Source: Faecalicoccus pleomorphus DSM 20574 (GTDB taxonomy: Bacteria > Bacillota_I > Bacilli_A > Erysipelotrichales > Erysipelotrichaceae). Taken from it: a DNA stretch of 64,000 nt. A model generated the notes under the pieces. The model was not told the DNA's origin, ran no database searches, and saw nothing but the letters and a program-made list of their open reading frames with translations. This document shows positions 1 to 64,000 of the stretch, in pieces (position 1 is the stretch's first letter; every line of letters starts with the position of its first letter). A program made the position numbers and the translations under genes. The stretch is from positions 1-64,000 of the forward strand of contig NZ_ATUT01000010.1 of the NCBI RefSeq assembly GCF_000420345.1, in the 5' to 3' direction.

Positions 1-282
1 CACAAATATCCATCAATGGTGAAAAGTCTCAGCAACAATGACTATCTGTTTACATTCTATGATTACCCAGAAAGTGTTAGGCATACGATTTATTCAACAA
101 ATCTGATTGAAGGAAACAATAAACAATTAAAACGAAGTTTCAAAAAGAAAGAACAATTTCCAACGGAAAAATCTGAAGAGAAATACCTTGTGATTCAATT
201 CAATCGTTACAACGAGAAAAACATGAATCACGTACATAGAGGTTTTGGACAAACAACTAGAGAAGATTGGTTCAAGAGCTAA
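1..282 (+). CDS. IS256 (mutator) family transposase, C-terminal part
   Basis: The reading frame is open to the left edge, so only the last 93 codons are visible. They contain the family's C-terminal signature: YPSMVKS, then a YPESVRHTIYSTNLIEGNN stretch, a basic QLKR segment and FPTEKSEEKYLVIQFNRYN. In this family the region holds the last catalytic acidic residue (the E of the NLIEGNN motif) of the DDE nuclease, which cuts and joins the element's ends. Whether the gene is intact cannot be told from this window. Nothing in the visible part is broken. Confidence 0.85.
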   Translation, partial: HKYPSMVKSLSNNDYLFTFYDYPESVRHTIYSTNLIEGNNKQLKRSFKKKEQFPTEKSEEKYLVIQFNRYNEKNMNHVHRGFGQTTREDWFKS

Positions 283-330
283 TCTGCTTTACCAAGGATA
301 TACTTTTACACATAATTCTTGACGCTACCG
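1..330 (+). mobile_element. Right end of an IS256-family insertion sequence
   Basis: The window opens inside a transposase gene and the element seems to end near position 330. After the stop codon at 280-282 comes a short non-coding tail with TTTTACACATAATTCTTGAC at 304-323, then GCTACC. This resembles the terminal inverted repeats that follow the transposase in many Firmicute IS256 elements. The left end is outside the window, so neither the inverted repeat pair nor a target duplication can be checked. The boundary is an estimate. Confidence 0.6.
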
Positions 331-403
331 TAGAATCTCCCTAAGTTACATTCTTTATTGTAAAGATATTTCTATAACTGAATATTTGTATATTAGAATA
401 ATA

Positions 404-437
404 TTTATCCACCATATTGTAGAATATGGTGGATAAA
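404..437 (-). terminator. Perfect 15-bp hairpin, possible terminator of the short ORF transcript
   Basis: Positions 404-418 and 423-437 are perfect inverted repeats (TTTATCCACCATATT and its complement) around a 4-nt loop. The hairpin lies 73 bp beyond the stop of the minus-strand short ORF. On that strand it is followed by an AT-rich but interrupted T tract, so termination is plausible, not certain. It could also be a protein-binding palindrome or a remnant of a small mobile repeat. The rest of 283-509 shows no gene. Confidence 0.5.
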
Positions 438-509
438 AGAAGTTTGATTAAGAAAACTATTTATTTCTGAATTCGATTCGTTCATGAAATAACTTAGAAT
501 TCTTGATGG

Positions 510-578
510 TTAGTTAATGTGACAAATGAAATTGCCTATACCAAGTACTTCTACATTTCTTTCGATAATGATTTCCAT
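510..578 (-). CDS. 22-residue peptide ORF beside the Rgg-like regulator
   Basis: A minus-strand ORF of 22 codons starts at ATG 578-576 and stops with TAA at 512-510. It has a strong ribosome binding site, AAAGGAG, seven to eight bases before the ATG. The peptide begins MEIIIERN and ends NFICHIN; it is partly hydrophobic and has no classic signal peptide. It lies just downstream of the Rgg/PlcR-like regulator and on the same strand, but behind that gene's terminator, so it probably has its own promoter. In Rgg-SHP and PlcR-PapR systems the signal peptide is encoded next to its receptor, so a signalling role is inferred from position. I do not recognise the sequence and it could be non-functional. 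Confidence 0.45.
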   Translation of the reverse strand: MEIIIERNVEVLGIGNFICHIN

Positions 579-608
579 TTTAATTCTCCTTTACTAGTCC
601 TTTTTCAA

Positions 609-647
609 GTACATGTACATTGTAATAGAAGGAAACTGACATAAAAA
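609..647 (-). promoter_or_regulatory. Putative promoter and palindromic operator for the short ORF
   Basis: On the minus strand a TACAAT -10 box lies at 624-619, with only a poor -35 (TTTTTA) seventeen bases upstream. A perfect 10-bp palindrome, GTACATGTAC, occupies 609-618, directly at the expected transcription start. A weak -35 with a palindrome at the start site would suit a regulated promoter. That the neighbouring regulator binds here is inference. Confidence 0.4.
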
Positions 648-680
648 AAATTAGACATTTTTCTTGATAGCTGTCTAATT
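641..680 (-). terminator. Rho-independent terminator of the Rgg-like regulator
   Basis: On the minus strand AATTAGACA (680-672) pairs with TGTCTAATT (657-649), and the stem runs into a T tract (649-642). It stands about 90 bp after the regulator's stop codon and separates that transcript from the short ORF. Confidence 0.75.
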
Positions 681-766
681 GGTTGAAATTGAGTGGAAAA
701 TGAAAGCTTTTGCTCGAAAAAGGAGAACAATTCTCTTTTGTTTAGGGAAGATGTGCATCAAAAAGC

Positions 767-1912
767 TTACTTTTTCTTATTGAATTGATAATATTTCTTT
801 TTATCGCCTGTTTGATTGGAAATCCAGAACAATTCATCATGAATAATGGTTTTCGCTATGTTTTGAGGATAAACGAATGGGATCATCGCACGACACTCGT
901 TCCACAAATAGTTCTCTAATGCAGAAAAGGGAACATGATTATATTTCATATTGTAATATTGAAAGAACACACGATATGCTTTCTCAGTGTTTTCATTTAT
1001 CATATGCGTTGTATCGTGTTTTGGCAGTTGATAATTTGTAATGGTTTCCATATGATAAAGAAACAATACACTGGGAAATGTATATTTTTCAATAGTGTAT
1101 ACTTGAGATAAGTATTCCCAGGCTTTTTCATAGTCCTGATGGGCGTAGTAAAACATACCGGCAGTATAGCTAAACTGATTGGTCGAATCGGAATGGGGAA
1201 TAAAACAAGGATCATTTTTAATTTCCGTGCAGCATTGATCAAAATCGTCTATTTGAATGGCTTGTATAATAAAAAGTTTTGCGATAAGGACAGAGTAATG
1301 CAGTTTTCCATAGGTCGTATGCAGGAGTTCATTGCATAGTATGGCGGCATGATAATACTGTTCCTGTTTGATCAACAAAAACAAATACTCACATTGATTG
1401 ATAGCCGTTTCCATGGATAAAATCGTGAATATTTGTTTGTCCTGTATCTCTTCCTTGTATAAAAAAGTCAGAATAAAGTAGGAAGCGATTTCTTGTAACG
1501 ACTTTGGCAATAATGGCAACAATTGTTTGGCACTGTCTAAGGAGACTTTTTGTTCGATACATTCTATAAAACAATGTAGTATGTATCTGTATATATCCCA
1601 ATTTTTCAATGCGCATTTAATGACTTTGATTTCATGATAAAAAGCATTCCAATTTTGATCAAGAAAAGCTTCCCACAATAAAGCATAGGATGGAGTGATG
1701 GATGTTTCATAATCATAGTGGAGTCCTAGTCTGGATAATAAAGAATCGTAGATTTCACTTTCTGTTACGATAGATTTTATGATTTTTTGATAGGTTTGTC
1801 TTGCACAAATACCCTGTGTAATTTCTTCTATGGAGCGTTTTTGTTGTTTTCGCGCAAAGTCAATGACACGTCCGACATAGGGCTTTTCGTGATCTGGAAT
1901 ATCAATTATCAT
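767..1912 (-). CDS. Rgg/PlcR-like XRE regulator with helical repeat domain
   Basis: The 381-residue protein starts at ATG 1912-1910, eight bases after AGGAGG. Residues about 12-70 look like an XRE helix-turn-helix: GRVIDFARKQQKRS, ITQGICARQTYQKI and a second helix ending LGLHYD match the layout 'G..IR..R..KG.S...L..GICSRS.L..IE'. The rest is all-helical with TPR-like blocks (for example AGMFYYAHQDYEKAWEYL), which in Rgg, PlcR and PrgX bind a short imported peptide. The gene ends in its own terminator and is followed by a 22-codon ORF that could encode such a peptide. It diverges from the LOG-family gene across a 143-bp gap. The helix-turn-helix is somewhat divergent (KIIKS in place of KIENG). 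Family assignment is good; ligand and targets are unknown. Confidence 0.7.
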   Translation of the reverse strand: MIIDIPDHEKPYVGRVIDFARKQQKRSIEEITQGICARQTYQKIIKSIVTESEIYDSLLSRLGLHYDYETSITPSYALLWEAFLDQNWNAFYHEIKVIKCALKNWDIYRYILHCFIECIEQKVSLDSAKQLLPLLPKSLQEIASYFILTFLYKEEIQDKQIFTILSMETAINQCEYLFLLIKQEQYYHAAILCNELLHTTYGKLHYSVLIAKLFIIQAIQIDDFDQCCTEIKNDPCFIPHSDSTNQFSYTAGMFYYAHQDYEKAWEYLSQVYTIEKYTFPSVLFLYHMETITNYQLPKHDTTHMINENTEKAYRVFFQYYNMKYNHVPFSALENYLWNECRAMIPFVYPQNIAKTIIHDELFWISNQTGDKKKYYQFNKKK

Positions 1913-1997
1913 CTTTATGCCTCCTAAAGATCTTTATACATTAATGATAGATAACCTATAGTTAAAGTCAATATAAAAAATGTTGTATAAGAGCTTT

Positions 1998-2026
1998 TTG
2001 ACATCGCTTTTGAAAGAAACATGATA
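1998..2026 (+). promoter_or_regulatory. Promoter of the LOG-family gene
   Basis: A consensus -35 TTGACA is at 1998-2003. A plausible -10 (ATGATA, 2021-2026) follows at 17 bp, and an overlapping TATAGT lies at 2025-2030. It leads to the ATG at 2056, which has a good Shine-Dalgarno. Confidence 0.55.
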
Positions 2027-2055
2027 TAGTGGTATACAGGCAAGGAGGAAGTATT

Positions 2056-2589
2056 ATGAATATTGCCGTTTATTTAGGTTCCAGTATGGGAAATGATCCA
2101 AAGTATTCTGAATTGACACAATCCATCGGACAATGGATCTGCAAACATCAAAATACGTTGGTTTATGGTGCCGGCAGCAAAGGCCAGATGGGATTATTGG
2201 CGGATACGGTCTATCAGGGAAAAGGCAAAATCATCGGTGTGATGCCAAGATTTTTATTAAAGATTGAAAAATTGTATGATCATTTAGATGAAGAATATAT
2301 GGTGGATACCATGTCTCAGAGAAAGCAGAAGATGATCGATCTGGCACAGGGATTTATTGCCTTACCGGGTGGTCCGGGAACGTTAGAGGAAATTACCGAA
2401 ATCATTTCTCTGGTCCGTTTAGATCAGTTACCTTATCCTTGTGTACTCTATAATCTGGATGGGTATTATGACACTCTGAAGCAACAACTGGATGTCATGA
2501 TCAAAGAAGGATTTTTAGATGCAGAAGGTATCAAAAATGTACATTTTGTCACCAGTTTGGAAGAACTGGATGCCTTATTTGGTTACTAA
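2056..2589 (+). CDS. LOG-family nucleotide phosphoribohydrolase (TIGR00730)
   Basis: The 177-residue protein has the family hallmarks: an N-terminal beta strand MNIAVYLGSS, the YGAGSKGQMG loop, SQRKQKM, and the signature PGGPGTLEE (PGGxGTxxE). LOG-type enzymes remove the ribose 5'-phosphate from nucleoside 5'-monophosphates, classically cytokinin ribotides; the bacterial substrate is usually unknown. ATG 2056 is chosen because AAGGAGG sits five to six bases upstream; an in-frame GTG at 2029 has no ribosome binding site. The length fits the family (about 180-190). It is monocistronic as far as can be seen and diverges from the Rgg-like regulator. Confidence 0.85.
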   Translation: MNIAVYLGSSMGNDPKYSELTQSIGQWICKHQNTLVYGAGSKGQMGLLADTVYQGKGKIIGVMPRFLLKIEKLYDHLDEEYMVDTMSQRKQKMIDLAQGFIALPGGPGTLEEITEIISLVRLDQLPYPCVLYNLDGYYDTLKQQLDVMIKEGFLDAEGIKNVHFVTSLEELDALFGY

Positions 2590-2631
2590 GTGGCTTACTT
2601 GGTCACAGAAATGGCTTTCTTGGCTCTTGAT

Positions 2632-2659
2632 TTGTCATTTGTAGGGATTTTGATATAAT
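2632..2659 (+). promoter_or_regulatory. Promoter upstream of the 20-codon leader ORF
   Basis: TTGTCA (2632-2637) and a consensus TATAAT (2654-2659) are separated by 16 bp. This is the best promoter before the ankyrin/EF-G-like pair. Transcription from it first crosses the 20-codon ORF and then the terminator at 2747-2775. Confidence 0.7.
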
Positions 2660-2685
2660 CCAATCAAGCAAAGGAAGTGGTGAAG

Positions 2686-2748
2686 ATGACAAAAAGCACT
2701 GTTGTTACAAGCGGAAACGGAAATTCACACTTCTTTTATAGAGGATAA
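2686..2748 (+). CDS. 20-codon ORF, candidate leader peptide
   Basis: ATG at 2686 follows AAGGAAGTGGTGAAG, a modest ribosome binding site, about 20 bases after the expected transcript start. The peptide begins MTKSTVVTS and ends FFYRG, with TAA at 2746-2748. The stop codon overlaps the 5' arm of the terminator hairpin, the geometry of a translation-coupled attenuator in which a ribosome reaching or stalling near the stop changes folding. The two genes downstream are an ankyrin protein and an EF-G paralogue. Leader-peptide attenuation is known upstream of the ribosomal protection gene tet(M). No function is claimed; the ORF may be chance. Confidence 0.35.
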   Translation: MTKSTVVTSGNGNSHFFYRG

Positions 2749-2775
2749 AACTGGGATGGGTGCATTCCAGTTTTT
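2747..2775 (+). terminator. Strong terminator or attenuator before the ankyrin gene
   Basis: AAAACTGGGATG (2747-2758) pairs along its length with CATTCCAGTTTT (2763-2774) around a 4-nt loop, with one G-T pair, and ends in T5. It lies between a good promoter and the ankyrin ORF, so the downstream operon needs readthrough or a second promoter that I do not see. Confidence 0.75.
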
Positions 2776-2814
2776 CTGTATTTGATCAAATCATAATAGA
2801 AGGAGGAACTTACA

Positions 2815-3486
2815 ATGGATCAGAATTTCAACAAGGTATTTTGGGATGCATGCGCAAATGGTGATTTCCCGATGGTATGTGGGCAGATTAAGGCAGGAGC
2901 CGATGTCAACTATCAAAATGGAGATGGAAGAACCGCATTGATGCGTGCGGCTAAGCGAGATCGTAAGGATGTCGTACAAGTTTTAATTGATAATGGAGCG
3001 GATGTCAATCTGGTGGATAATAAAGGAAAAACTGCTTTGATGGGCGCTGCGAAAAAAGGAAACAAAACAATTTGTAAGGCATTACTGGATGCCGGTGCTG
3101 ATGTCAATGCCAAAGATGACAGAGGACGTACCGCATTGATGCGTGCCGCTTTATTAGGACAGGATCGCTGTGTGCAGGTTTTATTGGATGCCGGTGCGGA
3201 TATCAACGCACAGGATGAAGTAGGACGTACCGCTTTGATGGAAGCTTGCATCGCCTTTAAACGAGATACGATCTCTATTTTATTGGAAAGAAATGCCAAC
3301 GTGAATTTATTTGATAATAACGGATGTACGGCACTGATGCGTGCTGCTTATGGAGGATACCCAAGCCTTGTTGAAAAATTGTTATCCTATGGTGCTGATA
3401 AAGATATGCAGGACAAACAGGGAAATACAGCTTTAGATTACGTCAGAGAACACTGTCGCGCTCAATTGGAGCCGATCTTACGATAG
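2815..3486 (+). CDS. Ankyrin-repeat protein
   Basis: The 223-residue protein is made almost wholly of ankyrin repeats: about six copies of a 33-residue unit with the pattern 'G.TALM.A...G....V..LL..GADVN..D' are visible from residue 10 to the end (for example GRTALMRAA, LLDAGADVNAKD, LLSYGADKDMQD). There is no signal peptide or membrane segment, so it should be a cytoplasmic protein-binding module. The start has GAAGGAGG seven to eight bases upstream. Its stop lies 12 bp before the EF-G-like gene, which suggests a two-gene operon. No partner can be named; the neighbouring GTPase is the obvious candidate. Confidence 0.9.
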   Translation: MDQNFNKVFWDACANGDFPMVCGQIKAGADVNYQNGDGRTALMRAAKRDRKDVVQVLIDNGADVNLVDNKGKTALMGAAKKGNKTICKALLDAGADVNAKDDRGRTALMRAALLGQDRCVQVLLDAGADINAQDEVGRTALMEACIAFKRDTISILLERNANVNLFDNNGCTALMRAAYGGYPSLVEKLLSYGADKDMQDKQGNTALDYVREHCRAQLEPILR

Positions 3487-3498
3487 GAGGATTGGACC

Positions 3499-5574
3499 AT
3501 GCGAGATTATTTAAGTTCAGAAGTACGCAACGTCAGCGTAATCGGGCATAGTGGTGCCGGTAAGACCAGCGTTTTGGAAGCTATGTTGTATTACACCAAG
3601 GCGACCGATCGTTTTGGAAAGACTAGCGATGGCAGCAGCATGATCGACTTTGATGCCGAGGAAATCAAACGTGGTATTTCTGTCTATTCATCCATCGTTC
3701 CAATCGAATGGGAAGACTGTAAGATCAATTTCATCGATACACCAGGGTATTTGGACTTTGTCGGTGAAAAACAAGCCGGTTTTGCGGTAGGTGACAGCTG
3801 CCTGATCGTAGCCAATGCCAAAGATGTATTGGAGTCCGGAACCAAATTAGCTTTTAAACAGGCAAGAGAAGCGAAAAAACCAACGATTTTCTTTATCAAT
3901 AAACTGGATGAAGAAAATACAAGCTTTAACGATGCTTATACTTTACTTCATGAAGAATTTGGAAAATCGATCATTCCATTTGAAGTACCGATCGTAGAAA
4001 ACGGAGAAGTTGTCGGTTCTGTCAATATCATCAAAAATAAAGCCTGGTATTATAAAGGCGAACATGCCGGAAGCGATACACCTCAGCCGGTTCCGGAAGA
4101 CATGAAAGATGAAATCAGCATGTACAAAGATCAGATTGCCGAAGCCGTTGCGATGGGTGATGATGATCTGATGGAAAAATTCTTCTCGGGAGAAGAATTC
4201 AGCGATGCCGAGCTGACAAAGGGTGTTCGTATCGGTGTACGTAATGGAGAAATTTGTCCGGTCTTCTCCGGAAGTGCCATTCAATCCATCGGTATCCAGC
4301 GTTTGATGGACTTGATCATTTCCTATTTCCCAACGTATTCGGAAAAAGGAATGTACACAGCTACAACACCAAATGGGGTGAAAGTTGAATTGTTGACATC
4401 GGAAACCGAAACATTGACAGCACAGGTCTTCAAAACAATTGTTGACCCATTTGTAGGACGTATTTCTTACTTGAAGGTATTAAGTGGTGTTTTGAATTCT
4501 GATTCCACACTTGTTAATGCCAATAACGGAAAACCGGAAAAAATCAGTTCGATCTATATCATCAAGGGAAAACATCAGACCGCTGCCGGTAAATTGTTTA
4601 CCGGTGATATCGGAGCTCTGGTCAAACTGCAGAATACGAAGACAAATGATACCCTTTGCGAAAAAGGTAAGTTGTTGATGGCTGATCCGATTGCCTTTGA
4701 TGAACCAATGTTTGGGCAGGCTATCTTCCCGAAAACAAAGAATGATGAAGATAAGCTTTCCAATGGTTTGGCTCGTTTAGTTGAAGAAGATCCGACATTT
4801 AAGGTTATCAATAATACGGAAACCAAGGAAACGGTCGTATATGGTATCGGAGATCAGCATTTGGATGTCATCTTAAATAAACTGAAAAATAAATACAAAG
4901 CTGAAGTAACTTTGGCCGATCCAAAGGTTATGTATCGTGAAACCATTACTAAGAGTGCAACCGGTGAAGGTCGTCATAAAAAACAATCCGGTGGACATGG
5001 ACAGTTTGGACATGTATTTGTCGATTTTGCACCAAATCCGGATGTAGAAGAAATGGAATTTGATGAAAAAGTCTTTGGTGGTGCTGTGCCAAAACAATAC
5101 TTCCCGGCTGTTGAAAATGGATTGAGAGAATGTTGTGAAGAGGGAAGCTTGGCCGGTTATAAAATGGTCAACATCAAGACAACTTTGACAGATGGTAAAT
5201 ACCATGATGTCGATTCCAGTGAAATGGCCTTTAAATTAGCCGCAAGACTTGCCTTTAAAGATGCGATGACAAAGTGCCATCCGATTCTTTTAGAACCGAT
5301 CATGAATGTTGTCGTAACTGTACCGGATGAATATACTGGAACGGTTATCGGTGATTTGAATAAACGTCGTGGGGCCATCATGGGTATGACACCGGAAGAT
5401 GGGGATCAGATTATTGAAGCACAGGTTCCAATGGCGGAAATGGCCAGATATTCTATAGAGCTCAGAAGTATGACGCAAGGTCTTGGAAAATATACAATGG
5501 AAATGGATCGTTATGATCCGGTACCGGAACCGCAGGCCACTCGTATCGTTCAGGCCAGCAAAAAAGAGGATTAG
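3499..5574 (+). CDS. EF-G-like translational GTPase (second EF-G type)
   Basis: The 691-residue protein has the full EF-G domain order. The P-loop is GHSGAGKT at residues 16-23, where housekeeping EF-G normally has GHIDAGKT. Switch I has KRGISV, switch II DTPGYLDF, the base-recognition motif is NKLD, and domain IV carries HKKQSGGHGQFGHV. The variant P-loop and the absence of rpsL/rpsG/tuf neighbours mark it as the paralogue often annotated 'elongation factor G-like' or FusA2, whose role is not settled. It follows the ankyrin gene by 12 bp with its own GGAGGATTGGACC ribosome binding site and ends in a strong terminator. It may act in ribosome rescue or under stress; that is inference. Confidence 0.85.
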   Translation: MRDYLSSEVRNVSVIGHSGAGKTSVLEAMLYYTKATDRFGKTSDGSSMIDFDAEEIKRGISVYSSIVPIEWEDCKINFIDTPGYLDFVGEKQAGFAVGDSCLIVANAKDVLESGTKLAFKQAREAKKPTIFFINKLDEENTSFNDAYTLLHEEFGKSIIPFEVPIVENGEVVGSVNIIKNKAWYYKGEHAGSDTPQPVPEDMKDEISMYKDQIAEAVAMGDDDLMEKFFSGEEFSDAELTKGVRIGVRNGEICPVFSGSAIQSIGIQRLMDLIISYFPTYSEKGMYTATTPNGVKVELLTSETETLTAQVFKTIVDPFVGRISYLKVLSGVLNSDSTLVNANNGKPEKISSIYIIKGKHQTAAGKLFTGDIGALVKLQNTKTNDTLCEKGKLLMADPIAFDEPMFGQAIFPKTKNDEDKLSNGLARLVEEDPTFKVINNTETKETVVYGIGDQHLDVILNKLKNKYKAEVTLADPKVMYRETITKSATGEGRHKKQSGGHGQFGHVFVDFAPNPDVEEMEFDEKVFGGAVPKQYFPAVENGLRECCEEGSLAGYKMVNIKTTLTDGKYHDVDSSEMAFKLAARLAFKDAMTKCHPILLEPIMNVVVTVPDEYTGTVIGDLNKRRGAIMGMTPEDGDQIIEAQVPMAEMARYSIELRSMTQGLGKYTMEMDRYDPVPEPQATRIVQASKKED

Positions 5575-5577
5575 TGG

Positions 5578-5604
5578 GAAGCCGTGCAAAACGGCTTCTT
5601 TTTT
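5578..5604 (+). terminator. Terminator of the ankyrin/EF-G-like operon
   Basis: GAAGCCGT (5578-5585) pairs perfectly with ACGGCTTC (5591-5598), followed by T6. It begins three bases after the stop codon. Confidence 0.9.
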
Positions 5605-5639
5605 CGTGTGCTTCTGTTATAATGATTCCCGGTGATGCT

Positions 5640-7391
5640 ATGAAAACATTTAAACATTTTATCGGCTATTATAAGCCTTATAAATTTGTCTTCTTTTTTG
5701 ATTTATTCTGTGCTTTAACCATTTCTTTGATCGATTTGGCTTTCCCATTGATTTTAAACTACTGCACAGATACGATGTTTATTCAAAAAAGCGTGGAAAT
5801 TTTGCAGGGACTCATATGGTTGCTTGCCGGACTGTTGGTTCTTTATGTGATTCGCGCTTTGTGTCGTTATTACGTATCGGCCCAGGGACATATCATGGGG
5901 GCTCATATGGAAAGAGACATGCGTAAGGAATTGTTTGATCAGTATCAGAGGCTATCTTTTTCTTACTATGATAAGCACAATACAGGAATCATGATGTCCA
6001 GAGTTGTCAGTGATTTATTTGATATTTGCGAATTTGCCCATCATGGACCGGAAAATTTGTTTATTTCCTTAATCAAGATCATCGGCTCCTTTGTGATTTT
6101 GTCTTTGATCTACTGGCCTTTGGCTTTGTTGTTGTTTATCGTGACTTTGATCATGCTTGTCTTTAGCTATACACAAAACAAATCCATGCGGGCAACTTTT
6201 ATGGATAACCGAAGAAAGATCGGTGATGTCAATGCTGCATTACAAGACAGCCTGGCCGGGATTCGTGTTGTACAATCTTTTACCAATGAGGATATTGAAC
6301 GAGAAAAATTTGCCCATTCCAATAATGAGTTTTTAGCTTCCAAGAAACGAAACTATCGTGTGATGGGAACGTATTACGGCATGAATAATTTCTTTCAGGG
6401 TTTATTGTATGTGACCGTCTTGGTCGGTGGAGGTTACTTTGTGGCTATGGGAAATTTAAGCCCCTTAACGCTAGCCACCTTTGCACTATATGTCAATATT
6501 TTTGTGGCGCCGATCGATATTTTGATTGAGTTTACCGAAATGCTTCAAAAAGGTTTTTCTGGATTTAAACGTTTTGAAGAAGTGATGAAAGAAGTGCCGG
6601 ACATTCAGGATGCCAAGAATGCGCATCCTTTAGAGAATGTACATGGTGATATTTCTTTTAAAAATGTTTCTTTTACCTACAACAAGGAAGAATCTGTATT
6701 GGAACATGTAAATCTGGACATCCCGGCCGGTAAGAAAGTGGCTTTGGTTGGACCTAGCGGGTCTGGAAAGACGACCTTGTGTTCTTTAATTCCTCGCTTT
6801 TATGATGTGCAAAGCGGACAGATTCTGGTCGATGGACAAGATGTGCGAGATCTGCAGGTAAAAAGTTTAAGACAGGCTATTGGTTTGGTGCAGCAGGATG
6901 TCTATCTGTTTACCGGAACGATTGAACAAAATATCGCATACGGAAAACCAGATGCGACACCAGAAGAAATTATAGAGGCGGCCAAGAAGGCAAATATTCA
7001 TGACTTTATCTTATCATTGCCGGATGGCTATGATACTTTTGTCGGTGAAAGAGGGGCTCGTTTGTCCGGAGGACAAAAGCAGCGCATCTCGATTGCCCGT
7101 GTGTTCTTAAAGAATCCAAAGATCTTAATTTTAGATGAGGCTACCAGTGCCTTGGATAATGAGAGTGAACGGATTATTCAAAAATCTTTGGAAAAACTGA
7201 GTAAAGATCGTACCTGCATCACGATTGCCCATCGCTTATCGACGATTAAAAACGCCGATGAGATCGTTGTCATCAATCATGATGGATTGCAGGAAAGAGG
7301 AACGCATGAAGAATTAATGAAAAAAGGCGGTACATATGCCCGCTATTATAACCTTCAATTTGAAGGATTAGAGCAGATCATGGTTTCATGA
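5640..7391 (+). CDS. ABC exporter half-transporter (MsbA/BmrA-like)
   Basis: The 583-residue protein fuses an N-terminal membrane domain of about six helices (residues 15-310) to a nucleotide-binding domain. The latter has Walker A GPSGSGKTTL, the Q-loop region GLVQQDVYLF, signature LSGGQ, Walker B ILILDEATSALD and the switch histidine in AHRLST. Such proteins dimerise and export lipids, drugs or peptides; the substrate cannot be told. ATG 5640 is chosen because MKTFKHFIGYYKPYK is the typical family N-terminus; a TATAAT at 5618-5623 would start transcription near 5630, excluding the in-frame GTG at 5574. The leader is only about 10 nt, with a weak GGTG. The stop codon lies inside its terminator. 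Confidence 0.85.
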   Translation: MKTFKHFIGYYKPYKFVFFFDLFCALTISLIDLAFPLILNYCTDTMFIQKSVEILQGLIWLLAGLLVLYVIRALCRYYVSAQGHIMGAHMERDMRKELFDQYQRLSFSYYDKHNTGIMMSRVVSDLFDICEFAHHGPENLFISLIKIIGSFVILSLIYWPLALLLFIVTLIMLVFSYTQNKSMRATFMDNRRKIGDVNAALQDSLAGIRVVQSFTNEDIEREKFAHSNNEFLASKKRNYRVMGTYYGMNNFFQGLLYVTVLVGGGYFVAMGNLSPLTLATFALYVNIFVAPIDILIEFTEMLQKGFSGFKRFEEVMKEVPDIQDAKNAHPLENVHGDISFKNVSFTYNKEESVLEHVNLDIPAGKKVALVGPSGSGKTTLCSLIPRFYDVQSGQILVDGQDVRDLQVKSLRQAIGLVQQDVYLFTGTIEQNIAYGKPDATPEEIIEAAKKANIHDFILSLPDGYDTFVGERGARLSGGQKQRISIARVFLKNPKILILDEATSALDNESERIIQKSLEKLSKDRTCITIAHRLSTIKNADEIVVINHDGLQERGTHEELMKKGGTYARYYNLQFEGLEQIMVS

Positions 7392-7399
7392 TCTGTTTT
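7374..7399 (+). terminator. Terminator overlapping the ABC exporter stop codon
   Basis: CAGATCATG (7374-7382) pairs with CATGATCTG (7387-7395) around GTTT, followed by TTTTCTT. The stop codon TGA (7389-7391) is part of the 3' arm. Confidence 0.8.
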
Positions 7400-7452
7400 C
7401 TTATACAGAAGATCTATTGTCTTGTATAATAGATGAAAAGGGGGATGGAGTA

Positions 7453-8418
7453 ATGTCTATTCGAGCATTTGAAACAGCTGATCTATCGGCTCTCTATGAT
7501 ATTTATGCGTATTATGTGAAGACAACAGCCTATAACTTTGATTTGGAGCCGATGTCGTATTCACAATATAAATTACAGATTGAGAAAATTGCGAAAGAAT
7601 ACCCAATCTTTGTGGCTTGTCATGATGAGCAGGTAATAGGTTATGCGTATGTGCATCCGGCTTTTTCTAAGGCAGCCTATCGCTTTTGCATGGAAGTTAC
7701 AATTTATTTTAGAAAAGGATCTCATTTTGGATTGGCCGATTGTTTATTGGAAACATTAGAAAAGGCGTGTGTTCAAAAGGGATGTCGTTGGCTGATTGCC
7801 TGCATTACCGATACCAATCACAGAAGTATTTCTTTTCATCAACGCCATGGGTATCAATGGAGTGGTTCTTTGCCGGAATGTGGCTTTAAATTTGATACAT
7901 GGCATGGGGTTGTCTGGTTGATTAAGGATATCCAACAGACTAAACCATCTTACTATAAAGCACCGAATGCCACGATTACCGGTGATGTGCAGATTGGAAA
8001 AGGCTCAAGCATTTGGTTTGGAACGGTAGTTCGAGGCGATAGTGATACAATTTGTATAGGTGAACAGACCAATGTGCAGGATAATGCGGTATTACACTGT
8101 TCCAAAGGGCATCCGCTGATAATTGGTAATCGTGTTACGATTGGTCATCATGCGATTGTACATGGGTGTACCATTGAAGATGAAGTATTGATTGGAATGG
8201 GTGCAACGATTATGGATGGAGCAAAGATCGGCAAACATTCGATTATCGGAGCCGGCGCTCTGGTACCACCGGGGAAGGTGATTCCGGAGGGTTCTGTGGT
8301 TTTAGGATGTCCGGGCAAGGTTCATCATCTTGTAACACCGGAACAGATCGAACAAATTCTGGACAATGCACAGGAATATGTAGAATACGCTCAATTGTAT
8401 GAAAAACGAGGTGTCTAG
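7453..8418 (+). CDS. Fusion of GNAT acetyltransferase and gamma-class carbonic anhydrase-like domain
   Basis: One 321-residue frame holds two domains. Residues 1-160 are a GNAT fold of the phosphinothricin/L-amino-acid N-acetyltransferase type (IRAFETADL, NHRSISFHQRHGYQ, then GVVWLIKDI). Residues 170-320 are a left-handed beta-helix of hexapeptide repeats close to the YrdA/CaiE group, with the metal-ligand pattern kept: His215 (AVLH), then GHHAIVHG with His232 and His237 five apart. The start has GGGGGATGGAG upstream, and TATAAT at 7425-7430 gives a 16-nt leader. The next gene begins one base after the stop. The two domains are normally separate genes; a sequencing-error join is unlikely because the frame, linker and both domains look intact. 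The combined function is unknown. Confidence 0.8.
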   Translation: MSIRAFETADLSALYDIYAYYVKTTAYNFDLEPMSYSQYKLQIEKIAKEYPIFVACHDEQVIGYAYVHPAFSKAAYRFCMEVTIYFRKGSHFGLADCLLETLEKACVQKGCRWLIACITDTNHRSISFHQRHGYQWSGSLPECGFKFDTWHGVVWLIKDIQQTKPSYYKAPNATITGDVQIGKGSSIWFGTVVRGDSDTICIGEQTNVQDNAVLHCSKGHPLIIGNRVTIGHHAIVHGCTIEDEVLIGMGATIMDGAKIGKHSIIGAGALVPPGKVIPEGSVVLGCPGKVHHLVTPEQIEQILDNAQEYVEYAQLYEKRGV

Positions 8419-8419
8419 T

Positions 8420-9550
8420 ATGGAAAACATGTTGAATTATGTACATTTGCGTAAAGACATTCCATTTTCTTTTCGACCATTAAATTGGGTCGATCTTTTG
8501 ATTCTAAATGAATTATCGTATGTCGATTGGACTCATATCGTCCAAAAAGAACCTGTTTGCTTACCTCAGGCTTGTCAGTCTTATTTTAAAATGCATACAG
8601 CACAGGAAATCGAACAACGATTCTGTTTTTCCAAGAATATACCGAATCTGGTCATGGATCTACAAGATACGACACGTTATCAAGATGTTCGTATTACACA
8701 CTATCAGGAAGTCTATGACGAAGAAAAGATGATTCAGTTTGGGGCCATGGCCTTTTTGATGCCGGATGGTACGATTTTGATCAGCTTTCGTGGTACGGAT
8801 GGTACAATGACCGGCTGGAAAGAAAATATGCGCATGACTTATACAGATGAACTCCCATGTCATAAGCTGGCATTGGCATTTTTGGAACAAGTGTTGGATA
8901 GTATCCCGGAAACAACTTCTTTTTTTGGTCTTGTTAAAAAGAAAGTCTATCCAAAGATTTACGTAAGCGGTCATTCTAAAGGAGGAAACCTGGCAATGTA
9001 TGCCGCTTTAAAGACAGCAAAATATGCGGATGTGATCACCAAAGTTCTTGCCTTTGATGCACCGGGCTTTCGTTCTTCTTTTATTGATTCGGTAAAGGAC
9101 AATCCTGTTTTGAAGAAGATCACAAACTATAAGCCAAAGGACTCAATCATCGGTTGTCTTTTGGAGCATAATGAAAAAGAAGTCGTGCTGGATGCTGAAG
9201 AAAGTGGACTCCTTCAACACGATACATTCAGCTGGAAGATCACGACGGATTCCTATCTTCCGCTTAAAGAACTTTCTATAACCAGTAAAGAAACTTTACA
9301 GCTTGTCGATCGATTACTTTTATCAAAAAGCGATGAAGAAAAAAAGGAGTATATTGATTTGATTTTCTCTATCATGGATCGATTGGATATTACAAATGTA
9401 TCGAACTTGAGCGAAATCAGTTTAAAACAAGTCATGTTGGGCTTTCTGGAATTAAAGAATATGTCTAACGATGAAAGAAAGTTTATCTTTGACATTGTGA
9501 ATTTTATTCGCATGCAGACTTATTCGTGGATGAAAACACAGAAGAAGTAA
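8420..9550 (+). CDS. DUF2974 family alpha/beta hydrolase (lipase-like)
   Basis: The 376-residue protein has a lipase-type nucleophile elbow GHSKGGNLAMYAAL (serine nucleophile in G-H-S-K-G) preceded by an oxyanion-type strand ILISFRGTDGT. These are features of the DUF2974 (Mbeg1-like) family. The N-terminus shows a conserved FRPLNWVDLLILNELSYVDW-like stretch. There is no signal peptide, so it is probably cytoplasmic. ATG 8420 is preferred over the in-frame ATG at 8399, which lies inside the upstream gene; GAGGTG sits at a good distance. It is translationally coupled to the fusion protein before it and ends in a terminator. Substrate unknown. Confidence 0.75.
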   Translation: MENMLNYVHLRKDIPFSFRPLNWVDLLILNELSYVDWTHIVQKEPVCLPQACQSYFKMHTAQEIEQRFCFSKNIPNLVMDLQDTTRYQDVRITHYQEVYDEEKMIQFGAMAFLMPDGTILISFRGTDGTMTGWKENMRMTYTDELPCHKLALAFLEQVLDSIPETTSFFGLVKKKVYPKIYVSGHSKGGNLAMYAALKTAKYADVITKVLAFDAPGFRSSFIDSVKDNPVLKKITNYKPKDSIIGCLLEHNEKEVVLDAEESGLLQHDTFSWKITTDSYLPLKELSITSKETLQLVDRLLLSKSDEEKKEYIDLIFSIMDRLDITNVSNLSEISLKQVMLGFLELKNMSNDERKFIFDIVNFIRMQTYSWMKTQKK

Positions 9551-9603
9551 AAGCCAAGCTTATTTTTATATAGAAATTTAAGTGTGGAATTGATTATAAA
9601 TGA

Positions 9604-9637
9604 AATGACAGGGTTGATTTGTTCCTGTCATTTTTTT
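9604..9637 (+). terminator. Terminator after the DUF2974 gene
   Basis: AATGACAGG (9604-9612) pairs perfectly with CCTGTCATT (9624-9632), continuing into T7. Confidence 0.85.
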
Positions 9638-9652
9638 ATAATTCTTTTAGCT

Positions 9653-9681
9653 TTGGACAATATAGATCGAAAGACTATAAT
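9653..9681 (+). promoter_or_regulatory. Promoter of the ECF S-component gene
   Basis: TTGGAC (9653-9658), a 17-bp spacer and a consensus TATAAT (9676-9681). The 5' leader to the ATG at 9751 is about 63 nt; I see no convincing riboswitch in it. Confidence 0.75.
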
Positions 9682-9750
9682 TGAAGATTCCAAACTGAAG
9701 TTTTTGTTTACATCGTATCTTTAAGAACGAGAGTAGGAGGAAAATTGAAT

Positions 9751-10365
9751 ATGTCAAAAACATCGAATCAGATCAAAAGTCTGACTATGCTGGCGCTATT
9801 TTTAGCGATTGAAGTTGTACTTTTGGTAACACCATTAGGCTATTTGCGAATAGGAGTGCTTAGTGCTACGCTAATGCATGTACCGGTTATTGTCTGTGCC
9901 TGTACGATGGGTACCAAGTATGGTGTATTGATGGGACTTGTCTTTGGAATCACTTCGGTGATCAATGCGACAATGGCACCTACGGTAACCAGCTTTGCGT
10001 TCAGTCCCTTTGTAGAAGTCGGCGGCTTTAGTGGCGGCTTTCAATCTTTGATCGTTGCGATCGGTCCACGTCTTTTACTGGGATGGCTTGCCGGTACGAT
10101 TTATCATGAATTGATCAAAAAAGGAAAGTCTGTTTCTGCAAGTGCTGCCGTGTCTGCTCTGGTTGCTACAGCTTTACATACAGTGGGAGTGCTTGGTCTG
10201 ATTCTTTTATTCTATGCAGCGCCTTATGCACAAGCTATCGGTGTTGCCCAAGGTGCTTTAATGGCTGCCATGGGAACGGTTATTTTAACGAATGCGATTC
10301 CCGAAATCATCGTTGCGATTGTAGCCAACATAGCTTTGACAAAAGCTTTAAGTGCAAGAAGATAA
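9751..10365 (+). CDS. ECF transporter substrate-binding (S) component
   Basis: The 204-residue protein is a five-to-six-helix membrane protein of the ECF S-component type. The N-terminal helix MLALFLAIEVVLLVTPLGYL is followed by LMHVPVIVCACTMGTKYGV, then a glycine-rich helix and a conserved SFAFSPF stretch. The LMHVPV/KYG/SFAFSPF pattern is reminiscent of the PanT-like (pantothenate) group, but I hold that loosely. S components bind a vitamin and dock on shared EcfT/EcfA subunits, which are not in this window. The start is ATG 9751, ten bases after AGGAGG; a TTG at 9745 is only four bases away. It has its own promoter and terminator. Confidence 0.75.
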   Translation: MSKTSNQIKSLTMLALFLAIEVVLLVTPLGYLRIGVLSATLMHVPVIVCACTMGTKYGVLMGLVFGITSVINATMAPTVTSFAFSPFVEVGGFSGGFQSLIVAIGPRLLLGWLAGTIYHELIKKGKSVSASAAVSALVATALHTVGVLGLILLFYAAPYAQAIGVAQGALMAAMGTVILTNAIPEIIVAIVANIALTKALSARR

Positions 10366-10367
10366 GT

Positions 10368-10393
10368 AAAATGTCCGTCAAGGGCATTTTTTT
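10368..10393 (+). terminator. Terminator of the ECF S-component gene
   Basis: AAATGTCC (10369-10376) pairs with GGGCATTT (10382-10389), with one wobble, and runs into T7. It begins at the stop codon. Confidence 0.8.
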
Positions 10394-10606
10394 CTACCGT
10401 TAAAGAAAAGATGCTTAGTCAACAGGAGTCTTAATGAGTTTGTAGTTTTTCAAACTCAGAAAGCGATAAATTGGTTAAATGGCCGATCGTGTCTAAAGAG
10501 TTATTTTTAAGGCAATGGACTCTTTTTCACTTTAGTCAAATCCTCTTTTTGGTAACCTTTCTTTTTCTTTTAGAGTGTCCATGATAAAATAAGCGAGGTG
10601 AAGAAA
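10394..10606. other. Non-coding gap before pcrA with two further hairpins
   Basis: No ORF with a ribosome binding site is seen. TGAGTTTG (10435-10442) pairs with CAAACTCA (10451-10458). Further on, AAAGAGT near 10496 can pair with ACTCTTT near 10520, followed by T residues, like a second terminator. The spacer may hold an attenuator or a short RNA, but no known riboswitch consensus or T-box motif (AGGGTGGNACCGCG) is present. Confidence 0.4.
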
Positions 10607-15847
<5,241 letters not shown>

Positions 15848-15851
15848 GAGT

Positions 15852-16133
15852 ATGTATAAAGAAAAAATAAAAGCGCTTCAAAACGAAGTTCGTATTCAAA
15901 TTGATGATTCTCAATATGAAGAAATTGAAAACGAACTGTGTAAAATGGAAGGCATCGCTAAGGCCTTTTCAAAAGTAGATACAAGAAATGTGGAACCCAT
16001 GGTTCGTTGTTTTGAAACAGAGGCTGTTTTTCGAAAAGAGGATTCGATCTACACCTTGACCAAAGAAGAAGCTTTGATCAATGCCAATTCTACAAAAGAT
16101 GGGTATATAGAAGTAAGCAGGGTGGTGAAATAA
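15852..16133 (+). CDS. gatC: Glu/Asp-tRNA(Gln/Asn) amidotransferase subunit C
   Basis: The 93-residue protein fits GatC by size, by the helical N-terminus and by the conserved central region (FSKVDTRNVEPMVRCFE corresponds to the 'l...d...v.p..h' stretch). GatC braces GatA to GatB in the complex that converts misacylated Glu-tRNA(Gln) to Gln-tRNA(Gln). The ribosome binding site is poor, and the gene starts four bases after camS, so it is probably translated by coupling. gatA follows at once. Confidence 0.9.
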   Translation: MYKEKIKALQNEVRIQIDDSQYEEIENELCKMEGIAKAFSKVDTRNVEPMVRCFETEAVFRKEDSIYTLTKEEALINANSTKDGYIEVSRVVK

Positions 16134-17447
16134 ATGCCCTTAACCAGAGAAAATATCAGAAAACAATGTGAATTTGCGCAACAAAAGACACAGGCCATTG
16201 TGTCTTTTGTTGTACCTGAGATACAAGACAAAGGAAGATTTAAGGATATACGAATAGCCCTTAAAGATAACATTTCCTTAAAAGGCTATCCGCTACAGGC
16301 CGGATCTAAAATTTTGGAAGGTTATCAATGTCCCTATGATGCGACCATTGTAGAAAAAATCAAACAGGAAGGCGGCTGTATTGTCGCAAAGACAGCCATG
16401 GATGAGTTAGGAATGGGAGGCTCCGGCAACAATGATATTCATGGGCCGGTCATTCATCCATGGGATGCAAGCCGAATACCGGGAGGAAGCAGCAGTGGCT
16501 GTGCAGCTTTGGTGGCAGTCGATGGTGCTGATGTAGCTGTGGGAACGGATACCGGTGACAGCATTCGTAAACCGGCCAGCTATATGGGACTGGTTGGGCT
16601 AAAACCAACATATGGAAGAATTTCCCGTTTTGGTATTGTCCCTTATGCCAGTTCGATGGATACCGTCGGTATATTAGCTCGATCTATAGAACAGGTAGAA
16701 AGTGTATATGATGTTTTAAAAGGTCAGGATGAAAGAGATTTGATGACATTTTTGCCAAAATCACTTGAAAAAGCACCCCAAAAGAAACAAGAGTTGTTAC
16801 GACTGGCTGTTTTTGATTCAATATCGGAAGATGCCGATCCTGTTTTAAAAGCTCGACTACAAAAATTGATCGAGCAACTGGAAACAAAACAAACGATCAA
16901 ACACGTACAAATGCCACAATCTCTATTAGCGTTGATCGATCCTGTCTATACTGTGATTGCCAATGCCGAAGCCTGCAGCAATCATGCCAATTTGGATGGT
17001 CTTCGCTTTGGCTTGTCATCCAAAGATCAAAGCGTGGAAAACATTCGTTCTAGGGGGTTTTCCTGGGAAGTCAAAAAACGCTTTTTATGTGGCGCTTATG
17101 CACTGCATAAAGAAAATCAGGAGCGATTGTTTATCAAGGCACAGAAGATACGCCGTAAACTGGTTGATGCGTATGCTTCTATGTTTACAGAAGCAGACAT
17201 TGTTTTTTCTTTGACTACACCGGATGTGGCACCTTTGATCTCAGAATATAAAGAGGATACATCGATCGGACTTTCGTATTTAAAGCTATCCAATTTTTCC
17301 GGCTATCCTTCCATTTCCATTCCTTTTGGACATAAGGAGGGTCTTCCTTTTGGCCTTCATTTAGCTGCTAAGCCTTGCCGGGAAGATTTGTTGTTAAAAG
17401 CCGCGAAAATGTTTTCTCAAGTGATACAGGAGATGGATCATGTATAA
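16134..17447 (+). CDS. gatA: Glu/Asp-tRNA amidotransferase subunit A (amidase)
   Basis: The 437-residue amidase-signature protein shows the Ser-cisSer-Lys triad: Lys44 in ALKDNISLKG, the cis-serine in PGGSSSG (117-122) and the nucleophile Ser143 in GTDTGDSIRKPA. GatA frees ammonia from glutamine for GatB. It is somewhat shorter than the usual 480-490 residues, missing material in the C-terminal half rather than the core. The TGDSIRKP sequence is a small variant of the common TGGSIRQP. The ATG directly follows the gatC stop, and GGTGGTGAAA acts as ribosome binding site. Confidence 0.93.
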   Translation: MPLTRENIRKQCEFAQQKTQAIVSFVVPEIQDKGRFKDIRIALKDNISLKGYPLQAGSKILEGYQCPYDATIVEKIKQEGGCIVAKTAMDELGMGGSGNNDIHGPVIHPWDASRIPGGSSSGCAALVAVDGADVAVGTDTGDSIRKPASYMGLVGLKPTYGRISRFGIVPYASSMDTVGILARSIEQVESVYDVLKGQDERDLMTFLPKSLEKAPQKKQELLRLAVFDSISEDADPVLKARLQKLIEQLETKQTIKHVQMPQSLLALIDPVYTVIANAEACSNHANLDGLRFGLSSKDQSVENIRSRGFSWEVKKRFLCGAYALHKENQERLFIKAQKIRRKLVDAYASMFTEADIVFSLTTPDVAPLISEYKEDTSIGLSYLKLSNFSGYPSISIPFGHKEGLPFGLHLAAKPCREDLLLKAAKMFSQVIQEMDHV

Positions 17448-18846
17448 GGTACATATAGGAATTGAAATTCATTGTGCATTGCGTACAAAGGCAAAGATGT
17501 TTTCCTCGGCTTTTGTTACACAAAATCAAGATCCAAATACTTCTTTGGATATCATTGATCTGGCGTTGCCGGGCTATTTACCGACAATTAATAAAAAAGC
17601 GGTAGAGTATGGTATTTTGGTTTGTGATGCACTACATTGTACGATCAATCCGGTTTTACGCTTTGATCGCAAGAACTATGCCTATCCTGATCTTCCAAAA
17701 GGCTTTCAGATTACGCAACAGTTTTATCCACTGGGGAAAAATGGCTATATGATGATCGAAGGACAAAAAATCGATATTGAACGAGTGCATCTGGAAGAAG
17801 ATACCGCAAAGATGATCCATCATTCGCAAAGTACCTTGTTGGATTTTAATCGTTGTGGTACCCCTTTACTGGAAATTGTCAGCACGGCGCAAATTCATTC
17901 AGTGGATCAGGCTTGCACTTATGTAAAATCTCTTCAACAAAAGCTGATTTATCTGGGTGTAACCCAGGGACGCATGGATAAAGGACAGCTTCGTTGTGAT
18001 GTCAATGTTTCGTTAAGTCAAAATCCATCACAATTGGGAGATAAAGTGGAATTAAAAAATCTCAATTCGATTTCACATATTCGTCAGGCTTTGGATTATG
18101 AAATTCAAAGACAGTCTTTACTTTTGGATCAACATAAAAAAATAGAAATGCAGACACGTCGTTTTGACGAAAAGACAAAAAGGACAATCTTATTGCGAAA
18201 AAAAGAAACACAAAAAGATTATCGATATTTTCCGGAACCGAACTTGCCAGTTATTCATTTGGATAAAAGCTGGATTCAGGAAATCATCGCAAGACGGCCA
18301 CGTGATCCTAAAGAAATTTTGGATATTTTAAAGAAGCAGGGAATCGATGAGAAAGAGGCGCAGAGCCTTCTGACACAAAAAGATTTGACGGATTTCTATT
18401 TTGCCGTTATAAAATATACAGAGCGAAATAAAGATGTTCTTCATCTGTTGTTGAGTGATGTTCGAAATCAGATGAAGAGTCATGCGATTTCTTTGTCCGA
18501 TGTCGATCCAAGACGATTCGCATGGATCGTTGATCAAAAAGAAGAAAATTTTTCGACAAACAGGATTCGTCAGTGGATTCTTGCTTTTTTAAACGGTAAA
18601 AATGTAGAGGATCAAATACAGAAGGCCAAAGACGAACAGCCCCATGTTAGTCGAATTGAAGAATGGATCAGGCAGGTATGTGATGCCAACCAACAAAGCA
18701 TCGATGATTATCGCCAGGGTAAAAAACGCGCCCTGTCCTATTTAGTCGGACAGGTGTTAAAAGTTTCCAGAGGACAGGCAGATCCGGCACTTGTACAAAA
18801 AAAGCTGCAGGAAAGACTGAACCAGGAAAAGGAGGAAGCAGAATGA
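17440..18846 (+). CDS. gatB: Glu/Asp-tRNA amidotransferase subunit B
   Basis: The 468-residue protein has the GatB kinase-like core (GIEIHCALRTKAKMFSSA, NYAYPDLPKGFQITQQF, ELKNLNSI, RYFPEPNLPV) and the C-terminal tail domain (SYLVGQVLKVSRGQADPALV) that grips the tRNA. It phosphorylates the gamma-carboxyl of Glu-tRNA(Gln) and replaces it with ammonia. It overlaps gatA by 8 nt and the following membrane-protein gene by 4 nt. Having gatCAB implies the indirect route to Gln-tRNA in this organism. Confidence 0.95.
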   Translation: MYKVHIGIEIHCALRTKAKMFSSAFVTQNQDPNTSLDIIDLALPGYLPTINKKAVEYGILVCDALHCTINPVLRFDRKNYAYPDLPKGFQITQQFYPLGKNGYMMIEGQKIDIERVHLEEDTAKMIHHSQSTLLDFNRCGTPLLEIVSTAQIHSVDQACTYVKSLQQKLIYLGVTQGRMDKGQLRCDVNVSLSQNPSQLGDKVELKNLNSISHIRQALDYEIQRQSLLLDQHKKIEMQTRRFDEKTKRTILLRKKETQKDYRYFPEPNLPVIHLDKSWIQEIIARRPRDPKEILDILKKQGIDEKEAQSLLTQKDLTDFYFAVIKYTERNKDVLHLLLSDVRNQMKSHAISLSDVDPRRFAWIVDQKEENFSTNRIRQWILAFLNGKNVEDQIQKAKDEQPHVSRIEEWIRQVCDANQQSIDDYRQGKKRALSYLVGQVLKVSRGQADPALVQKKLQERLNQEKEEAE

Positions 18847-19928
18847 AAAAAGCAAATGCACCAAGCAAGATAAAGTGGGTATTTATCATATTATTGATAT
18901 TGATCATACTGGCAGCGGCCGGTTATGGGGCTTATTATTTCTACTTTACACCATCGAATCAGGGACAGTTGATGGAAGGCATCCTCGGTTTAGTTTATAC
19001 AAACTATGTGCAGATTTTGATTTCGGTGGCTGCTTTGATCATCATGTGTTTTGTTGCCGGTGCCATCTTATCGCATCATAAAGAAGAAAAGAAGATTTTA
19101 CGGTTTTTAACCGTCTTGATCTGTCTGGTTCCGGCCTTTCTAGTCGTGTTCTTTTTGTTGAAGGATCCTTTGATGGATATCGCATCCATTCAAAATCCAC
19201 GAACAGTCCTGTTATCCAATGTGGTTTTGGAACAGAAAAAAGGGCAGTATGATGTATCCGGTACTGATCAAAACGGTCATCTTCAAACGTATCGTTTAAA
19301 CAAAACAAGCTGGCAGAAGCTTGATGATACATGGGGTGAAGATTCTGAAGATGTCTTTGCCCAGGTAGAAATCTTTCCACGCACACAGATCGTTTGCTCG
19401 ATCAAGGTAGAAAAAGGATTACCACAGTCTTTGATCAATAAGCTTTCCATGAACGATCGTCTATCGGATTCCTGGCAGGACATGCAGCTGCAGATTGATA
19501 ATCAAGTTTATGTTTTAAACGATCCACTTTCTTCTTTAACCCAAAGCGGATGGACCATTCAACAGAGCGAATTTGAGGCCAAAAAACATGAGAATTTGGA
19601 TGCCGGCAAAAGCATTGAATTAGATCTGGAAAACAAAAATGGAATGCAGATGCATATAACCGTTACCAATACGACCGATCAAACCATAGAAACCAGTCAG
19701 GCTTCCATCACAAAGATCGTTGTTCATCGCATGAATTCAGGAATGCATATGATGTTAGCCCAAAAAATCGTATTGGGGTGGAGCCAGCAGGATACTGTAG
19801 AAGAACTGTATGGAAAACCAACTTCTTCAGAAGAGAATCAGCTGCAATACCAGGAAGAGAATAAAACCTTGAATCTTGTCTTTAGTGACCAGGGCATCTT
19901 AGATCAAATTCATATGTCAGTGAAGTAA
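18843..19928 (+). CDS. Membrane protein of unknown function, cotranscribed with gatCAB
   Basis: I do not recognise this 361-residue protein with certainty. It has three predicted membrane segments (about residues 11-34, 48-71 and 85-105) and a soluble C-terminal part of about 250 residues. The last 60 residues (KIVLGWSQQDTVEELYGKP then a beta-rich end) resemble the SmpA/BamE-like 'G.t..eV...lG.P' repeat found in many secreted proteins. It overlaps gatB by the sequence ATGA, with AAGGAGG upstream, and is the last gene before a strong terminator. The coupling to gatB may be positional only. Confidence 0.7.
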   Translation: MKKANAPSKIKWVFIILLILIILAAAGYGAYYFYFTPSNQGQLMEGILGLVYTNYVQILISVAALIIMCFVAGAILSHHKEEKKILRFLTVLICLVPAFLVVFFLLKDPLMDIASIQNPRTVLLSNVVLEQKKGQYDVSGTDQNGHLQTYRLNKTSWQKLDDTWGEDSEDVFAQVEIFPRTQIVCSIKVEKGLPQSLINKLSMNDRLSDSWQDMQLQIDNQVYVLNDPLSSLTQSGWTIQQSEFEAKKHENLDAGKSIELDLENKNGMQMHITVTNTTDQTIETSQASITKIVVHRMNSGMHMMLAQKIVLGWSQQDTVEELYGKPTSSEENQLQYQEENKTLNLVFSDQGILDQIHMSVK

Positions 19929-19950
19929 ACCTGTTTCGACAGGTTTTTTT
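19927..19950 (+). terminator. Terminator of the pcrA-gatB operon region
   Basis: AAACCTGT (19927-19934) pairs perfectly with ACAGGTTT (19939-19946) around a stable TTCG tetraloop, then T residues. Confidence 0.92.
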
Positions 19951-19951
19951 C

Positions 19952-19980
19952 TTTACATCTGTATTATACTGTTATATACT
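19952..19980 (+). promoter_or_regulatory. Promoter with repeated TATACTGT elements before the GntR gene
   Basis: TTTACA (19952-19957), a 17-bp spacer and TATACT (19975-19980). The sequence TATACTGT occurs twice in tandem (starting near 19965 and 19975) across the -10 region, a likely binding site for the GntR/YtrA-type regulator encoded just downstream. Confidence 0.65.
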
Positions 19981-20003
19981 GTTTATAGAAAGAGAGCGAC
20001 GTC

Positions 20004-20390
20004 ATGCATCTTATCATCAATCATTCATCAATGGTTCCTATTTATGAACAAATCGTAGAACAGATCAAAGAAGGAATCTTGAAACAGGAGTTAAAGGAAA
20101 ACTATCCTTTACCTTCGGTTCGTACTTTGTCAAAAGAATTGAAAATCAGTGCCCTCACGGTCAAAAAAGCGTATGACGCATTGGAAAGTGAAGGTTTTAT
20201 TTGTACAGTCCATGGCAAAGGCAGCTATATTGCCCCTGTGAATCCACAGCTTGTTTGGGAAGAACAAAGAAAAGAGCTGGAACAGGATTTGGAAGGCATT
20301 CTTCAAAAGGCAAAGCGGTTTGATATCACAAAGGAGGAACTCAAGGATTTGTTTTTACTCTTACTGGAGGAATCGTCATGTTGGAAGTAA
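20004..20390 (+). CDS. GntR-family (YtrA-type) transcriptional regulator
   Basis: The 128-residue protein has the GntR winged helix-turn-helix (PIYEQIVEQIKEGIL, LPSVRTLSKELKISALTVKKAYDALESEGFI, GKGSYI) and only a short helical tail, the YtrA subfamily pattern. Such regulators repress their own operon with the ABC transporter that follows and are induced by cell-envelope or cationic stresses. The ABC gene starts 13 bp before its stop codon. Autoregulation at the repeated TATACTGT boxes is inferred. Confidence 0.9.
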   Translation: MHLIINHSSMVPIYEQIVEQIKEGILKQELKENYPLPSVRTLSKELKISALTVKKAYDALESEGFICTVHGKGSYIAPVNPQLVWEEQRKELEQDLEGILQKAKRFDITKEELKDLFLLLLEESSCWK

Positions 20391-21229
20391 AAGAGGTACA
20401 AAAACGATATGGTACATTTGAACTGGAGTGTTCTTTGACAATTTTGGATGGACAGATCACAGGATTGATCGGACAAAACGGAGCTGGAAAGTCAACTCTT
20501 TTTAAAGCCATTCTGGATTTGATTACATTAGATTCCGGAAGTATTCAAATTTTTGGAAAAGAACATCATGAACTGAGCGGAAAAGAAAAAGAGAAATTAG
20601 GTGTGGTCTTGTCCGATTCTGGATTTAGTGCATACTTAACGGTGCGTGATATCATCGCGATATTAAAAAACATGTACTCAAACTTTGATCTTTCTTACTT
20701 TCAGAAGCAAATGCAACGTTTCCAGCTTCCATACGATCAAAAGATCAAAGAGTTTTCGACAGGAATGAAAGCCAAATTAAAAGTCTTGATTGCCTTATCT
20801 CATCACGCCAAGTTGTTGATCTTGGATGAACCGACAGCTGGTTTGGATGTAATCGCAAGGGATGAGATCTTGGACTTGTTGCGAGATTATATGGAAGATG
20901 AAAATGATGCTTCGATCTTGATCAGTTCCCATATTGCCGAGGACCTGGAAAGCTTGTGTGATGATCTATATATGATTCATGAAGGAAAAATGATCTTCCA
21001 TGAAGATACCGATGTACTTTTAAGTGATTATGCCATCTTAAAGATGAGTGAAGAACAGTTTAAGAAATTGGATACACAGTATATCCTAAAAGCTTGTAAA
21101 GAAGCATATAGCTATGCGTGTTTAACCAATCAGAAACAATATTATATGGAAAATGAACCGGGGATCACAATAGAAAAAGGAACGATCGATGCGGTAATCA
21201 CGATGATGATTCGGGGGTATTCACTATGA
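20378..21229 (+). CDS. ABC transporter ATP-binding protein
   Basis: The 283-residue protein has Walker A GQNGAGKST, a divergent signature FSTGMKAKLK in place of LSGGQ, Walker B LLILDEPTAGLD and the H-loop SSHIAEDLESL. The variant signature and C-terminal extension match the ATPase of GntR-linked ABC-2 systems (YtrB, BcrA-like). It overlaps the regulator gene and the permease gene, so the three form a tight operon. CTGGAGGAATC supplies the ribosome binding site. Confidence 0.9.
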   Translation: MLEVKEVQKRYGTFELECSLTILDGQITGLIGQNGAGKSTLFKAILDLITLDSGSIQIFGKEHHELSGKEKEKLGVVLSDSGFSAYLTVRDIIAILKNMYSNFDLSYFQKQMQRFQLPYDQKIKEFSTGMKAKLKVLIALSHHAKLLILDEPTAGLDVIARDEILDLLRDYMEDENDASILISSHIAEDLESLCDDLYMIHEGKMIFHEDTDVLLSDYAILKMSEEQFKKLDTQYILKACKEAYSYACLTNQKQYYMENEPGITIEKGTIDAVITMMIRGYSL

Positions 21230-21888
21230 AAGGCTTATGGATCAAAGATTTAAAGTTAATGACTGCACAAAAATATTTTTTCTTACTGATTCTTTTGATT
21301 GCGATCGGCATGTCGATATCGGCAGAAGATGTTTCCATGATGACATTTTCATTAGGATTTGTCCCCTTTGTGGTATCTCTATTTGGTTTAAGTACGATCA
21401 GCTATGATGAATTTGATAATGGTAATGCGTTTTTATTCACCCTTCCGATCACACGTAAAGAATATGTATTTGAAAAATATGCTTTATCCTTTGTGTTGGC
21501 GTTTGTTTCCTTAGTGGTGATGTTTCTATTCACGATTTTTATGGCCGCACAAAAAGGAATGCTGCTGGACTTTGACGGATGGATGATTCATTTTGGATTG
21601 TTTGCGTTAATTCTTCTTTTACAGGCTATCATGATTCCATTTCATTTAAAGTTTGGTCAGGAAAGAGGAAGAATTGCCATTATTTTATTGATTGGCGCAT
21701 TACTGTTGATCGCAACGTTTATTCAGAAGGGCCTGGAGTTTATCGGAATCGACTGGATGCAGGTTCTTCAAAGCTTGCCCATCTTAGGACAGCAAACGAT
21801 GCTTATATTGTTGTATGGTGTCAGTTTTGTGGTTTTGATAATTTCTTTAAAGGTTAGTATTCAAATCGTATCGAAGAAAGAGTTTTGA
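21226..21888 (+). CDS. ABC-2 type permease
   Basis: The 220-residue protein has about six hydrophobic segments and starts KGLWIKDLKLMTAQKYFFLL, typical of the ABC-2 permeases paired with YtrA-type operons. The region after the second helix, SYDEFDNGNAFLFTLPITRKEYV, is the cytoplasmic loop characteristic of this family. Its ATG overlaps the stop of the ATPase gene (ATGA). The substrate is unknown; export or resistance to envelope-active peptides is the usual role of relatives. Confidence 0.85.
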   Translation: MKGLWIKDLKLMTAQKYFFLLILLIAIGMSISAEDVSMMTFSLGFVPFVVSLFGLSTISYDEFDNGNAFLFTLPITRKEYVFEKYALSFVLAFVSLVVMFLFTIFMAAQKGMLLDFDGWMIHFGLFALILLLQAIMIPFHLKFGQERGRIAIILLIGALLLIATFIQKGLEFIGIDWMQVLQSLPILGQQTMLILLYGVSFVVLIISLKVSIQIVSKKEF

Positions 21889-21928
21889 TGAAGTGTCTTG
21901 TTAAAATATACAAAAATAAAAACTATGG

Positions 21929-21957
21929 TATAATACTTTCTAGGAGGCAGAAAGTAT
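21929..21957 (+). promoter_or_regulatory. Extended -10 promoter merging into a hairpin over the ribosome binding site
   Basis: TGGTATAAT ends at 21934 and is an extended -10 element. Immediately after it ATACTTTC (21933-21940) and GAAAGTAT (21950-21957) form a perfect 8-bp stem whose 9-nt loop exposes TAGGAGGCA and whose 3' arm includes the first two bases of the ATG (21956). If the transcript starts near 21941 the 5' arm would be left out of the mRNA, so the repeat may instead act as a DNA operator. Confidence 0.5.
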
Positions 21958-22537
21958 GGCCATAAATTTGAAGAATAGACCTAAAAAAGAGAAGAAAGCA
22001 GCACCGAAACAAGGACATAAAATTGTTTGGTTTACGCTGATCGTCATATTGATTCCTTTTTTGATCATAGGATATGTAATTTTAACCAGTTTGGGTGGAC
22101 AAAATGAACCGGTTGTGGGGAATCGTTTTGATTCCAAGGATTTAAATCCCGCCATCACAAACGACCAGATTTCTCAGGTACAAACGGCAATCGCATCCAT
22201 TGGCGGTGTTGAAAATGTCGAAGTGAATTTAAAGAGTGCGACATTGCGTATTTCTATTGATGTATCCGATGATGCGAATGCTGATACGTGCAATGCCGTA
22301 GCGCAGGAAGCCTATAATCAGGTCAATGGTATTTTACCGGTCGATACATACTTTACCAATACCGAAGAGGCAAAGATGTATGATTTGGAGATTGATGCCT
22401 ATAACTTCTTATTGGATGATACACATACAGAAGGTCAGGTCGATATCAAGGTGTATAAATCCGGCGCCGGTCAGGTTGTTACGCAAAATATGACTGAGGC
22501 AAAGGATCCGGAATTGGCAGGACAGCTGGTTCGCTAA
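21956..22537 (+). CDS. Membrane-anchored protein of unknown function
   Basis: The 193-residue protein has a very basic N-terminus (NRPKKEKKAAPK), a single membrane segment at about residues 23-47, and an outside domain of about 145 residues. The middle, GGVENVEVNLKSATLRISIDVS, looks like an alternating beta-alpha unit similar to small Asp23-like or ferredoxin-like folds, but I cannot assign a family. There is no cleavable signal or lipobox. It stands alone between the ABC operon and a convergent transporter gene. AGGAGG lies in a hairpin loop just before the ATG. Confidence 0.65.
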   Translation: MAINLKNRPKKEKKAAPKQGHKIVWFTLIVILIPFLIIGYVILTSLGGQNEPVVGNRFDSKDLNPAITNDQISQVQTAIASIGGVENVEVNLKSATLRISIDVSDDANADTCNAVAQEAYNQVNGILPVDTYFTNTEEAKMYDLEIDAYNFLLDDTHTEGQVDIKVYKSGAGQVVTQNMTEAKDPELAGQLVR

Positions 22538-22553
22538 ACGTGTGAATATAAAG

Positions 22554-22593
22554 AAAGCTTTAACACTGGATGAAAGTGTCAAAGCTTTTTTTT
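22554..22593. terminator. Terminator between convergent genes
   Basis: AAAGCTTT (22554-22561) with ACACT pairs with AGTGT and AAAGCTTT (22581-22588), leading into T8 on the plus strand. The minus strand has a shorter T tract, so it may serve both converging transcripts. Confidence 0.8.
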
Positions 22594-23821
22594 ACAGCTT
22601 GGTAACTTTATTAAAGAAATAGAGTCCGATCAAAAACATGATAGAGATAGCGGCAACGCCTAAATTTTGATGGCCTGTCAGCTGTGTCACAAAGCCAATC
22701 AGGAAGGTTCCTAAGAAACTGGCTCCTTTTCCACAGATATCAAATAAACCAAAATATTCACCACTTGCGTTTTCCGGAATGATTTTGGCAAAGTAGCTTC
22801 TGGAAAGTGCCTGAATTCCACCCTGGAAGCATCCAACCGCAACAGCCAATAACCAGAATTCCCACTGTTTATCCAGCTGTATCGCAAATACCGCAATGCA
22901 GAAGTAGGCAACAATACAAATTTTGATCAGCTTGCCGGCATCCTGTTTCTTGGAAAGAATCGCAAATGTCAGACTGGCCGGAAAGGCAACGATCTGCGTC
23001 ACTAACAAAGCCAACAACAAGCCGGTTGTGTCCAAGCCAAGGCTGGTCCCATAAGCGGTTGCCATATCGATGATCGTATAAACACCATCGATAAAGAAGA
23101 AAAAGGCCAGTAAGAATAAGAAGACCTTCTTTTGTTGGCGGGCATCTTTTAATGTTTTATATAAACGTACAAAGGTATCTTTGACCGGATGAGCTTTCGG
23201 TTCGATATAATATTTTTGTTTATAATGAAAAGCTAAAGGTAAAGTGAAACCGATCCACCATAAGGCATTGATCACAAAGGCAATCATCATAGCTGTATTT
23301 AAAGAAATGCCCAATGTTTCGTAAAGTAAGACAAAAACCAGTGAGATCAAAAAGGGAATACAGCTTCCGATATAACCCCAGGCATAGCCTTTTGAGGATA
23401 CATTGTCCATTCGATCTTCTGTCGTGATATCCACAAGCATGGAATCATAGAAGATCAAAGACAGAGAATAACAGATCTTTGCGACAATAAATAAGATCAG
23501 AAAGCTTAACCAGTACGATGGAACCCAGAAACAGGCCAAAGCCAGGGCACCGCAAAGTGCTGAAAGAAGAAATACTTTTTTCTTTTTACCCTGATAATCT
23601 GCCAGTGTTCCCAGAATCGGGCCTAAGATCGCGACGGCCAGTGTGGAAATGGAGGTCGCATACGACCAATAGCTCAGATAGCTGGATTCGGGAATCCCCT
23701 GTGCACTGGAAATACTGTTGAAATAAATGGGAAGGATCGTGGAAACCAGAAGAATAAAAGCGGAGTTTCCTATGTCATAAACAACCCACCGTATTTCCTG
23801 ACGGTTTAATTTAATTTTCAT
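22592..23821 (-). CDS. MFS transporter, UMF1/Atg22-like family
   Basis: The 409-residue protein has twelve predicted membrane segments. It opens with EIRWVVYDIGNSAFILLVST, the signature start of the UMF1 family (relatives of the fungal vacuolar effluxer Atg22). Other family features are FLIGFVTQLTG near the end and ALSRSYFAKIIPENASGEYFGL, which matches the conserved 'q..sRs..a.l.P....effGl' loop. Substrates are not established for bacteria; amino-acid or metabolite efflux is a guess. It is monocistronic, with AAAGGA about ten bases before the ATG. Confidence 0.85.
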   Translation of the reverse strand: MKIKLNRQEIRWVVYDIGNSAFILLVSTILPIYFNSISSAQGIPESSYLSYWSYATSISTLAVAILGPILGTLADYQGKKKKVFLLSALCGALALACFWVPSYWLSFLILFIVAKICYSLSLIFYDSMLVDITTEDRMDNVSSKGYAWGYIGSCIPFLISLVFVLLYETLGISLNTAMMIAFVINALWWIGFTLPLAFHYKQKYYIEPKAHPVKDTFVRLYKTLKDARQQKKVFLFLLAFFFFIDGVYTIIDMATAYGTSLGLDTTGLLLALLVTQIVAFPASLTFAILSKKQDAGKLIKICIVAYFCIAVFAIQLDKQWEFWLLAVAVGCFQGGIQALSRSYFAKIIPENASGEYFGLFDICGKGASFLGTFLIGFVTQLTGHQNLGVAAISIMFLIGLYFFNKVTKL

Positions 23822-23851
23822 AGAATCAAAATCCTTTCATATCCTTATATT

Positions 23852-23880
23852 TATATAGAAAACTAGAAGGCGCTTTCTAA
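23852..23880 (-). promoter_or_regulatory. Promoter and palindrome upstream of the UMF1 transporter
   Basis: On the minus strand TTAGAA (23880-23875) and TATATA (23857-23852) are 17 bp apart. A near-perfect 16-bp palindrome, TAGAAGGCGCTTTCTA (23864-23879), covers the -35 and spacer and is G+C-rich for this context, so a repressor site is plausible. Confidence 0.45.
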
Positions 23881-24013
23881 AAGCCATTTTATCATGAAAT
23901 TAAAAAACAATCGTTAAAAAAAAGTAAATTAAAATTTAAGGTACTTACTTTTTTGAGCATTTTTTGATGATTTTTTCTTTGAATTGGTTATAATAATGGA
24001 CAGGTGATTGAAA

Positions 24014-26929
24014 ATGACAATTCGAATAGGGTTTGATATAGGGAGTACCACGATCAAAGCTGTGGTTTTAGATGAACAAAACAACATTTTATATAAGTCG
24101 TATGAACGACATATGGCCAAGGTTCGTCAAAAGGCATTAGAGAAGATCAAGGAATTAAAAGAATTCTGTAACGAGCCTTTTTCCTTTGCGATTTCCGGTT
24201 CAGGTGCTTTAGGCCTCTGTGAAGCCGGCCATCTTCCTTTTGTACAGGAAGTTTTTGCCTCGGCAGCAGCTATCAAGAAGTTTTACCCACAAACTGATTG
24301 CGCTATCGAGCTGGGAGGAGAGGATGCCAAGATCTTATTCTTTAAAGGCAGTCTGGAGCAGAGAATGAATTCGACTTGTGCCGGAGGAACCGGTGCGTTT
24401 ATCGATCAGATGGCCTCTCTTTTAGATATGTCACTGGAACAGATGAACGAAGCCAGCTTCCAATGCCATAAGATTTATCCAATCGCCAGCCGATGCGGCG
24501 TTTTTGCGAAAACAGATATTCAGCCATTGATCAATCAAGGTGTGGATAAAGCGGATCTTTGCGCCAGCATTTTTCAGGCTGTGGTCAATCAGACAGTGAC
24601 TTCTTTGGCACAAGGACGAAAAATTGAAGGGAATATTTTGTTCTTAGGGGGACCTTTATACTTTATGAGCGGTTTGCGCAAGCGTTTTGAAGAAACGCTG
24701 CAGCTTTCACCTGAACAAAGTACATGTCCTCAAACAGCCATTCATTTTGTGGCTTTGGGAACAGCACTTTGTGCTCAGGAGACATTTACCTATGACAATC
24801 TTGTGGAACGTCTGGACCAGCTGGTTCATATGCCGATGCAGATGGAATCCGGACAGCCGCTTTTTGAAAATGAGAAAGAGTATGAGGATTTCATCGCTCG
24901 TCACAAGATGCATGATGTGCAATACGACCAACTGGAAACGTATCAGGGAAAAGCGTATCTGGGTATTGATTCCGGTTCTACCACAACAAAGTTGGTCTTG
25001 TTGAGTGAAGAACATAAGATTTTATATGAAAGCTATACTTCCAATAAGGGAAATCCTTTAGATGTCGTTTTACAGGATCTAAAAGAAATTTATCAAAAAA
25101 ATCCGAATATTCGTATTTTTGGTGCGTATTCAACAGGTTATGGGGAAGAATTGATGCGTGTGGCTTTCCATTTGGATGGTGGTATCGTAGAAACGATGGC
25201 GCACTATGTAGCTGCCCGTTATTTTAACCCTCAGGTTGATTACATCTTAGATATCGGAGGACAGGATATCAAGTGTTTTAAGATACGGGATGGACATATC
25301 GATGACATCGTATTAAATGAAGCTTGTTCCTCTGGCTGTGGCTCTTTTATTGAAACCTTTGCGAAGTCTTTAGGCTATGATGCCAAAGAGTTTGCGAAAT
25401 TAGGTTTGAAGTCTAAGCATCCGGTTGATTTAGGAACACGTTGTACGGTCTTTATGAACTCTGGTGTCAAACAGGCTCAAAAGAATGGCGCTACGATTGA
25501 AGATATCAGTGCCGGTCTTTGTAAGTCGGTCGTAAAAAATGCACTCTATAAGGTCATTCGTGCCAGAAATAAAGAAGATATCGGTAAACATATCGTAGTT
25601 CAGGGGGGGACTTTCCAGAACGATGCAATTTTACGAAGCTTTGAACAGGAGTTAGGTTATGAAGTCATCCGTCCAAGCATTGCCCATTTGATGGGTGCTT
25701 TTGGGGCAGCTTTGTATGCACAAAAGCTGCATCGTACCAAGAGTGCGGTATTAGATGCCAAAGCGCTGGAGCAGTTTTCCCATACCTCTAAGTCTGTTGC
25801 CTGCAATGGATGTACCAATCACTGTTCCTTGACAATCAATGTTTTTAATGATGGTACACGTCTTATCGCAGGGAATAAATGTGACAAGATGATCAAAACT
25901 ATAGAGAAAAAAGAAGAACTGCCAGATCTTTATAAAGAAAAGATGCAGATGTTGGATGAGCAGAAGCAGAAATACAAGCACGATCAAAAGATTGCCATGC
26001 CGCTTGTTTTGAATAATTATGATATGCTTCCATTCTGGACCAAGTTCTTTGACTGCCTGCAGATCGAAGTGGTATGGACGACACCGACAACGCAGAAGAT
26101 GTATTACGATGGACAACAATCGATCCCCAGTGATACCGCCTGCTTTCCGGCCAAGGTCGTTCATGGACATATCGTACAGATGATCAACGGACAAGAAAAT
26201 ATCTTATTTTATCCGTGTATGACATATAATGTGGATGAACATCAAAGTGACAATCATTTTAACTGTCCTTTAGTTGCCTACTATCCGGAAAATATTGCGG
26301 CCAACATGGAATTTGGAGATAAGTTCTTCTTATATCCGTATATCAGCTTGGATGATGAAAACAGCTTTGCGAAAACGATGAAAAAAACGTTGGAGGAAGC
26401 CGATCTTCATTATACGAAGAAGCAGTTAAAAAACGCTTTACAGGAAGGTTTACTGGAACGCCAGCTGTTTCATGAAAAGTTAGTACAAAAGCATTTGGAT
26501 GCGGTCAGTTATGCCAGAGCGCACCATCATCCGATGGTTGTATTATGTGGAAGACCTTACCATCTGGATCCTTTGATCAACCATCAAATCCACCAGCTTT
26601 TAACACAACTTGGTTTTGTGGTTTTAAGTGAAGAAAGCGTGCCGCGTCAAGATCGTCAGAAAGTCTATGTTTTAAATCAATGGACCTATCATGCGCGTTT
26701 GTATCAGGCGGCAAAATATGTCTGCGAAAATCCGGATATGGAGCTGGTGCAATTGGTAAGCTTTGGCTGTGGTATCGATGCGATCACCAGTGATGAAGTT
26801 AAAGATATCTTAAAAGATGCGGATAAATTCTATACTCAGATCAAGATCGATGAAATCGACAATCTGGGAGCGGCCAGAATTCGTTTACGTTCCCTAAAAG
26901 AAGCGATTGAAGAAGGAAAGGAGGACTAA
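24014..26929 (+). CDS. Acyl-CoA dehydratase activase-related protein, two ASKHA domains plus DUF2229
   Basis: The 971-residue protein repeats the BadF/BcrA ATPase fold. Domain one has GFDIGSTTIKAVVLD and STCAGGTGAFIDQ (Cys122). Domain two has GIDSGSTTTKLVLLS and ACSSGCGSFIET near residue 440. The last third (about 640-970) includes CNGCTNHCSL and matches DUF2229. In 2-hydroxyglutaryl-CoA dehydratases such activases hold a bridging [4Fe-4S] cluster and use ATP to inject one high-energy electron into the dehydratase. The two cysteines in GTGAF/GCGSF positions suggest each half supplies one ligand within a single chain. The downstream gene, one base away, is the dehydratase-like partner. ATG 24014 is preferred, with AGGTG upstream. 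The substrate of this uncharacterised subgroup is unknown. Confidence 0.85.
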   Translation: MTIRIGFDIGSTTIKAVVLDEQNNILYKSYERHMAKVRQKALEKIKELKEFCNEPFSFAISGSGALGLCEAGHLPFVQEVFASAAAIKKFYPQTDCAIELGGEDAKILFFKGSLEQRMNSTCAGGTGAFIDQMASLLDMSLEQMNEASFQCHKIYPIASRCGVFAKTDIQPLINQGVDKADLCASIFQAVVNQTVTSLAQGRKIEGNILFLGGPLYFMSGLRKRFEETLQLSPEQSTCPQTAIHFVALGTALCAQETFTYDNLVERLDQLVHMPMQMESGQPLFENEKEYEDFIARHKMHDVQYDQLETYQGKAYLGIDSGSTTTKLVLLSEEHKILYESYTSNKGNPLDVVLQDLKEIYQKNPNIRIFGAYSTGYGEELMRVAFHLDGGIVETMAHYVAARYFNPQVDYILDIGGQDIKCFKIRDGHIDDIVLNEACSSGCGSFIETFAKSLGYDAKEFAKLGLKSKHPVDLGTRCTVFMNSGVKQAQKNGATIEDISAGLCKSVVKNALYKVIRARNKEDIGKHIVVQGGTFQNDAILRSFEQELGYEVIRPSIAHLMGAFGAALYAQKLHRTKSAVLDAKALEQFSHTSKSVACNGCTNHCSLTINVFNDGTRLIAGNKCDKMIKTIEKKEELPDLYKEKMQMLDEQKQKYKHDQKIAMPLVLNNYDMLPFWTKFFDCLQIEVVWTTPTTQKMYYDGQQSIPSDTACFPAKVVHGHIVQMINGQENILFYPCMTYNVDEHQSDNHFNCPLVAYYPENIAANMEFGDKFFLYPYISLDDENSFAKTMKKTLEEADLHYTKKQLKNALQEGLLERQLFHEKLVQKHLDAVSYARAHHHPMVVLCGRPYHLDPLINHQIHQLLTQLGFVVLSEESVPRQDRQKVYVLNQWTYHARLYQAAKYVCENPDMELVQLVSFGCGIDAITSDEVKDILKDADKFYTQIKIDEIDNLGAARIRLRSLKEAIEEGKED

Positions 26930-26930
26930 A

Positions 26931-28169
26931 ATGGCTACGCACTATACAAAGTTTGATAATGCGAAAAAAGATCAATATACCATTTTGGTTCCCGGCATGT
27001 TGCCGATCCACTTTCGTCTCTTGAAGCCAACCTTTGAACAAAGCGGCTATCATTTGGAAGTCCTGTCCAATGAAAGTGAACAAGTCAAAGAGGAAGGCCT
27101 GGCTCATGTTCATAACGATACGTGTTATCCGGCCTTGTTGGTCATCGGACAGTTTATCGATGCCTTAAAAAGCGGAAAATACGATTTGAATAAAGTGGCC
27201 TTAGTCATCACGCAAACGGCCGGAGGGTGTCGTGCCAGCAACTATCTTTCTTTATTGCGAAAAGCCTTACAGATGGAAGGTTGGGAGCATATACCTTGTC
27301 TTTCGGTCAATTTTTCCGGTCTGGAAAAAGACAGCGGCTTAAAGTTTACGATGCCGATGTTGTTAAGGGTGTTATATTGTGTCTTATATGGAGATGCTTT
27401 GATGTGGTTAAAAAACCAGGTCATGCCCTATGAGATGCATGCCGGAGACACAGAAAAGGTTATTGATGAAATCGTTGAATACTTGAAAAAAGAGCTGGAA
27501 GGGCAGGGCTATCGCAAGTCAAAGAAGATTTATAAGATGATGATCGAGCGCATGAAAGCCATTCCGCGAAGCGCAGAACCTAAGATTCGGGTAGGCATCG
27601 TGGGGGAAATCTATATGAAGTATTCACCTTTAGGCAATCATCATTTAGAGGATTATCTGATGCAGGAAGGCTTTGAACCGGTAGTGACCGGAGTGATGGA
27701 CTTTGGTTTATACTGTATTGAAAATGGGATCATCGATTATGAGTACTATCATCGTCATGCCAAGACACATACCTTTTTTTCGCTTGCTAAATCGTTGATT
27801 ATGCGTATGCAGAAGACCTTTGAGGAAGCGGTGAAAAAAGATGGAACATTCAGGGCACCGGAAGATTTTAATCAGGTGATCCGTGATGGAAAAGGCTTTA
27901 TCGATCAGGGGGTAAAAATGGGAGAAGGCTGGCTTTTGACCAGTGAAGTTGTCTCGCTTGTCAAAAACGGTGTCAATAATATCATTTCGGCGCAGCCTTT
28001 CGGTTGTCTGCCCAATCATATCGTGGCCAAGGGTATGGTTCGAAGAATCAAGGAAGCGTATCCGTATGCCAATATCGTAGCCATCGATTATGATCCAAGT
28101 GCCAGTAAGGTAAATCAGGAAAATCGTATTCGTTTGATGTTGGCCAATGCGAAATTAAATGCCCAATAA
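26931..28169 (+). CDS. 2-hydroxyacyl-CoA dehydratase (HgdB-like) family protein
   Basis: The 412-residue protein belongs to the D-component group of 2-hydroxyacyl-CoA dehydratases. Three well-spaced cysteines are visible in the right contexts: Cys65 (HNDTCYPA), Cys100 (TAGGCRASNY) and one in QPFGCLPNH near residue 360; these usually bind a [4Fe-4S] cluster. In many anaerobes this region is fused to the C-terminus of the activase as one protein of about 1,400 residues; here it is a separate gene starting one base after the activase stop, with AAGGAGG. No CoA-transferase or second dehydratase subunit is nearby, so a role in amino-acid fermentation is not supported by context. Confidence 0.85.
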   Translation: MATHYTKFDNAKKDQYTILVPGMLPIHFRLLKPTFEQSGYHLEVLSNESEQVKEEGLAHVHNDTCYPALLVIGQFIDALKSGKYDLNKVALVITQTAGGCRASNYLSLLRKALQMEGWEHIPCLSVNFSGLEKDSGLKFTMPMLLRVLYCVLYGDALMWLKNQVMPYEMHAGDTEKVIDEIVEYLKKELEGQGYRKSKKIYKMMIERMKAIPRSAEPKIRVGIVGEIYMKYSPLGNHHLEDYLMQEGFEPVVTGVMDFGLYCIENGIIDYEYYHRHAKTHTFFSLAKSLIMRMQKTFEEAVKKDGTFRAPEDFNQVIRDGKGFIDQGVKMGEGWLLTSEVVSLVKNGVNNIISAQPFGCLPNHIVAKGMVRRIKEAYPYANIVAIDYDPSASKVNQENRIRLMLANAKLNAQ

Positions 28170-28176
28170 ATAAAAG

Positions 28177-28224
28177 AAGCTGTCATGCAGATGCCTTGTG
28201 CATCTAATCATTTCAGCTTTTTTT
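28177..28224 (+). terminator. Terminator after the dehydratase operon
   Basis: AAGCTG (28177-28182) pairs with CAGCTT (28214-28219), enclosing an inner hairpin AGATGC/GCATCT (28189-28194, 28200-28205), and the stem ends in T7. It overlaps the stop codon of the converging gene. Confidence 0.75.
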
Positions 28225-28884
28225 CATACTTTGTTGATGTACTTTTTCCATTTTTTCATCCAGTCTGGCACTCAGTAAAGCACATTCGAGCAGATCATCA
28301 TTGATCGTTTTCAAAGTTTGCTCATCCAGTTCCTTTTTATAACGAATCTTGTGCTCCAAAGAAGCCCAGGAATCCATGGCTATGGTTCGAAACTGTACTT
28401 CGACATTCATGGAGCGTTTTTCTTCATGAAGAAAAATTGGCACTTTAACAATCAGATGCAGGCTTCGATAGCCATTTTCTTTAGGCGTTTTGATATAGTC
28501 TTTGATTTCTACCAGTTCTATATCATCCTGGGATAAAAGATATTCGGCTAATAAATAAATATCATTTTGAAACGAACAGATGACACGGATACCGGCAATA
28601 TCAAACAGATTGGTTTCAATGGATTGCACAGTAAGCGGAAGATTTCGACTCTGCAGTTTATTGATGATACTTTCCGGGCTTTTTAAACGCGATTTGATCG
28701 TTTCAATCGGATTGTGTTCCCGTTCAATGGAAAACTCTTCATTGAGCACTCTGAATTTGGTTTCCACTTCCATAATAGCGCAGCGATAGTACGCCATCAA
28801 TGTACGTAAAGGAATGGAATCTTCCTGAATCTGTTTAAAGAGCAGTACTTTGGCATCTTCAATGAGACAAGCATTATTTTCCAT
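28213..28884 (-). CDS. Small alarmone synthetase (RelA/SpoT-domain (p)ppGpp synthetase)
   Basis: The 223-residue protein is a single RelA/SpoT synthetase domain without the hydrolase half: FDIAGIRVICSF, the G-loop-like TPKENGYRSLHLIV, VEVQFRTIAMDSWASLEHKIRYK. Length and motif order fit the RelQ/RelP (YjbM/YwaC) group. It transfers pyrophosphate from ATP to GDP or GTP, making (p)ppGpp. AGGAGG stands seven bases before the ATG. It is monocistronic and converges on the dehydratase operon. RelQ versus RelP cannot be decided by eye. Confidence 0.9.
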   Translation of the reverse strand: MENNACLIEDAKVLLFKQIQEDSIPLRTLMAYYRCAIMEVETKFRVLNEEFSIEREHNPIETIKSRLKSPESIINKLQSRNLPLTVQSIETNLFDIAGIRVICSFQNDIYLLAEYLLSQDDIELVEIKDYIKTPKENGYRSLHLIVKVPIFLHEEKRSMNVEVQFRTIAMDSWASLEHKIRYKKELDEQTLKTINDDLLECALLSARLDEKMEKVHQQSMKKS

Positions 28885-28990
28885 AATCGATCCTCCTGTA
28901 TCAAAGTATCACAGAATGAAAGGGATTTCTATAAAGAAAGTTGAAATCTTTTAAAAATGCAATATACTAAAAATCCAGAGGAAGAGCATT

Positions 28991-30730
28991 ATGAAGCGAA
29001 AAGAGATCAAACAAAAGGCAAAGAAAGTGATGAAACGACATTACGGCCTACTGATTGTCATCTGTTTATTATCGGCCCTTTTGGCCGGTAATCTGTCCAG
29101 TACATTCAGTACCGTGCAGACCAGCAATGAAAGTGCGTCTTTACCTTCACAATTAAGTGCAAATGAAGTATTACAAAATTTGATTGAAGAAGATTTGGAT
29201 GCCGGCAAAGTTGTTGCGCATCAGATTCAACAGGAAGAAATTCAATCAAATTCCAGTGCTGTTTTTGGTAGAACCAACGGTGTGATGGCCGCCTTGGTGA
29301 ATTCGATCAGTTCCGGATCAATTTATGTTACACTGACAGCCGGAATTCATACCATCATCGGCTCGGAGAACCTCTCGATCTGGTGCATGGTATTCTTAGT
29401 CATGGCTTTTTTCTTTCTGGCCTGGTTTTTTATTCAGAATATCTTTGCGGTCATCGTACAAAGAATGATTTTGGAAGCCAGAACGTATAAGTATGTGGCT
29501 CATGATCGGTTTTTATTTTTAAGTCGGGTTCGCAAATGGAGACATGTCGCCTGGGTACGCTTTGTGGAATATGTCTATGGAAGCTTATGGTCCTTGACGA
29601 TCATCGGTGGTTTTATCAAGCATTACTCTTATTATATGATACCTTTTATCCTGGCGGAAAATCCAACCTTAAAAGCCAATGAAACGATTCGATTATCCAG
29701 AATGATGATGAAAGGGCATAAATGGGAGTGCTGTAAGCTGGAATTGTCTTTTCTTGGCTGGGATATGTTATCGGTGTTGACTCTGGGGTTGACCGGTATC
29801 TTTTACAGCGCACCGTATAAGGCTTGTGCTATGGCTGAATACTATGTCTATGTGCGCCAATGCAGCTTAGAAGCAGATTTATCATATCAAAAGTTTTTTA
29901 AGGATACCTATTTGTATAGACCGGCCATACCATCGCTTTTACAACAGGCCTATCCGGAAGGCATTCGCATGCATCAAAAGCCAAAGTCGCTGGGTGGCAT
30001 ACGGGGGTTTCTGGTAAACTGGTTTGGAATTTTATTGAAGAATGGAAAAGAAGAAAGGGAATATGAAAGAGCCAATCATCGCTTTTTACAATATGCGTCT
30101 TTAAAAAGGGAAATTGAAGGCTTACAGTATCCGACAAGATTGTTTCATATTCCGGAAACGGAAAAACGAAGTCGACTGGCATTGCTCGATCCCTTACGTG
30201 ATTACAATATCTGGTCTTTGATTTTGATGTTTTTTATTTTTTCTGGAATTGGCTGGTTCTGGGAAGTCAGTCTGCATCTCATCACCGATGGTGTTTTTGT
30301 CAATCGCGGTGCTTTATATGGCCCATGGCTGCCAATTTATGGTTCCGGCGGCTTACTGATCTTAACTTTACTAAAGAGGTTTAGAACCAAACCGGCCTTG
30401 ACATTCGTGTTGATCCTTGTCGTATGTGGTATCTTGGAATACACTACCTCTTATGTCATGGAAATGAATACAGGCTTAAAATGGTGGGATTACACCGGCT
30501 ATTTTCTCAATGTGAACGGTCGTATCTGTGCCGAAGGTTTACTGGTTTTTGGTATCGGCGGCATGGCCTTTATTTATGTGCTGGCGCCGGTATTTGATGG
30601 CTGGATTCAGAAAATCAGACCGCTTGTCTTAAAAGCCATCTGCAGCTTATTATTGTTTGTGTTTATCTGTGATTCTGTTTATGCCCATTTTGTTCCCAAT
30701 GCCGGTGAAGGAATCACGGATTATGAATAG
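28991..30730 (+). CDS. DUF975-CmpB fusion membrane protein
   Basis: The 579-residue protein joins two families. Residues 1-310 look like DUF975: a basic start KRKEIKQKAKKVMKRHYGLL, then several membrane segments and the 'G..ki..k' loop MMMKGHKWECCKLELSFLGW. Residues 400-560 match the CmpB-type 'putative ABC transporter permease' family (PF06541): FSGIGWFWEVSLHLITDG, VNRGALYGPWLPIYGSGG, LEYTTSYVMEM and WWDYTGYFLNVNGRICAEG. It has about eleven membrane segments in all. TATACT about 20 bp before the gene and GAGGAAGAGC form a likely promoter and ribosome binding site. The SMR gene follows ten bases after its stop. Function unknown. Confidence 0.8.
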   Translation: MKRKEIKQKAKKVMKRHYGLLIVICLLSALLAGNLSSTFSTVQTSNESASLPSQLSANEVLQNLIEEDLDAGKVVAHQIQQEEIQSNSSAVFGRTNGVMAALVNSISSGSIYVTLTAGIHTIIGSENLSIWCMVFLVMAFFFLAWFFIQNIFAVIVQRMILEARTYKYVAHDRFLFLSRVRKWRHVAWVRFVEYVYGSLWSLTIIGGFIKHYSYYMIPFILAENPTLKANETIRLSRMMMKGHKWECCKLELSFLGWDMLSVLTLGLTGIFYSAPYKACAMAEYYVYVRQCSLEADLSYQKFFKDTYLYRPAIPSLLQQAYPEGIRMHQKPKSLGGIRGFLVNWFGILLKNGKEEREYERANHRFLQYASLKREIEGLQYPTRLFHIPETEKRSRLALLDPLRDYNIWSLILMFFIFSGIGWFWEVSLHLITDGVFVNRGALYGPWLPIYGSGGLLILTLLKRFRTKPALTFVLILVVCGILEYTTSYVMEMNTGLKWWDYTGYFLNVNGRICAEGLLVFGIGGMAFIYVLAPVFDGWIQKIRPLVLKAICSLLLFVFICDSVYAHFVPNAGEGITDYE

Positions 30731-30740
30731 GAGTTATTAC

Positions 30741-31067
30741 ATGGAATATTTATTGTTGGGGATTGCGATCGTTTTTGAAATCTTAGCCAGTTCGATGCTG
30801 CAGTCATCAGCCGGCTTTACCAAGTTAGGACCATCGCTTGCCTGTATCTTGTTTTACTCGATTTGTTTTTATGCGTTTTCCAAAGCGTTGTTAAAGATCA
30901 ATCTATCAATTGCCTATGCTTCCTGGTGCGCCATTGGCATTGTCGCAACCACGATCATTTCCATCTGTATCTTTAATCAGAAAATGAGCGCTGTCGGCTT
31001 TTTAGGGATTGTATTGATCATCATCGGCTGTATTTTATTGAATTTATATGGAAATCCGCATGGATAA
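30741..31067 (+). CDS. Small multidrug resistance (SMR) family protein
   Basis: The 108-residue protein has four membrane helices and the family's essential membrane glutamate (Glu13 in IVFEILASSML), with the conserved YASWCAIGIV segment in helix three. SMR proteins export cationic drugs or guanidinium by proton antiport and work as dimers. ATG 30741 is chosen because AGGAG, seven bases upstream, overlaps the stop of the preceding gene; the longer frame from 30657 lies inside that gene. Some SMR proteins act in pairs; here only one is seen. Confidence 0.88.
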   Translation: MEYLLLGIAIVFEILASSMLQSSAGFTKLGPSLACILFYSICFYAFSKALLKINLSIAYASWCAIGIVATTIISICIFNQKMSAVGFLGIVLIIIGCILLNLYGNPHG

Positions 31068-31088
31068 GACAATTTTAAAATTATTTGC

Positions 31089-31117
31089 TTGCATGCGATG
31101 ACTTGACATGCTATTAT
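31089..31117 (+). promoter_or_regulatory. Promoter of the rpsF-ssb-rpsR operon
   Basis: TTGCAT (31089-31094), a 17-bp spacer and TATTAT (31112-31117). The expected start near 31124 leaves a 60-nt leader that holds the S6:S18-type structure. Confidence 0.65.
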
Positions 31118-31120
31118 GAC

Positions 31121-31166
31121 AAAGCAAGTTTGTGCTTGCCCTGTATCTGTTTGACAGATACCGTAG
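31121..31166 (+). promoter_or_regulatory. Probable S6:S18 ribosomal protein leader
   Basis: The 5' leader forms GCAAG/CTTGC (31124-31128, 31135-31139) and a perfect 7-bp hairpin GTATCTG/CAGATAC (31143-31149, 31155-31161), immediately followed by CCG (31161-31163). A hairpin flanked by an unpaired CCG is the known recognition motif of the S6:S18 complex in bacterial rpsF leaders, where it mimics the 16S site. Both proteins are encoded in this operon, so feedback repression is expected. The assignment rests on this pattern and position. Confidence 0.65.
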
Positions 31167-31186
31167 TCCAAAGGGAGGTGTACAGA

Positions 31187-31480
31187 ATGAAAAAATACGA
31201 AATCATGTACATTGTAAACGCATCTTTAGATGAAGAACAGTTCAAGGCTGTTCAGGATCGTCTGCACGCCACGATCACTTCTAACGAAGGTACGATCGAT
31301 AAAGTAGATGACTGGGGAATCAAAGATTTCGCGTACGAAATTGACCACATGAAAAAAGGTCACTATGTCGTAATCAATGTTACTTGTGGAAATGAAGGAA
31401 TTTTTGAATTCCAGCGTTTAGCTCGTATCAGCAACAACGTTATTCGTATCATGGTCGTTAAGACACAAGGCGAAGAATAA
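31187..31480 (+). CDS. rpsF: 30S ribosomal protein S6
   Basis: The 97-residue protein starts MKKYEIMYIVNASLDEEQ, the usual S6 N-terminus, and has the DDWGIKDFAYEIDHMKKGHY region and a C-terminal RISNNVIRIMVVK strand. S6 pairs with S18 in the 30S platform. The start has AAGGGAGG seven bases upstream; a longer frame from 31085 runs through the promoter and is rejected. It heads rpsF-ssb-rpsR. Confidence 0.95.
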   Translation: MKKYEIMYIVNASLDEEQFKAVQDRLHATITSNEGTIDKVDDWGIKDFAYEIDHMKKGHYVVINVTCGNEGIFEFQRLARISNNVIRIMVVKTQGEE

Positions 31481-31494
31481 AAGAGGAAATCGAT

Positions 31495-31986
31495 ATGATC
31501 AATCGTGTCGTTTTAGTAGGAAGACTTACAAAAGATCCGGAATTGAGAAAAACACAGAGCGGAACCAGCGTTGTCAGCTTTTCACTGGCTGTCAATCGAC
31601 GCGTACAGACACCGGGACAACCGGATGCGGATTTTATCAATTGTGTTGCATGGAACCGTTTAGCGGATCTGATGTGTCAGTATCTTCATCGTGGTTCTTT
31701 GATTGGTGTGGAAGGTCGTATCCAGACACGTAACTATGAAAACAATCAGGGACAAAGAGTATATGTAACGGAAGTGGTTGCGGATAATGTTCAGTTCCTG
31801 GAACCGAAAAATACGCAGCATGCACAATCCAATACTTATGGAGCCAATACATATGCACAACCGCAGGCTGCCATGGATCCATATGGACAAACGGCATCTT
31901 CTATGCCGGCTGCACAAGATCCGTTTGGTGCCGATTTTGACGCAAATGATACACTGGATATTTCCAGTGATGATTTACCATTCTAA
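31495..31986 (+). CDS. ssb: Single-stranded DNA-binding protein
   Basis: The 163-residue protein begins MINRVVLVGRLTKDPELR, has the OB-fold strands FINCVAWNRLADL and SLIGVEGRIQTRNYEN, a low-complexity linker rich in Q, P, A and T, and the acidic tip DDLPF that recruits repair and replication partners. It coats single-stranded DNA as a tetramer. It lies between rpsF and rpsR as in bacilli, with GAGGAAATCG as ribosome binding site. Confidence 0.97.
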   Translation: MINRVVLVGRLTKDPELRKTQSGTSVVSFSLAVNRRVQTPGQPDADFINCVAWNRLADLMCQYLHRGSLIGVEGRIQTRNYENNQGQRVYVTEVVADNVQFLEPKNTQHAQSNTYGANTYAQPQAAMDPYGQTASSMPAAQDPFGADFDANDTLDISSDDLPF

Positions 31987-32003
31987 TAGAAAGGAAATGA
32001 GTT

Positions 32004-32234
32004 ATGGCTTTTAAAAAACAACGCATGGGTCGTAAAAAAGTTTGTTACTTCACAAAGAACAAAATCAAAGAAATCGACTATAAAGATGTTGAATTATTAA
32101 AACGTTTTATCAACGCAAACGGAAAGATCATTCCTAGACGTGTAACAGGAACACGAGCCAAATACCAGAGAATGCTGGCTACGGCTATCAAACGTGCACG
32201 TCAGATGGCTTTATTACCATATGTAGTTGACTAA
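32004..32234 (+). CDS. rpsR: 30S ribosomal protein S18
   Basis: The 76-residue protein has the S18 core: [21 protein letters not shown], then [26 protein letters not shown]. It binds S6 and 16S rRNA. The N-terminus has KKVCYF with a single cysteine. AAAGGAAATGAG precedes the ATG, and a terminator follows at once, so it closes the rpsF operon. Confidence 0.97.
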
Positions 32235-32260
32235 GGGCTTTGTTTAAAGTCCTTTTTTTT
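32234..32260 (+). terminator. Terminator of the rpsF-ssb-rpsR operon
   Basis: AGGGCTTT (32234-32241) pairs with AAAGTCCT (32246-32253) with one G-T pair, followed by T7. It starts at the rpsR stop codon. Confidence 0.9.
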
Positions 32261-32288
32261 ATTGGCATAATAGATTAAAATAAGCTAT

Positions 32289-33152
32289 ATGAAGACTTCA
32301 TCAATTACAAAAGGCGCGATGTGTGTCGCCATTTACGGATTACTATTGCTTTTAAATCAACAAACCGGACTAATGATCGAAGCCAGTTTGAGCTGGGTCT
32401 TTATCATGCCGATCCTATTGTACAGTGCCTCGCAAGGTGTTCGTGCCGGTCTTGTCACGGGAATATCTATGGGTCTTTTAAGCTTTTTGTTTGGCTCCTT
32501 TACGACCTGGTTTTACAGTTGGAGCGCTCTTTTGATCGGATATTTGTATGGTGTCGGTGTTCATCAACAGTTTCGCCATCGCACCAACTTTTTTCTATGC
32601 TTTTTCTTTTCTACCGCAACCTATATTGCCATGGTGTATCTATGGGCTGCTTTGTTCGGTTTAGATTTACACGCAGATTTTGATGCCATTGCTTCCTGGA
32701 TCTCCTTTATTGATTTTCAGGCATTCTGTGCTTTGTTTGTACTGTTTATGGGCTTTTTACAGGCACTTTGTGTACATTTACTGGCAATTTTATTGTGTAA
32801 CCGACTGCATATTCCTATACGAGATATTGGCTCTTTAAAACAGATTCATGGCAATTCGACCTTTGGAATGATCAGTATCATAGTTTGGCTGTTGTTCTTT
32901 TTTGGACAAAATGTGTTAGAATATCCTATATGGCAAACGGGGTTACAAATTTGTTTTTTTGCCGATTGCATGCTGCTAAGCTTTTTTGGAGCTGTGGTCT
33001 TGATTGACTACGGGATCCGTCATAACATTCGAAAGTTTAGCTTCTTTGCGATTATCGGTGCCGTCATACCCGTTGTCAATTTAATTTGGATCTTTTTAGG
33101 CGAACTGGATTGTCTTTTTGCAATCCGCAAGAATTGGGATTTGAGAGGTTGA
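32289..33152 (+). CDS. YybS-like membrane protein (DUF2232)
   Basis: The 287-residue protein has about eight hydrophobic segments and the layout of DUF2232 (YybS) proteins, which look like S components of transporters; it sits immediately before gdpP, as yybS does in Bacillus subtilis. Conserved-looking stretches are SWVFIMPILLYSASQGVRAG and LYGVGVHQQF. The ATG has no Shine-Dalgarno; instead TAAAAT (32276-32281) lies seven bases before it, so the transcript may start at the ATG itself. Its stop is two bases before gdpP. The physiological role is not known. Confidence 0.75.
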   Translation: MKTSSITKGAMCVAIYGLLLLLNQQTGLMIEASLSWVFIMPILLYSASQGVRAGLVTGISMGLLSFLFGSFTTWFYSWSALLIGYLYGVGVHQQFRHRTNFFLCFFFSTATYIAMVYLWAALFGLDLHADFDAIASWISFIDFQAFCALFVLFMGFLQALCVHLLAILLCNRLHIPIRDIGSLKQIHGNSTFGMISIIVWLLFFFGQNVLEYPIWQTGLQICFFADCMLLSFFGAVVLIDYGIRHNIRKFSFFAIIGAVIPVVNLIWIFLGELDCLFAIRKNWDLRG

Positions 33153-33154
33153 TC

Positions 33155-35128
33155 ATGAAACAGTTTCATAAATGGCGTTCTTTATTTGGCGCAGCGGCTT
33201 TGATTTGGATCGTTTTGGAAGCCATATCGATTATTAATGGATATTATTTTAGTGCCGGTTTTTTACTGTTGTTAGTTTTAGTGTTTGGAATCCCGTTTTT
33301 GGGATTTGTCAAAGATATTCGCGATTATGGGGTCAAGACCGAAGTGGATATTTCCCGTGTTTTGGGAAAAGATGCCAAGGAAGCCTTATCGTTTGGCGGT
33401 GTAGGAATCTTAACGTATAATAATGAATATGTTGTGACATGGGCTTCGGACTATTTTGCGCAAAAGGGGATCGATCTGGTCAATAAAAAGCTGACAAGCT
33501 GGATCGAACGGATTCGCATTTTGTTTGATGAAGATGTGGATGTGATTCGTGCTGAATACCAGGACACAGTTTATGAAATCACAAGAAAACAAGATTCTCA
33601 GCTTTTATTTGTCAAAGATATTACCCAGCTGGATGCCATGGAAAGAGAAGTTAATGAGAATCGTCTGGTCGTTGGCTTGGTTCAGTTGGATAACTATATG
33701 GAGTATCAGTCTTATGAAAACGAAGAACTGATGGCGCATATCAATACGCAGCTTCGCAGTCCGGTCGTTACCTGGGCGCAGGATAATGGTATCTTGATCC
33801 GGCGTTTGCGCAGCGATCGCTTTATCCTTGTTTTAAATCAGGAAATCTTTAAACGCATTCGTAAGCAGAATTTTTCAATTTTGCAGATCATTAAAGATAA
33901 GGCCAATCATATCGGTGTATCGATCACCTTAAGTATGAGCTTTGCCTATGGCACCAATGACTTTAAACTGTTGGATACAACAATCAATGAATTGATTGAG
34001 TTGGCGCAGTCACGCGGTGGCGATCAGGCAGCCATCAAGGATGTGAATGGTTCTGTAGAATACGTGGGCGGCAATTCAGAGATGAGCTCGGCACGTTCAA
34101 AGGTTCGTGTGCGCATTCTTTCGCAGACATTACAGGATGCGTTGAAAGAAAGCGATGAGATTTATATCGCCGGTCATATCATGTCTGATTTTGACTGTAT
34201 GGGCGCCTGTTTAAGTATTTCAAGCTGGGCCCATACTTTAAAGAAGAATGTTTATATTGTCTTAAAGGATGTGCCAAGAGATGCCCAGCTTCAGTCTGTC
34301 ATGGATCACTATATCAAGGTCATGAAGGAACGGCATGTCTTTATTACACCGGAGCAGGCAAGAGAACGCATGGATTTTGCCAAGGATTTGCTTGTGATGG
34401 TTGATCATGGAATCCCGGCCATCAGCAGCGCCAAAGAATTTGTGGAAGAATGCCAGCGGGTCATTGTGATCGATCATCATCGAAGAAATGAAAACTTCAT
34501 TCGACATGCGATCTTAACGTATGTCGAAAGCAGCGCTTCCTCGACGTGCGAGTTGATCGTGGAAATGCTGCAGAATATTCCGGATCATGTGCCGATTTTT
34601 GAAGCCGAAGCAACTATCATGTATCTGGGCATCTTAGTCGATACCAATCGTTTTAAAATGCATACGGATGCCAGAACCTTTGAGGCGGCAGCAGCCTTAA
34701 ATACATGGGGTGCTAATGTGAAACTGGCCGAAAAAGCATTATGTGAAGATTATGCCCACTTTACGCTCAAGCATAGTCTGATCCAGCTGGCAAAGCCTTA
34801 CATGGATCATTTTATGATCGTATGTGAAGAAGAGAAAAAAGTGGATAAAACAACGTTGGCACAGGTCAGCGAAGCCTTATTGTTGATTAAAGGATGTACA
34901 GCAAGCTTTACGATTGCCCGCAGTAATGAAGAAGATGCACCGACTTGCTGCAGCGCCAGAAGCGATGGTACCTTTAATGTACAGAAAGTCATGGAAAAGC
35001 TCTATGGAGGCGGTCATTTCAGTGCGGCAGCCTCATCGACCAAAGAGCTTAGTCCGCAAGAATACAAACAAGCTTTATTAGAAATAATTAAGGAGGAAAC
35101 AAGTCATGAAAGTCATCCTGTTGAGTGA
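33155..35128 (+). CDS. gdpP: c-di-AMP phosphodiesterase GdpP (DHH/DHHA1)
   Basis: The 657-residue protein has two N-terminal membrane helices (about 10-27 and 33-51), a PAS-like region, a degenerate GGDEF domain (about 170-300) and a DHH-DHHA1 phosphodiesterase. Catalytic motifs are visible: HIMSDFDCMGA, VDHGIPAI, VIVIDHHRRNE and the C-terminal GGGHFSAAAS. It hydrolyses c-di-AMP to pApA and so sets osmolyte and cell-wall balance. ATG 33155 follows GAGAGGTTGATC; the longer frame from 33086 is inside yybS. It overlaps rplI by 23 nt. The c-di-AMP synthase gene cdaA is in this same window at 60.8 kb. Confidence 0.93.
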   Translation: MKQFHKWRSLFGAAALIWIVLEAISIINGYYFSAGFLLLLVLVFGIPFLGFVKDIRDYGVKTEVDISRVLGKDAKEALSFGGVGILTYNNEYVVTWASDYFAQKGIDLVNKKLTSWIERIRILFDEDVDVIRAEYQDTVYEITRKQDSQLLFVKDITQLDAMEREVNENRLVVGLVQLDNYMEYQSYENEELMAHINTQLRSPVVTWAQDNGILIRRLRSDRFILVLNQEIFKRIRKQNFSILQIIKDKANHIGVSITLSMSFAYGTNDFKLLDTTINELIELAQSRGGDQAAIKDVNGSVEYVGGNSEMSSARSKVRVRILSQTLQDALKESDEIYIAGHIMSDFDCMGACLSISSWAHTLKKNVYIVLKDVPRDAQLQSVMDHYIKVMKERHVFITPEQARERMDFAKDLLVMVDHGIPAISSAKEFVEECQRVIVIDHHRRNENFIRHAILTYVESSASSTCELIVEMLQNIPDHVPIFEAEATIMYLGILVDTNRFKMHTDARTFEAAAALNTWGANVKLAEKALCEDYAHFTLKHSLIQLAKPYMDHFMIVCEEEKKVDKTTLAQVSEALLLIKGCTASFTIARSNEEDAPTCCSARSDGTFNVQKVMEKLYGGGHFSAAASSTKELSPQEYKQALLEIIKEETSHESHPVE

Positions 35129-35555
35129 TGTAAAAAAAGTAGGAAAGAAAGATGATGTCGTTGAAGTCAGCGATGGTTACGCAAGAAATTTTCTGATCAA
35201 AAGAAAATTGGCGGTTGCTTATACAAAGGGAAGCAGTAAAATTTTAGACGAGCAGCTGGCGATAAAAAAAGAACATGAAGCACAGTTGAAAAAGGAAGCT
35301 GAAGCATTAAAGAAAAAACTGGAAACGATGAAGTTGGAATTTTCTTTAAGTGCCGGCAAGGAAGGACAGGTATTTGGTTCGATCTCTACGAAGCAGATTC
35401 ATCAAGCCTTACAGGAAAAAGGAATTGAAGTCGATAAGCGTAAGATAAAGCTGGATGTTCCGGTATCTAGTTTAGGGACGACCAATGTAGAAGTGGATTT
35501 ATATAAAGGCCAGGTTATAGGCACGATTCATGTCCACGTTTCACAGAAAGGGTAA
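35106..35555 (+). CDS. rplI: 50S ribosomal protein L9
   Basis: The 149-residue protein has the L9 N-terminal RNA-binding domain (MKVILLSDVKKVGKKDDVVEV, GYARNFLIKRKLAV), the long connecting helix rich in E and K, and the C-terminal domain (VFGSISTKQIHQAL, KIKLDVPVSSLGT). AAGGAGGAAACAAGTC gives a strong ribosome binding site inside the end of gdpP. Its place between gdpP and the replicative helicase follows the common Firmicute order. Confidence 0.97.
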   Translation: MKVILLSDVKKVGKKDDVVEVSDGYARNFLIKRKLAVAYTKGSSKILDEQLAIKKEHEAQLKKEAEALKKKLETMKLEFSLSAGKEGQVFGSISTKQIHQALQEKGIEVDKRKIKLDVPVSSLGTTNVEVDLYKGQVIGTIHVHVSQKG

Positions 35556-35557
35556 TT

Positions 35558-36910
35558 ATGGCAAGAGAACTGCCAAATTCAAAAACATTAGAGCAGGCGC
35601 TTTTAGGATCTTTGATGGTGTATCCTTCTGTAATGCAGGAGTGTAATGATCTAGATTTACAGCCGGAAGAATTCTATCTTCCTTCTCATCAGCGTTTATT
35701 TAGCTGTATGCAGGAAATTACCCGAAATGGGCAGCCGGTTGATTTGAATTTGATCATCACACGATTAGCGGATAAGGAAGAACTGGATAGTGCCGGAGGA
35801 ACAGATTATATTCTTTCTTTGGCGGATAGTGCCATTAGTAGTGCCAATACGCGTAATTACATTGAATCGATCAAAAATACAGCCCAGCTAAGAAGATTGA
35901 TCTTTGCGGCGGAAAAGATTTCTAATGAATCGTACGATGCCAGTGAAGATATCGATACGATCCTAGATCAGGCAGAGCGCGGGATCATGGATGTGACAAG
36001 AATGCGACGAGGTTCGGAATTTGAGTCGTCACAGACGGTCATTCATCGTGTCATGGAGCAGCTGATCGAACTGCGCAGTAAAAAGGGCGTGACCGGTATT
36101 CGTACCGGTTATACGGACCTGGACCGGATCACTAATGGTTTTCAGCGTGGTGATTTGATCATTCTGGCGGCTCGTCCGGCCATGGGAAAGAGTGCATTGG
36201 CATTGAACTTTGCCAATGAAGTCGCCAAACTCAACGAGGGAGCTGTGGCCATCTTTTCGCTGGAAATGCCGGCGGATTCTTTAATGAAGCGTTTGTTGAG
36301 CTCGGAATCACAGGTGGCTTCCAATAAACTGCGGGATGGAAAACTAAGCGATGCCGAAATGTCCCGCTTAAACTTTAGCGGCAGCCAGTTAGGAGAAAGA
36401 AATATTTTTATTGATGATACAAGCTCGATTAAAGTTTCACAGATCTTTTCCAAATGCCGAAAGCTAAAGACGGAATATAATAGTCTTTCTTTGGTTGTAA
36501 TCGACTATTTACAGCTGATTACCGGAACCAGAGCTGATTCCAGGCAACAGGAAGTATCCGATATTTCTCGAAATTTAAAAATTCTTGCCAAAGAGCTGGA
36601 TTGTCCGGTCATAGCACTTTCACAGTTAGCGCGTAAGGTGGAAGAGCGTAACGATCATGAACCGCAGCTATCGGATTTGCGTGAATCGGGATCCATCGAG
36701 CAAGATGCGGATATCGTTATGTTTATTTATCGTGAAGATTATTATAAAAAGGAGCAGGATGATCAAGTTCCGGAAGATACATCAATCGTGGATCTTTCTT
36801 TGGCTAAACATCGAAACGGTGCTTTAGGAAAGATCAAGCTTGTGTTTGAAAAGAACATTTCTCGATTTACCAACTTTTCCAATCAAGGTGGCGATATTTA
36901 TGAAGGTTGA
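35558..36910 (+). CDS. dnaB: Replicative DNA helicase (DnaB family)
   Basis: The 450-residue protein has the N-terminal primase-interaction domain (LPNSKTLEQALLGSLM) and the RecA-like hexameric helicase core: Walker A ARPAMGKSALALNFA, VVIDYLQLI and the DnaB-type SQLARKVEER and LSDLRESGSIEQDADIV motifs. It unwinds the fork. In Bacillus the same gene is called dnaC. It begins two bases after rplI and overlaps the next gene by 11 nt. The loader DnaI and the accessory DnaB are encoded at 54-56 kb. Confidence 0.97.
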   Translation: MARELPNSKTLEQALLGSLMVYPSVMQECNDLDLQPEEFYLPSHQRLFSCMQEITRNGQPVDLNLIITRLADKEELDSAGGTDYILSLADSAISSANTRNYIESIKNTAQLRRLIFAAEKISNESYDASEDIDTILDQAERGIMDVTRMRRGSEFESSQTVIHRVMEQLIELRSKKGVTGIRTGYTDLDRITNGFQRGDLIILAARPAMGKSALALNFANEVAKLNEGAVAIFSLEMPADSLMKRLLSSESQVASNKLRDGKLSDAEMSRLNFSGSQLGERNIFIDDTSSIKVSQIFSKCRKLKTEYNSLSLVVIDYLQLITGTRADSRQQEVSDISRNLKILAKELDCPVIALSQLARKVEERNDHEPQLSDLRESGSIEQDADIVMFIYREDYYKKEQDDQVPEDTSIVDLSLAKHRNGALGKIKLVFEKNISRFTNFSNQGGDIYEG

Positions 36911-37640
36911 TTTGTTGTGCTCCGGTTCCAAAGGCAACAGCTGCCTGGTGCGAACACAAAGATCTTCAATCGTCATTGATTGTGGTTCAACTAAAAAGTA
37001 TTTGATGGCAAGCCTGCAAAGCGTTTCTCAGGATATTCAAGCCTTAGATGCTTTGTTGGTTACACACAGCCATAAGGATCATATTTCGCAGCTTAAACAT
37101 TTTGAGCATTTGCCAATCTACAGCTATTGTGATCTGGATGTGCAAGATCATCGGTGCATCAAGCCATTAGATCGATTTATTATTGGAGATATGCAGATCA
37201 CAGTCATCGGGTTAAGTCATGATGCACCCAATACTGTGGGCTATGTGATCGAAGACGGATGCCAAAAGCTGGTCTATATAACGGATACAGGGTATTTGCC
37301 AAATCATGAAAAAGCGTATTTAGAAAATGCGGATCATTATATCTTTGAAAGCAATCATGATATGGAAATGCTGATGCATACCGCAAGACCGATGTTTGTC
37401 AAACAACGGATCCTTTCAGATTCCGGTCATTTGTCTAACGAAGATGCCAGTCACAATATTACCAGTCTTATTAATACGAAAACCAAAAATATCGTGTTGG
37501 CGCATTTATCACAGGAGGCCAATGTTCCAGAGCTGGCTTTGGATGTATTAAACGATACCTTCTTAAAGAAGGATTTACGATCATCAAATATACGAATTCA
37601 GGCGGCTCCGCAGTTTGGAATCGTTTCCATAGAAGATTAA
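36900..37640 (+). CDS. Metallo-beta-lactamase fold protein, YycJ/WalJ family
   Basis: The 246-residue protein starts MKVDLLCSGSKGNSCLV and has the metal-binding motif THSHKDHIS (HxHxDH), later histidines in GLSHDAPNTVG and ESNHDMEML, and VLAHLS near the C-terminus. This is the YycJ/WalJ nuclease-like group, usually found in the walRK operon; here it follows the replicative helicase and overlaps it. AAGGTGGCGATATTT serves as ribosome binding site. Relatives coordinate cell division with replication or act as 5'-3' exonucleases in mismatch repair; which applies here is open. Confidence 0.88.
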   Translation: MKVDLLCSGSKGNSCLVRTQRSSIVIDCGSTKKYLMASLQSVSQDIQALDALLVTHSHKDHISQLKHFEHLPIYSYCDLDVQDHRCIKPLDRFIIGDMQITVIGLSHDAPNTVGYVIEDGCQKLVYITDTGYLPNHEKAYLENADHYIFESNHDMEMLMHTARPMFVKQRILSDSGHLSNEDASHNITSLINTKTKNIVLAHLSQEANVPELALDVLNDTFLKKDLRSSNIRIQAAPQFGIVSIED

Positions 37641-37671
37641 AGTATCTGTCTTTAGGATGGATACTTTTTTT
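37639..37671 (+). terminator. Terminator of the yybS-gdpP-rplI-dnaB-yycJ operon
   Basis: AAAGTATC (37639-37646) pairs with GATACTTT (37660-37667), followed by T residues. Further on, AATTTAG/CTAAATT (37683-37689, 37695-37701) is a second small inverted repeat of unknown role. Confidence 0.8.
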
Positions 37672-37783
37672 GATTGTAAAATAATTTAGATAACCTAAAT
37701 TAAAATCCTATAAAACATGTGGTTTTTCGTTTCAAATTAAAGTTGGATAATGTTATAATCGGAGAAGTGAGGTTGGTGAAATT

Positions 37784-38404
37784 ATGTTAACAGTATTCGA
37801 TCATCCGCTGATCAAGCATAAATTAACAGTTATGCGAAACAAAGAAACAGGAACAAAAGACTTTCGTCAGAATTTAGACGAGATAGGTGGCTTGATGGTC
37901 TATGAGATCACAAGAGATTTGCCGTTAAAAGAGGTTGATATCGAAACACCGATCTGTGCGTATAAGGGAAGTACGCTGGCCAAAGAGGTTGTGATCGTAC
38001 CTATTCTTAGAGCCGGACTTGGTGTTGTCAACGGAATTCAAAATTTGATTCCTACGGCAAAGGTTGCGCATATCGGTATGTATCGTGATGAAGAGACTTT
38101 AGAACCGCATCCATATTTTGAAAAGTATCCAAGCTGTATGGAGGATGCGTATGTCCTAATCGTTGATCCGATGTTGGCAACCGGTGGCTCCAGCATTGCG
38201 GCCATTGATATGGTAAAACGTCAAGGTTCTAAAAACATCAAGCTGGTATGCCTTGTCGGAGCACCGGAAGGGGTAGCAGCTGTGGAAAAAGCACATCCGG
38301 ATGTAGATATTTACCTGGCTAGTTTAGATGATCATCTAAACGAAAAAGGATATATCGTTCCGGGACTGGGGGATGCCGGAGATCGTATTTTCGGTACGAA
38401 GTAA
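37784..38404 (+). CDS. upp: Uracil phosphoribosyltransferase
   Basis: The 206-residue protein has the family start ([19 protein letters not shown]), the PRPP-binding motif [12 protein letters not shown] and the C-terminal uracil-binding stretch [17 protein letters not shown]. It makes UMP from uracil and PRPP. A TATAAT about 27 bp upstream and GGTGAAATT give promoter and ribosome binding site. Its stop overlaps the start of the first atp gene (TAATG), so the atp operon may be partly transcribed from the upp promoter, as in other Firmicutes where upp precedes atp. Confidence 0.97.
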
Positions 38405-38586
38405 TGCATTCCATCTTTCGTTTTGGAAGTGAATTGTTTGTCAGTATGCTGGTGTTTGTATGTTTAGGAATGTGGATCGATGATTCTTTTCATACAACAC
38501 CGGTATTTATACTGGCAGGTGTATTTTATGCTCTCTTTGGCAGTTTTTACAGACTTTATGACAGACAGAGGAAATACCATGAATGA
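38404..38586 (+). CDS. atpZ: AtpZ/AtpI-type small subunit (PF09527-like)
   Basis: This 60-residue protein has two membrane helices linked by a short loop and a charged tail (YRLYDRQRKYHE). Size, topology and position ahead of atpI match AtpZ, which with AtpI helps assemble the c-ring and may conduct Mg2+ or Ca2+. The ATG overlaps the stop codon of upp and has no clear ribosome binding site, so translation is probably coupled. I am sure it is a real gene but less sure of the name. Confidence 0.75.
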   Translation: MHSIFRFGSELFVSMLVFVCLGMWIDDSFHTTPVFILAGVFYALFGSFYRLYDRQRKYHE

Positions 38587-38944
38587 ATTATCACAAATGT
38601 CATCAAAAATAATTCGATATACCTTGTATTATTCACTTGTTGTATCGATTTTTTTACTTTTTTTGTTATCTTTTGACATTTTAGTCTTTATTGGAGTGTG
38701 GATTGGGTGTATCCTATCTCTTATAGGTTTTGCCATGATCAAAAATATGGCACGATCTATCGCCCATGAAGAAAAGGCCGGTAAGCGACAGGGCTACAGT
38801 AATTATGCATTGCGTTATCTGCTGTATGCCTTCGTTATGGCAGTTTCTGTCTATCTGGGAATTTCCGTACTTGCGATTTTGGCGGGAATGCTTTGTCAGA
38901 AAGCTGCCTTATTGACCTATTCTTTTATAGAAAGGAAGAATTGA
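38579..38944 (+). CDS. atpI: ATP synthase assembly protein I
   Basis: The 121-residue protein has four hydrophobic helices with a basic loop, the usual AtpI layout, and stands just before the a subunit. AtpI guides assembly of the c-ring. ATG 38579 overlaps the atpZ stop and has GAGGAAATACC upstream. A longer frame from 38480 runs through atpZ and is rejected. Sequence identity within AtpI is low in general, so the call leans on position and topology. Confidence 0.8.
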   Translation: MNELSQMSSKIIRYTLYYSLVVSIFLLFLLSFDILVFIGVWIGCILSLIGFAMIKNMARSIAHEEKAGKRQGYSNYALRYLLYAFVMAVSVYLGISVLAILAGMLCQKAALLTYSFIERKN

Positions 38945-38945
38945 T

Positions 38946-39656
38946 ATGGAACAGCAAGTCAGTGCTCTTGAGATCACATTCGGCTCGTTTCATCTGGAGA
39001 TCCAACAATCGATCCTGGTTTGGCTGGTTCTTTGTGTGATATTTGCCGTGTTCTTTATCTGGGCCGGGAAAAAGATCGATAAAGCCGATCCTTCTAAGGC
39101 CAGTACGGGTGTGGTCTATGTCTGTGAAGAGATCTTGAACTTAGTTTTGTATGTCATCAAAGGAAATCTAAGGGAAAAGACCAAGCGTTATCTTCCATTC
39201 TTTGGAACTTTGATCTTGATGATGCTTGTCAGTAACCTGATCGGTCTAGTGGGACTGCAGAATCCTACAAGCAATGTCAGCTTCAATGCGACGCTTGCCG
39301 TAACGATTTTCTTTATGATCCAGATCAACGGTATTAAACGAGCCGGACTCAAGGCAAGAATTAAAAGTTTGTCAGAGCCTATGGCTATATTACTGCCTAT
39401 GAATATCGTTGGTGAAATCGCTTTGCCGTTATCGATGACAATGCGACTGTTTGGAAATATTTTGGCCGGATGCATCATTACGATGCTTATATATACACTT
39501 ATGAAATCCGTGATGCCGTGGGGCGTACTAGGGTTTATATTCACCCCTTTCCTTCACGCTTTTCTGGATATATTTACCGGTGTGATTCAAACGTATATCT
39601 TCTTTACGCTGGGATCCTTCTTTCTGGGGCAGCAGGTCAGTGAAGAAGAAGCTTAA
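38946..39656 (+). CDS. atpB: ATP synthase Fo subunit a
   Basis: The 236-residue protein has five to six membrane helices and the a-subunit signature LPLSMTMRLFGNILAGC, where the arginine is the essential partner of the c-ring carboxylate. KRYLPFFGTLILMMLVSN is the conserved earlier helix. AAAGGAAG precedes the ATG. It belongs to the complete atpZIBEFHAGDC operon. Confidence 0.95.
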   Translation: MEQQVSALEITFGSFHLEIQQSILVWLVLCVIFAVFFIWAGKKIDKADPSKASTGVVYVCEEILNLVLYVIKGNLREKTKRYLPFFGTLILMMLVSNLIGLVGLQNPTSNVSFNATLAVTIFFMIQINGIKRAGLKARIKSLSEPMAILLPMNIVGEIALPLSMTMRLFGNILAGCIITMLIYTLMKSVMPWGVLGFIFTPFLHAFLDIFTGVIQTYIFFTLGSFFLGQQVSEEEA

Positions 39657-39920
<264 letters not shown>

Positions 39921-39941
39921 GTCGAGCACAGGTTTTCGGTT

Positions 39942-40457
39942 ATGGATGCATTTACTATAGAAAACTATTTACGAATCAGCCTGACCGATGTCATTCTTGT
40001 AATGATTTCTACGATCTTGATCGTATTGATCGCAAAGAAATTTTTCTGGTCGAAACTGGTGGCTTTTGTCGAAAAACGACAGCAGCTGGTTCAGGCCAAT
40101 ATCGATTCTTCGCTGGCTTTGAAAAAAGAAGCTGAAGATTTAAAGGATCAGTACAACAAACAGATCATGAGCGCCGGACAGGAAGCAAACGTCATTTTGG
40201 AGAATGCACGTGCCCAGGCTACACAAGAGAAAAAACAGATCTTATCAAAAGCACATCAGGAAGCCGTGCTTCTGAAACAAAAGGCACAGGAAGACATAGA
40301 AAGAGAAAAGCGTAATGCGCAAAATTCTATGAAGGATGCCATTGGTGAGGTGGCAGTGGATGTTGCCAAACGATTTGTTGCCGATCAAATGGATGAAGAA
40401 ACGCAGAAGAAATATGTCGATGATTTTCTTTCTGAGGCAGGCGATAAATCATGGTAG
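39942..40457 (+). CDS. atpF: ATP synthase Fo subunit b
   Basis: The 171-residue protein has one membrane helix (about 12-32, LTDVILVMISTILIVLIA) and a long coiled coil with many A, E, K and Q residues that forms the stator to F1. The ribosome binding site is weak. It overlaps atpH by 7 nt. Confidence 0.93.
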   Translation: MDAFTIENYLRISLTDVILVMISTILIVLIAKKFFWSKLVAFVEKRQQLVQANIDSSLALKKEAEDLKDQYNKQIMSAGQEANVILENARAQATQEKKQILSKAHQEAVLLKQKAQEDIEREKRNAQNSMKDAIGEVAVDVAKRFVADQMDEETQKKYVDDFLSEAGDKSW

Positions 40458-40987
40458 ATTATTCTACATCGTTTGCAGCGGCGTTATTGGACGTTGCCAC
40501 AGAAGAAAACTGTGAAAATACGGTCTATGATCAACTTCAACAGTTGGCAAATATTTGGGAAGAGAATTCGGATCTTCAAAAGATGATGAAGCATCCGGAG
40601 CTAAAAAAACAGGTTAAGCTGGATATGATTCATTCTGTGTTTCAGAAAAAGTTGCATCCTGTTTTACTGCGCTTTCTGGAAGTGTGCATCGCACATGACC
40701 AGGCTGGAAATATTTCGCAAATTGTGTCCGTTTATGAGAAGAAGCGTCGTCAGGCAAACAATATTGAACTGGTGAAAGTAGAGTCAGCCACAACATTGGA
40801 TCAAAAGCAGACTGACTCGTTGATACATGTACTAGAAGAGCGTCTTCAAAAGAAGGTGGAGCTTCAGGTGGAAGTGGTACCGGAGCTGATAGCGGGTCTT
40901 CGAGTGCAGACGGAGAATCTTGTTTTAGATAACAGTGTTTTATCGCGCATGAATGCGATCAAAGAGAAACTAAAACATATTGGATAG
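40451..40987 (+). CDS. atpH: ATP synthase F1 subunit delta
   Basis: The 178-residue protein has the OSCP/delta layout: [16 protein letters not shown] at the N-terminus, the helical bundle, and [28 protein letters not shown] with the conserved 'iGG..i.....v.D.S' end modified to AGLRVQ. It clamps subunit b to the top of F1. It overlaps atpF, and atpA begins ten bases after its stop. Confidence 0.93.
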
Positions 40988-40997
40988 AGGTGAAAGT

Positions 40998-42518
40998 ATG
41001 ACATTGAATCCTGCTGAAATCAGTAATCTGATCAAAGCACAGCTCAAAAATATAGATCAGAGCCTTGAAATGGATGAAAGCGGAACCGTATTAAGCATTG
41101 GTGACGGTATTGCCAATGTGTATGGCTTGCAGAATGCCATGATGTCTGAATTGTTGATCTTCCCTCACGATGTTTACGGTATGGTCATGAACCTGGAAGA
41201 AGATCAGGTGGGTGTCGTACTGATGGGAGACAATGCAGATATCAAAGAAGGGGATCTGGTCAAAAGAACCGGCCATGTCATTGAAGTTCCTGTAGGAGAT
41301 GCTTTGTTGGGGCGTGTAGTCAATGCGCTTGGACAAGCCATCGATGGAAAAGGAGATATCGTCTCGGATAAGACAAGACCGGTAGAACGTGTCGCACCGG
41401 GTGTTATGACACGAAAAAGCGTTTCCGAGCCATTACAAACAGGCTTGAAAATTATTGATTCGATGATCCCGATCGGACGAGGACAGCGTGAGCTGATTAT
41501 CGGTGACAGACAAACCGGTAAAACGGCGATTGCGATTGATACGATCTTGAATCAAAAAAATGAAAATGTGAAATGTATCTACGTGGCCATCGGGCAAAAG
41601 GCCAGCACGGTCGCACAGATCGTTGAAAAATTAAAACAACATGGAGCTATGGATTATACGACGATTGTTGTATCAACAGCCAGTGATCCGGCACCGTTAC
41701 AGTATTTGGCGCCTTATGCCGGTTGTGCAATCGGTGAAGAATGGATGGAACAGGGACAAAATGTATTGATCATATATGATGATTTGTCCAAGCACGCTGT
41801 GGCATATCGAACCATGTCTTTGTTGTTGCGTCGTCCTCCGGGACGTGAAGCTTATCCGGGTGATGTATTCTATTTACATTCTCGTTTGTTGGAAAGAGCA
41901 GCCAAATTAAATGATGAATATGGGAATGGTGGTTCTTTGACGGCCTTACCAATCATTGAAACACAGGCCGGAGATATTTCTGCCTATATTCCGACAAATG
42001 TTATTTCGATCACAGATGGACAGATCTTCTTAAAAACAGATATGTTCAATGAAGGCGTTCGACCGAGTGTAGATAGTGGTTTGAGTGTATCCCGTGTTGG
42101 TTCGGCTGCACAGATCAAAGCGATGAAGCAAGTTTCCGGTTCTTTAAAACTGGAACTGGCGCAATATCACGAAATGGAAAGCTTTGCCAAGTTTGGTTCG
42201 GAGTTGGATGCCAGCACAAAAGAAATTCTGGAACATGGTGCCCGTTTGACGCAGCTTTTGATTCAAAAACAGTATGCGCCTATGCATGTCAGTGAACAAA
42301 TTGTCAGTCTGTATGCCGCAAAACATGGCTATTTGAAGAATGTAGCCATCGATCAGGTTTGCCGATATGAAGAAGAGCTTCTTTCCTTTGTCCGTCGTCA
42401 GCATCCTGAGATCTTACAGGCTATCGATACGAAAAAAGAGATCGATGATGAGCTTGACGGACAACTGAAAACTGCCTTAAATGCGTTTGGTGCTCAGTTT
42501 GCACTTTTAGGAAGGTAG
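40998..42518 (+). CDS. atpA: ATP synthase F1 subunit alpha
   Basis: The 506-residue protein has Walker [14 protein letters not shown], the [13 protein letters not shown] stretch, [15 protein letters not shown] and the signature region [18 protein letters not shown]. Alpha carries the non-catalytic nucleotide sites. ATG 40998 follows GAGGTGAAAGT; the in-frame TTG at 40980 overlaps atpH and is rejected. Confidence 0.97.
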
Positions 42519-42522
42519 TACC

Positions 42523-45173
<2,651 letters not shown>

Positions 45174-45181
<8 letters not shown>

Positions 45182-45199
45182 AATTCTAGTCGTTTTTTT
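45174..45199 (+). terminator. Terminator of the atp operon
   Basis: A 20-bp perfect palindrome, ACGACTAG-AATT-CTAGTCGT (45174-45193), continues into T7. The atpC stop codon is in its 5' arm. Confidence 0.93.
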
Positions 45200-45213
45200 A
45201 TTATACTAATCGT

Positions 45214-45891
45214 ATGCTTACAACGATCTTATTAGATGTCGATAACACATTACTTGATTTTAATGCATGCGCTTTAGCTTCCATGAAAGATGCGTTTGCG
45301 TATTTTCACCTGCCTTTTTCAAAAGAAACGGTTTTTCCGGTGTTTTTAGAGATTAATTCCAAGCTTTGGACACAGATTGAAGATGGTGTTTTGACAAAGG
45401 AGCAGCATTACCAAATCCGTTGGAAAACAATTCTTCAGGCCCTTGGCATTCCTTTTGATGGGGTTACGCTTGAAAAGAAATTTGTCGAAGGTCTTCATGA
45501 ATATGCGATCCCTGTAGAAGGAGCCAGAGAACTTTTAGAGTATTTAAAATCAAAGTATGTGATCTGTGCGGCTTCTAATGCGCCTTATGAACAACAGATT
45601 CATCGTTTACAGCTGTCAGGATTTTATCAGTATATGGACGCCTTTTATATTTCAGAGAAGATCGGGCATCAAAAACCATCGAAGCATTTTTTTATGCATT
45701 GTTTACATGAACAGGGAATTTCTAATGAACAGGCAATCGTGATCGGTGATTCTTTGCAGGCTGATATTCAGGGAGGTATCAATGCTAATATACAGACGAT
45801 CTGGTTTAATCCATCGCATAAAACCGCTACAAATACGTGTAAACCAACATATGAAGTCGATCAATTAAAAAAAATTAAAAAAATTTTATAA
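45214..45891 (+). CDS. HAD hydrolase, YjjG-like 5'-nucleotidase
   Basis: The 225-residue protein has the HAD motifs: LLDVDNTLLDF (catalytic Asp-x-Asp), CAASNAPYEQQ (motif II), the lysine in KIGHQKPSKHFF and IVIGDSLQADIQGG (motif IV). The YjjG group dephosphorylates pyrimidine nucleotides, including non-canonical ones. There is no Shine-Dalgarno; TATACT (45202-45207) ends six bases before the ATG, so the mRNA may be leaderless, although no good -35 is visible. It ends in a run of K and I codons just before the tRNA promoter. Confidence 0.85.
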   Translation: MLTTILLDVDNTLLDFNACALASMKDAFAYFHLPFSKETVFPVFLEINSKLWTQIEDGVLTKEQHYQIRWKTILQALGIPFDGVTLEKKFVEGLHEYAIPVEGARELLEYLKSKYVICAASNAPYEQQIHRLQLSGFYQYMDAFYISEKIGHQKPSKHFFMHCLHEQGISNEQAIVIGDSLQADIQGGINANIQTIWFNPSHKTATNTCKPTYEVDQLKKIKKIL

Positions 45892-45897
45892 AAAGTG

Positions 45898-45926
45898 TTG
45901 CAATCGTATAGGTATCGTGGTAATAT
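45898..45926 (+). promoter_or_regulatory. Promoter of the tRNA-Ser/Asp/Gly cluster
   Basis: TTGCAA (45898-45903), a 17-bp spacer and TAATAT (45921-45926). The pre-tRNA leader contains an AGCGCT/AGCGTT hairpin before tRNA-Ser. Confidence 0.75.
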
Positions 45927-45966
45927 AAATGAGCGCTGATGAGTAGCGTTCCTGATCTTAAAACTT

Positions 45967-46057
45967 GGAGAAGTACTCAAGTGGTTGAAGAGGTGCCCCT
46001 GCTAAGGGTATAGGTCGGGAAACTGGCGCGAGAGTTCAAATCTCTCCTTCTCCGCCA
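45967..46057 (+). tRNA. tRNA-Ser (GCT)
   Basis: The acceptor arms GGAGAAG (45967-45973) and CTTCTCC (46047-46053) pair, with discriminator G and encoded CCA. The anticodon loop CTGCTAA gives GCT, reading AGC/AGU. A long variable arm (GGTCGGGAAACTGGC region) marks it as class II serine tRNA, and the T loop is TTCAAAT. Confidence 0.97.
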
Positions 46058-46078
46058 TTTTATTGAATATCTAACTTT

Positions 46079-46154
46079 GGTCCAGTGGTGTAGTGGTTAA
46101 CATGCCTCCCTGTCACGGAGGAGATCGTGGGTTCGAGTCCCATCTGGACCGCCA
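46079..46154 (+). tRNA. tRNA-Asp (GTC)
   Basis: Acceptor arms GGTCCAG and CTGGACC pair, with discriminator G and encoded CCA. The anticodon stem GCCTCC/GGAGG encloses TGTCA, giving GTC. The T loop is GGTTCGAGTCC. Confidence 0.97.
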
Positions 46155-46164
46155 TTTATTTTAT

Positions 46165-46238
46165 GCAGGTGTAGTTCAATGGTAGAACTTCAGCCTTCCA
46201 AGCTGACTACGTGAGTTCGATTCTCATCACCTGCTCCA
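46165..46238 (+). tRNA. tRNA-Gly (TCC)
   Basis: Acceptor arms GCAGGTG and CACCTGC pair, with discriminator T and encoded CCA. The anticodon loop CTTCCAA gives TCC for GGA/GGG codons. The T loop is AGTTCGATTCT. Confidence 0.97.
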
Positions 46239-46249
46239 CTTTGAATTTG

Positions 46250-46279
46250 ACGAACTTCATCTTGAAGTTCGTTTTTTTT
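46250..46279 (+). terminator. Terminator of the tRNA cluster
   Basis: ACGAACTTCA (46250-46259) pairs perfectly with TGAAGTTCGT (46263-46272) around a 3-nt loop, then T8. The rest of the gap to 46458 shows no supported gene. Confidence 0.93.
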
Positions 46280-46458
46280 GTTTGTCAAAATCAAATTTTC
46301 TTTCGTTTTCATGATCTATCTGAATCGATTATTTTTATTATGAATGCTATATGTTGTTTTGAACAATTTGTTGTTTATAAATATGGTGTTTGAATCACTG
46401 GAGGATATTATCTTTAGTATGCTATTTTTGATGAACCATAAAAAGCTAAAAGAGATAA

Positions 46459-46488
46459 TTTGAATTTTTATCGATAACTATTTACAAT
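46459..46488 (+). promoter_or_regulatory. Promoter giving a leaderless DUF1848 transcript
   Basis: TTGAAT (46459-46464), an 18-bp spacer and TACAAT (46483-46488), which ends six bases before the ATG at 46495. The predicted start of transcription is the A of the start codon. Confidence 0.6.
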
Positions 46489-46494
46489 GACTTT

Positions 46495-47373
46495 ATGATT
46501 ATCAACGTAAGTGGAAGAACAGATATTGTAGCTTTTTATACACCATGGTTTTTAAATCGAATGAAAGAAGGATATTTTCTTGTCCGGAATCCTTTTGATC
46601 CCCATTCTATTTCACGCATTTATATTGAGAATATTGATTTGATCGTTTTTTGTACTAAGAATCCATTGCCGATTTTAGATTCTTTGCATACGCTACAAAA
46701 ACCATTTCTTTTTCAAGTCACCTTTACGCCTTACCATAAAGACATTGAACCTTATGTACCAGATAAAAGACTGATTTTGAATGCCATTCGTAAGCTTTCA
46801 AAGCTTTCTAAAGAGTCTAAACCACTGGTTCGATATGATCCTATCTTATTAAACGCAAGATACGATGTGAAATATCACATAAAAGCTTTTGAAAAGATGT
46901 GCATGGAATTAGAGGGTTATGTGGATCGAATCATCGTGTCGTTTGTAGATGACTATAAAAATGTCAGAAAACATCAAATAGAATTACAAATCAAAGAGTT
47001 TACGGAAATAGATTACAAGTTGATCGGAACTTCTTTTTCTCAAATTGCCAAAGAACATGGTATGAGTGTTCAGACATGTTTTGAACAGCGAGATCTTTGT
47101 GAGTATGGCTTTCGTAAAGATGTGTGTATGTCAGTCGAAGAAGCTTTCTTGATTACCGGTAAAAAGTTTAAAAAATGGAAAGCTCGTGACTGCGGATGCG
47201 TTGAAATGGTCGATATCGGACAATACAATACGTGTCGACATTATTGTAAATACTGTTATGCCAATTTTGATGAAAAAAGAATTGAAGAAAATGTTCGATT
47301 ACACGATCCAGAAAGCGCTTTGTTGATAGGGAATGTACAACCACAGGATCAAATTCGAGTGCGTAGAGGTTGA
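46495..47373 (+). CDS. DUF1848 family protein (radical-SAM-like)
   Basis: The 292-residue protein matches DUF1848: it starts MIINVSGRTDIVAFYTPWF, has FCTKNPLPIL and LVRYDPILLN, and carries a C-terminal cysteine cluster, CGCVEMVDIG then TCRHYCKYCYAN. The latter's C-x3-C-x2-C spacing is that of radical SAM [4Fe-4S] sites, though at the C-terminus rather than the N-terminus. It is probably an iron-sulphur enzyme of unknown reaction. It stands alone between tRNA genes, has no Shine-Dalgarno and seems leaderless. Confidence 0.88.
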   Translation: MIINVSGRTDIVAFYTPWFLNRMKEGYFLVRNPFDPHSISRIYIENIDLIVFCTKNPLPILDSLHTLQKPFLFQVTFTPYHKDIEPYVPDKRLILNAIRKLSKLSKESKPLVRYDPILLNARYDVKYHIKAFEKMCMELEGYVDRIIVSFVDDYKNVRKHQIELQIKEFTEIDYKLIGTSFSQIAKEHGMSVQTCFEQRDLCEYGFRKDVCMSVEEAFLITGKKFKKWKARDCGCVEMVDIGQYNTCRHYCKYCYANFDEKRIEENVRLHDPESALLIGNVQPQDQIRVRRG

Positions 47374-47534
47374 TGTGGTTTAGTAAACCAAATTGTCCTC
47401 TATCTTTACTTCATCTTAAAAACTATACATTTGGAAGAATATCACATATTTCGAAGAGTAAAGGCCAGTTCAAAAATATTTAAAAAGTTATATGGCAATT
47501 TTTCCAAGCTAAAGTGAAAAAGTAAAAAATGTTC

Positions 47535-47563
47535 TTTACATTCGTCATTAAATTGGGTACAAT
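47535..47563 (+). promoter_or_regulatory. Promoter of tRNA-His
   Basis: TTTACA (47535-47540), a 17-bp spacer and TACAAT (47558-47563), about 39 bp before the tRNA. In the preceding gap a small palindrome TGGTTTAGTAAACCA (47376-47390) may end the DUF1848 transcript. Confidence 0.75.
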
Positions 47564-47601
47564 AGACAAGCACATGGAAAGAATATCCAAGCGCATTTTA
47601 T

Positions 47602-47678
47602 GGCGGTTGTGGTGAAGTGGTTAACACAGCGGATTGTGGCTCCGTCATTCGCGCGTTCGAATCGCGTCAGCCGCCCCA
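47602..47678 (+). tRNA. tRNA-His (GTG)
   Basis: Acceptor arms GCGGTTG and CAGCCGC pair with one G-T, and the extra 5' G (47602) faces discriminator C75, the histidine identity pair. CCA is encoded. The anticodon loop TTGTGGC gives GTG. The T loop is CGTTCGAATCG. Confidence 0.97.
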
Positions 47679-47688
47679 TATGAAGAGT

Positions 47689-47713
47689 AAGCCTTTATGC
47701 AAAGGCTTTTTTT
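47689..47713 (+). terminator. Terminator of tRNA-His
   Basis: AAGCCTTT (47689-47696) pairs with AAAGGCTT (47701-47708), followed by T residues to 47713. Confidence 0.92.
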
Positions 47714-47807
47714 ATTGCATGAAAAAATTTTGGGCAATTTGATGGATGGTTGTACCGGATTTTCTACAGAGCTGTGTAGCTAAAACCTAATGAGGATTTG
47801 TACATAT

Positions 47808-47854
47808 GATTGAAAATGATTGTTTAATACGTATGATCTTTTCAATCTTTTTTT
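47808..47854 (+). terminator. Isolated terminator-like hairpin before radC
   Basis: GATTGAAAA (47808-47816) pairs perfectly with TTTTCAATC (47839-47847) across a 22-nt loop and is followed by T7. No recognised gene ends here. A 33-codon ORF (47806-47907, starting MIENDCLIR, with GAGG upstream) runs through it but has no other support. Confidence 0.5.
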
Positions 47855-47940
47855 ATAGGTTTATGCGTAAATGGATCAAAATATCAAAAAACTTCAAAAC
47901 TTTTTAATAGTTTTCCAATTATTTTTCGTATTTATATAAT

Positions 47941-48615
47941 ATGAAGATCAAAGAATTAGAAACTAATTTAAGACCCCGAGAAAAAGCGTTAAGCTATGGG
48001 TTAGAATCTCTAAGTGATTTAGAGATTTTAGCATTGCTTCTACAAAGTGGAAGTAAGAATCGGAGTGTATTTGATTTGGCAAAGGATGTAATGTGTAAGT
48101 GTGATAACTTAGAAAAACTGTTTGATTTAAGAGTGGAGGATTTAATGGAAATAAAAGGAATCAAACACGTAAAAGCATTGCAGATTTTAACGGGCATTGA
48201 ACTGTGTAAACGTGCCTTAAAGAAGAAAAATTATGGGGCCTCTATTTTGGAGCCTACAGATCTTGCGGCCTGGTTTCAAATGGAGATCGGTTTAAAGGAT
48301 CAGGAGCATTTTGTAGCGGTATATTTAAATGCCAAAGGAAAAATCATCACACATAAGATTTTATATGTTGGTACATTGACGGAAAGCTGTGTGCATCCAC
48401 GTGATATTTTTCATGATGCCTTTATCTATAAAGCACATTCTCTAATCATGGTCCACAATCATCCCAGTGGTGATATTACGCCAAGCCCGCAGGATATTGA
48501 ATTCACAAAACGGATATATGAACTTGCACTTTTATCCGGCATACAACTTTTAGATCATGTGATCGTAGGGAACAAAGATTGGTTCTCCTTTAAACAACAT
48601 CAATATCTCGATTGA
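47941..48615 (+). CDS. radC: RadC family (JAB/MPN) protein
   Basis: The 224-residue protein has the RadC layout: RPREKALSYGLESLSDLEIL, a helix-hairpin-helix (EIKGIKHVKALQILTGIEL) and the JAMM metal motif HNHPSGDITPSPQDIE with an upstream glutamine/glutamate strand. Despite its name a direct role in repair is doubtful. The start agrees with family N-termini. There is no Shine-Dalgarno; AT-rich -10-like sequence (TATTTATATAAT) abuts the ATG, so the mRNA is probably leaderless or nearly so. In many Firmicutes radC precedes mreBCD; here mreC comes next. Confidence 0.93.
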   Translation: MKIKELETNLRPREKALSYGLESLSDLEILALLLQSGSKNRSVFDLAKDVMCKCDNLEKLFDLRVEDLMEIKGIKHVKALQILTGIELCKRALKKKNYGASILEPTDLAAWFQMEIGLKDQEHFVAVYLNAKGKIITHKILYVGTLTESCVHPRDIFHDAFIYKAHSLIMVHNHPSGDITPSPQDIEFTKRIYELALLSGIQLLDHVIVGNKDWFSFKQHQYLD

Positions 48616-48663
48616 ATGATTGAGTGATTCCTATTATAATGGAAGATAGCTTGGGGGAACGCC

Positions 48664-49500
48664 ATGAAACGATTTACACGTTTACAACGCATTTTACTAA
48701 TTGCCAATATTGTTTTACTGGTGATTGGATGCGCAATGTTAGGATTAAGACAAAATGCGTTATCGAATATGGGATACAGCGCATGGACATATATTAAATA
48801 TGGGTTGATTGACTATCCTTTAACTTCTTTGACCAATGTATTCAATGATTTGTCAAACTTATGGCATGTCTATGAAGATAACCAGTATTTAAATGAAGAG
48901 CTGGCTATGCAGAAAAGCTATAAGACATTGTATGAAGAGGAACGCAATCGAAATAAAGAGCTGGAAGAGCTGGCAGAATTGAATGGAACGCTGGAAGATG
49001 CGACAAAGATCACGGCACATGTTCTGGAAAGGGATACCGAAGCATGGGATCAGACAGTTACGATTTCGGCCGGTTCCTCGCAGGGTGTACAGGAAAATAT
49101 GATCGTCTGTACATCACAGGGGGCTGTTGGATTGATTGAAGAGGTACAAAGTGCGACTTCAACCGTACGGCTTTTGACCAGTGAAGATTTAATCAATGAT
49201 ATCGCCATCAGCATTGCCTTGGAAGATGGAACGACCATTGAAGGTGTGCTGGAGCGCTATGATACAAGTCACAGAGCGTATCGTGTTTCCTTATTTGATA
49301 ATGAGGCAACAGTTACACAGGGACAGGAGGTCTCGACCTCAGGAAGAGGCGGAAACTATCCGAGTGGTATTTATCTTGGACAAGTCAGTGATATGGAAAC
49401 CAATGATGACGCAATCATTTCAACGATCTATGTCAAGCCTGTTTCGAATATCAGCAGTTTTAACTATGTTACGGTCATAGGAAGCGGGCGAGTGGAATGA
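48664..49500 (+). CDS. mreC: Rod-shape protein MreC
   Basis: The 278-residue protein has one N-terminal membrane helix (about 10-29), a coiled coil (about 75-110, LAMQKSYKTLYEEERNRNKE) and the beta-domain with VLERDTEAWDQTVTISAGSS and GQEVSTSGRGGNYPSGIYLG. It organises the elongasome outside the membrane. Its own promoter (TATAAT about 29 bp upstream) and GGGGGAACGCC ribosome binding site are visible. mreB, normally next to it, is not between radC and mreC. Confidence 0.93.
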   Translation: MKRFTRLQRILLIANIVLLVIGCAMLGLRQNALSNMGYSAWTYIKYGLIDYPLTSLTNVFNDLSNLWHVYEDNQYLNEELAMQKSYKTLYEEERNRNKELEELAELNGTLEDATKITAHVLERDTEAWDQTVTISAGSSQGVQENMIVCTSQGAVGLIEEVQSATSTVRLLTSEDLINDIAISIALEDGTTIEGVLERYDTSHRAYRVSLFDNEATVTQGQEVSTSGRGGNYPSGIYLGQVSDMETNDDAIISTIYVKPVSNISSFNYVTVIGSGRVE

Positions 49501-50063
49501 AGCTAAGAACTAGTTTGATCTTTATTCTGATCTGTCTATTGATCGATGACTTTTTCGCCTTTGTATGGCCATCGGATTTCACTTATGCTCATATGAGCTT
49601 TATCAGTCATCTGGGATTCATGGCTTTGATGTTGCTGGTGGTATCGCAATCGTGGCTCACGCGCATCCTGTTATCGTTTCTGTGTGGCATCGTAACGGAT
49701 TTCTTTTTTACACAAGGATTTCCACTGCATACGATTCTTTATACGTGTTTTGGTTATGTGTGTGGGCTTTTGTATCCCTGGATCAAAGATCGCCTGTTAT
49801 ATAGAACCTTATGGGTGTTTGTATTGATGCTTTTACAGGATATTGTTTGTTTCATTTTCTTTTCGTGGACAGGCACGCTTTCGATCCCATTTAAACAATG
49901 GCTTTATACTTTTGGTTTCTTTTCATGGATTCTTAACGGATTGTTATTGTTGGGACTGGAATATGTTTTGGGGGTCATGGATCGCTACACTATGATTCGC
50001 CAAAATCGAATCTTAAAAATGGAACGATCGCGCTATAAGAAATTGCGCTTTATGCGGAAATGA
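49497..50063 (+). CDS. mreD: Rod-shape protein MreD
   Basis: The 188-residue protein has about five to six membrane helices and the typical MreD length and place, overlapping mreC by ATGA. Landmarks are GFMALMLLVVSQSW and CGIVTDFFFTQGFPLHTILY, corresponding to the 'G...D......lG...l.y' helix. It is part of the elongasome membrane complex. A terminator overlaps its stop codon. Confidence 0.85.
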   Translation: MKLRTSLIFILICLLIDDFFAFVWPSDFTYAHMSFISHLGFMALMLLVVSQSWLTRILLSFLCGIVTDFFFTQGFPLHTILYTCFGYVCGLLYPWIKDRLLYRTLWVFVLMLLQDIVCFIFFSWTGTLSIPFKQWLYTFGFFSWILNGLLLLGLEYVLGVMDRYTMIRQNRILKMERSRYKKLRFMRK

Positions 50064-50088
50064 GTGTACTCATTTCTTCTTTTTTTTT
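50057..50088 (+). terminator. Terminator of mreCD
   Basis: GAAATGAGT (50057-50065) pairs perfectly with ACTCATTTC (50068-50076), followed by TTCT and T9. The mreD stop is in the 5' arm. Confidence 0.9.
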
Positions 50089-50125
50089 ATCGATGTGATA
50101 CAATTAGTTCTGGAATGGTGATGTT

Positions 50126-52699
50126 ATGAAAAAATTACTTTTATTAGATGGAAATTCAATGTTGTTTCGTGCTTATTATGCCACGTTATATTCCCACAGA
50201 ATGACGACTTCCAACGGGATTCCCACCAATGCGATCTTTGGCTTTATCATGATGCTCAACAAGGCTATTGAAACGATTAAACCTGATGGAATCCTGGTCG
50301 CATGGGATGCTGGTAAGAAAACATTTCGTCATGACCAATTTGAAGCGTATAAAGGCACGCGTAAGCCAATCGACGAAGAACTGATCGTTCAATTTCCGAT
50401 TGCACGTGAATTTTTGGATACGGCCGGTATTTGCCGCTTTGAGATCGAAGGCTATGAAGCCGATGATATTATCGGTTCGATGGCCAAAAGTCATCCGGAA
50501 GTACAGACTACGATTTTGACCAGTGACAGAGACTTGTTGCAGCTGGTGGATGATTCGACAAGCGTTCTGTTGATGAAAAAAGGAATAACGGATATGGAAT
50601 TGATGGATGCGGCTCATTTTGAAGAAAAATATGGATTGCAGCCGCTTCAGATCATCGATTTAAAAGGATTGATGGGAGATTCCAGCGATAATATACCGGG
50701 TGTAGCTGGGGTCGGTGAGAAAACCGCAACCAAGCTACTTCAACAATACGCAAGTGTAGAAAATGTATATGCACATATTGATGAAATCAAAGGGAAACTG
50801 AAAGAAAAGCTGGAAAAGGATAAAGACAATGCGTTTATGTCCAAGGAGCTGGCAACGATTTATACGAATGTTAAACTTCCTTTTGAAATCGAACAAGTTT
50901 CTTTTGAGGGTTATAAAGAGTCTGTCAATGATTTTTATAAAAAGTATGAAATGCGCTCGTTGATGACAACGACACCGGTAGCTTCTAAAAGTGCGTGGCC
51001 GATCAAAAATGTAACTTCAATCGATCTGGATGAAGAAGATTTGTTGTTGATGCCGGTATGTACCAAGGAGAGCTTTTTGATCCAGAAGCTGTATGGTTTT
51101 ATGATTCCGTACAAAGAAGAAATCCTCTATCTTCGCGTAGAGGATGCCTTAGAAGATGCTGGCTTTAAAAAACTTTTACAGCGAAAGGATCTGCATACAT
51201 GGGATGTTAAAGAAACAAATCATCTATTAGACCGATATGGATTTACAACAGTTGACTTTAAAGAAGATCTTCATATCGCCTGCTTCCTTTTGCATTCACA
51301 GGCAACCGATCTTGATGCATTGGTATTAGCTTTACATATTCAACTGCCGGAAAGCTTTCATGATCTTTCCAAAAAACAAAAGAGTGTGGAAGCGTATGCC
51401 GAACAAAGAATGGTGCCGGTCATGCAGGTGTTTACGGAAGAGATTGCCAAGAAGGAAAAGTCGATTTTAGAAAAGCTGAAAGAAGATAATTTGATGGAGC
51501 TTTATGAAAATATTGAAAAGCCGCTGATTCCGATTTTATACCATATGGAAAATGAGGGGATCGATATTGATGAGCGTACACTGGATGAGATCGGGCAGGC
51601 TACTTCTTTGAAGATGAAAGAACTTTCCAACGAAATTTATGGATATGCCGATAAGATCTTTAATATCAATTCACCAAAACAGTTAGCTTCGGTCTTGTAC
51701 GATGATTTAGGCTTAAAGGGTGGAGGACGTAAGCGAAGCACCAGTGCAGAAGTGTTGGAAAAACTGCGTGGCGTTCATCCAATTATTGAAAGTTTGTTGG
51801 ACTATCGGAAGTTTTCCAAGATCATGTCCACCTACATTGAGGGGTTGAAGAAACACATCCAACCGGATCAAAAGATCCATACGACATTTAATCAAACCAT
51901 GACACAGACAGGACGTCTTTCCAGCAGTGATCCTAACCTGCAAAATATCAGTGTCCGTGATGAAGAAGGACGCGAGATTCGTAAGGCATTTGTGGCTAAG
52001 GAAGGGCATGTTCTGTTGTCGGCAGACTATTCTCAGATCGAGTTGAGGATGTTGGCGCATATGGCCAATGAAACTCATATGATTCAGGCATTTCAGGAGG
52101 ATGTCGATATTCACAATAAGACAGCTACTTTGATCTTTCACTGTCAAAGCGATGAAGTCGATAGCGGTATGCGTCGTATTGCCAAGACGGTCAACTTTGG
52201 TATCGTATATGGACAGACCGCTTTCGGGCTTTCTACACAATTAAAGATTTCACGAAAAGAAGCCACCGAATTTATGGATTCCTATTTTGCCAGTTATCCC
52301 AACATTCATCAGTTTATGAATACGTTGATTGAACAATGTAAAGAAAACGGATATGTAGAAACCTTATTCCATCGTCGGCGTATGATTCCGGAAATTAACG
52401 ATAAAAACTTTATGACAAGAGAATTTGGGAAACGAGCTGCGATGAATGCACCGATTCAGGGAAGTGCTGCGGATTTGATCAAGATTGCCATGATTCGTGT
52501 GAATGAAGCTATGAAAAAGGCCAATGTGAAATCAAAAATGCTTTTACAGATTCACGATGAATTGATTTTTGAAGTTCCGGAAGAAGAATTAGATCAGATG
52601 AAAGCACTTGTCAAGGAAGCCATGGAGAATGCGATGGAGCTGAGAGTTCCTTTAAAGGCCAGTATTCAAGCTGGTAAAACATGGTACGAGGCTAAGTAA
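50126..52699 (+). CDS. polA: DNA polymerase I
   Basis: The 857-residue protein has the 5'-3' exonuclease (LLDGNSMLFRAYYA, EADDIIGSM, TSDRDLLQL, LMGDSSDNIPGV) and a family A polymerase with motif A SADYSQIELRMLAH, the O-helix RRIAKTVNFGIVYGQTAFG and motif C QIHDELIFEVPEE. The middle domain lacks the acidic DEDD residues, so proofreading should be absent, as in many Gram-positive Pol I. TACAAT upstream and GGTGATGTT give promoter and ribosome binding site. It leads the polA-mutM-coaE-dnaB-dnaI operon. Confidence 0.97.
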   Translation: MKKLLLLDGNSMLFRAYYATLYSHRMTTSNGIPTNAIFGFIMMLNKAIETIKPDGILVAWDAGKKTFRHDQFEAYKGTRKPIDEELIVQFPIAREFLDTAGICRFEIEGYEADDIIGSMAKSHPEVQTTILTSDRDLLQLVDDSTSVLLMKKGITDMELMDAAHFEEKYGLQPLQIIDLKGLMGDSSDNIPGVAGVGEKTATKLLQQYASVENVYAHIDEIKGKLKEKLEKDKDNAFMSKELATIYTNVKLPFEIEQVSFEGYKESVNDFYKKYEMRSLMTTTPVASKSAWPIKNVTSIDLDEEDLLLMPVCTKESFLIQKLYGFMIPYKEEILYLRVEDALEDAGFKKLLQRKDLHTWDVKETNHLLDRYGFTTVDFKEDLHIACFLLHSQATDLDALVLALHIQLPESFHDLSKKQKSVEAYAEQRMVPVMQVFTEEIAKKEKSILEKLKEDNLMELYENIEKPLIPILYHMENEGIDIDERTLDEIGQATSLKMKELSNEIYGYADKIFNINSPKQLASVLYDDLGLKGGGRKRSTSAEVLEKLRGVHPIIESLLDYRKFSKIMSTYIEGLKKHIQPDQKIHTTFNQTMTQTGRLSSSDPNLQNISVRDEEGREIRKAFVAKEGHVLLSADYSQIELRMLAHMANETHMIQAFQEDVDIHNKTATLIFHCQSDEVDSGMRRIAKTVNFGIVYGQTAFGLSTQLKISRKEATEFMDSYFASYPNIHQFMNTLIEQCKENGYVETLFHRRRMIPEINDKNFMTREFGKRAAMNAPIQGSAADLIKIAMIRVNEAMKKANVKSKMLLQIHDELIFEVPEEELDQMKALVKEAMENAMELRVPLKASIQAGKTWYEAK

Positions 52700-53527
52700 A
52701 TGCCGGAAGCACCTGAAGTACAAACTGTGATTTCCACGTTGGAAGTACAGATTCACGATTTGCAAATCGAAGAAGTGCAGGTCGTATATCCTAAGATCGT
52801 GGAACATACAACGCCGGAAGCCTTTATCAAACAGCTTACCGGCCAGCATTTTCGAAAATTTTTTCGCTGGGGGAAATATCTTCTATTTGTCCTGGATGAC
52901 TATGATCTGGTAGTACATTTACGCATGGAAGGTAAGTTTTATTTGTTGAAGCAGCCTTCACAGGATAAGCACGTTCACATTCGTTTTCGTCTAAGCGATG
53001 GAAGATGGATGTGCTATCATGATACACGTAAGTTTGGCCGTATGCAGGTGTACACTCACAATAATGATCCATTTGCCCATCCTTGTTTTGAAAAGCTGGG
53101 TTATGATGTTCTGGATCCACGATTGGATGGAGCGTATCTGTATCAGAAAATACATCCGTTAAAAAAGAATTTAAAATCGTGCCTGCTGGATCAAAGCATT
53201 GTAGCCGGCATCGGTAATATCTATGCCGATGAAATTTGTTTTGCGTGTGGTTTGGATCCACGTTCCCGCAGTGCAAGAATTTCTAAAAAAGATTGCGAAA
53301 ATCTGGCATTTCATACAAAAAGGATCATGAAAGGGGCGATGAAAGCCGGAGGAACGACCATTCGCAGCTATACATCCAGTCTTGGTGTTACCGGATTGTT
53401 TCAGTTAAAGTTAAAAGTACATGCACAGGCCGGCAAGCCTTGTCCAAACTGTCAGACAACTATACGAAAGATCACCGTATCGCAAAGGGGGACGTATTTA
53501 TGCCCAAAATGTCAAAAAAGAAAATAA
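52700..53527 (+). CDS. mutM: Formamidopyrimidine-DNA glycosylase
   Basis: The 275-residue protein begins MPEAPEVQTVISTL; Pro2 is the Schiff-base nucleophile and Glu3 the acid. It has the lysine-containing GKYLLF loop, VAGIGNIYADEICF and a C-terminal zinc finger (CPNCQ ... GTYLCPKCQ). It excises 8-oxoguanine and cuts the backbone. Family members usually read PELPEVE or PEGPEVE; here PEAPEVQ is a mild variant. It begins directly after the polA stop and overlaps coaE. Confidence 0.95.
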   Translation: MPEAPEVQTVISTLEVQIHDLQIEEVQVVYPKIVEHTTPEAFIKQLTGQHFRKFFRWGKYLLFVLDDYDLVVHLRMEGKFYLLKQPSQDKHVHIRFRLSDGRWMCYHDTRKFGRMQVYTHNNDPFAHPCFEKLGYDVLDPRLDGAYLYQKIHPLKKNLKSCLLDQSIVAGIGNIYADEICFACGLDPRSRSARISKKDCENLAFHTKRIMKGAMKAGGTTIRSYTSSLGVTGLFQLKLKVHAQAGKPCPNCQTTIRKITVSQRGTYLCPKCQKRK

Positions 53528-54096
53528 TTGCCATTACCGGAAGCATGGGATCGGGGAAATCCATGGTATCGTCCATGTTAAAAGAGAATTTCCCGGTTTT
53601 AGATGTCGATCAAGTCAATAGACAGCTGATTGAAAAAGGAAACAAGGGATATCGGCAATTAGTAAAAGAAATGAAGATTCCTTTGGATGAAAAAAAGAAC
53701 ATTGATAAACCGGCATTTGCGCAACGCATGTTTACAGATAAAGCTTATAAACAAAAAGTGGAGTCAATCTTACATCCACTGATCGTGGAAAGTATGCAAG
53801 AATGGATCGAACAACAGGAAAATACATTAGTTTTTGTAGAAGTTCCTTTATTGTTTGAATCGCATATGGAAGATCTTTTTGATGAGATCTGGTGTGTTGT
53901 CTGTGATGAGGAAGTGGCTTTACAAAGACTGGAAACAAAACGACATATTACCAGAGAAAATGCCAAAGCGCGCTTAGCCTGTCAGTATTCTCCGATCATC
54001 AAGATGCAGCAAAGTGATGTGGTCCTTTATAACAATGGCACTTTGGAGCAGCTAAGAGAACAAGTCAAGCTCCATTTAGAAAGGAGCCTTGCATGA
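53500..54096 (+). CDS. coaE: Dephospho-CoA kinase
   Basis: The 198-residue kinase has the P-loop ITGSMGSGKSMVSSML, the DVDQVNRQLIEKG stretch and the lid VEVPLLFESHMEDLFD. It phosphorylates dephospho-CoA in the last step of CoA synthesis. ATG 53500 follows GGGGGACGTATTT; the longer frame from 53293 lies inside mutM and is rejected. It overlaps both neighbours. Confidence 0.95.
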   Translation: MPKMSKKKIIAITGSMGSGKSMVSSMLKENFPVLDVDQVNRQLIEKGNKGYRQLVKEMKIPLDEKKNIDKPAFAQRMFTDKAYKQKVESILHPLIVESMQEWIEQQENTLVFVEVPLLFESHMEDLFDEIWCVVCDEEVALQRLETKRHITRENAKARLACQYSPIIKMQQSDVVLYNNGTLEQLREQVKLHLERSLA

Positions 54097-55244
54097 GTCG
54101 AGAAACCTGTCGCATCCAAATGCCTTTTTCACTTTCAGAACAACAAAGAGATTCGCTGCATCTGTTGTATGGATCTTTGATCGGAAAAGAAGCACAGTGC
54201 CTGTACGATGTTTTTTCCACGTTATCTAAAAAAGAACAACTCTATGATTTACAAGATGTACAGAAGATCGTTCATTTAAGTCCAACAAGGTTTGAATATG
54301 CTCGTAAGCAGCTGGAACAATATAATCTCTTACAGACATATCGGGAGACGATCAAAGCTGAATACTTATTCATTTTACAGCCGCCCAAAGAGCCGCAGCT
54401 CTTTTTGCAGCATGATATTTATTCAAGAATCTTTTTGGAAAAAGAAGGTTCTTCACAGTTAGATCGTATGAAGCTTTTCTTTTCGAAAGAATGTTTGTGT
54501 ACGAAAACCATGGTCAACATCAGTGAACCTTTAGATGTATCGATTTTAGAAAACTGGACTTCTAAAAAGGAAGAAGCGTTAGATAAAACACAGATTCATA
54601 TTCCTTCCAATACAACTTATCCCTTTGACTTTAATGTGTTGTTCAAAGGTATGGAACGCGTGATACCACAACGTCTTCGCACAAGACAAAATTTGGAGCG
54701 TATCTATGATTTAGCGCGTATCTTTGGCATTGATGAAAAAAACATGCGGCGCTATTTGTCTTTAAGCATTGATCCACAAAAAACAAAGATCGATTTTGAA
54801 GGGTTGAGAAACAAGGTAATCGCTGCACAAGATCTTCCTATACATTCGCAGGATCCTTATACACTTTCACCGATTGCCTATCTGCAACAAAAACAAAACG
54901 GTATGCCGGTTGCCAGAGCGGACAAGCTTTTATTGGAGAAGATGATGGTAGATTATCGCTTGCCGGCAGAGGTCATCAATGTGCTGATCGACTATGCTTT
55001 AAAGGCGACCGATCAAAAGTTCAGTCGATCCTTTGTGGAAAAAGTGGCCAGCTCCTGGGCACGTTTAAAGATCGATACCAAAGAAAAAGCGATGGAACAA
55101 ACCATCAGCTATAAAAACACAAAAGTAGAAAACGTACCGGAATGGTATGCGGATACAAAACAGACAGAGCCGGATGAAGAATTAAAGGCAAGAATTGCCC
55201 GTCTGCAAGAGAAATTGGGAGAAACAAACCATGGAGAGAATTAA
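54093..55244 (+). CDS. dnaB: Primosomal protein DnaB (replication initiation and membrane attachment)
   Basis: The 383-residue protein has the Gram-positive DnaB layout: an N-terminal winged-helix region (LSLTRFEYARKQLEQYNLLQ-like) and a C-terminal DnaD-like domain (ADKLLLEKMMVDYRLPAEV, INVLIDYALKATD). It helps load the replicative helicase on the origin or on restarted forks with DnaD and DnaI. It is not the helicase, which is at 35.6 kb. It overlaps coaE by ATGA and dnaI by 14 nt; nrdR, often present before it, is missing here. Confidence 0.87.
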   Translation: MSRETCRIQMPFSLSEQQRDSLHLLYGSLIGKEAQCLYDVFSTLSKKEQLYDLQDVQKIVHLSPTRFEYARKQLEQYNLLQTYRETIKAEYLFILQPPKEPQLFLQHDIYSRIFLEKEGSSQLDRMKLFFSKECLCTKTMVNISEPLDVSILENWTSKKEEALDKTQIHIPSNTTYPFDFNVLFKGMERVIPQRLRTRQNLERIYDLARIFGIDEKNMRRYLSLSIDPQKTKIDFEGLRNKVIAAQDLPIHSQDPYTLSPIAYLQQKQNGMPVARADKLLLEKMMVDYRLPAEVINVLIDYALKATDQKFSRSFVEKVASSWARLKIDTKEKAMEQTISYKNTKVENVPEWYADTKQTEPDEELKARIARLQEKLGETNHGEN

Positions 55245-56112
55245 AGTAGCATCAAAGATTGCAGAAGATCTATATAAACCGTTGTTGGAAGATGCACGCA
55301 TCCTTCATTTTTTAAAACAACATCAAAAGGATATCGACTTTTTAAAAAAGCACGCTTCTGATTTTTTTATGTGGCAGGAAACATTGGATAAATGTAAACA
55401 CTGTCAGGGATTGTTTCAATGTAGTCAACCGTTACGGGGAAAAGTCAAAACATTGGAATTTGATGAAAGCGGATATTTAATTCAAAATTTTGTTTCCTGC
55501 AAATACAAGAAGAAGGATGAAAAGAAACACGAACATGAAAGAAATTATCGACTCAGCCATTTAAGCTATCAAGAATTAGAAATTGATTTAAAAGGCATGA
55601 CAGAGCATCAAAGCATGGAATATTTAATGGTTTATGAAAAAATGCTGGAGTCAATAGAGAGTGATAAAGGTGTATTCCTTCATGGACAGCCTGGGGTTGG
55701 CAAGACCTATCTTTGTATCGGCATGGCCAATTATTATGCTCAGAATCAAAAGAGCGTTTCCTTTGTGAAAATGCCACAGTTTATCAGTGAATTAAAACAA
55801 GCGATGTATGATAATGACTTTCGGCAAAAACAGATGAATGCGTTGAAGTTTTCTGACATCGTGTTCTTAGATGATATCGGTGCCGAGGCTTTAAGTGCCT
55901 GGACAAGAGATGAGATCTTACTGCCAATCCTGGAATATCGGATGAATCATAAAAAGAAGACGTATTTTACCAGTAACTATGCTTTAGAGGAACTTTTGAA
56001 TCAATATATCATTCGGGGAGAACCAAACTCTAAGGTCAGTGCTTTACGAATTCTGGAAAGAATCAAAAGTTTGGCAGTGATTTGTAAATTATCTGGGGAA
56101 TCCAGACGTTAA
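55231..56112 (+). CDS. dnaI: Helicase loader DnaI
   Basis: The 293-residue AAA+ protein has an N-terminal zinc-binding region with Cys55, Cys58, Cys64 and Cys90, Walker A GQPGVGKTYLCIG, Walker B DIVFLDDIGAE and the arginine-rich end RILERIKSLAVICKLSG. It loads the replicative helicase onto DNA. ATG 55231 with GGGAGAAACAAACC upstream is preferred to the frame opening at 55195 inside dnaB. It closes the polA operon. Confidence 0.92.
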   Translation: MERIKVASKIAEDLYKPLLEDARILHFLKQHQKDIDFLKKHASDFFMWQETLDKCKHCQGLFQCSQPLRGKVKTLEFDESGYLIQNFVSCKYKKKDEKKHEHERNYRLSHLSYQELEIDLKGMTEHQSMEYLMVYEKMLESIESDKGVFLHGQPGVGKTYLCIGMANYYAQNQKSVSFVKMPQFISELKQAMYDNDFRQKQMNALKFSDIVFLDDIGAEALSAWTRDEILLPILEYRMNHKKKTYFTSNYALEELLNQYIIRGEPNSKVSALRILERIKSLAVICKLSGESRR

Positions 56113-56115
56113 TTC

Positions 56116-56144
56116 TTTTCAAATGCTTACATTTGGAGTAAAAT
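56116..56144 (+). promoter_or_regulatory. fba promoter with inverted repeat in the spacer
   Basis: TAAAAT (56139-56144) is the best -10, with a weak TTTTCA at 17 bp. CAAATG-CTTA-CATTTG (56120-56135) is a perfect inverted repeat within the spacer, a typical repressor position. It does not match the CcpA cre consensus. Confidence 0.5.
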
Positions 56145-56179
56145 AGACATAGCAAAACATAAAGGAGGAAATTGAAATT

Positions 56180-57049
56180 ATGTTAGTATCTGCTACTGAA
56201 ATGATCAACAAGGCGCATGAAGGACATTATGCGATCGGTGCCTTTAACATCAACAACCTTGAATGGACAAAAGCGATTCTGGCAGCTGCTGAAGAAGTAA
56301 AATCACCAGTTATGTTGGGTGTTTCTGAAGGTGCTGCAAAATATATGTGCGGATTCAAGACTGTTGTTGCAATGGTTAAAGAAATCCACGATTATATGGG
56401 AATTACTGTTCCTGTAGCAATCCATTTGGATCATGGAACTTACGAAGGAGCTAAAGCTGCTATTGAAGCTGGATTCACTTCTGTAATGTTTGATGGTTCT
56501 CACTATGATTTCGAAGAAAACTTGGCTAAATCAAAAGAAATGATCGAATTAGCTCATTCAAAAGGATTGTCTATCGAATGTGAAGTTGGTGGAATTGGTG
56601 GTGAAGAAGACGGTGTCGTTTCTGCCGGTGAATTAGCTGATCCTGAAGAATGTAAGATCATTGCCGAATTAGGTGTAGATTTCTTAGCTGCCGGTATCGG
56701 TAACATCCATGGAAAATACCCTGCAAACTGGGCTGGTTTGAGCTTTGATCGTTTAGCTGAAATCCAGGCTTCTACAAACGGTAAACCATTAGTATTACAC
56801 GGTGGTTCTGGTATCCCTCGTGAACAAGTTAAGAAAGCCATTGATTTAGGTGTTTCTAAAGTTAACGTAAATACAGAATGCCAGCTTGTATTTGCAGATG
56901 CTACTCGTAAATACATCGAAGCCGGAAAAGATCAGGAAGGAAAAGGTTACGATCCACGTAAACTGTTGAAACCAGGAGCTGATGCCATCACTGAATTAGT
57001 AAAAGAAATGATGACAAACTTCTTCGGTTCTGCTGGAAAAGCTGAATAA
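56180..57049 (+). CDS. fba: Class II fructose-1,6-bisphosphate aldolase
   Basis: The 289-residue protein has class II landmarks: GAFNINNLEW, HLDHGTYEGAKAA with the zinc histidine, DGSHYDFEEN, ECEVGGIGGEEDGV, and LHGGSGIPREQVKKAI with a further histidine. It cleaves fructose-1,6-bisphosphate in glycolysis using Zn2+. AAAGGAGG is a strong ribosome binding site. Codon choice is visibly more biased than in neighbours, as expected of a highly expressed gene. It is followed by murA, as in Bacillus, where fbaA lies near murZ. Confidence 0.97.
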   Translation: MLVSATEMINKAHEGHYAIGAFNINNLEWTKAILAAAEEVKSPVMLGVSEGAAKYMCGFKTVVAMVKEIHDYMGITVPVAIHLDHGTYEGAKAAIEAGFTSVMFDGSHYDFEENLAKSKEMIELAHSKGLSIECEVGGIGGEEDGVVSAGELADPEECKIIAELGVDFLAAGIGNIHGKYPANWAGLSFDRLAEIQASTNGKPLVLHGGSGIPREQVKKAIDLGVSKVNVNTECQLVFADATRKYIEAGKDQEGKGYDPRKLLKPGADAITELVKEMMTNFFGSAGKAE

Positions 57050-57062
57050 TTCAAAACCTTAT

Positions 57063-57094
57063 AGAGTCGGATGCGTCCGGCTCTTTTTCTTTTT
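57063..57094 (+). terminator. Terminator of fba
   Basis: AGAGTCGGA (57063-57071) pairs with TCCGGCTCT (57076-57084) with one wobble, followed by T-rich sequence. Confidence 0.88.
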
Positions 57095-57194
57095 CCTCCT
57101 TGTAATTTCATAAACATTTCTTTAGAATAAAAAGGAACACTTGAAATGAACACAGTTTTGTGTATGATATATAAGCATGTCTAGGAGGTAAGGT

Positions 57195-58460
57195 ATGGAG
57201 GAAATAATCAAGATCGAAGGGGGCCATCCTTTACGGGGGACAGTACGAATCAGTGGTTCTAAGAATTCAACGGTGGCATTAATTCCTGCCTGTGTTTTAG
57301 CCAACGAACCAGTAACGATTTATGGTGTTCCTAACATCAGTGATGTGGAATCCTTAAAAGTCTTGTTAGAAGAATTAGATGTAGATGTAAAACAGTGTGA
57401 TGAAGAAACACTTTATATAGATCCAAGTCAAATGAACAATAAGCCTATGGTATCACAGGCTGTTAGTAAGCTTAGAGCCAGCTATTATTTTATGGGGGCT
57501 TTATTAGGAAAGTTCGGTCATGTAGAGATCAAAATGCCGGGTGGATGTTATTTGGGGCCTCGTCCTATTGATTTGCACTTAAAAGGCTTTGAAGCTTTAG
57601 GGGCTACTGTACAATATACAAAAGGTTGTTATATTCTGGATGCCAAGGAACTGGTAGGAACGAATATCTTTTTGGATATCAGTTCTGTAGGGGCAACAAT
57701 CAATATCATGATGGCAGCTGTCTATGCCAAAGGACGAACAGTTATTGAAAATGCGGCCAGAGAACCGGAAATCATTGATATTGCTACGCTTTTAAATAAA
57801 ATGGGGGCACGTATTCATGGTATGGGTACCAGTACGCTGACCATTGATGGGGTAGAACGATTGGGTGGTTGCATGCATGAGATCATTCCGGATCGTATTG
57901 AAGCCAGTACCTATCTGATCATCGCAGCAGCTATGGCCGATACCATGCGTATTGAAAATATAATTCCACAGCATGTGGAAGCTATCACAATGAAGCTGAA
58001 GGAAATCGGTATTCAAATGAAGGTAGAGTCGGATGCAATCGAAGTGTATAAGACAGAAGGACCTTTAAAGCCAACTGATATTCTGACAAAACCATATCCA
58101 GGTTTTGCCACGGATGTTCAGCAGCCTTTTACGGCACTTTTGACACGTGCTCAGGGACAATCGGTCGTAACGGAAACCATCTATACAGAGCGTTTCAAGC
58201 ATTGTTATGAACTGAATAAAATGGGAGCGGATATTGATGTTCGTGTGCCAAGTTCCTTTATCAATGGAAATACGCCTTTAACTGGAACCAGTGTTACGGC
58301 AACCGATCTTCGCTGTGGAGCTTGTCTTGTGATTGCCGCTTTGATGGCAGAAGGCGTAACGGAAATTCATGACGTCTATCATATCGATCGAGGATATGAG
58401 GATCTGGATGGAAAATTAAAATCGTTAGGCGCTGTGCTTTGGCGAGAAGAAGTTGAATAG
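57195..58460 (+). CDS. murA: UDP-N-acetylglucosamine 1-carboxyvinyltransferase
   Basis: The 421-residue enzyme has Lys23 and Asn24 in GSKNSTVALI, the active-site loop PGGCYLGPRPIDLH with Cys118, and GFATDVQQPFTALL. It makes the first committed cell-wall precursor and is the fosfomycin target. Cys at the active-site position predicts sensitivity rather than the Asp-type resistance. Position after fba fits the second Gram-positive paralogue (MurZ/MurA2). AGGAGGTAAGGT precedes the ATG. Confidence 0.96.
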   Translation: MEEIIKIEGGHPLRGTVRISGSKNSTVALIPACVLANEPVTIYGVPNISDVESLKVLLEELDVDVKQCDEETLYIDPSQMNNKPMVSQAVSKLRASYYFMGALLGKFGHVEIKMPGGCYLGPRPIDLHLKGFEALGATVQYTKGCYILDAKELVGTNIFLDISSVGATINIMMAAVYAKGRTVIENAAREPEIIDIATLLNKMGARIHGMGTSTLTIDGVERLGGCMHEIIPDRIEASTYLIIAAAMADTMRIENIIPQHVEAITMKLKEIGIQMKVESDAIEVYKTEGPLKPTDILTKPYPGFATDVQQPFTALLTRAQGQSVVTETIYTERFKHCYELNKMGADIDVRVPSSFINGNTPLTGTSVTATDLRCGACLVIAALMAEGVTEIHDVYHIDRGYEDLDGKLKSLGAVLWREEVE

Positions 58461-58487
58461 ACTGCAATTGATTTTGCGGTCTTTTTT
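58460..58487 (+). terminator. Terminator of murA
   Basis: GACTGCAA (58460-58467) pairs with TTGCGGTC (58474-58481) with one wobble and ends in T6. The six-base loop TTGATT is also the -35 box of the next promoter. Confidence 0.88.
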
Positions 58488-58496
58488 CTTTATCAT
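58468..58496 (+). promoter_or_regulatory. Promoter giving a leaderless LytTR transcript
   Basis: TTGATT (58468-58473), a 17-bp spacer and TATCAT (58491-58496), which ends six bases before ATG 58503. Transcription should start at the A of the start codon; no ribosome binding site is present. Confidence 0.65.
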
Positions 58497-58502
58497 AAAA
58501 GT

Positions 58503-59186
58503 ATGATCAAAGTTGCCTTGTTAGAGTATGAAAAAGAATCTATGGAAGTTGTTTTTTCCCTGGCGAAAGTTTTTGATACGCTGGATTGGACATTTCGTGT
58601 CTTTACAAAAGCCTCGGAACTGGCAAAACGCATGAAGGTGGAGGATTATCAAATCTTTGTCTTTGATGAGGTATTTAAGACACCTCGTTTGGAAAGTGTA
58701 TTTGTGCATGATCATCCCAGTGCTTTGTTTATCTATCTGTGTAAAAATGTATTGGCGGTAAAGGGAAATGATCAAAGAAACCGTGTCTTATATATCGATA
58801 AGGCAAAGATTCGTCAGCAGATTGAAAATGAAAGAGAACTGCTTCTTTCACAATATCACCAAAGTGAATTCTATGAATTGAACTACGATGGAATCCATGT
58901 TCGATTGCCTTATCAGGATATTTATTATCTGGATAAAATGGAAAAGATGATTTATTTTCATACGCGAAAAGGGGAATTTCATGAGCGAGCTAATATGGCT
59001 GATTTAGAAGAACGTCTGGCTGATTTTGGATTTCTACGCGTACATGTGTCCTATCTTGTGAATGCCAAATACATCGTAGGTTGGTTTAAGGATGAAGTAG
59101 AACTTAGTAATGGTGATAAGGTGCCGCTTTCCAGAGCACAAAAAAAGAAGATTTTGGCTAAACAAAGGTCAAAAAAGACAATATGA
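58503..59186 (+). CDS. LytTR-domain regulator with divergent receiver-like N-terminus
   Basis: The 227-residue protein has a C-terminal LytTR DNA-binding domain (about 115-220): HVRLPYQDIYYLDKMEKMIYFHT, then FHERANMADLEERL, FLRVHVSYLVNAKYI and ELSNGDKVPLSRAQKKKI. The N-terminal part has a receiver-like fold with Asp in IFVFDEVF and a lysine in YLCKN, but only one acidic residue in the N-terminal pocket, so phosphorylation is doubtful. No histidine kinase is adjacent. LytTR regulators often control quorum-type or cell-surface genes. It lies right before the structured RNA at 59.24 kb. Confidence 0.85.
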   Translation: MIKVALLEYEKESMEVVFSLAKVFDTLDWTFRVFTKASELAKRMKVEDYQIFVFDEVFKTPRLESVFVHDHPSALFIYLCKNVLAVKGNDQRNRVLYIDKAKIRQQIENERELLLSQYHQSEFYELNYDGIHVRLPYQDIYYLDKMEKMIYFHTRKGEFHERANMADLEERLADFGFLRVHVSYLVNAKYIVGWFKDEVELSNGDKVPLSRAQKKKILAKQRSKKTI

Positions 59187-59207
59187 TAACCAAGATGGAC
59201 AGAGTGC

Positions 59208-59235
59208 TTGTGATCGTTTGAAAATCATATATACT
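59208..59235 (+). promoter_or_regulatory. Promoter of the candidate structured RNA
   Basis: TTGTGA (59208-59213), a 16-bp spacer and TATACT (59230-59235). It would start a transcript near 59242, after the LytTR gene has ended. Confidence 0.65.
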
Positions 59236-59241
59236 GTAAGT

Positions 59242-59665
59242 GAACAAAGGAAATAGAAGTAAGCGAAAGGTTTCCTTTCTAAATGAGACGATAGAGAGCG
59301 GTGGGAAGATGACAATAGTTTAATCGTCGGAAATTGATTTTTCCGGCAAAGCACGAAACTATGGAGAGAAGACTCCAAAGGGTATGTCGGAGCAATCCGA
59401 AAAAAACATTCCGTAAAACTTGGTGAATGCGTGGATGAAAGATTGGCAGGCTGGTAAGGCTGTCAGGTGATGGATTTCACAGATAAAACCATCTTTGCAT
59501 ATCATGAAGCTGTCATCTAATCCTACATAAAAAGAGCACAGACACCGGAATATTGGAGTAATCGGAAAATGCTGTGGAAAATACGTTATGTGGGTAACAT
59601 CTCAATAGATGAATTTATACAACAACTGAATTTGTAAGGCAAGACTTGTGGTCTTGCCTTCTTTT
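59242..59665 (+). ncRNA. Unassigned structured RNA of about 420 nt
   Basis: About 570 bp between two genes has no convincing ORF but shows a promoter, a strong terminator and many helices. They are 59246-59253 with 59271-59278 (8 bp); 59287-59292 with 59323-59328; 59315-59321 with 59356-59362, which forms an H-type pseudoknot with the previous one; 59328-59333 with 59340-59345; 59362-59366 with 59373-59377; 59387-59391 with 59396-59400 capped by a GCAA tetraloop; 59469-59473 with 59489-59493; and 59598-59602 with 59607-59611. The loops are purine-rich, as in functional RNAs. It lacks the tmRNA 3' end, SRP core, conserved RNase P sequences and T-box motif. It may be a stand-alone RNA or a long leader ending in a terminator. 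A decayed gene is the main alternative. Confidence 0.55.
59636..59665 (+). terminator. Terminator of the structured RNA
   Basis: AAGGCAAGAC (59636-59645) pairs perfectly with GTCTTGCCTT (59651-59660), followed by CTTTT. Confidence 0.9.
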
Positions 59666-59755
59666 GGTATAGATGAAAACTGAAATGAAAAAATGGTCAA
59701 AACAGATGCAATTTTTAAAGAAATCTGTCATAGTATAGACAAGGAGGAAATACTA

Positions 59756-59917
59756 ATGAAAAAATATGTATGTGATGTATGTGGATGGGAATATGATGAA
59801 TCCGTAGGTATTCCTGAACAAGGTATTGCACCGGGTACAAAGTTTGAAGATCTTCCTGAAGATTTTGTTTGTCCATTGTGCGGTGTAGGAAAAGATCAGT
59901 TCAGTCCAGTTGAGTAA
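59756..59917 (+). CDS. Rubredoxin
   Basis: The 53-residue protein has the two iron-binding pairs CDVCG and CPLCG (C-x2-C each) and the conserved [27 protein letters not shown] and KDQFSPV stretches. It carries one iron in an electron-transfer site and is typical of anaerobes, often serving reductive defence against oxygen. ATG 59756 follows AAGGAGGAAATACTA; the frame from 59693 has no ribosome binding site. It is monocistronic with its own terminator. Confidence 0.96.
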
Positions 59918-59923
59918 TACATG

Positions 59924-59953
59924 AAATAAGAATCTTCGGATTCTTATTTTTTT
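59924..59953 (+). terminator. Terminator of the rubredoxin gene
   Basis: AAATAAGAATC (59924-59934) pairs perfectly with GATTCTTATTT (59939-59949) around a TTCG loop, then T residues. Confidence 0.93.
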
Positions 59954-60023
59954 GGTTTGAATTATGTGATTTTTTTTAACTGTGGTATATTATATACATA
60001 AATAGAAAAGTTGAGGATCTTGT

Positions 60024-60794
60024 ATGAAACTATTAGCTACGGATTATGATGGAACTTTAAAATACGCAAAACATATTATGCCTGAGGATCTACAGGCCAT
60101 TCAGGATTGGAAAAAGGCCGGCAACCTGTTTGTTTTATGTACGGGTCGATCAATGGAATCTATCGAGGCCCAGGCCAAACAATATGATTTACCGGTCGAT
60201 TATTATATTACAAACAATGGCGGTATGGTTTTTGATCGTGAAGGACATGAGTTACTTTCCTATTATTTAGATATTGTGACGGCCGTCGATATTATTTATG
60301 CGGCTAAGCAGGAAGAAGGAGTAGCCAGTGTTGTGATCAATGATGGAGTACATCGCCATAAAATGACAATTGATGAAAGCATTACAGATCGTCGCTATCC
60401 GAACATGCAAAGTGATATGAGTGTGGATGATTTGATCAATACACAAAAAATCGCTCAGATCGTTATTTCTATGTCTGAACAAAATCTGGCGGTTACATTG
60501 GCAGAAAACATCAATATGTTCTTTGGTGAAATTGTAGTGGCCTATGCCAATAACTTTGTAGTGGATGTTGTTCCTAAAGGAGTTTCCAAGGCAACCGGTT
60601 TGGAATTTGTCGTGGAATATACGAATACAAACGAAGAAGATGTTTATACTATCGGTGATTCCTACAATGACATTCCGCTAATGACGTATGGATATCATGG
60701 CGCCTGTATGGAAATGGCGGATGAAGCGGTTAAAGAAAATGCGAACGTTTTCTATGAATCGGTAGGCTCTATGATTCATACGATTTTAAAATAA
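60024..60794 (+). CDS. Cof-type HAD phosphatase
   Basis: The 256-residue protein has the HAD motifs LLATDYDGTLKY (nucleophile Asp), FVLCTGRSMESIE (motif II), lysine in PKGVSKATGLEF (motif III) and YTIGDSYNDIPLM (motif IV), with a type IIB cap. Such enzymes dephosphorylate sugar phosphates, pyridoxal phosphate or similar metabolites; specificity cannot be read. A compact inverted repeat GTATAT-T-ATATAC (59985-59997) lies over its promoter region. GTTGAGGATCTTGT is a modest ribosome binding site. Confidence 0.9.
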   Translation: MKLLATDYDGTLKYAKHIMPEDLQAIQDWKKAGNLFVLCTGRSMESIEAQAKQYDLPVDYYITNNGGMVFDREGHELLSYYLDIVTAVDIIYAAKQEEGVASVVINDGVHRHKMTIDESITDRRYPNMQSDMSVDDLINTQKIAQIVISMSEQNLAVTLAENINMFFGEIVVAYANNFVVDVVPKGVSKATGLEFVVEYTNTNEEDVYTIGDSYNDIPLMTYGYHGACMEMADEAVKENANVFYESVGSMIHTILK

Positions 60795-60815
60795 AACGTA
60801 TAAGGGGGTAAGGAA

Positions 60816-61763
60816 ATGAATATAACGCTCAGCGATATTTCATTGCTCCTGCGGCTGATCTTGGATATTCTTGTTGTCTGGGCATTGATTTACTATGCAT
60901 TACGTATCGTGCGTAATAACACACGAACGATTCAGATCACAAAGGGAATCTTGTTTATCATTATCGTACAAGGGCTTTCTACATTACTGGGATTAAATGC
61001 ATTAAGCTTTCTGATCAGTATCTTTGTGAACTGGGGCGTTGTTGTCATCGTGATCATTTTTCAGCCGGAAATACGTGCCATGTTGGAAAAGTTTGGTAAA
61101 TCGTCTTCCATCTTAGGTGCCAATGTTTCCAAGGAAGAGCAGATCAATATGATCGAAGAACTGGTTCGTGCCTGTGAGCAGATGTCAAAGACCAAGACGG
61201 GTGCTTTGATTTCCATTCAGCGAAATTCATCGATGGAAGATTATGTACATACAGGGATCGAAATGGATTCGGTTGTATCAAGCGAGCTTTTGGGTACGAT
61301 CTTTCAGTATGGGACACCCATGCATGATGGAGCGGTAATCATCATTGGAAACAAGATTGCCTGTGCGGCAGCTTATTTTCCGCCTACGACAAAAGATCTT
61401 CCCAGCAAGTATGGGGCCAGACATCGTGCGGCGGTAGGTATCAGTGAAATCACGGATTCTATTACGATTATTGTCAGTGAAGAAACTGGTAATATCTCGG
61501 TAGCCATGAACGGTCAGCTGACACAATATAAACCAGAGGGACTTTCTCGTCTTTTGCGCAATTTGCTTGTGCCGGATACAGAAAAACCAACAAGTAGTCC
61601 ATTGTTCAGGCCAATCATCGATACGGCTAAAAGTCTGGGGTTCAATCGTTCACGCAGACAAAGTGAGACGCGTAAACAACAGAATGTGGATGAAAGAATC
61701 CAGCCACTGGAAATTGTCGATCTCACAAGGCAGGGGGTGAATACGCATGGCAAAGCCAAATAA
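60816..61763 (+). CDS. cdaA: Diadenylate cyclase CdaA
   Basis: The 315-residue protein has three N-terminal membrane helices (about 12-30, 42-58, 62-82) and a DAC domain with the catalytic DGA at 171-173 (MHDGAVIII) and RHR at 202-204 (GARHRAAVG). It makes c-di-AMP from two ATP. AAGGGGGTAAGGAA precedes the start. The operon cdaA-cdaR-glmM is the standard Firmicute one, where CdaR and GlmM restrain the cyclase. GdpP, which degrades the product, is at 33 kb. Confidence 0.96.
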   Translation: MNITLSDISLLLRLILDILVVWALIYYALRIVRNNTRTIQITKGILFIIIVQGLSTLLGLNALSFLISIFVNWGVVVIVIIFQPEIRAMLEKFGKSSSILGANVSKEEQINMIEELVRACEQMSKTKTGALISIQRNSSMEDYVHTGIEMDSVVSSELLGTIFQYGTPMHDGAVIIIGNKIACAAAYFPPTTKDLPSKYGARHRAAVGISEITDSITIIVSEETGNISVAMNGQLTQYKPEGLSRLLRNLLVPDTEKPTSSPLFRPIIDTAKSLGFNRSRRQSETRKQQNVDERIQPLEIVDLTRQGVNTHGKAK

Positions 61764-62529
61764 GGATAACTCCTCTGCAGGTTTTTTGGATCGTTTTTTG
61801 GAAGTGCTGTATTCTTTCTTTCGACGTTTTAATAAATTATTTGATCGTGTTGTTTTCAATAAAGCAGGTTCTTTGATCATTTCTTTGATTGCTTCTCTGG
61901 TGATTTGTATCGCCATTGATTATCAAGATATTCGTATCGAACTGTTTAATGATACGACAACGGTTGTCGATCTGGGAAATGTGAATACAGAGATCAATTT
62001 AGATCAGAATAAGTATGAGGTCAGTGGTATTCCTTCCAGTGTGCAGGTAACGCTATCTGGTGAGGAAACCGATATAGAAGTGTATCAGAAACAACATCCG
62101 AATTTGACGGTAAAAGCGGATTTAAGCCAGTATAAAGAAGGAAGCTATATCATCGATTTGGCACTGGAGGATCTTCCATCGACCATTCAGGCTTCCATAT
62201 CACCGGAAACCGTGACTGCTACGATCACATCTAAGCGTACACGTGTCTTTAGTGTAGCACCGGAAATCTTGATCGGAGCCGGACAAAAGGCATCGGATTT
62301 CAAGACACCGACTTTAGCAGTCAACAGTGTTACGATTCGTGCTACAGCGGATGAATTGAATGCGATTCGATTTGTACGTGCTATCGTGGATGTCAGTGGA
62401 TTTACCAGTGGAAATTCTGCGAAGGTCAATGCCAATGTTGTAGCGTATGATGCGGATGGTAACCGTGTACAAGTGGAAATCGATCCGACAACGATTGAAG
62501 CTACGGTTGAAAGAGAAGATACAGAATAG
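61747..62529 (+). CDS. cdaR: CdaA regulatory protein CdaR (YbbR repeats)
   Basis: The 260-residue protein has one N-terminal membrane helix (about 40-60) and two to three YbbR beta-repeats outside (VDLGNVNTEINLDQNKYEVS, SGIPSSVQVTLSGEE and similar). Families of this kind bind CdaA in the membrane. It overlaps cdaA by 17 nt and lies 12 bp before glmM. The shortened form (four repeats are common) is noted, not unusual. Confidence 0.88.
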   Translation: MAKPNKDNSSAGFLDRFLEVLYSFFRRFNKLFDRVVFNKAGSLIISLIASLVICIAIDYQDIRIELFNDTTTVVDLGNVNTEINLDQNKYEVSGIPSSVQVTLSGEETDIEVYQKQHPNLTVKADLSQYKEGSYIIDLALEDLPSTIQASISPETVTATITSKRTRVFSVAPEILIGAGQKASDFKTPTLAVNSVTIRATADELNAIRFVRAIVDVSGFTSGNSAKVNANVVAYDADGNRVQVEIDPTTIEATVEREDTE

Positions 62530-62541
62530 GAGTATAGAATT

Positions 62542-63876
62542 ATGGGAAAATATTTTGGTACCGATGGCGTGCGGGGACGTGCCAATGAGGGATTGACACT
62601 GGATATGGCCATTCAGATTGGTCAGTATCTGGGAATGTATTATGGAAAAGAAAAACATGCTCGTATCCTGATTGGAAAAGATACACGATTAAGTGGTGAT
62701 ATGTTTGAACTGGGACTGGCTGCCGGTGCTACATCGATGGGAGCACAGGTGTATTTATTAGGGGTATGTCCTACACCGGCTGTAAGCTATTTGATTCAAA
62801 AAGAGCGCTTTGACTGCGGTATCATGGTATCGGCCAGTCACAATCCTTATTATGATAATGGAATCAAGGTCTTCAATCATAACGGGGAGAAGATGGAAGA
62901 AGATGTGCTTTTACAGATCGAAGATTATATCGATGGCAAAAGCACTTTGACTTTAAATACCGGAGATAAGATCGGAGAATACTTTGAATGGCAGGATGGC
63001 CTGGAAATTTATATGTCCTGGTTAAAGGAAATCGTGCCGGTCGATTTAAGTGGCTTTAAGATTGCGGTCGATAATGCCAATGGTTCCGCCACCAGTACCG
63101 CGATTGAAACTTTAGATTCTTTAGGTGCAACCGTAGAAGCTATCTCCAATTCACCAAATGGAATCAATATCAATAAAAACTGTGGCTCTACACATCCTGA
63201 AAAGCTACAGCAGATGGTCAAAGAGGGCGACTATGATATTGGTTTGGCTTTTGATGGCGATGCCGATCGTTTGATAGCGGTCAATGCCAAAGGTGAGCTT
63301 GTCGATGGAGACTACATTCTATACATCTGTTCAAGATATATGAAATCGGTCAACCGCTTGAATAAAAACATGTGTGTAACGACCGTTATGGCCAATTTAG
63401 GGTTGTATAAGGCCCTGGATGCCAATAAGATCGATTATGTACAAACACCGGTCGGTGATAAATATGTGTTTGAAGAAATGCAGAAAAACGATTACTATCT
63501 GGGTGGAGAACAAAGTGGACATATCATTTTCTATGAAAATGCGGTTACAGGGGATGGCTTATTAACGGCATTGAAGCTTTTAGAAATCATGAAGAATACC
63601 GGAAAATCGCTAGAAGAGCTTTCGGAAGGATTGTTTATTTATCCACAGCTTTTAAAAAATGTTAAAGTAAACGATAAAGAAGCGGCTTTAAAAGATGAAG
63701 CCTTGTGGAAGGTCATTAAAGAAGTGGAAGACGAATTAAAGGATGAAGGACGTATTTTAGTTCGTCCAAGTGGTACAGAGCCATTGGTTCGTGTCATGGT
63801 GGAGGCAAAGACAGATGAACTTTGCCAACTGTATGTACAGCGTGTCGTTGATTTTATAGAGGAAAGTCAGTATTAA
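62542..63876 (+). CDS. glmM: Phosphoglucosamine mutase
   Basis: The 444-residue enzyme has the GTDGVRGRAN start, catalytic Ser99 in VSASHNPYYDNGIK, the metal loop AFDGDADRL, the sugar loop GGEQSGHIIF and the phosphate-binding RPSGTEPLVRVMVE. It interconverts glucosamine-6-P and glucosamine-1-P for peptidoglycan. It ends the cdaA operon, with the next gene 11 bp away. Confidence 0.97.
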   Translation: MGKYFGTDGVRGRANEGLTLDMAIQIGQYLGMYYGKEKHARILIGKDTRLSGDMFELGLAAGATSMGAQVYLLGVCPTPAVSYLIQKERFDCGIMVSASHNPYYDNGIKVFNHNGEKMEEDVLLQIEDYIDGKSTLTLNTGDKIGEYFEWQDGLEIYMSWLKEIVPVDLSGFKIAVDNANGSATSTAIETLDSLGATVEAISNSPNGININKNCGSTHPEKLQQMVKEGDYDIGLAFDGDADRLIAVNAKGELVDGDYILYICSRYMKSVNRLNKNMCVTTVMANLGLYKALDANKIDYVQTPVGDKYVFEEMQKNDYYLGGEQSGHIIFYENAVTGDGLLTALKLLEIMKNTGKSLEELSEGLFIYPQLLKNVKVNDKEAALKDEALWKVIKEVEDELKDEGRILVRPSGTEPLVRVMVEAKTDELCQLYVQRVVDFIEESQY

Positions 63877-63887
63877 GGAGGGAGCTA

Positions 63888-64000
63888 ATGAAGCGAGTAA
63901 TCTGTGTGGTTGAAGATGAAAAAGATCTAAACAACCTGGTTGCGCAATATTTACGCAAGGAAGGCTACGAAGTACGTTCTTACTATACGTATGAAGAAGC
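63888..64000 (+). CDS. Response regulator, N-terminal part (cut by window edge)
   Basis: Thirty-seven codons are visible: the start MKRVICVVEDEKDLNNLVAQ with the acidic pair in VVEDE typical of a receiver domain, then YLRKEGYEV and the second helix. AAGGAGGGAGCTA precedes the ATG. An OmpR-type regulator is most likely, with a kinase beyond the edge. Its place 11 bp after glmM suggests cotranscription. Confidence 0.85.
   Translation, partial: MKRVICVVEDEKDLNNLVAQYLRKEGYEVRSYYTYEE

Follow-up and report, generated by a model that had tools for sequence, protein, structure and literature searches.

The 386-nt VR-RNA is driven by the VirR motif CCAnTT(n15)CCAGTT(n3)Cac, which has a step of 21 bp (PMC4963840). 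AgrA drives RNAIII by binding to direct repeats whose centre is near −60 (PMC4227749). Analysis of a 64,000-nucleotide stretch of the Faecalicoccus pleomorphus DSM 20574 genome (contig NZ_ATUT01000010.1, positions 1–64,000), which is referred to here as the window, pointed to a locus of this kind. It probably encodes a structured regulatory RNA of ~420 nt which has its own promoter and is under the control of the LytTR regulator whose gene lies immediately upstream. The features of the locus were as follows.

58503–59186, + strand: LytTR response regulator gene, presumed activator (Pfam LytTR, E 3e-17)
59169–59180, + strand: direct repeat A, TCAAAAAAGACA, 21 bp from repeat B
59190–59201, + strand: direct repeat B, CCAAGATGGACA, 21 bp from repeat A
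59208–59235, + strand: promoter-like TTGTGA-16-TATACT, with a weak −35 and a −10 at a conserved distance from the repeats
59239–59250, + strand: 5′ leader of the transcript, AGTGAACAAAGG, common to other box-controlled transcripts
5′ end likely ~59240–59242, 3′ end likely ~59661–59665, + strand: structured RNA of ~420 nt
59294–59317, + strand: conserved 24-nt segment GAGAGCGGTGGGAAGATGACAATA, ribosome-binding-like
59309–59323, + strand: mini-ORF ATG ACA ATA GTT TAA (MTIV, then stop)
59326–59347, + strand: hairpin P2, 8 pairs, double-sided changes at 8/8
59362–59377, + strand: hairpin P3, 100% of cells paired, one covarying pair (Merdibacter group)
59387–59400, + strand: hairpin P4, 5 pairs, double-sided changes at 5/5, 98.7% of cells paired
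59419–59509, + strand: P5 domain, consisting of a basal helix (59419–59425 with 59503–59509), an inner helix and hairpins P5a and P5b
59512–59518, + strand: GTCATCT, which complements AGATGAC (59307–59313) across the mini-ORF start
59522–59594, + strand: helix P6 (59522–59530 with 59586–59594)
59636–59665, + strand: intrinsic terminator, stem 59636–59645 with 59651–59660 (10–11 pairs), then CTTTT

The region between lytTR and the rubredoxin gene contained no credible long ORF and no protein-coding gene, and its open stretches gave no convincing match to Pfam. It was more stable than 100 of 100 dinucleotide shuffles (folding z = −4.4), and a terminator stem followed by CTTTT was rare in shuffles. 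On these points our analysis agreed with an earlier sequence-only reading, which had described a structured RNA without a credible ORF that ended in this terminator. The promoter which it had placed at 59208–59235 was also present, although the −35 is weak and nearby sites score equal to or above it. The ends of the RNA fitted the coordinates it had given (59242–59665); the repeats that would control the RNA (59169–59201), however, lie just outside them.

Comparison of the homologous sequences indicated that the core helices covary strongly. In a model-based alignment of 16 sequences, which leans towards the covariance model, 92.7% of cells paired, compared to 28–50% when the partners were slid as a control. 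Double-sided changes were observed in 70 cells against 22.8 in shuffles, and 0/500 shuffles reached the observed count. For P2, P4 and three helices of the P5 domain, an arm test, which needs no column alignment, gave a pairing of 0.96–1.0 within sequences and 0.55–0.67 across sequences; the corresponding values for the three P5-domain helices alone were 0.96–1.0 and 0.55–0.59. The arms were hand-picked from folds, a choice that benefits the within-sequence value. The helices were checked by arms and by the model-based alignment as well because MAFFT misaligned P2 in Holdemanella. Additionally, the P5 basal helix was recovered when the homologues were folded separately, and P6 showed compensatory differences between two congeners (L002 and L003), which were judged by eye and left uncounted. 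The GTCATCT and AGATGAC segments may pair to form a long-range helix closing the core, which was predicted in several homologues with weak covariation support. Outside the genus, the 3′ third of the RNA was poorly conserved.

An Rfam scan of the RNA returned nothing at the gathering threshold and only chance-level matches at E values up to 10. The Rfam covariance model of RNAIII (RF00503) did not match the RNA either. The Rfam scan of the window also showed a four-tRNA cluster at 45967–47675. A literature search on the RNA family, the reach of which stopped short of the supplements of large RNA surveys, found nothing. This is a real structured RNA, previously unlisted and with no Rfam family, as the sequence-only reading had proposed; its homologues show compensatory changes, and a conserved long reading frame, when sought among them, was not found.

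By DNA search, the region was present in its own genus and in three other Erysipelotrichaceae genera. A covariance model built on the core (59293–59417) matched 17 of 315 genomes of the order, of which 15 were convincing, and by this model the RNA was absent from most of the order. Weak matches in G125 and G117 (L025 and L026) look like chance, falling on the start of a small membrane protein and on coding sequence. Homologues were thus counted in 14–15 genomes with one true locus each, which in one draft genome was divided across two contig ends. A scan of ~85,000 species genomes with the 24-nt pattern revealed members of the Erysipelotrichaceae only (Faecalicoccus, Faecalitalea, Absicoccus, Catenisphaera, Holdemanella, Merdibacter and relatives), plus one chance match. 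The latter (L106) is a near-identical segment that starts a sufC-like gene, named by eye, on an unrelated contig and is not an RNA homologue. The homologues span about nine Erysipelotrichaceae genera, and a search of phage and plasmid collections and viral contigs gave no match to the RNA.

Wherever a locus had flanking sequence, the RNA immediately followed the same LytTR gene, on the same strand and with a spacing of about 75–150 bp. The downstream neighbour varied, being rubredoxin, a HAD hydrolase, another gene in Holdemanella, or an asparaginase-like gene (named by eye) in Merdibacter, where it is in the opposite orientation to the RNA. In one Merdibacter locus a transposase-like ORF, also recognised by eye, lies between murA and lytTR (L032:1190–2824), and the lytTR-RNA pair is intact. 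Four genomes (G004, G227, G208 and G209) had kept the LytTR gene with the RNA undetectable, and three (G226, G031 and G236) encoded the LytTR gene together with a divergent candidate RNA. No sensor kinase was seen adjoining the locus, and agrB, agrD and agrC were not seen beside it. The best match to an AlphaFold model of the regulator was full-length ComE, followed by LytTR-domain structures including AgrA. Structure comparison of this predicted model also matched its N-terminal part to receiver domains; the Pfam receiver model gave no match. The receiver Asp was present in most homologues, with Asn instead in the Merdibacter group.

These data bear on three other explanations of the region. 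A cis-acting leader or attenuator of the next gene, here rubredoxin, would agree with the shared strand and with a terminator ~100 bp before the rubredoxin start. However, the next gene differs by species and is on the opposite strand in Merdibacter, and the constant partner is the upstream gene; because the downstream genes change, this explanation is largely refuted and we consider it very improbable. A highly divergent form of a known housekeeping RNA is less credible still: the size is within the range of several such RNAs, but there was no meaningful Rfam match even at E 10, RNase P type B is encoded elsewhere in the genome, and most of the order lacks the window RNA by the covariance model. 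Least credible is the remnant of a decayed protein gene, which the sequence-only reading had offered as its alternative. The 38-codon open stretch on which it drew (SYIKRAQTPEYW...) does exist and has a protein-like composition, but its frame is interrupted by stops in the close homologues L002 and L003, it has no Pfam match, and the base changes in the region are compensatory. Because of the stops in these congeners, a decayed gene can for practical purposes be excluded.

Analysis of the upstream sequences revealed the repeat pair to be present before every RNA promoter in the family, with a step of exactly 21 bp and a consensus of about CCAAWTTTNNCCA. When the promoters of the homologues were aligned on the −10, the repeats ended 28 bp before it. 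Box identity at 21 bp was 0.58 compared to 0.28 in shuffles across 16 promoters, with a z of 9.2 that is no strict probability because related sequences were included. The repeats of the window are an A-rich variant with a poorer fit to the family consensus. A LytTR dimer would bind the repeats and activate transcription, activation being preferred to repression solely because of the position of the boxes.

Shared promoter elements suggest that the regulator most probably also switches on several smaller RNAs encoded at other sites in the genome. When 15 RNA-bearing genomes were searched for the box pair followed at fixed spacing by a −10, 23 matches were obtained, compared to 6 for the reversed pattern that served as a control. 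Another set of 15 genomes, in which no LytTR homologue was detected, gave 10 matches against 9 for the control, and 0 had a TATAAT-like −10. Candidates were left out if they lacked either a good −10 or a plausible transcript downstream, and the gene names hisE, murI, rsmG, rRNA operon and asparaginase were assigned by eye. Behind hisE in the window's genome (G000:C2:35388–35454; L109, L145) there was a box pair, a promoter and a terminated transcript of ~165–200 nt, whose 5′ leader matched that of the window RNA and which was also found at G001:C52 and G002:C14. A short, terminated box-controlled transcript was located before murI in two genera (G000:C2:54294–54360, L151; G025:C46:9764–9830, L149), and another directly preceded an rRNA-operon-like promoter in two congeners (G001:C36:12278, L134; G002:C9:309, L132). 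Several of the box-controlled transcripts start with AGTGAACAAAGG.

Three genomes of the Merdibacter group (L032:5160, L060 and L061) encoded a second RNA that shares the box pair and the 24-nt segment with the first; in L032, the genome examined, it precedes rsmG, and its ORF is MTIESRCVKNHR followed by a stop, or a near variant. Box-like promoters leading to short transcripts were also present in two LytTR-bearing genomes, G228 (L160, L161), which has no core RNA, and G226 (L158), where a divergent RNA follows lytTR. These transcripts had a strong Shine-Dalgarno sequence and, immediately ahead of the terminator, an ORF of 6–7 codons (MNKFIS, MNKYIS and MAEPVSL, each followed by a stop). The term 'orphan', which had been applied to the RNA from its sequence, proved wrong because it took no account of the constant linkage to the LytTR gene, of the 21-bp repeats, of the mini-ORF and of the further small transcripts that share the promoter.

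In the frame of the mini-ORF a stop was found within 18 nt in 16/16 homologues, compared to 4/16 in frame +1 and 0/16 in frame +2, a count in which same-genus sequences are not independent. The mini-ORF had 3–5 codons and three different lengths among the homologues. Together with the conserved start region and the Shine-Dalgarno sequences and 6–7 codon ORFs of the G228 and G226 transcripts, this stop distribution favours a transcript that mainly carries the mini-ORF, such that translation, stalling or drop-off on 3–5 codons matters and the structure controls access. On the other hand, the peptide is unconserved past MT/MK, the hisE and murI transcripts had no such ORF on inspection, and the strong covariation far from the ORF would need another reason; we consider this role unlikely. 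Equally doubtful is the broader proposal that an orphan receiver-like LytTR regulator runs short transcripts on which initiation and immediate termination on 3–7 codon mini-ORFs, and not antisense pairing alone, would be the regulatory act. The common working part of these transcripts would then be a ribosome-loading site on a 3–7 codon ORF.

The preferred reading remains a structured regulatory RNA under LytTR control, and the role of regulator that had been suggested for it from the sequence is supported as probable. The RNA would act post-transcriptionally in trans on target mRNAs, like VR-RNA and RNAIII. The ribosome-binding segment and mini-ORF may stabilise the RNA, or ribosomes may compete with the long-range helix that would close the core. 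For the Erysipelotrichaceae, gut bacteria with little known RNA regulation, this would be a candidate for a master-regulator RNA system comparable to agr or VirSR, comprising a defined regulator, a putative binding site, an RNA family and additional members. The conservation of the mini-ORF prompts the question of what role so short an ORF has inside a structured RNA.

Compared with the VirS/VirR system of Clostridium perfringens, the window RNA resembles VR-RNA in its size, in its presumed LytTR-type regulator and in two imperfect direct repeats that lie just upstream of the promoter at a step of 21 bp. As is proposed here, several RNAs (VR-RNA, VirT and VirU) belong to one small regulon; a comparable conserved mini-ORF is not described in the portion of the published account drawn on (PMC4963840). 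The gene for VR-RNA is apart from that of its regulator, whereas the window RNA adjoins lytTR and no adjacent sensor kinase was seen; the likeness is one of size and control arrangement. In streptococci CiaR controls several small RNAs that share promoter elements, although its regulator family differs from LytTR and its RNAs are not known to be related to the window RNA. The agr system of Staphylococcus aureus has, as here, a LytTR regulator (AgrA), upstream direct repeats and a long structured RNA with a reading frame, RNAIII (PMC4227749). RNAIII contains a full peptide gene and its promoter is divergent with the regulator operon, whereas the window RNA has a mini-ORF of 3–5 codons, a promoter that is not divergent, no Rfam match and no neighbouring agrB, agrD or agrC. 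The window RNA is probably a trans-acting, LytTR-activated RNA and in its upstream logic a functional analogue of VR-RNA or RNAIII.
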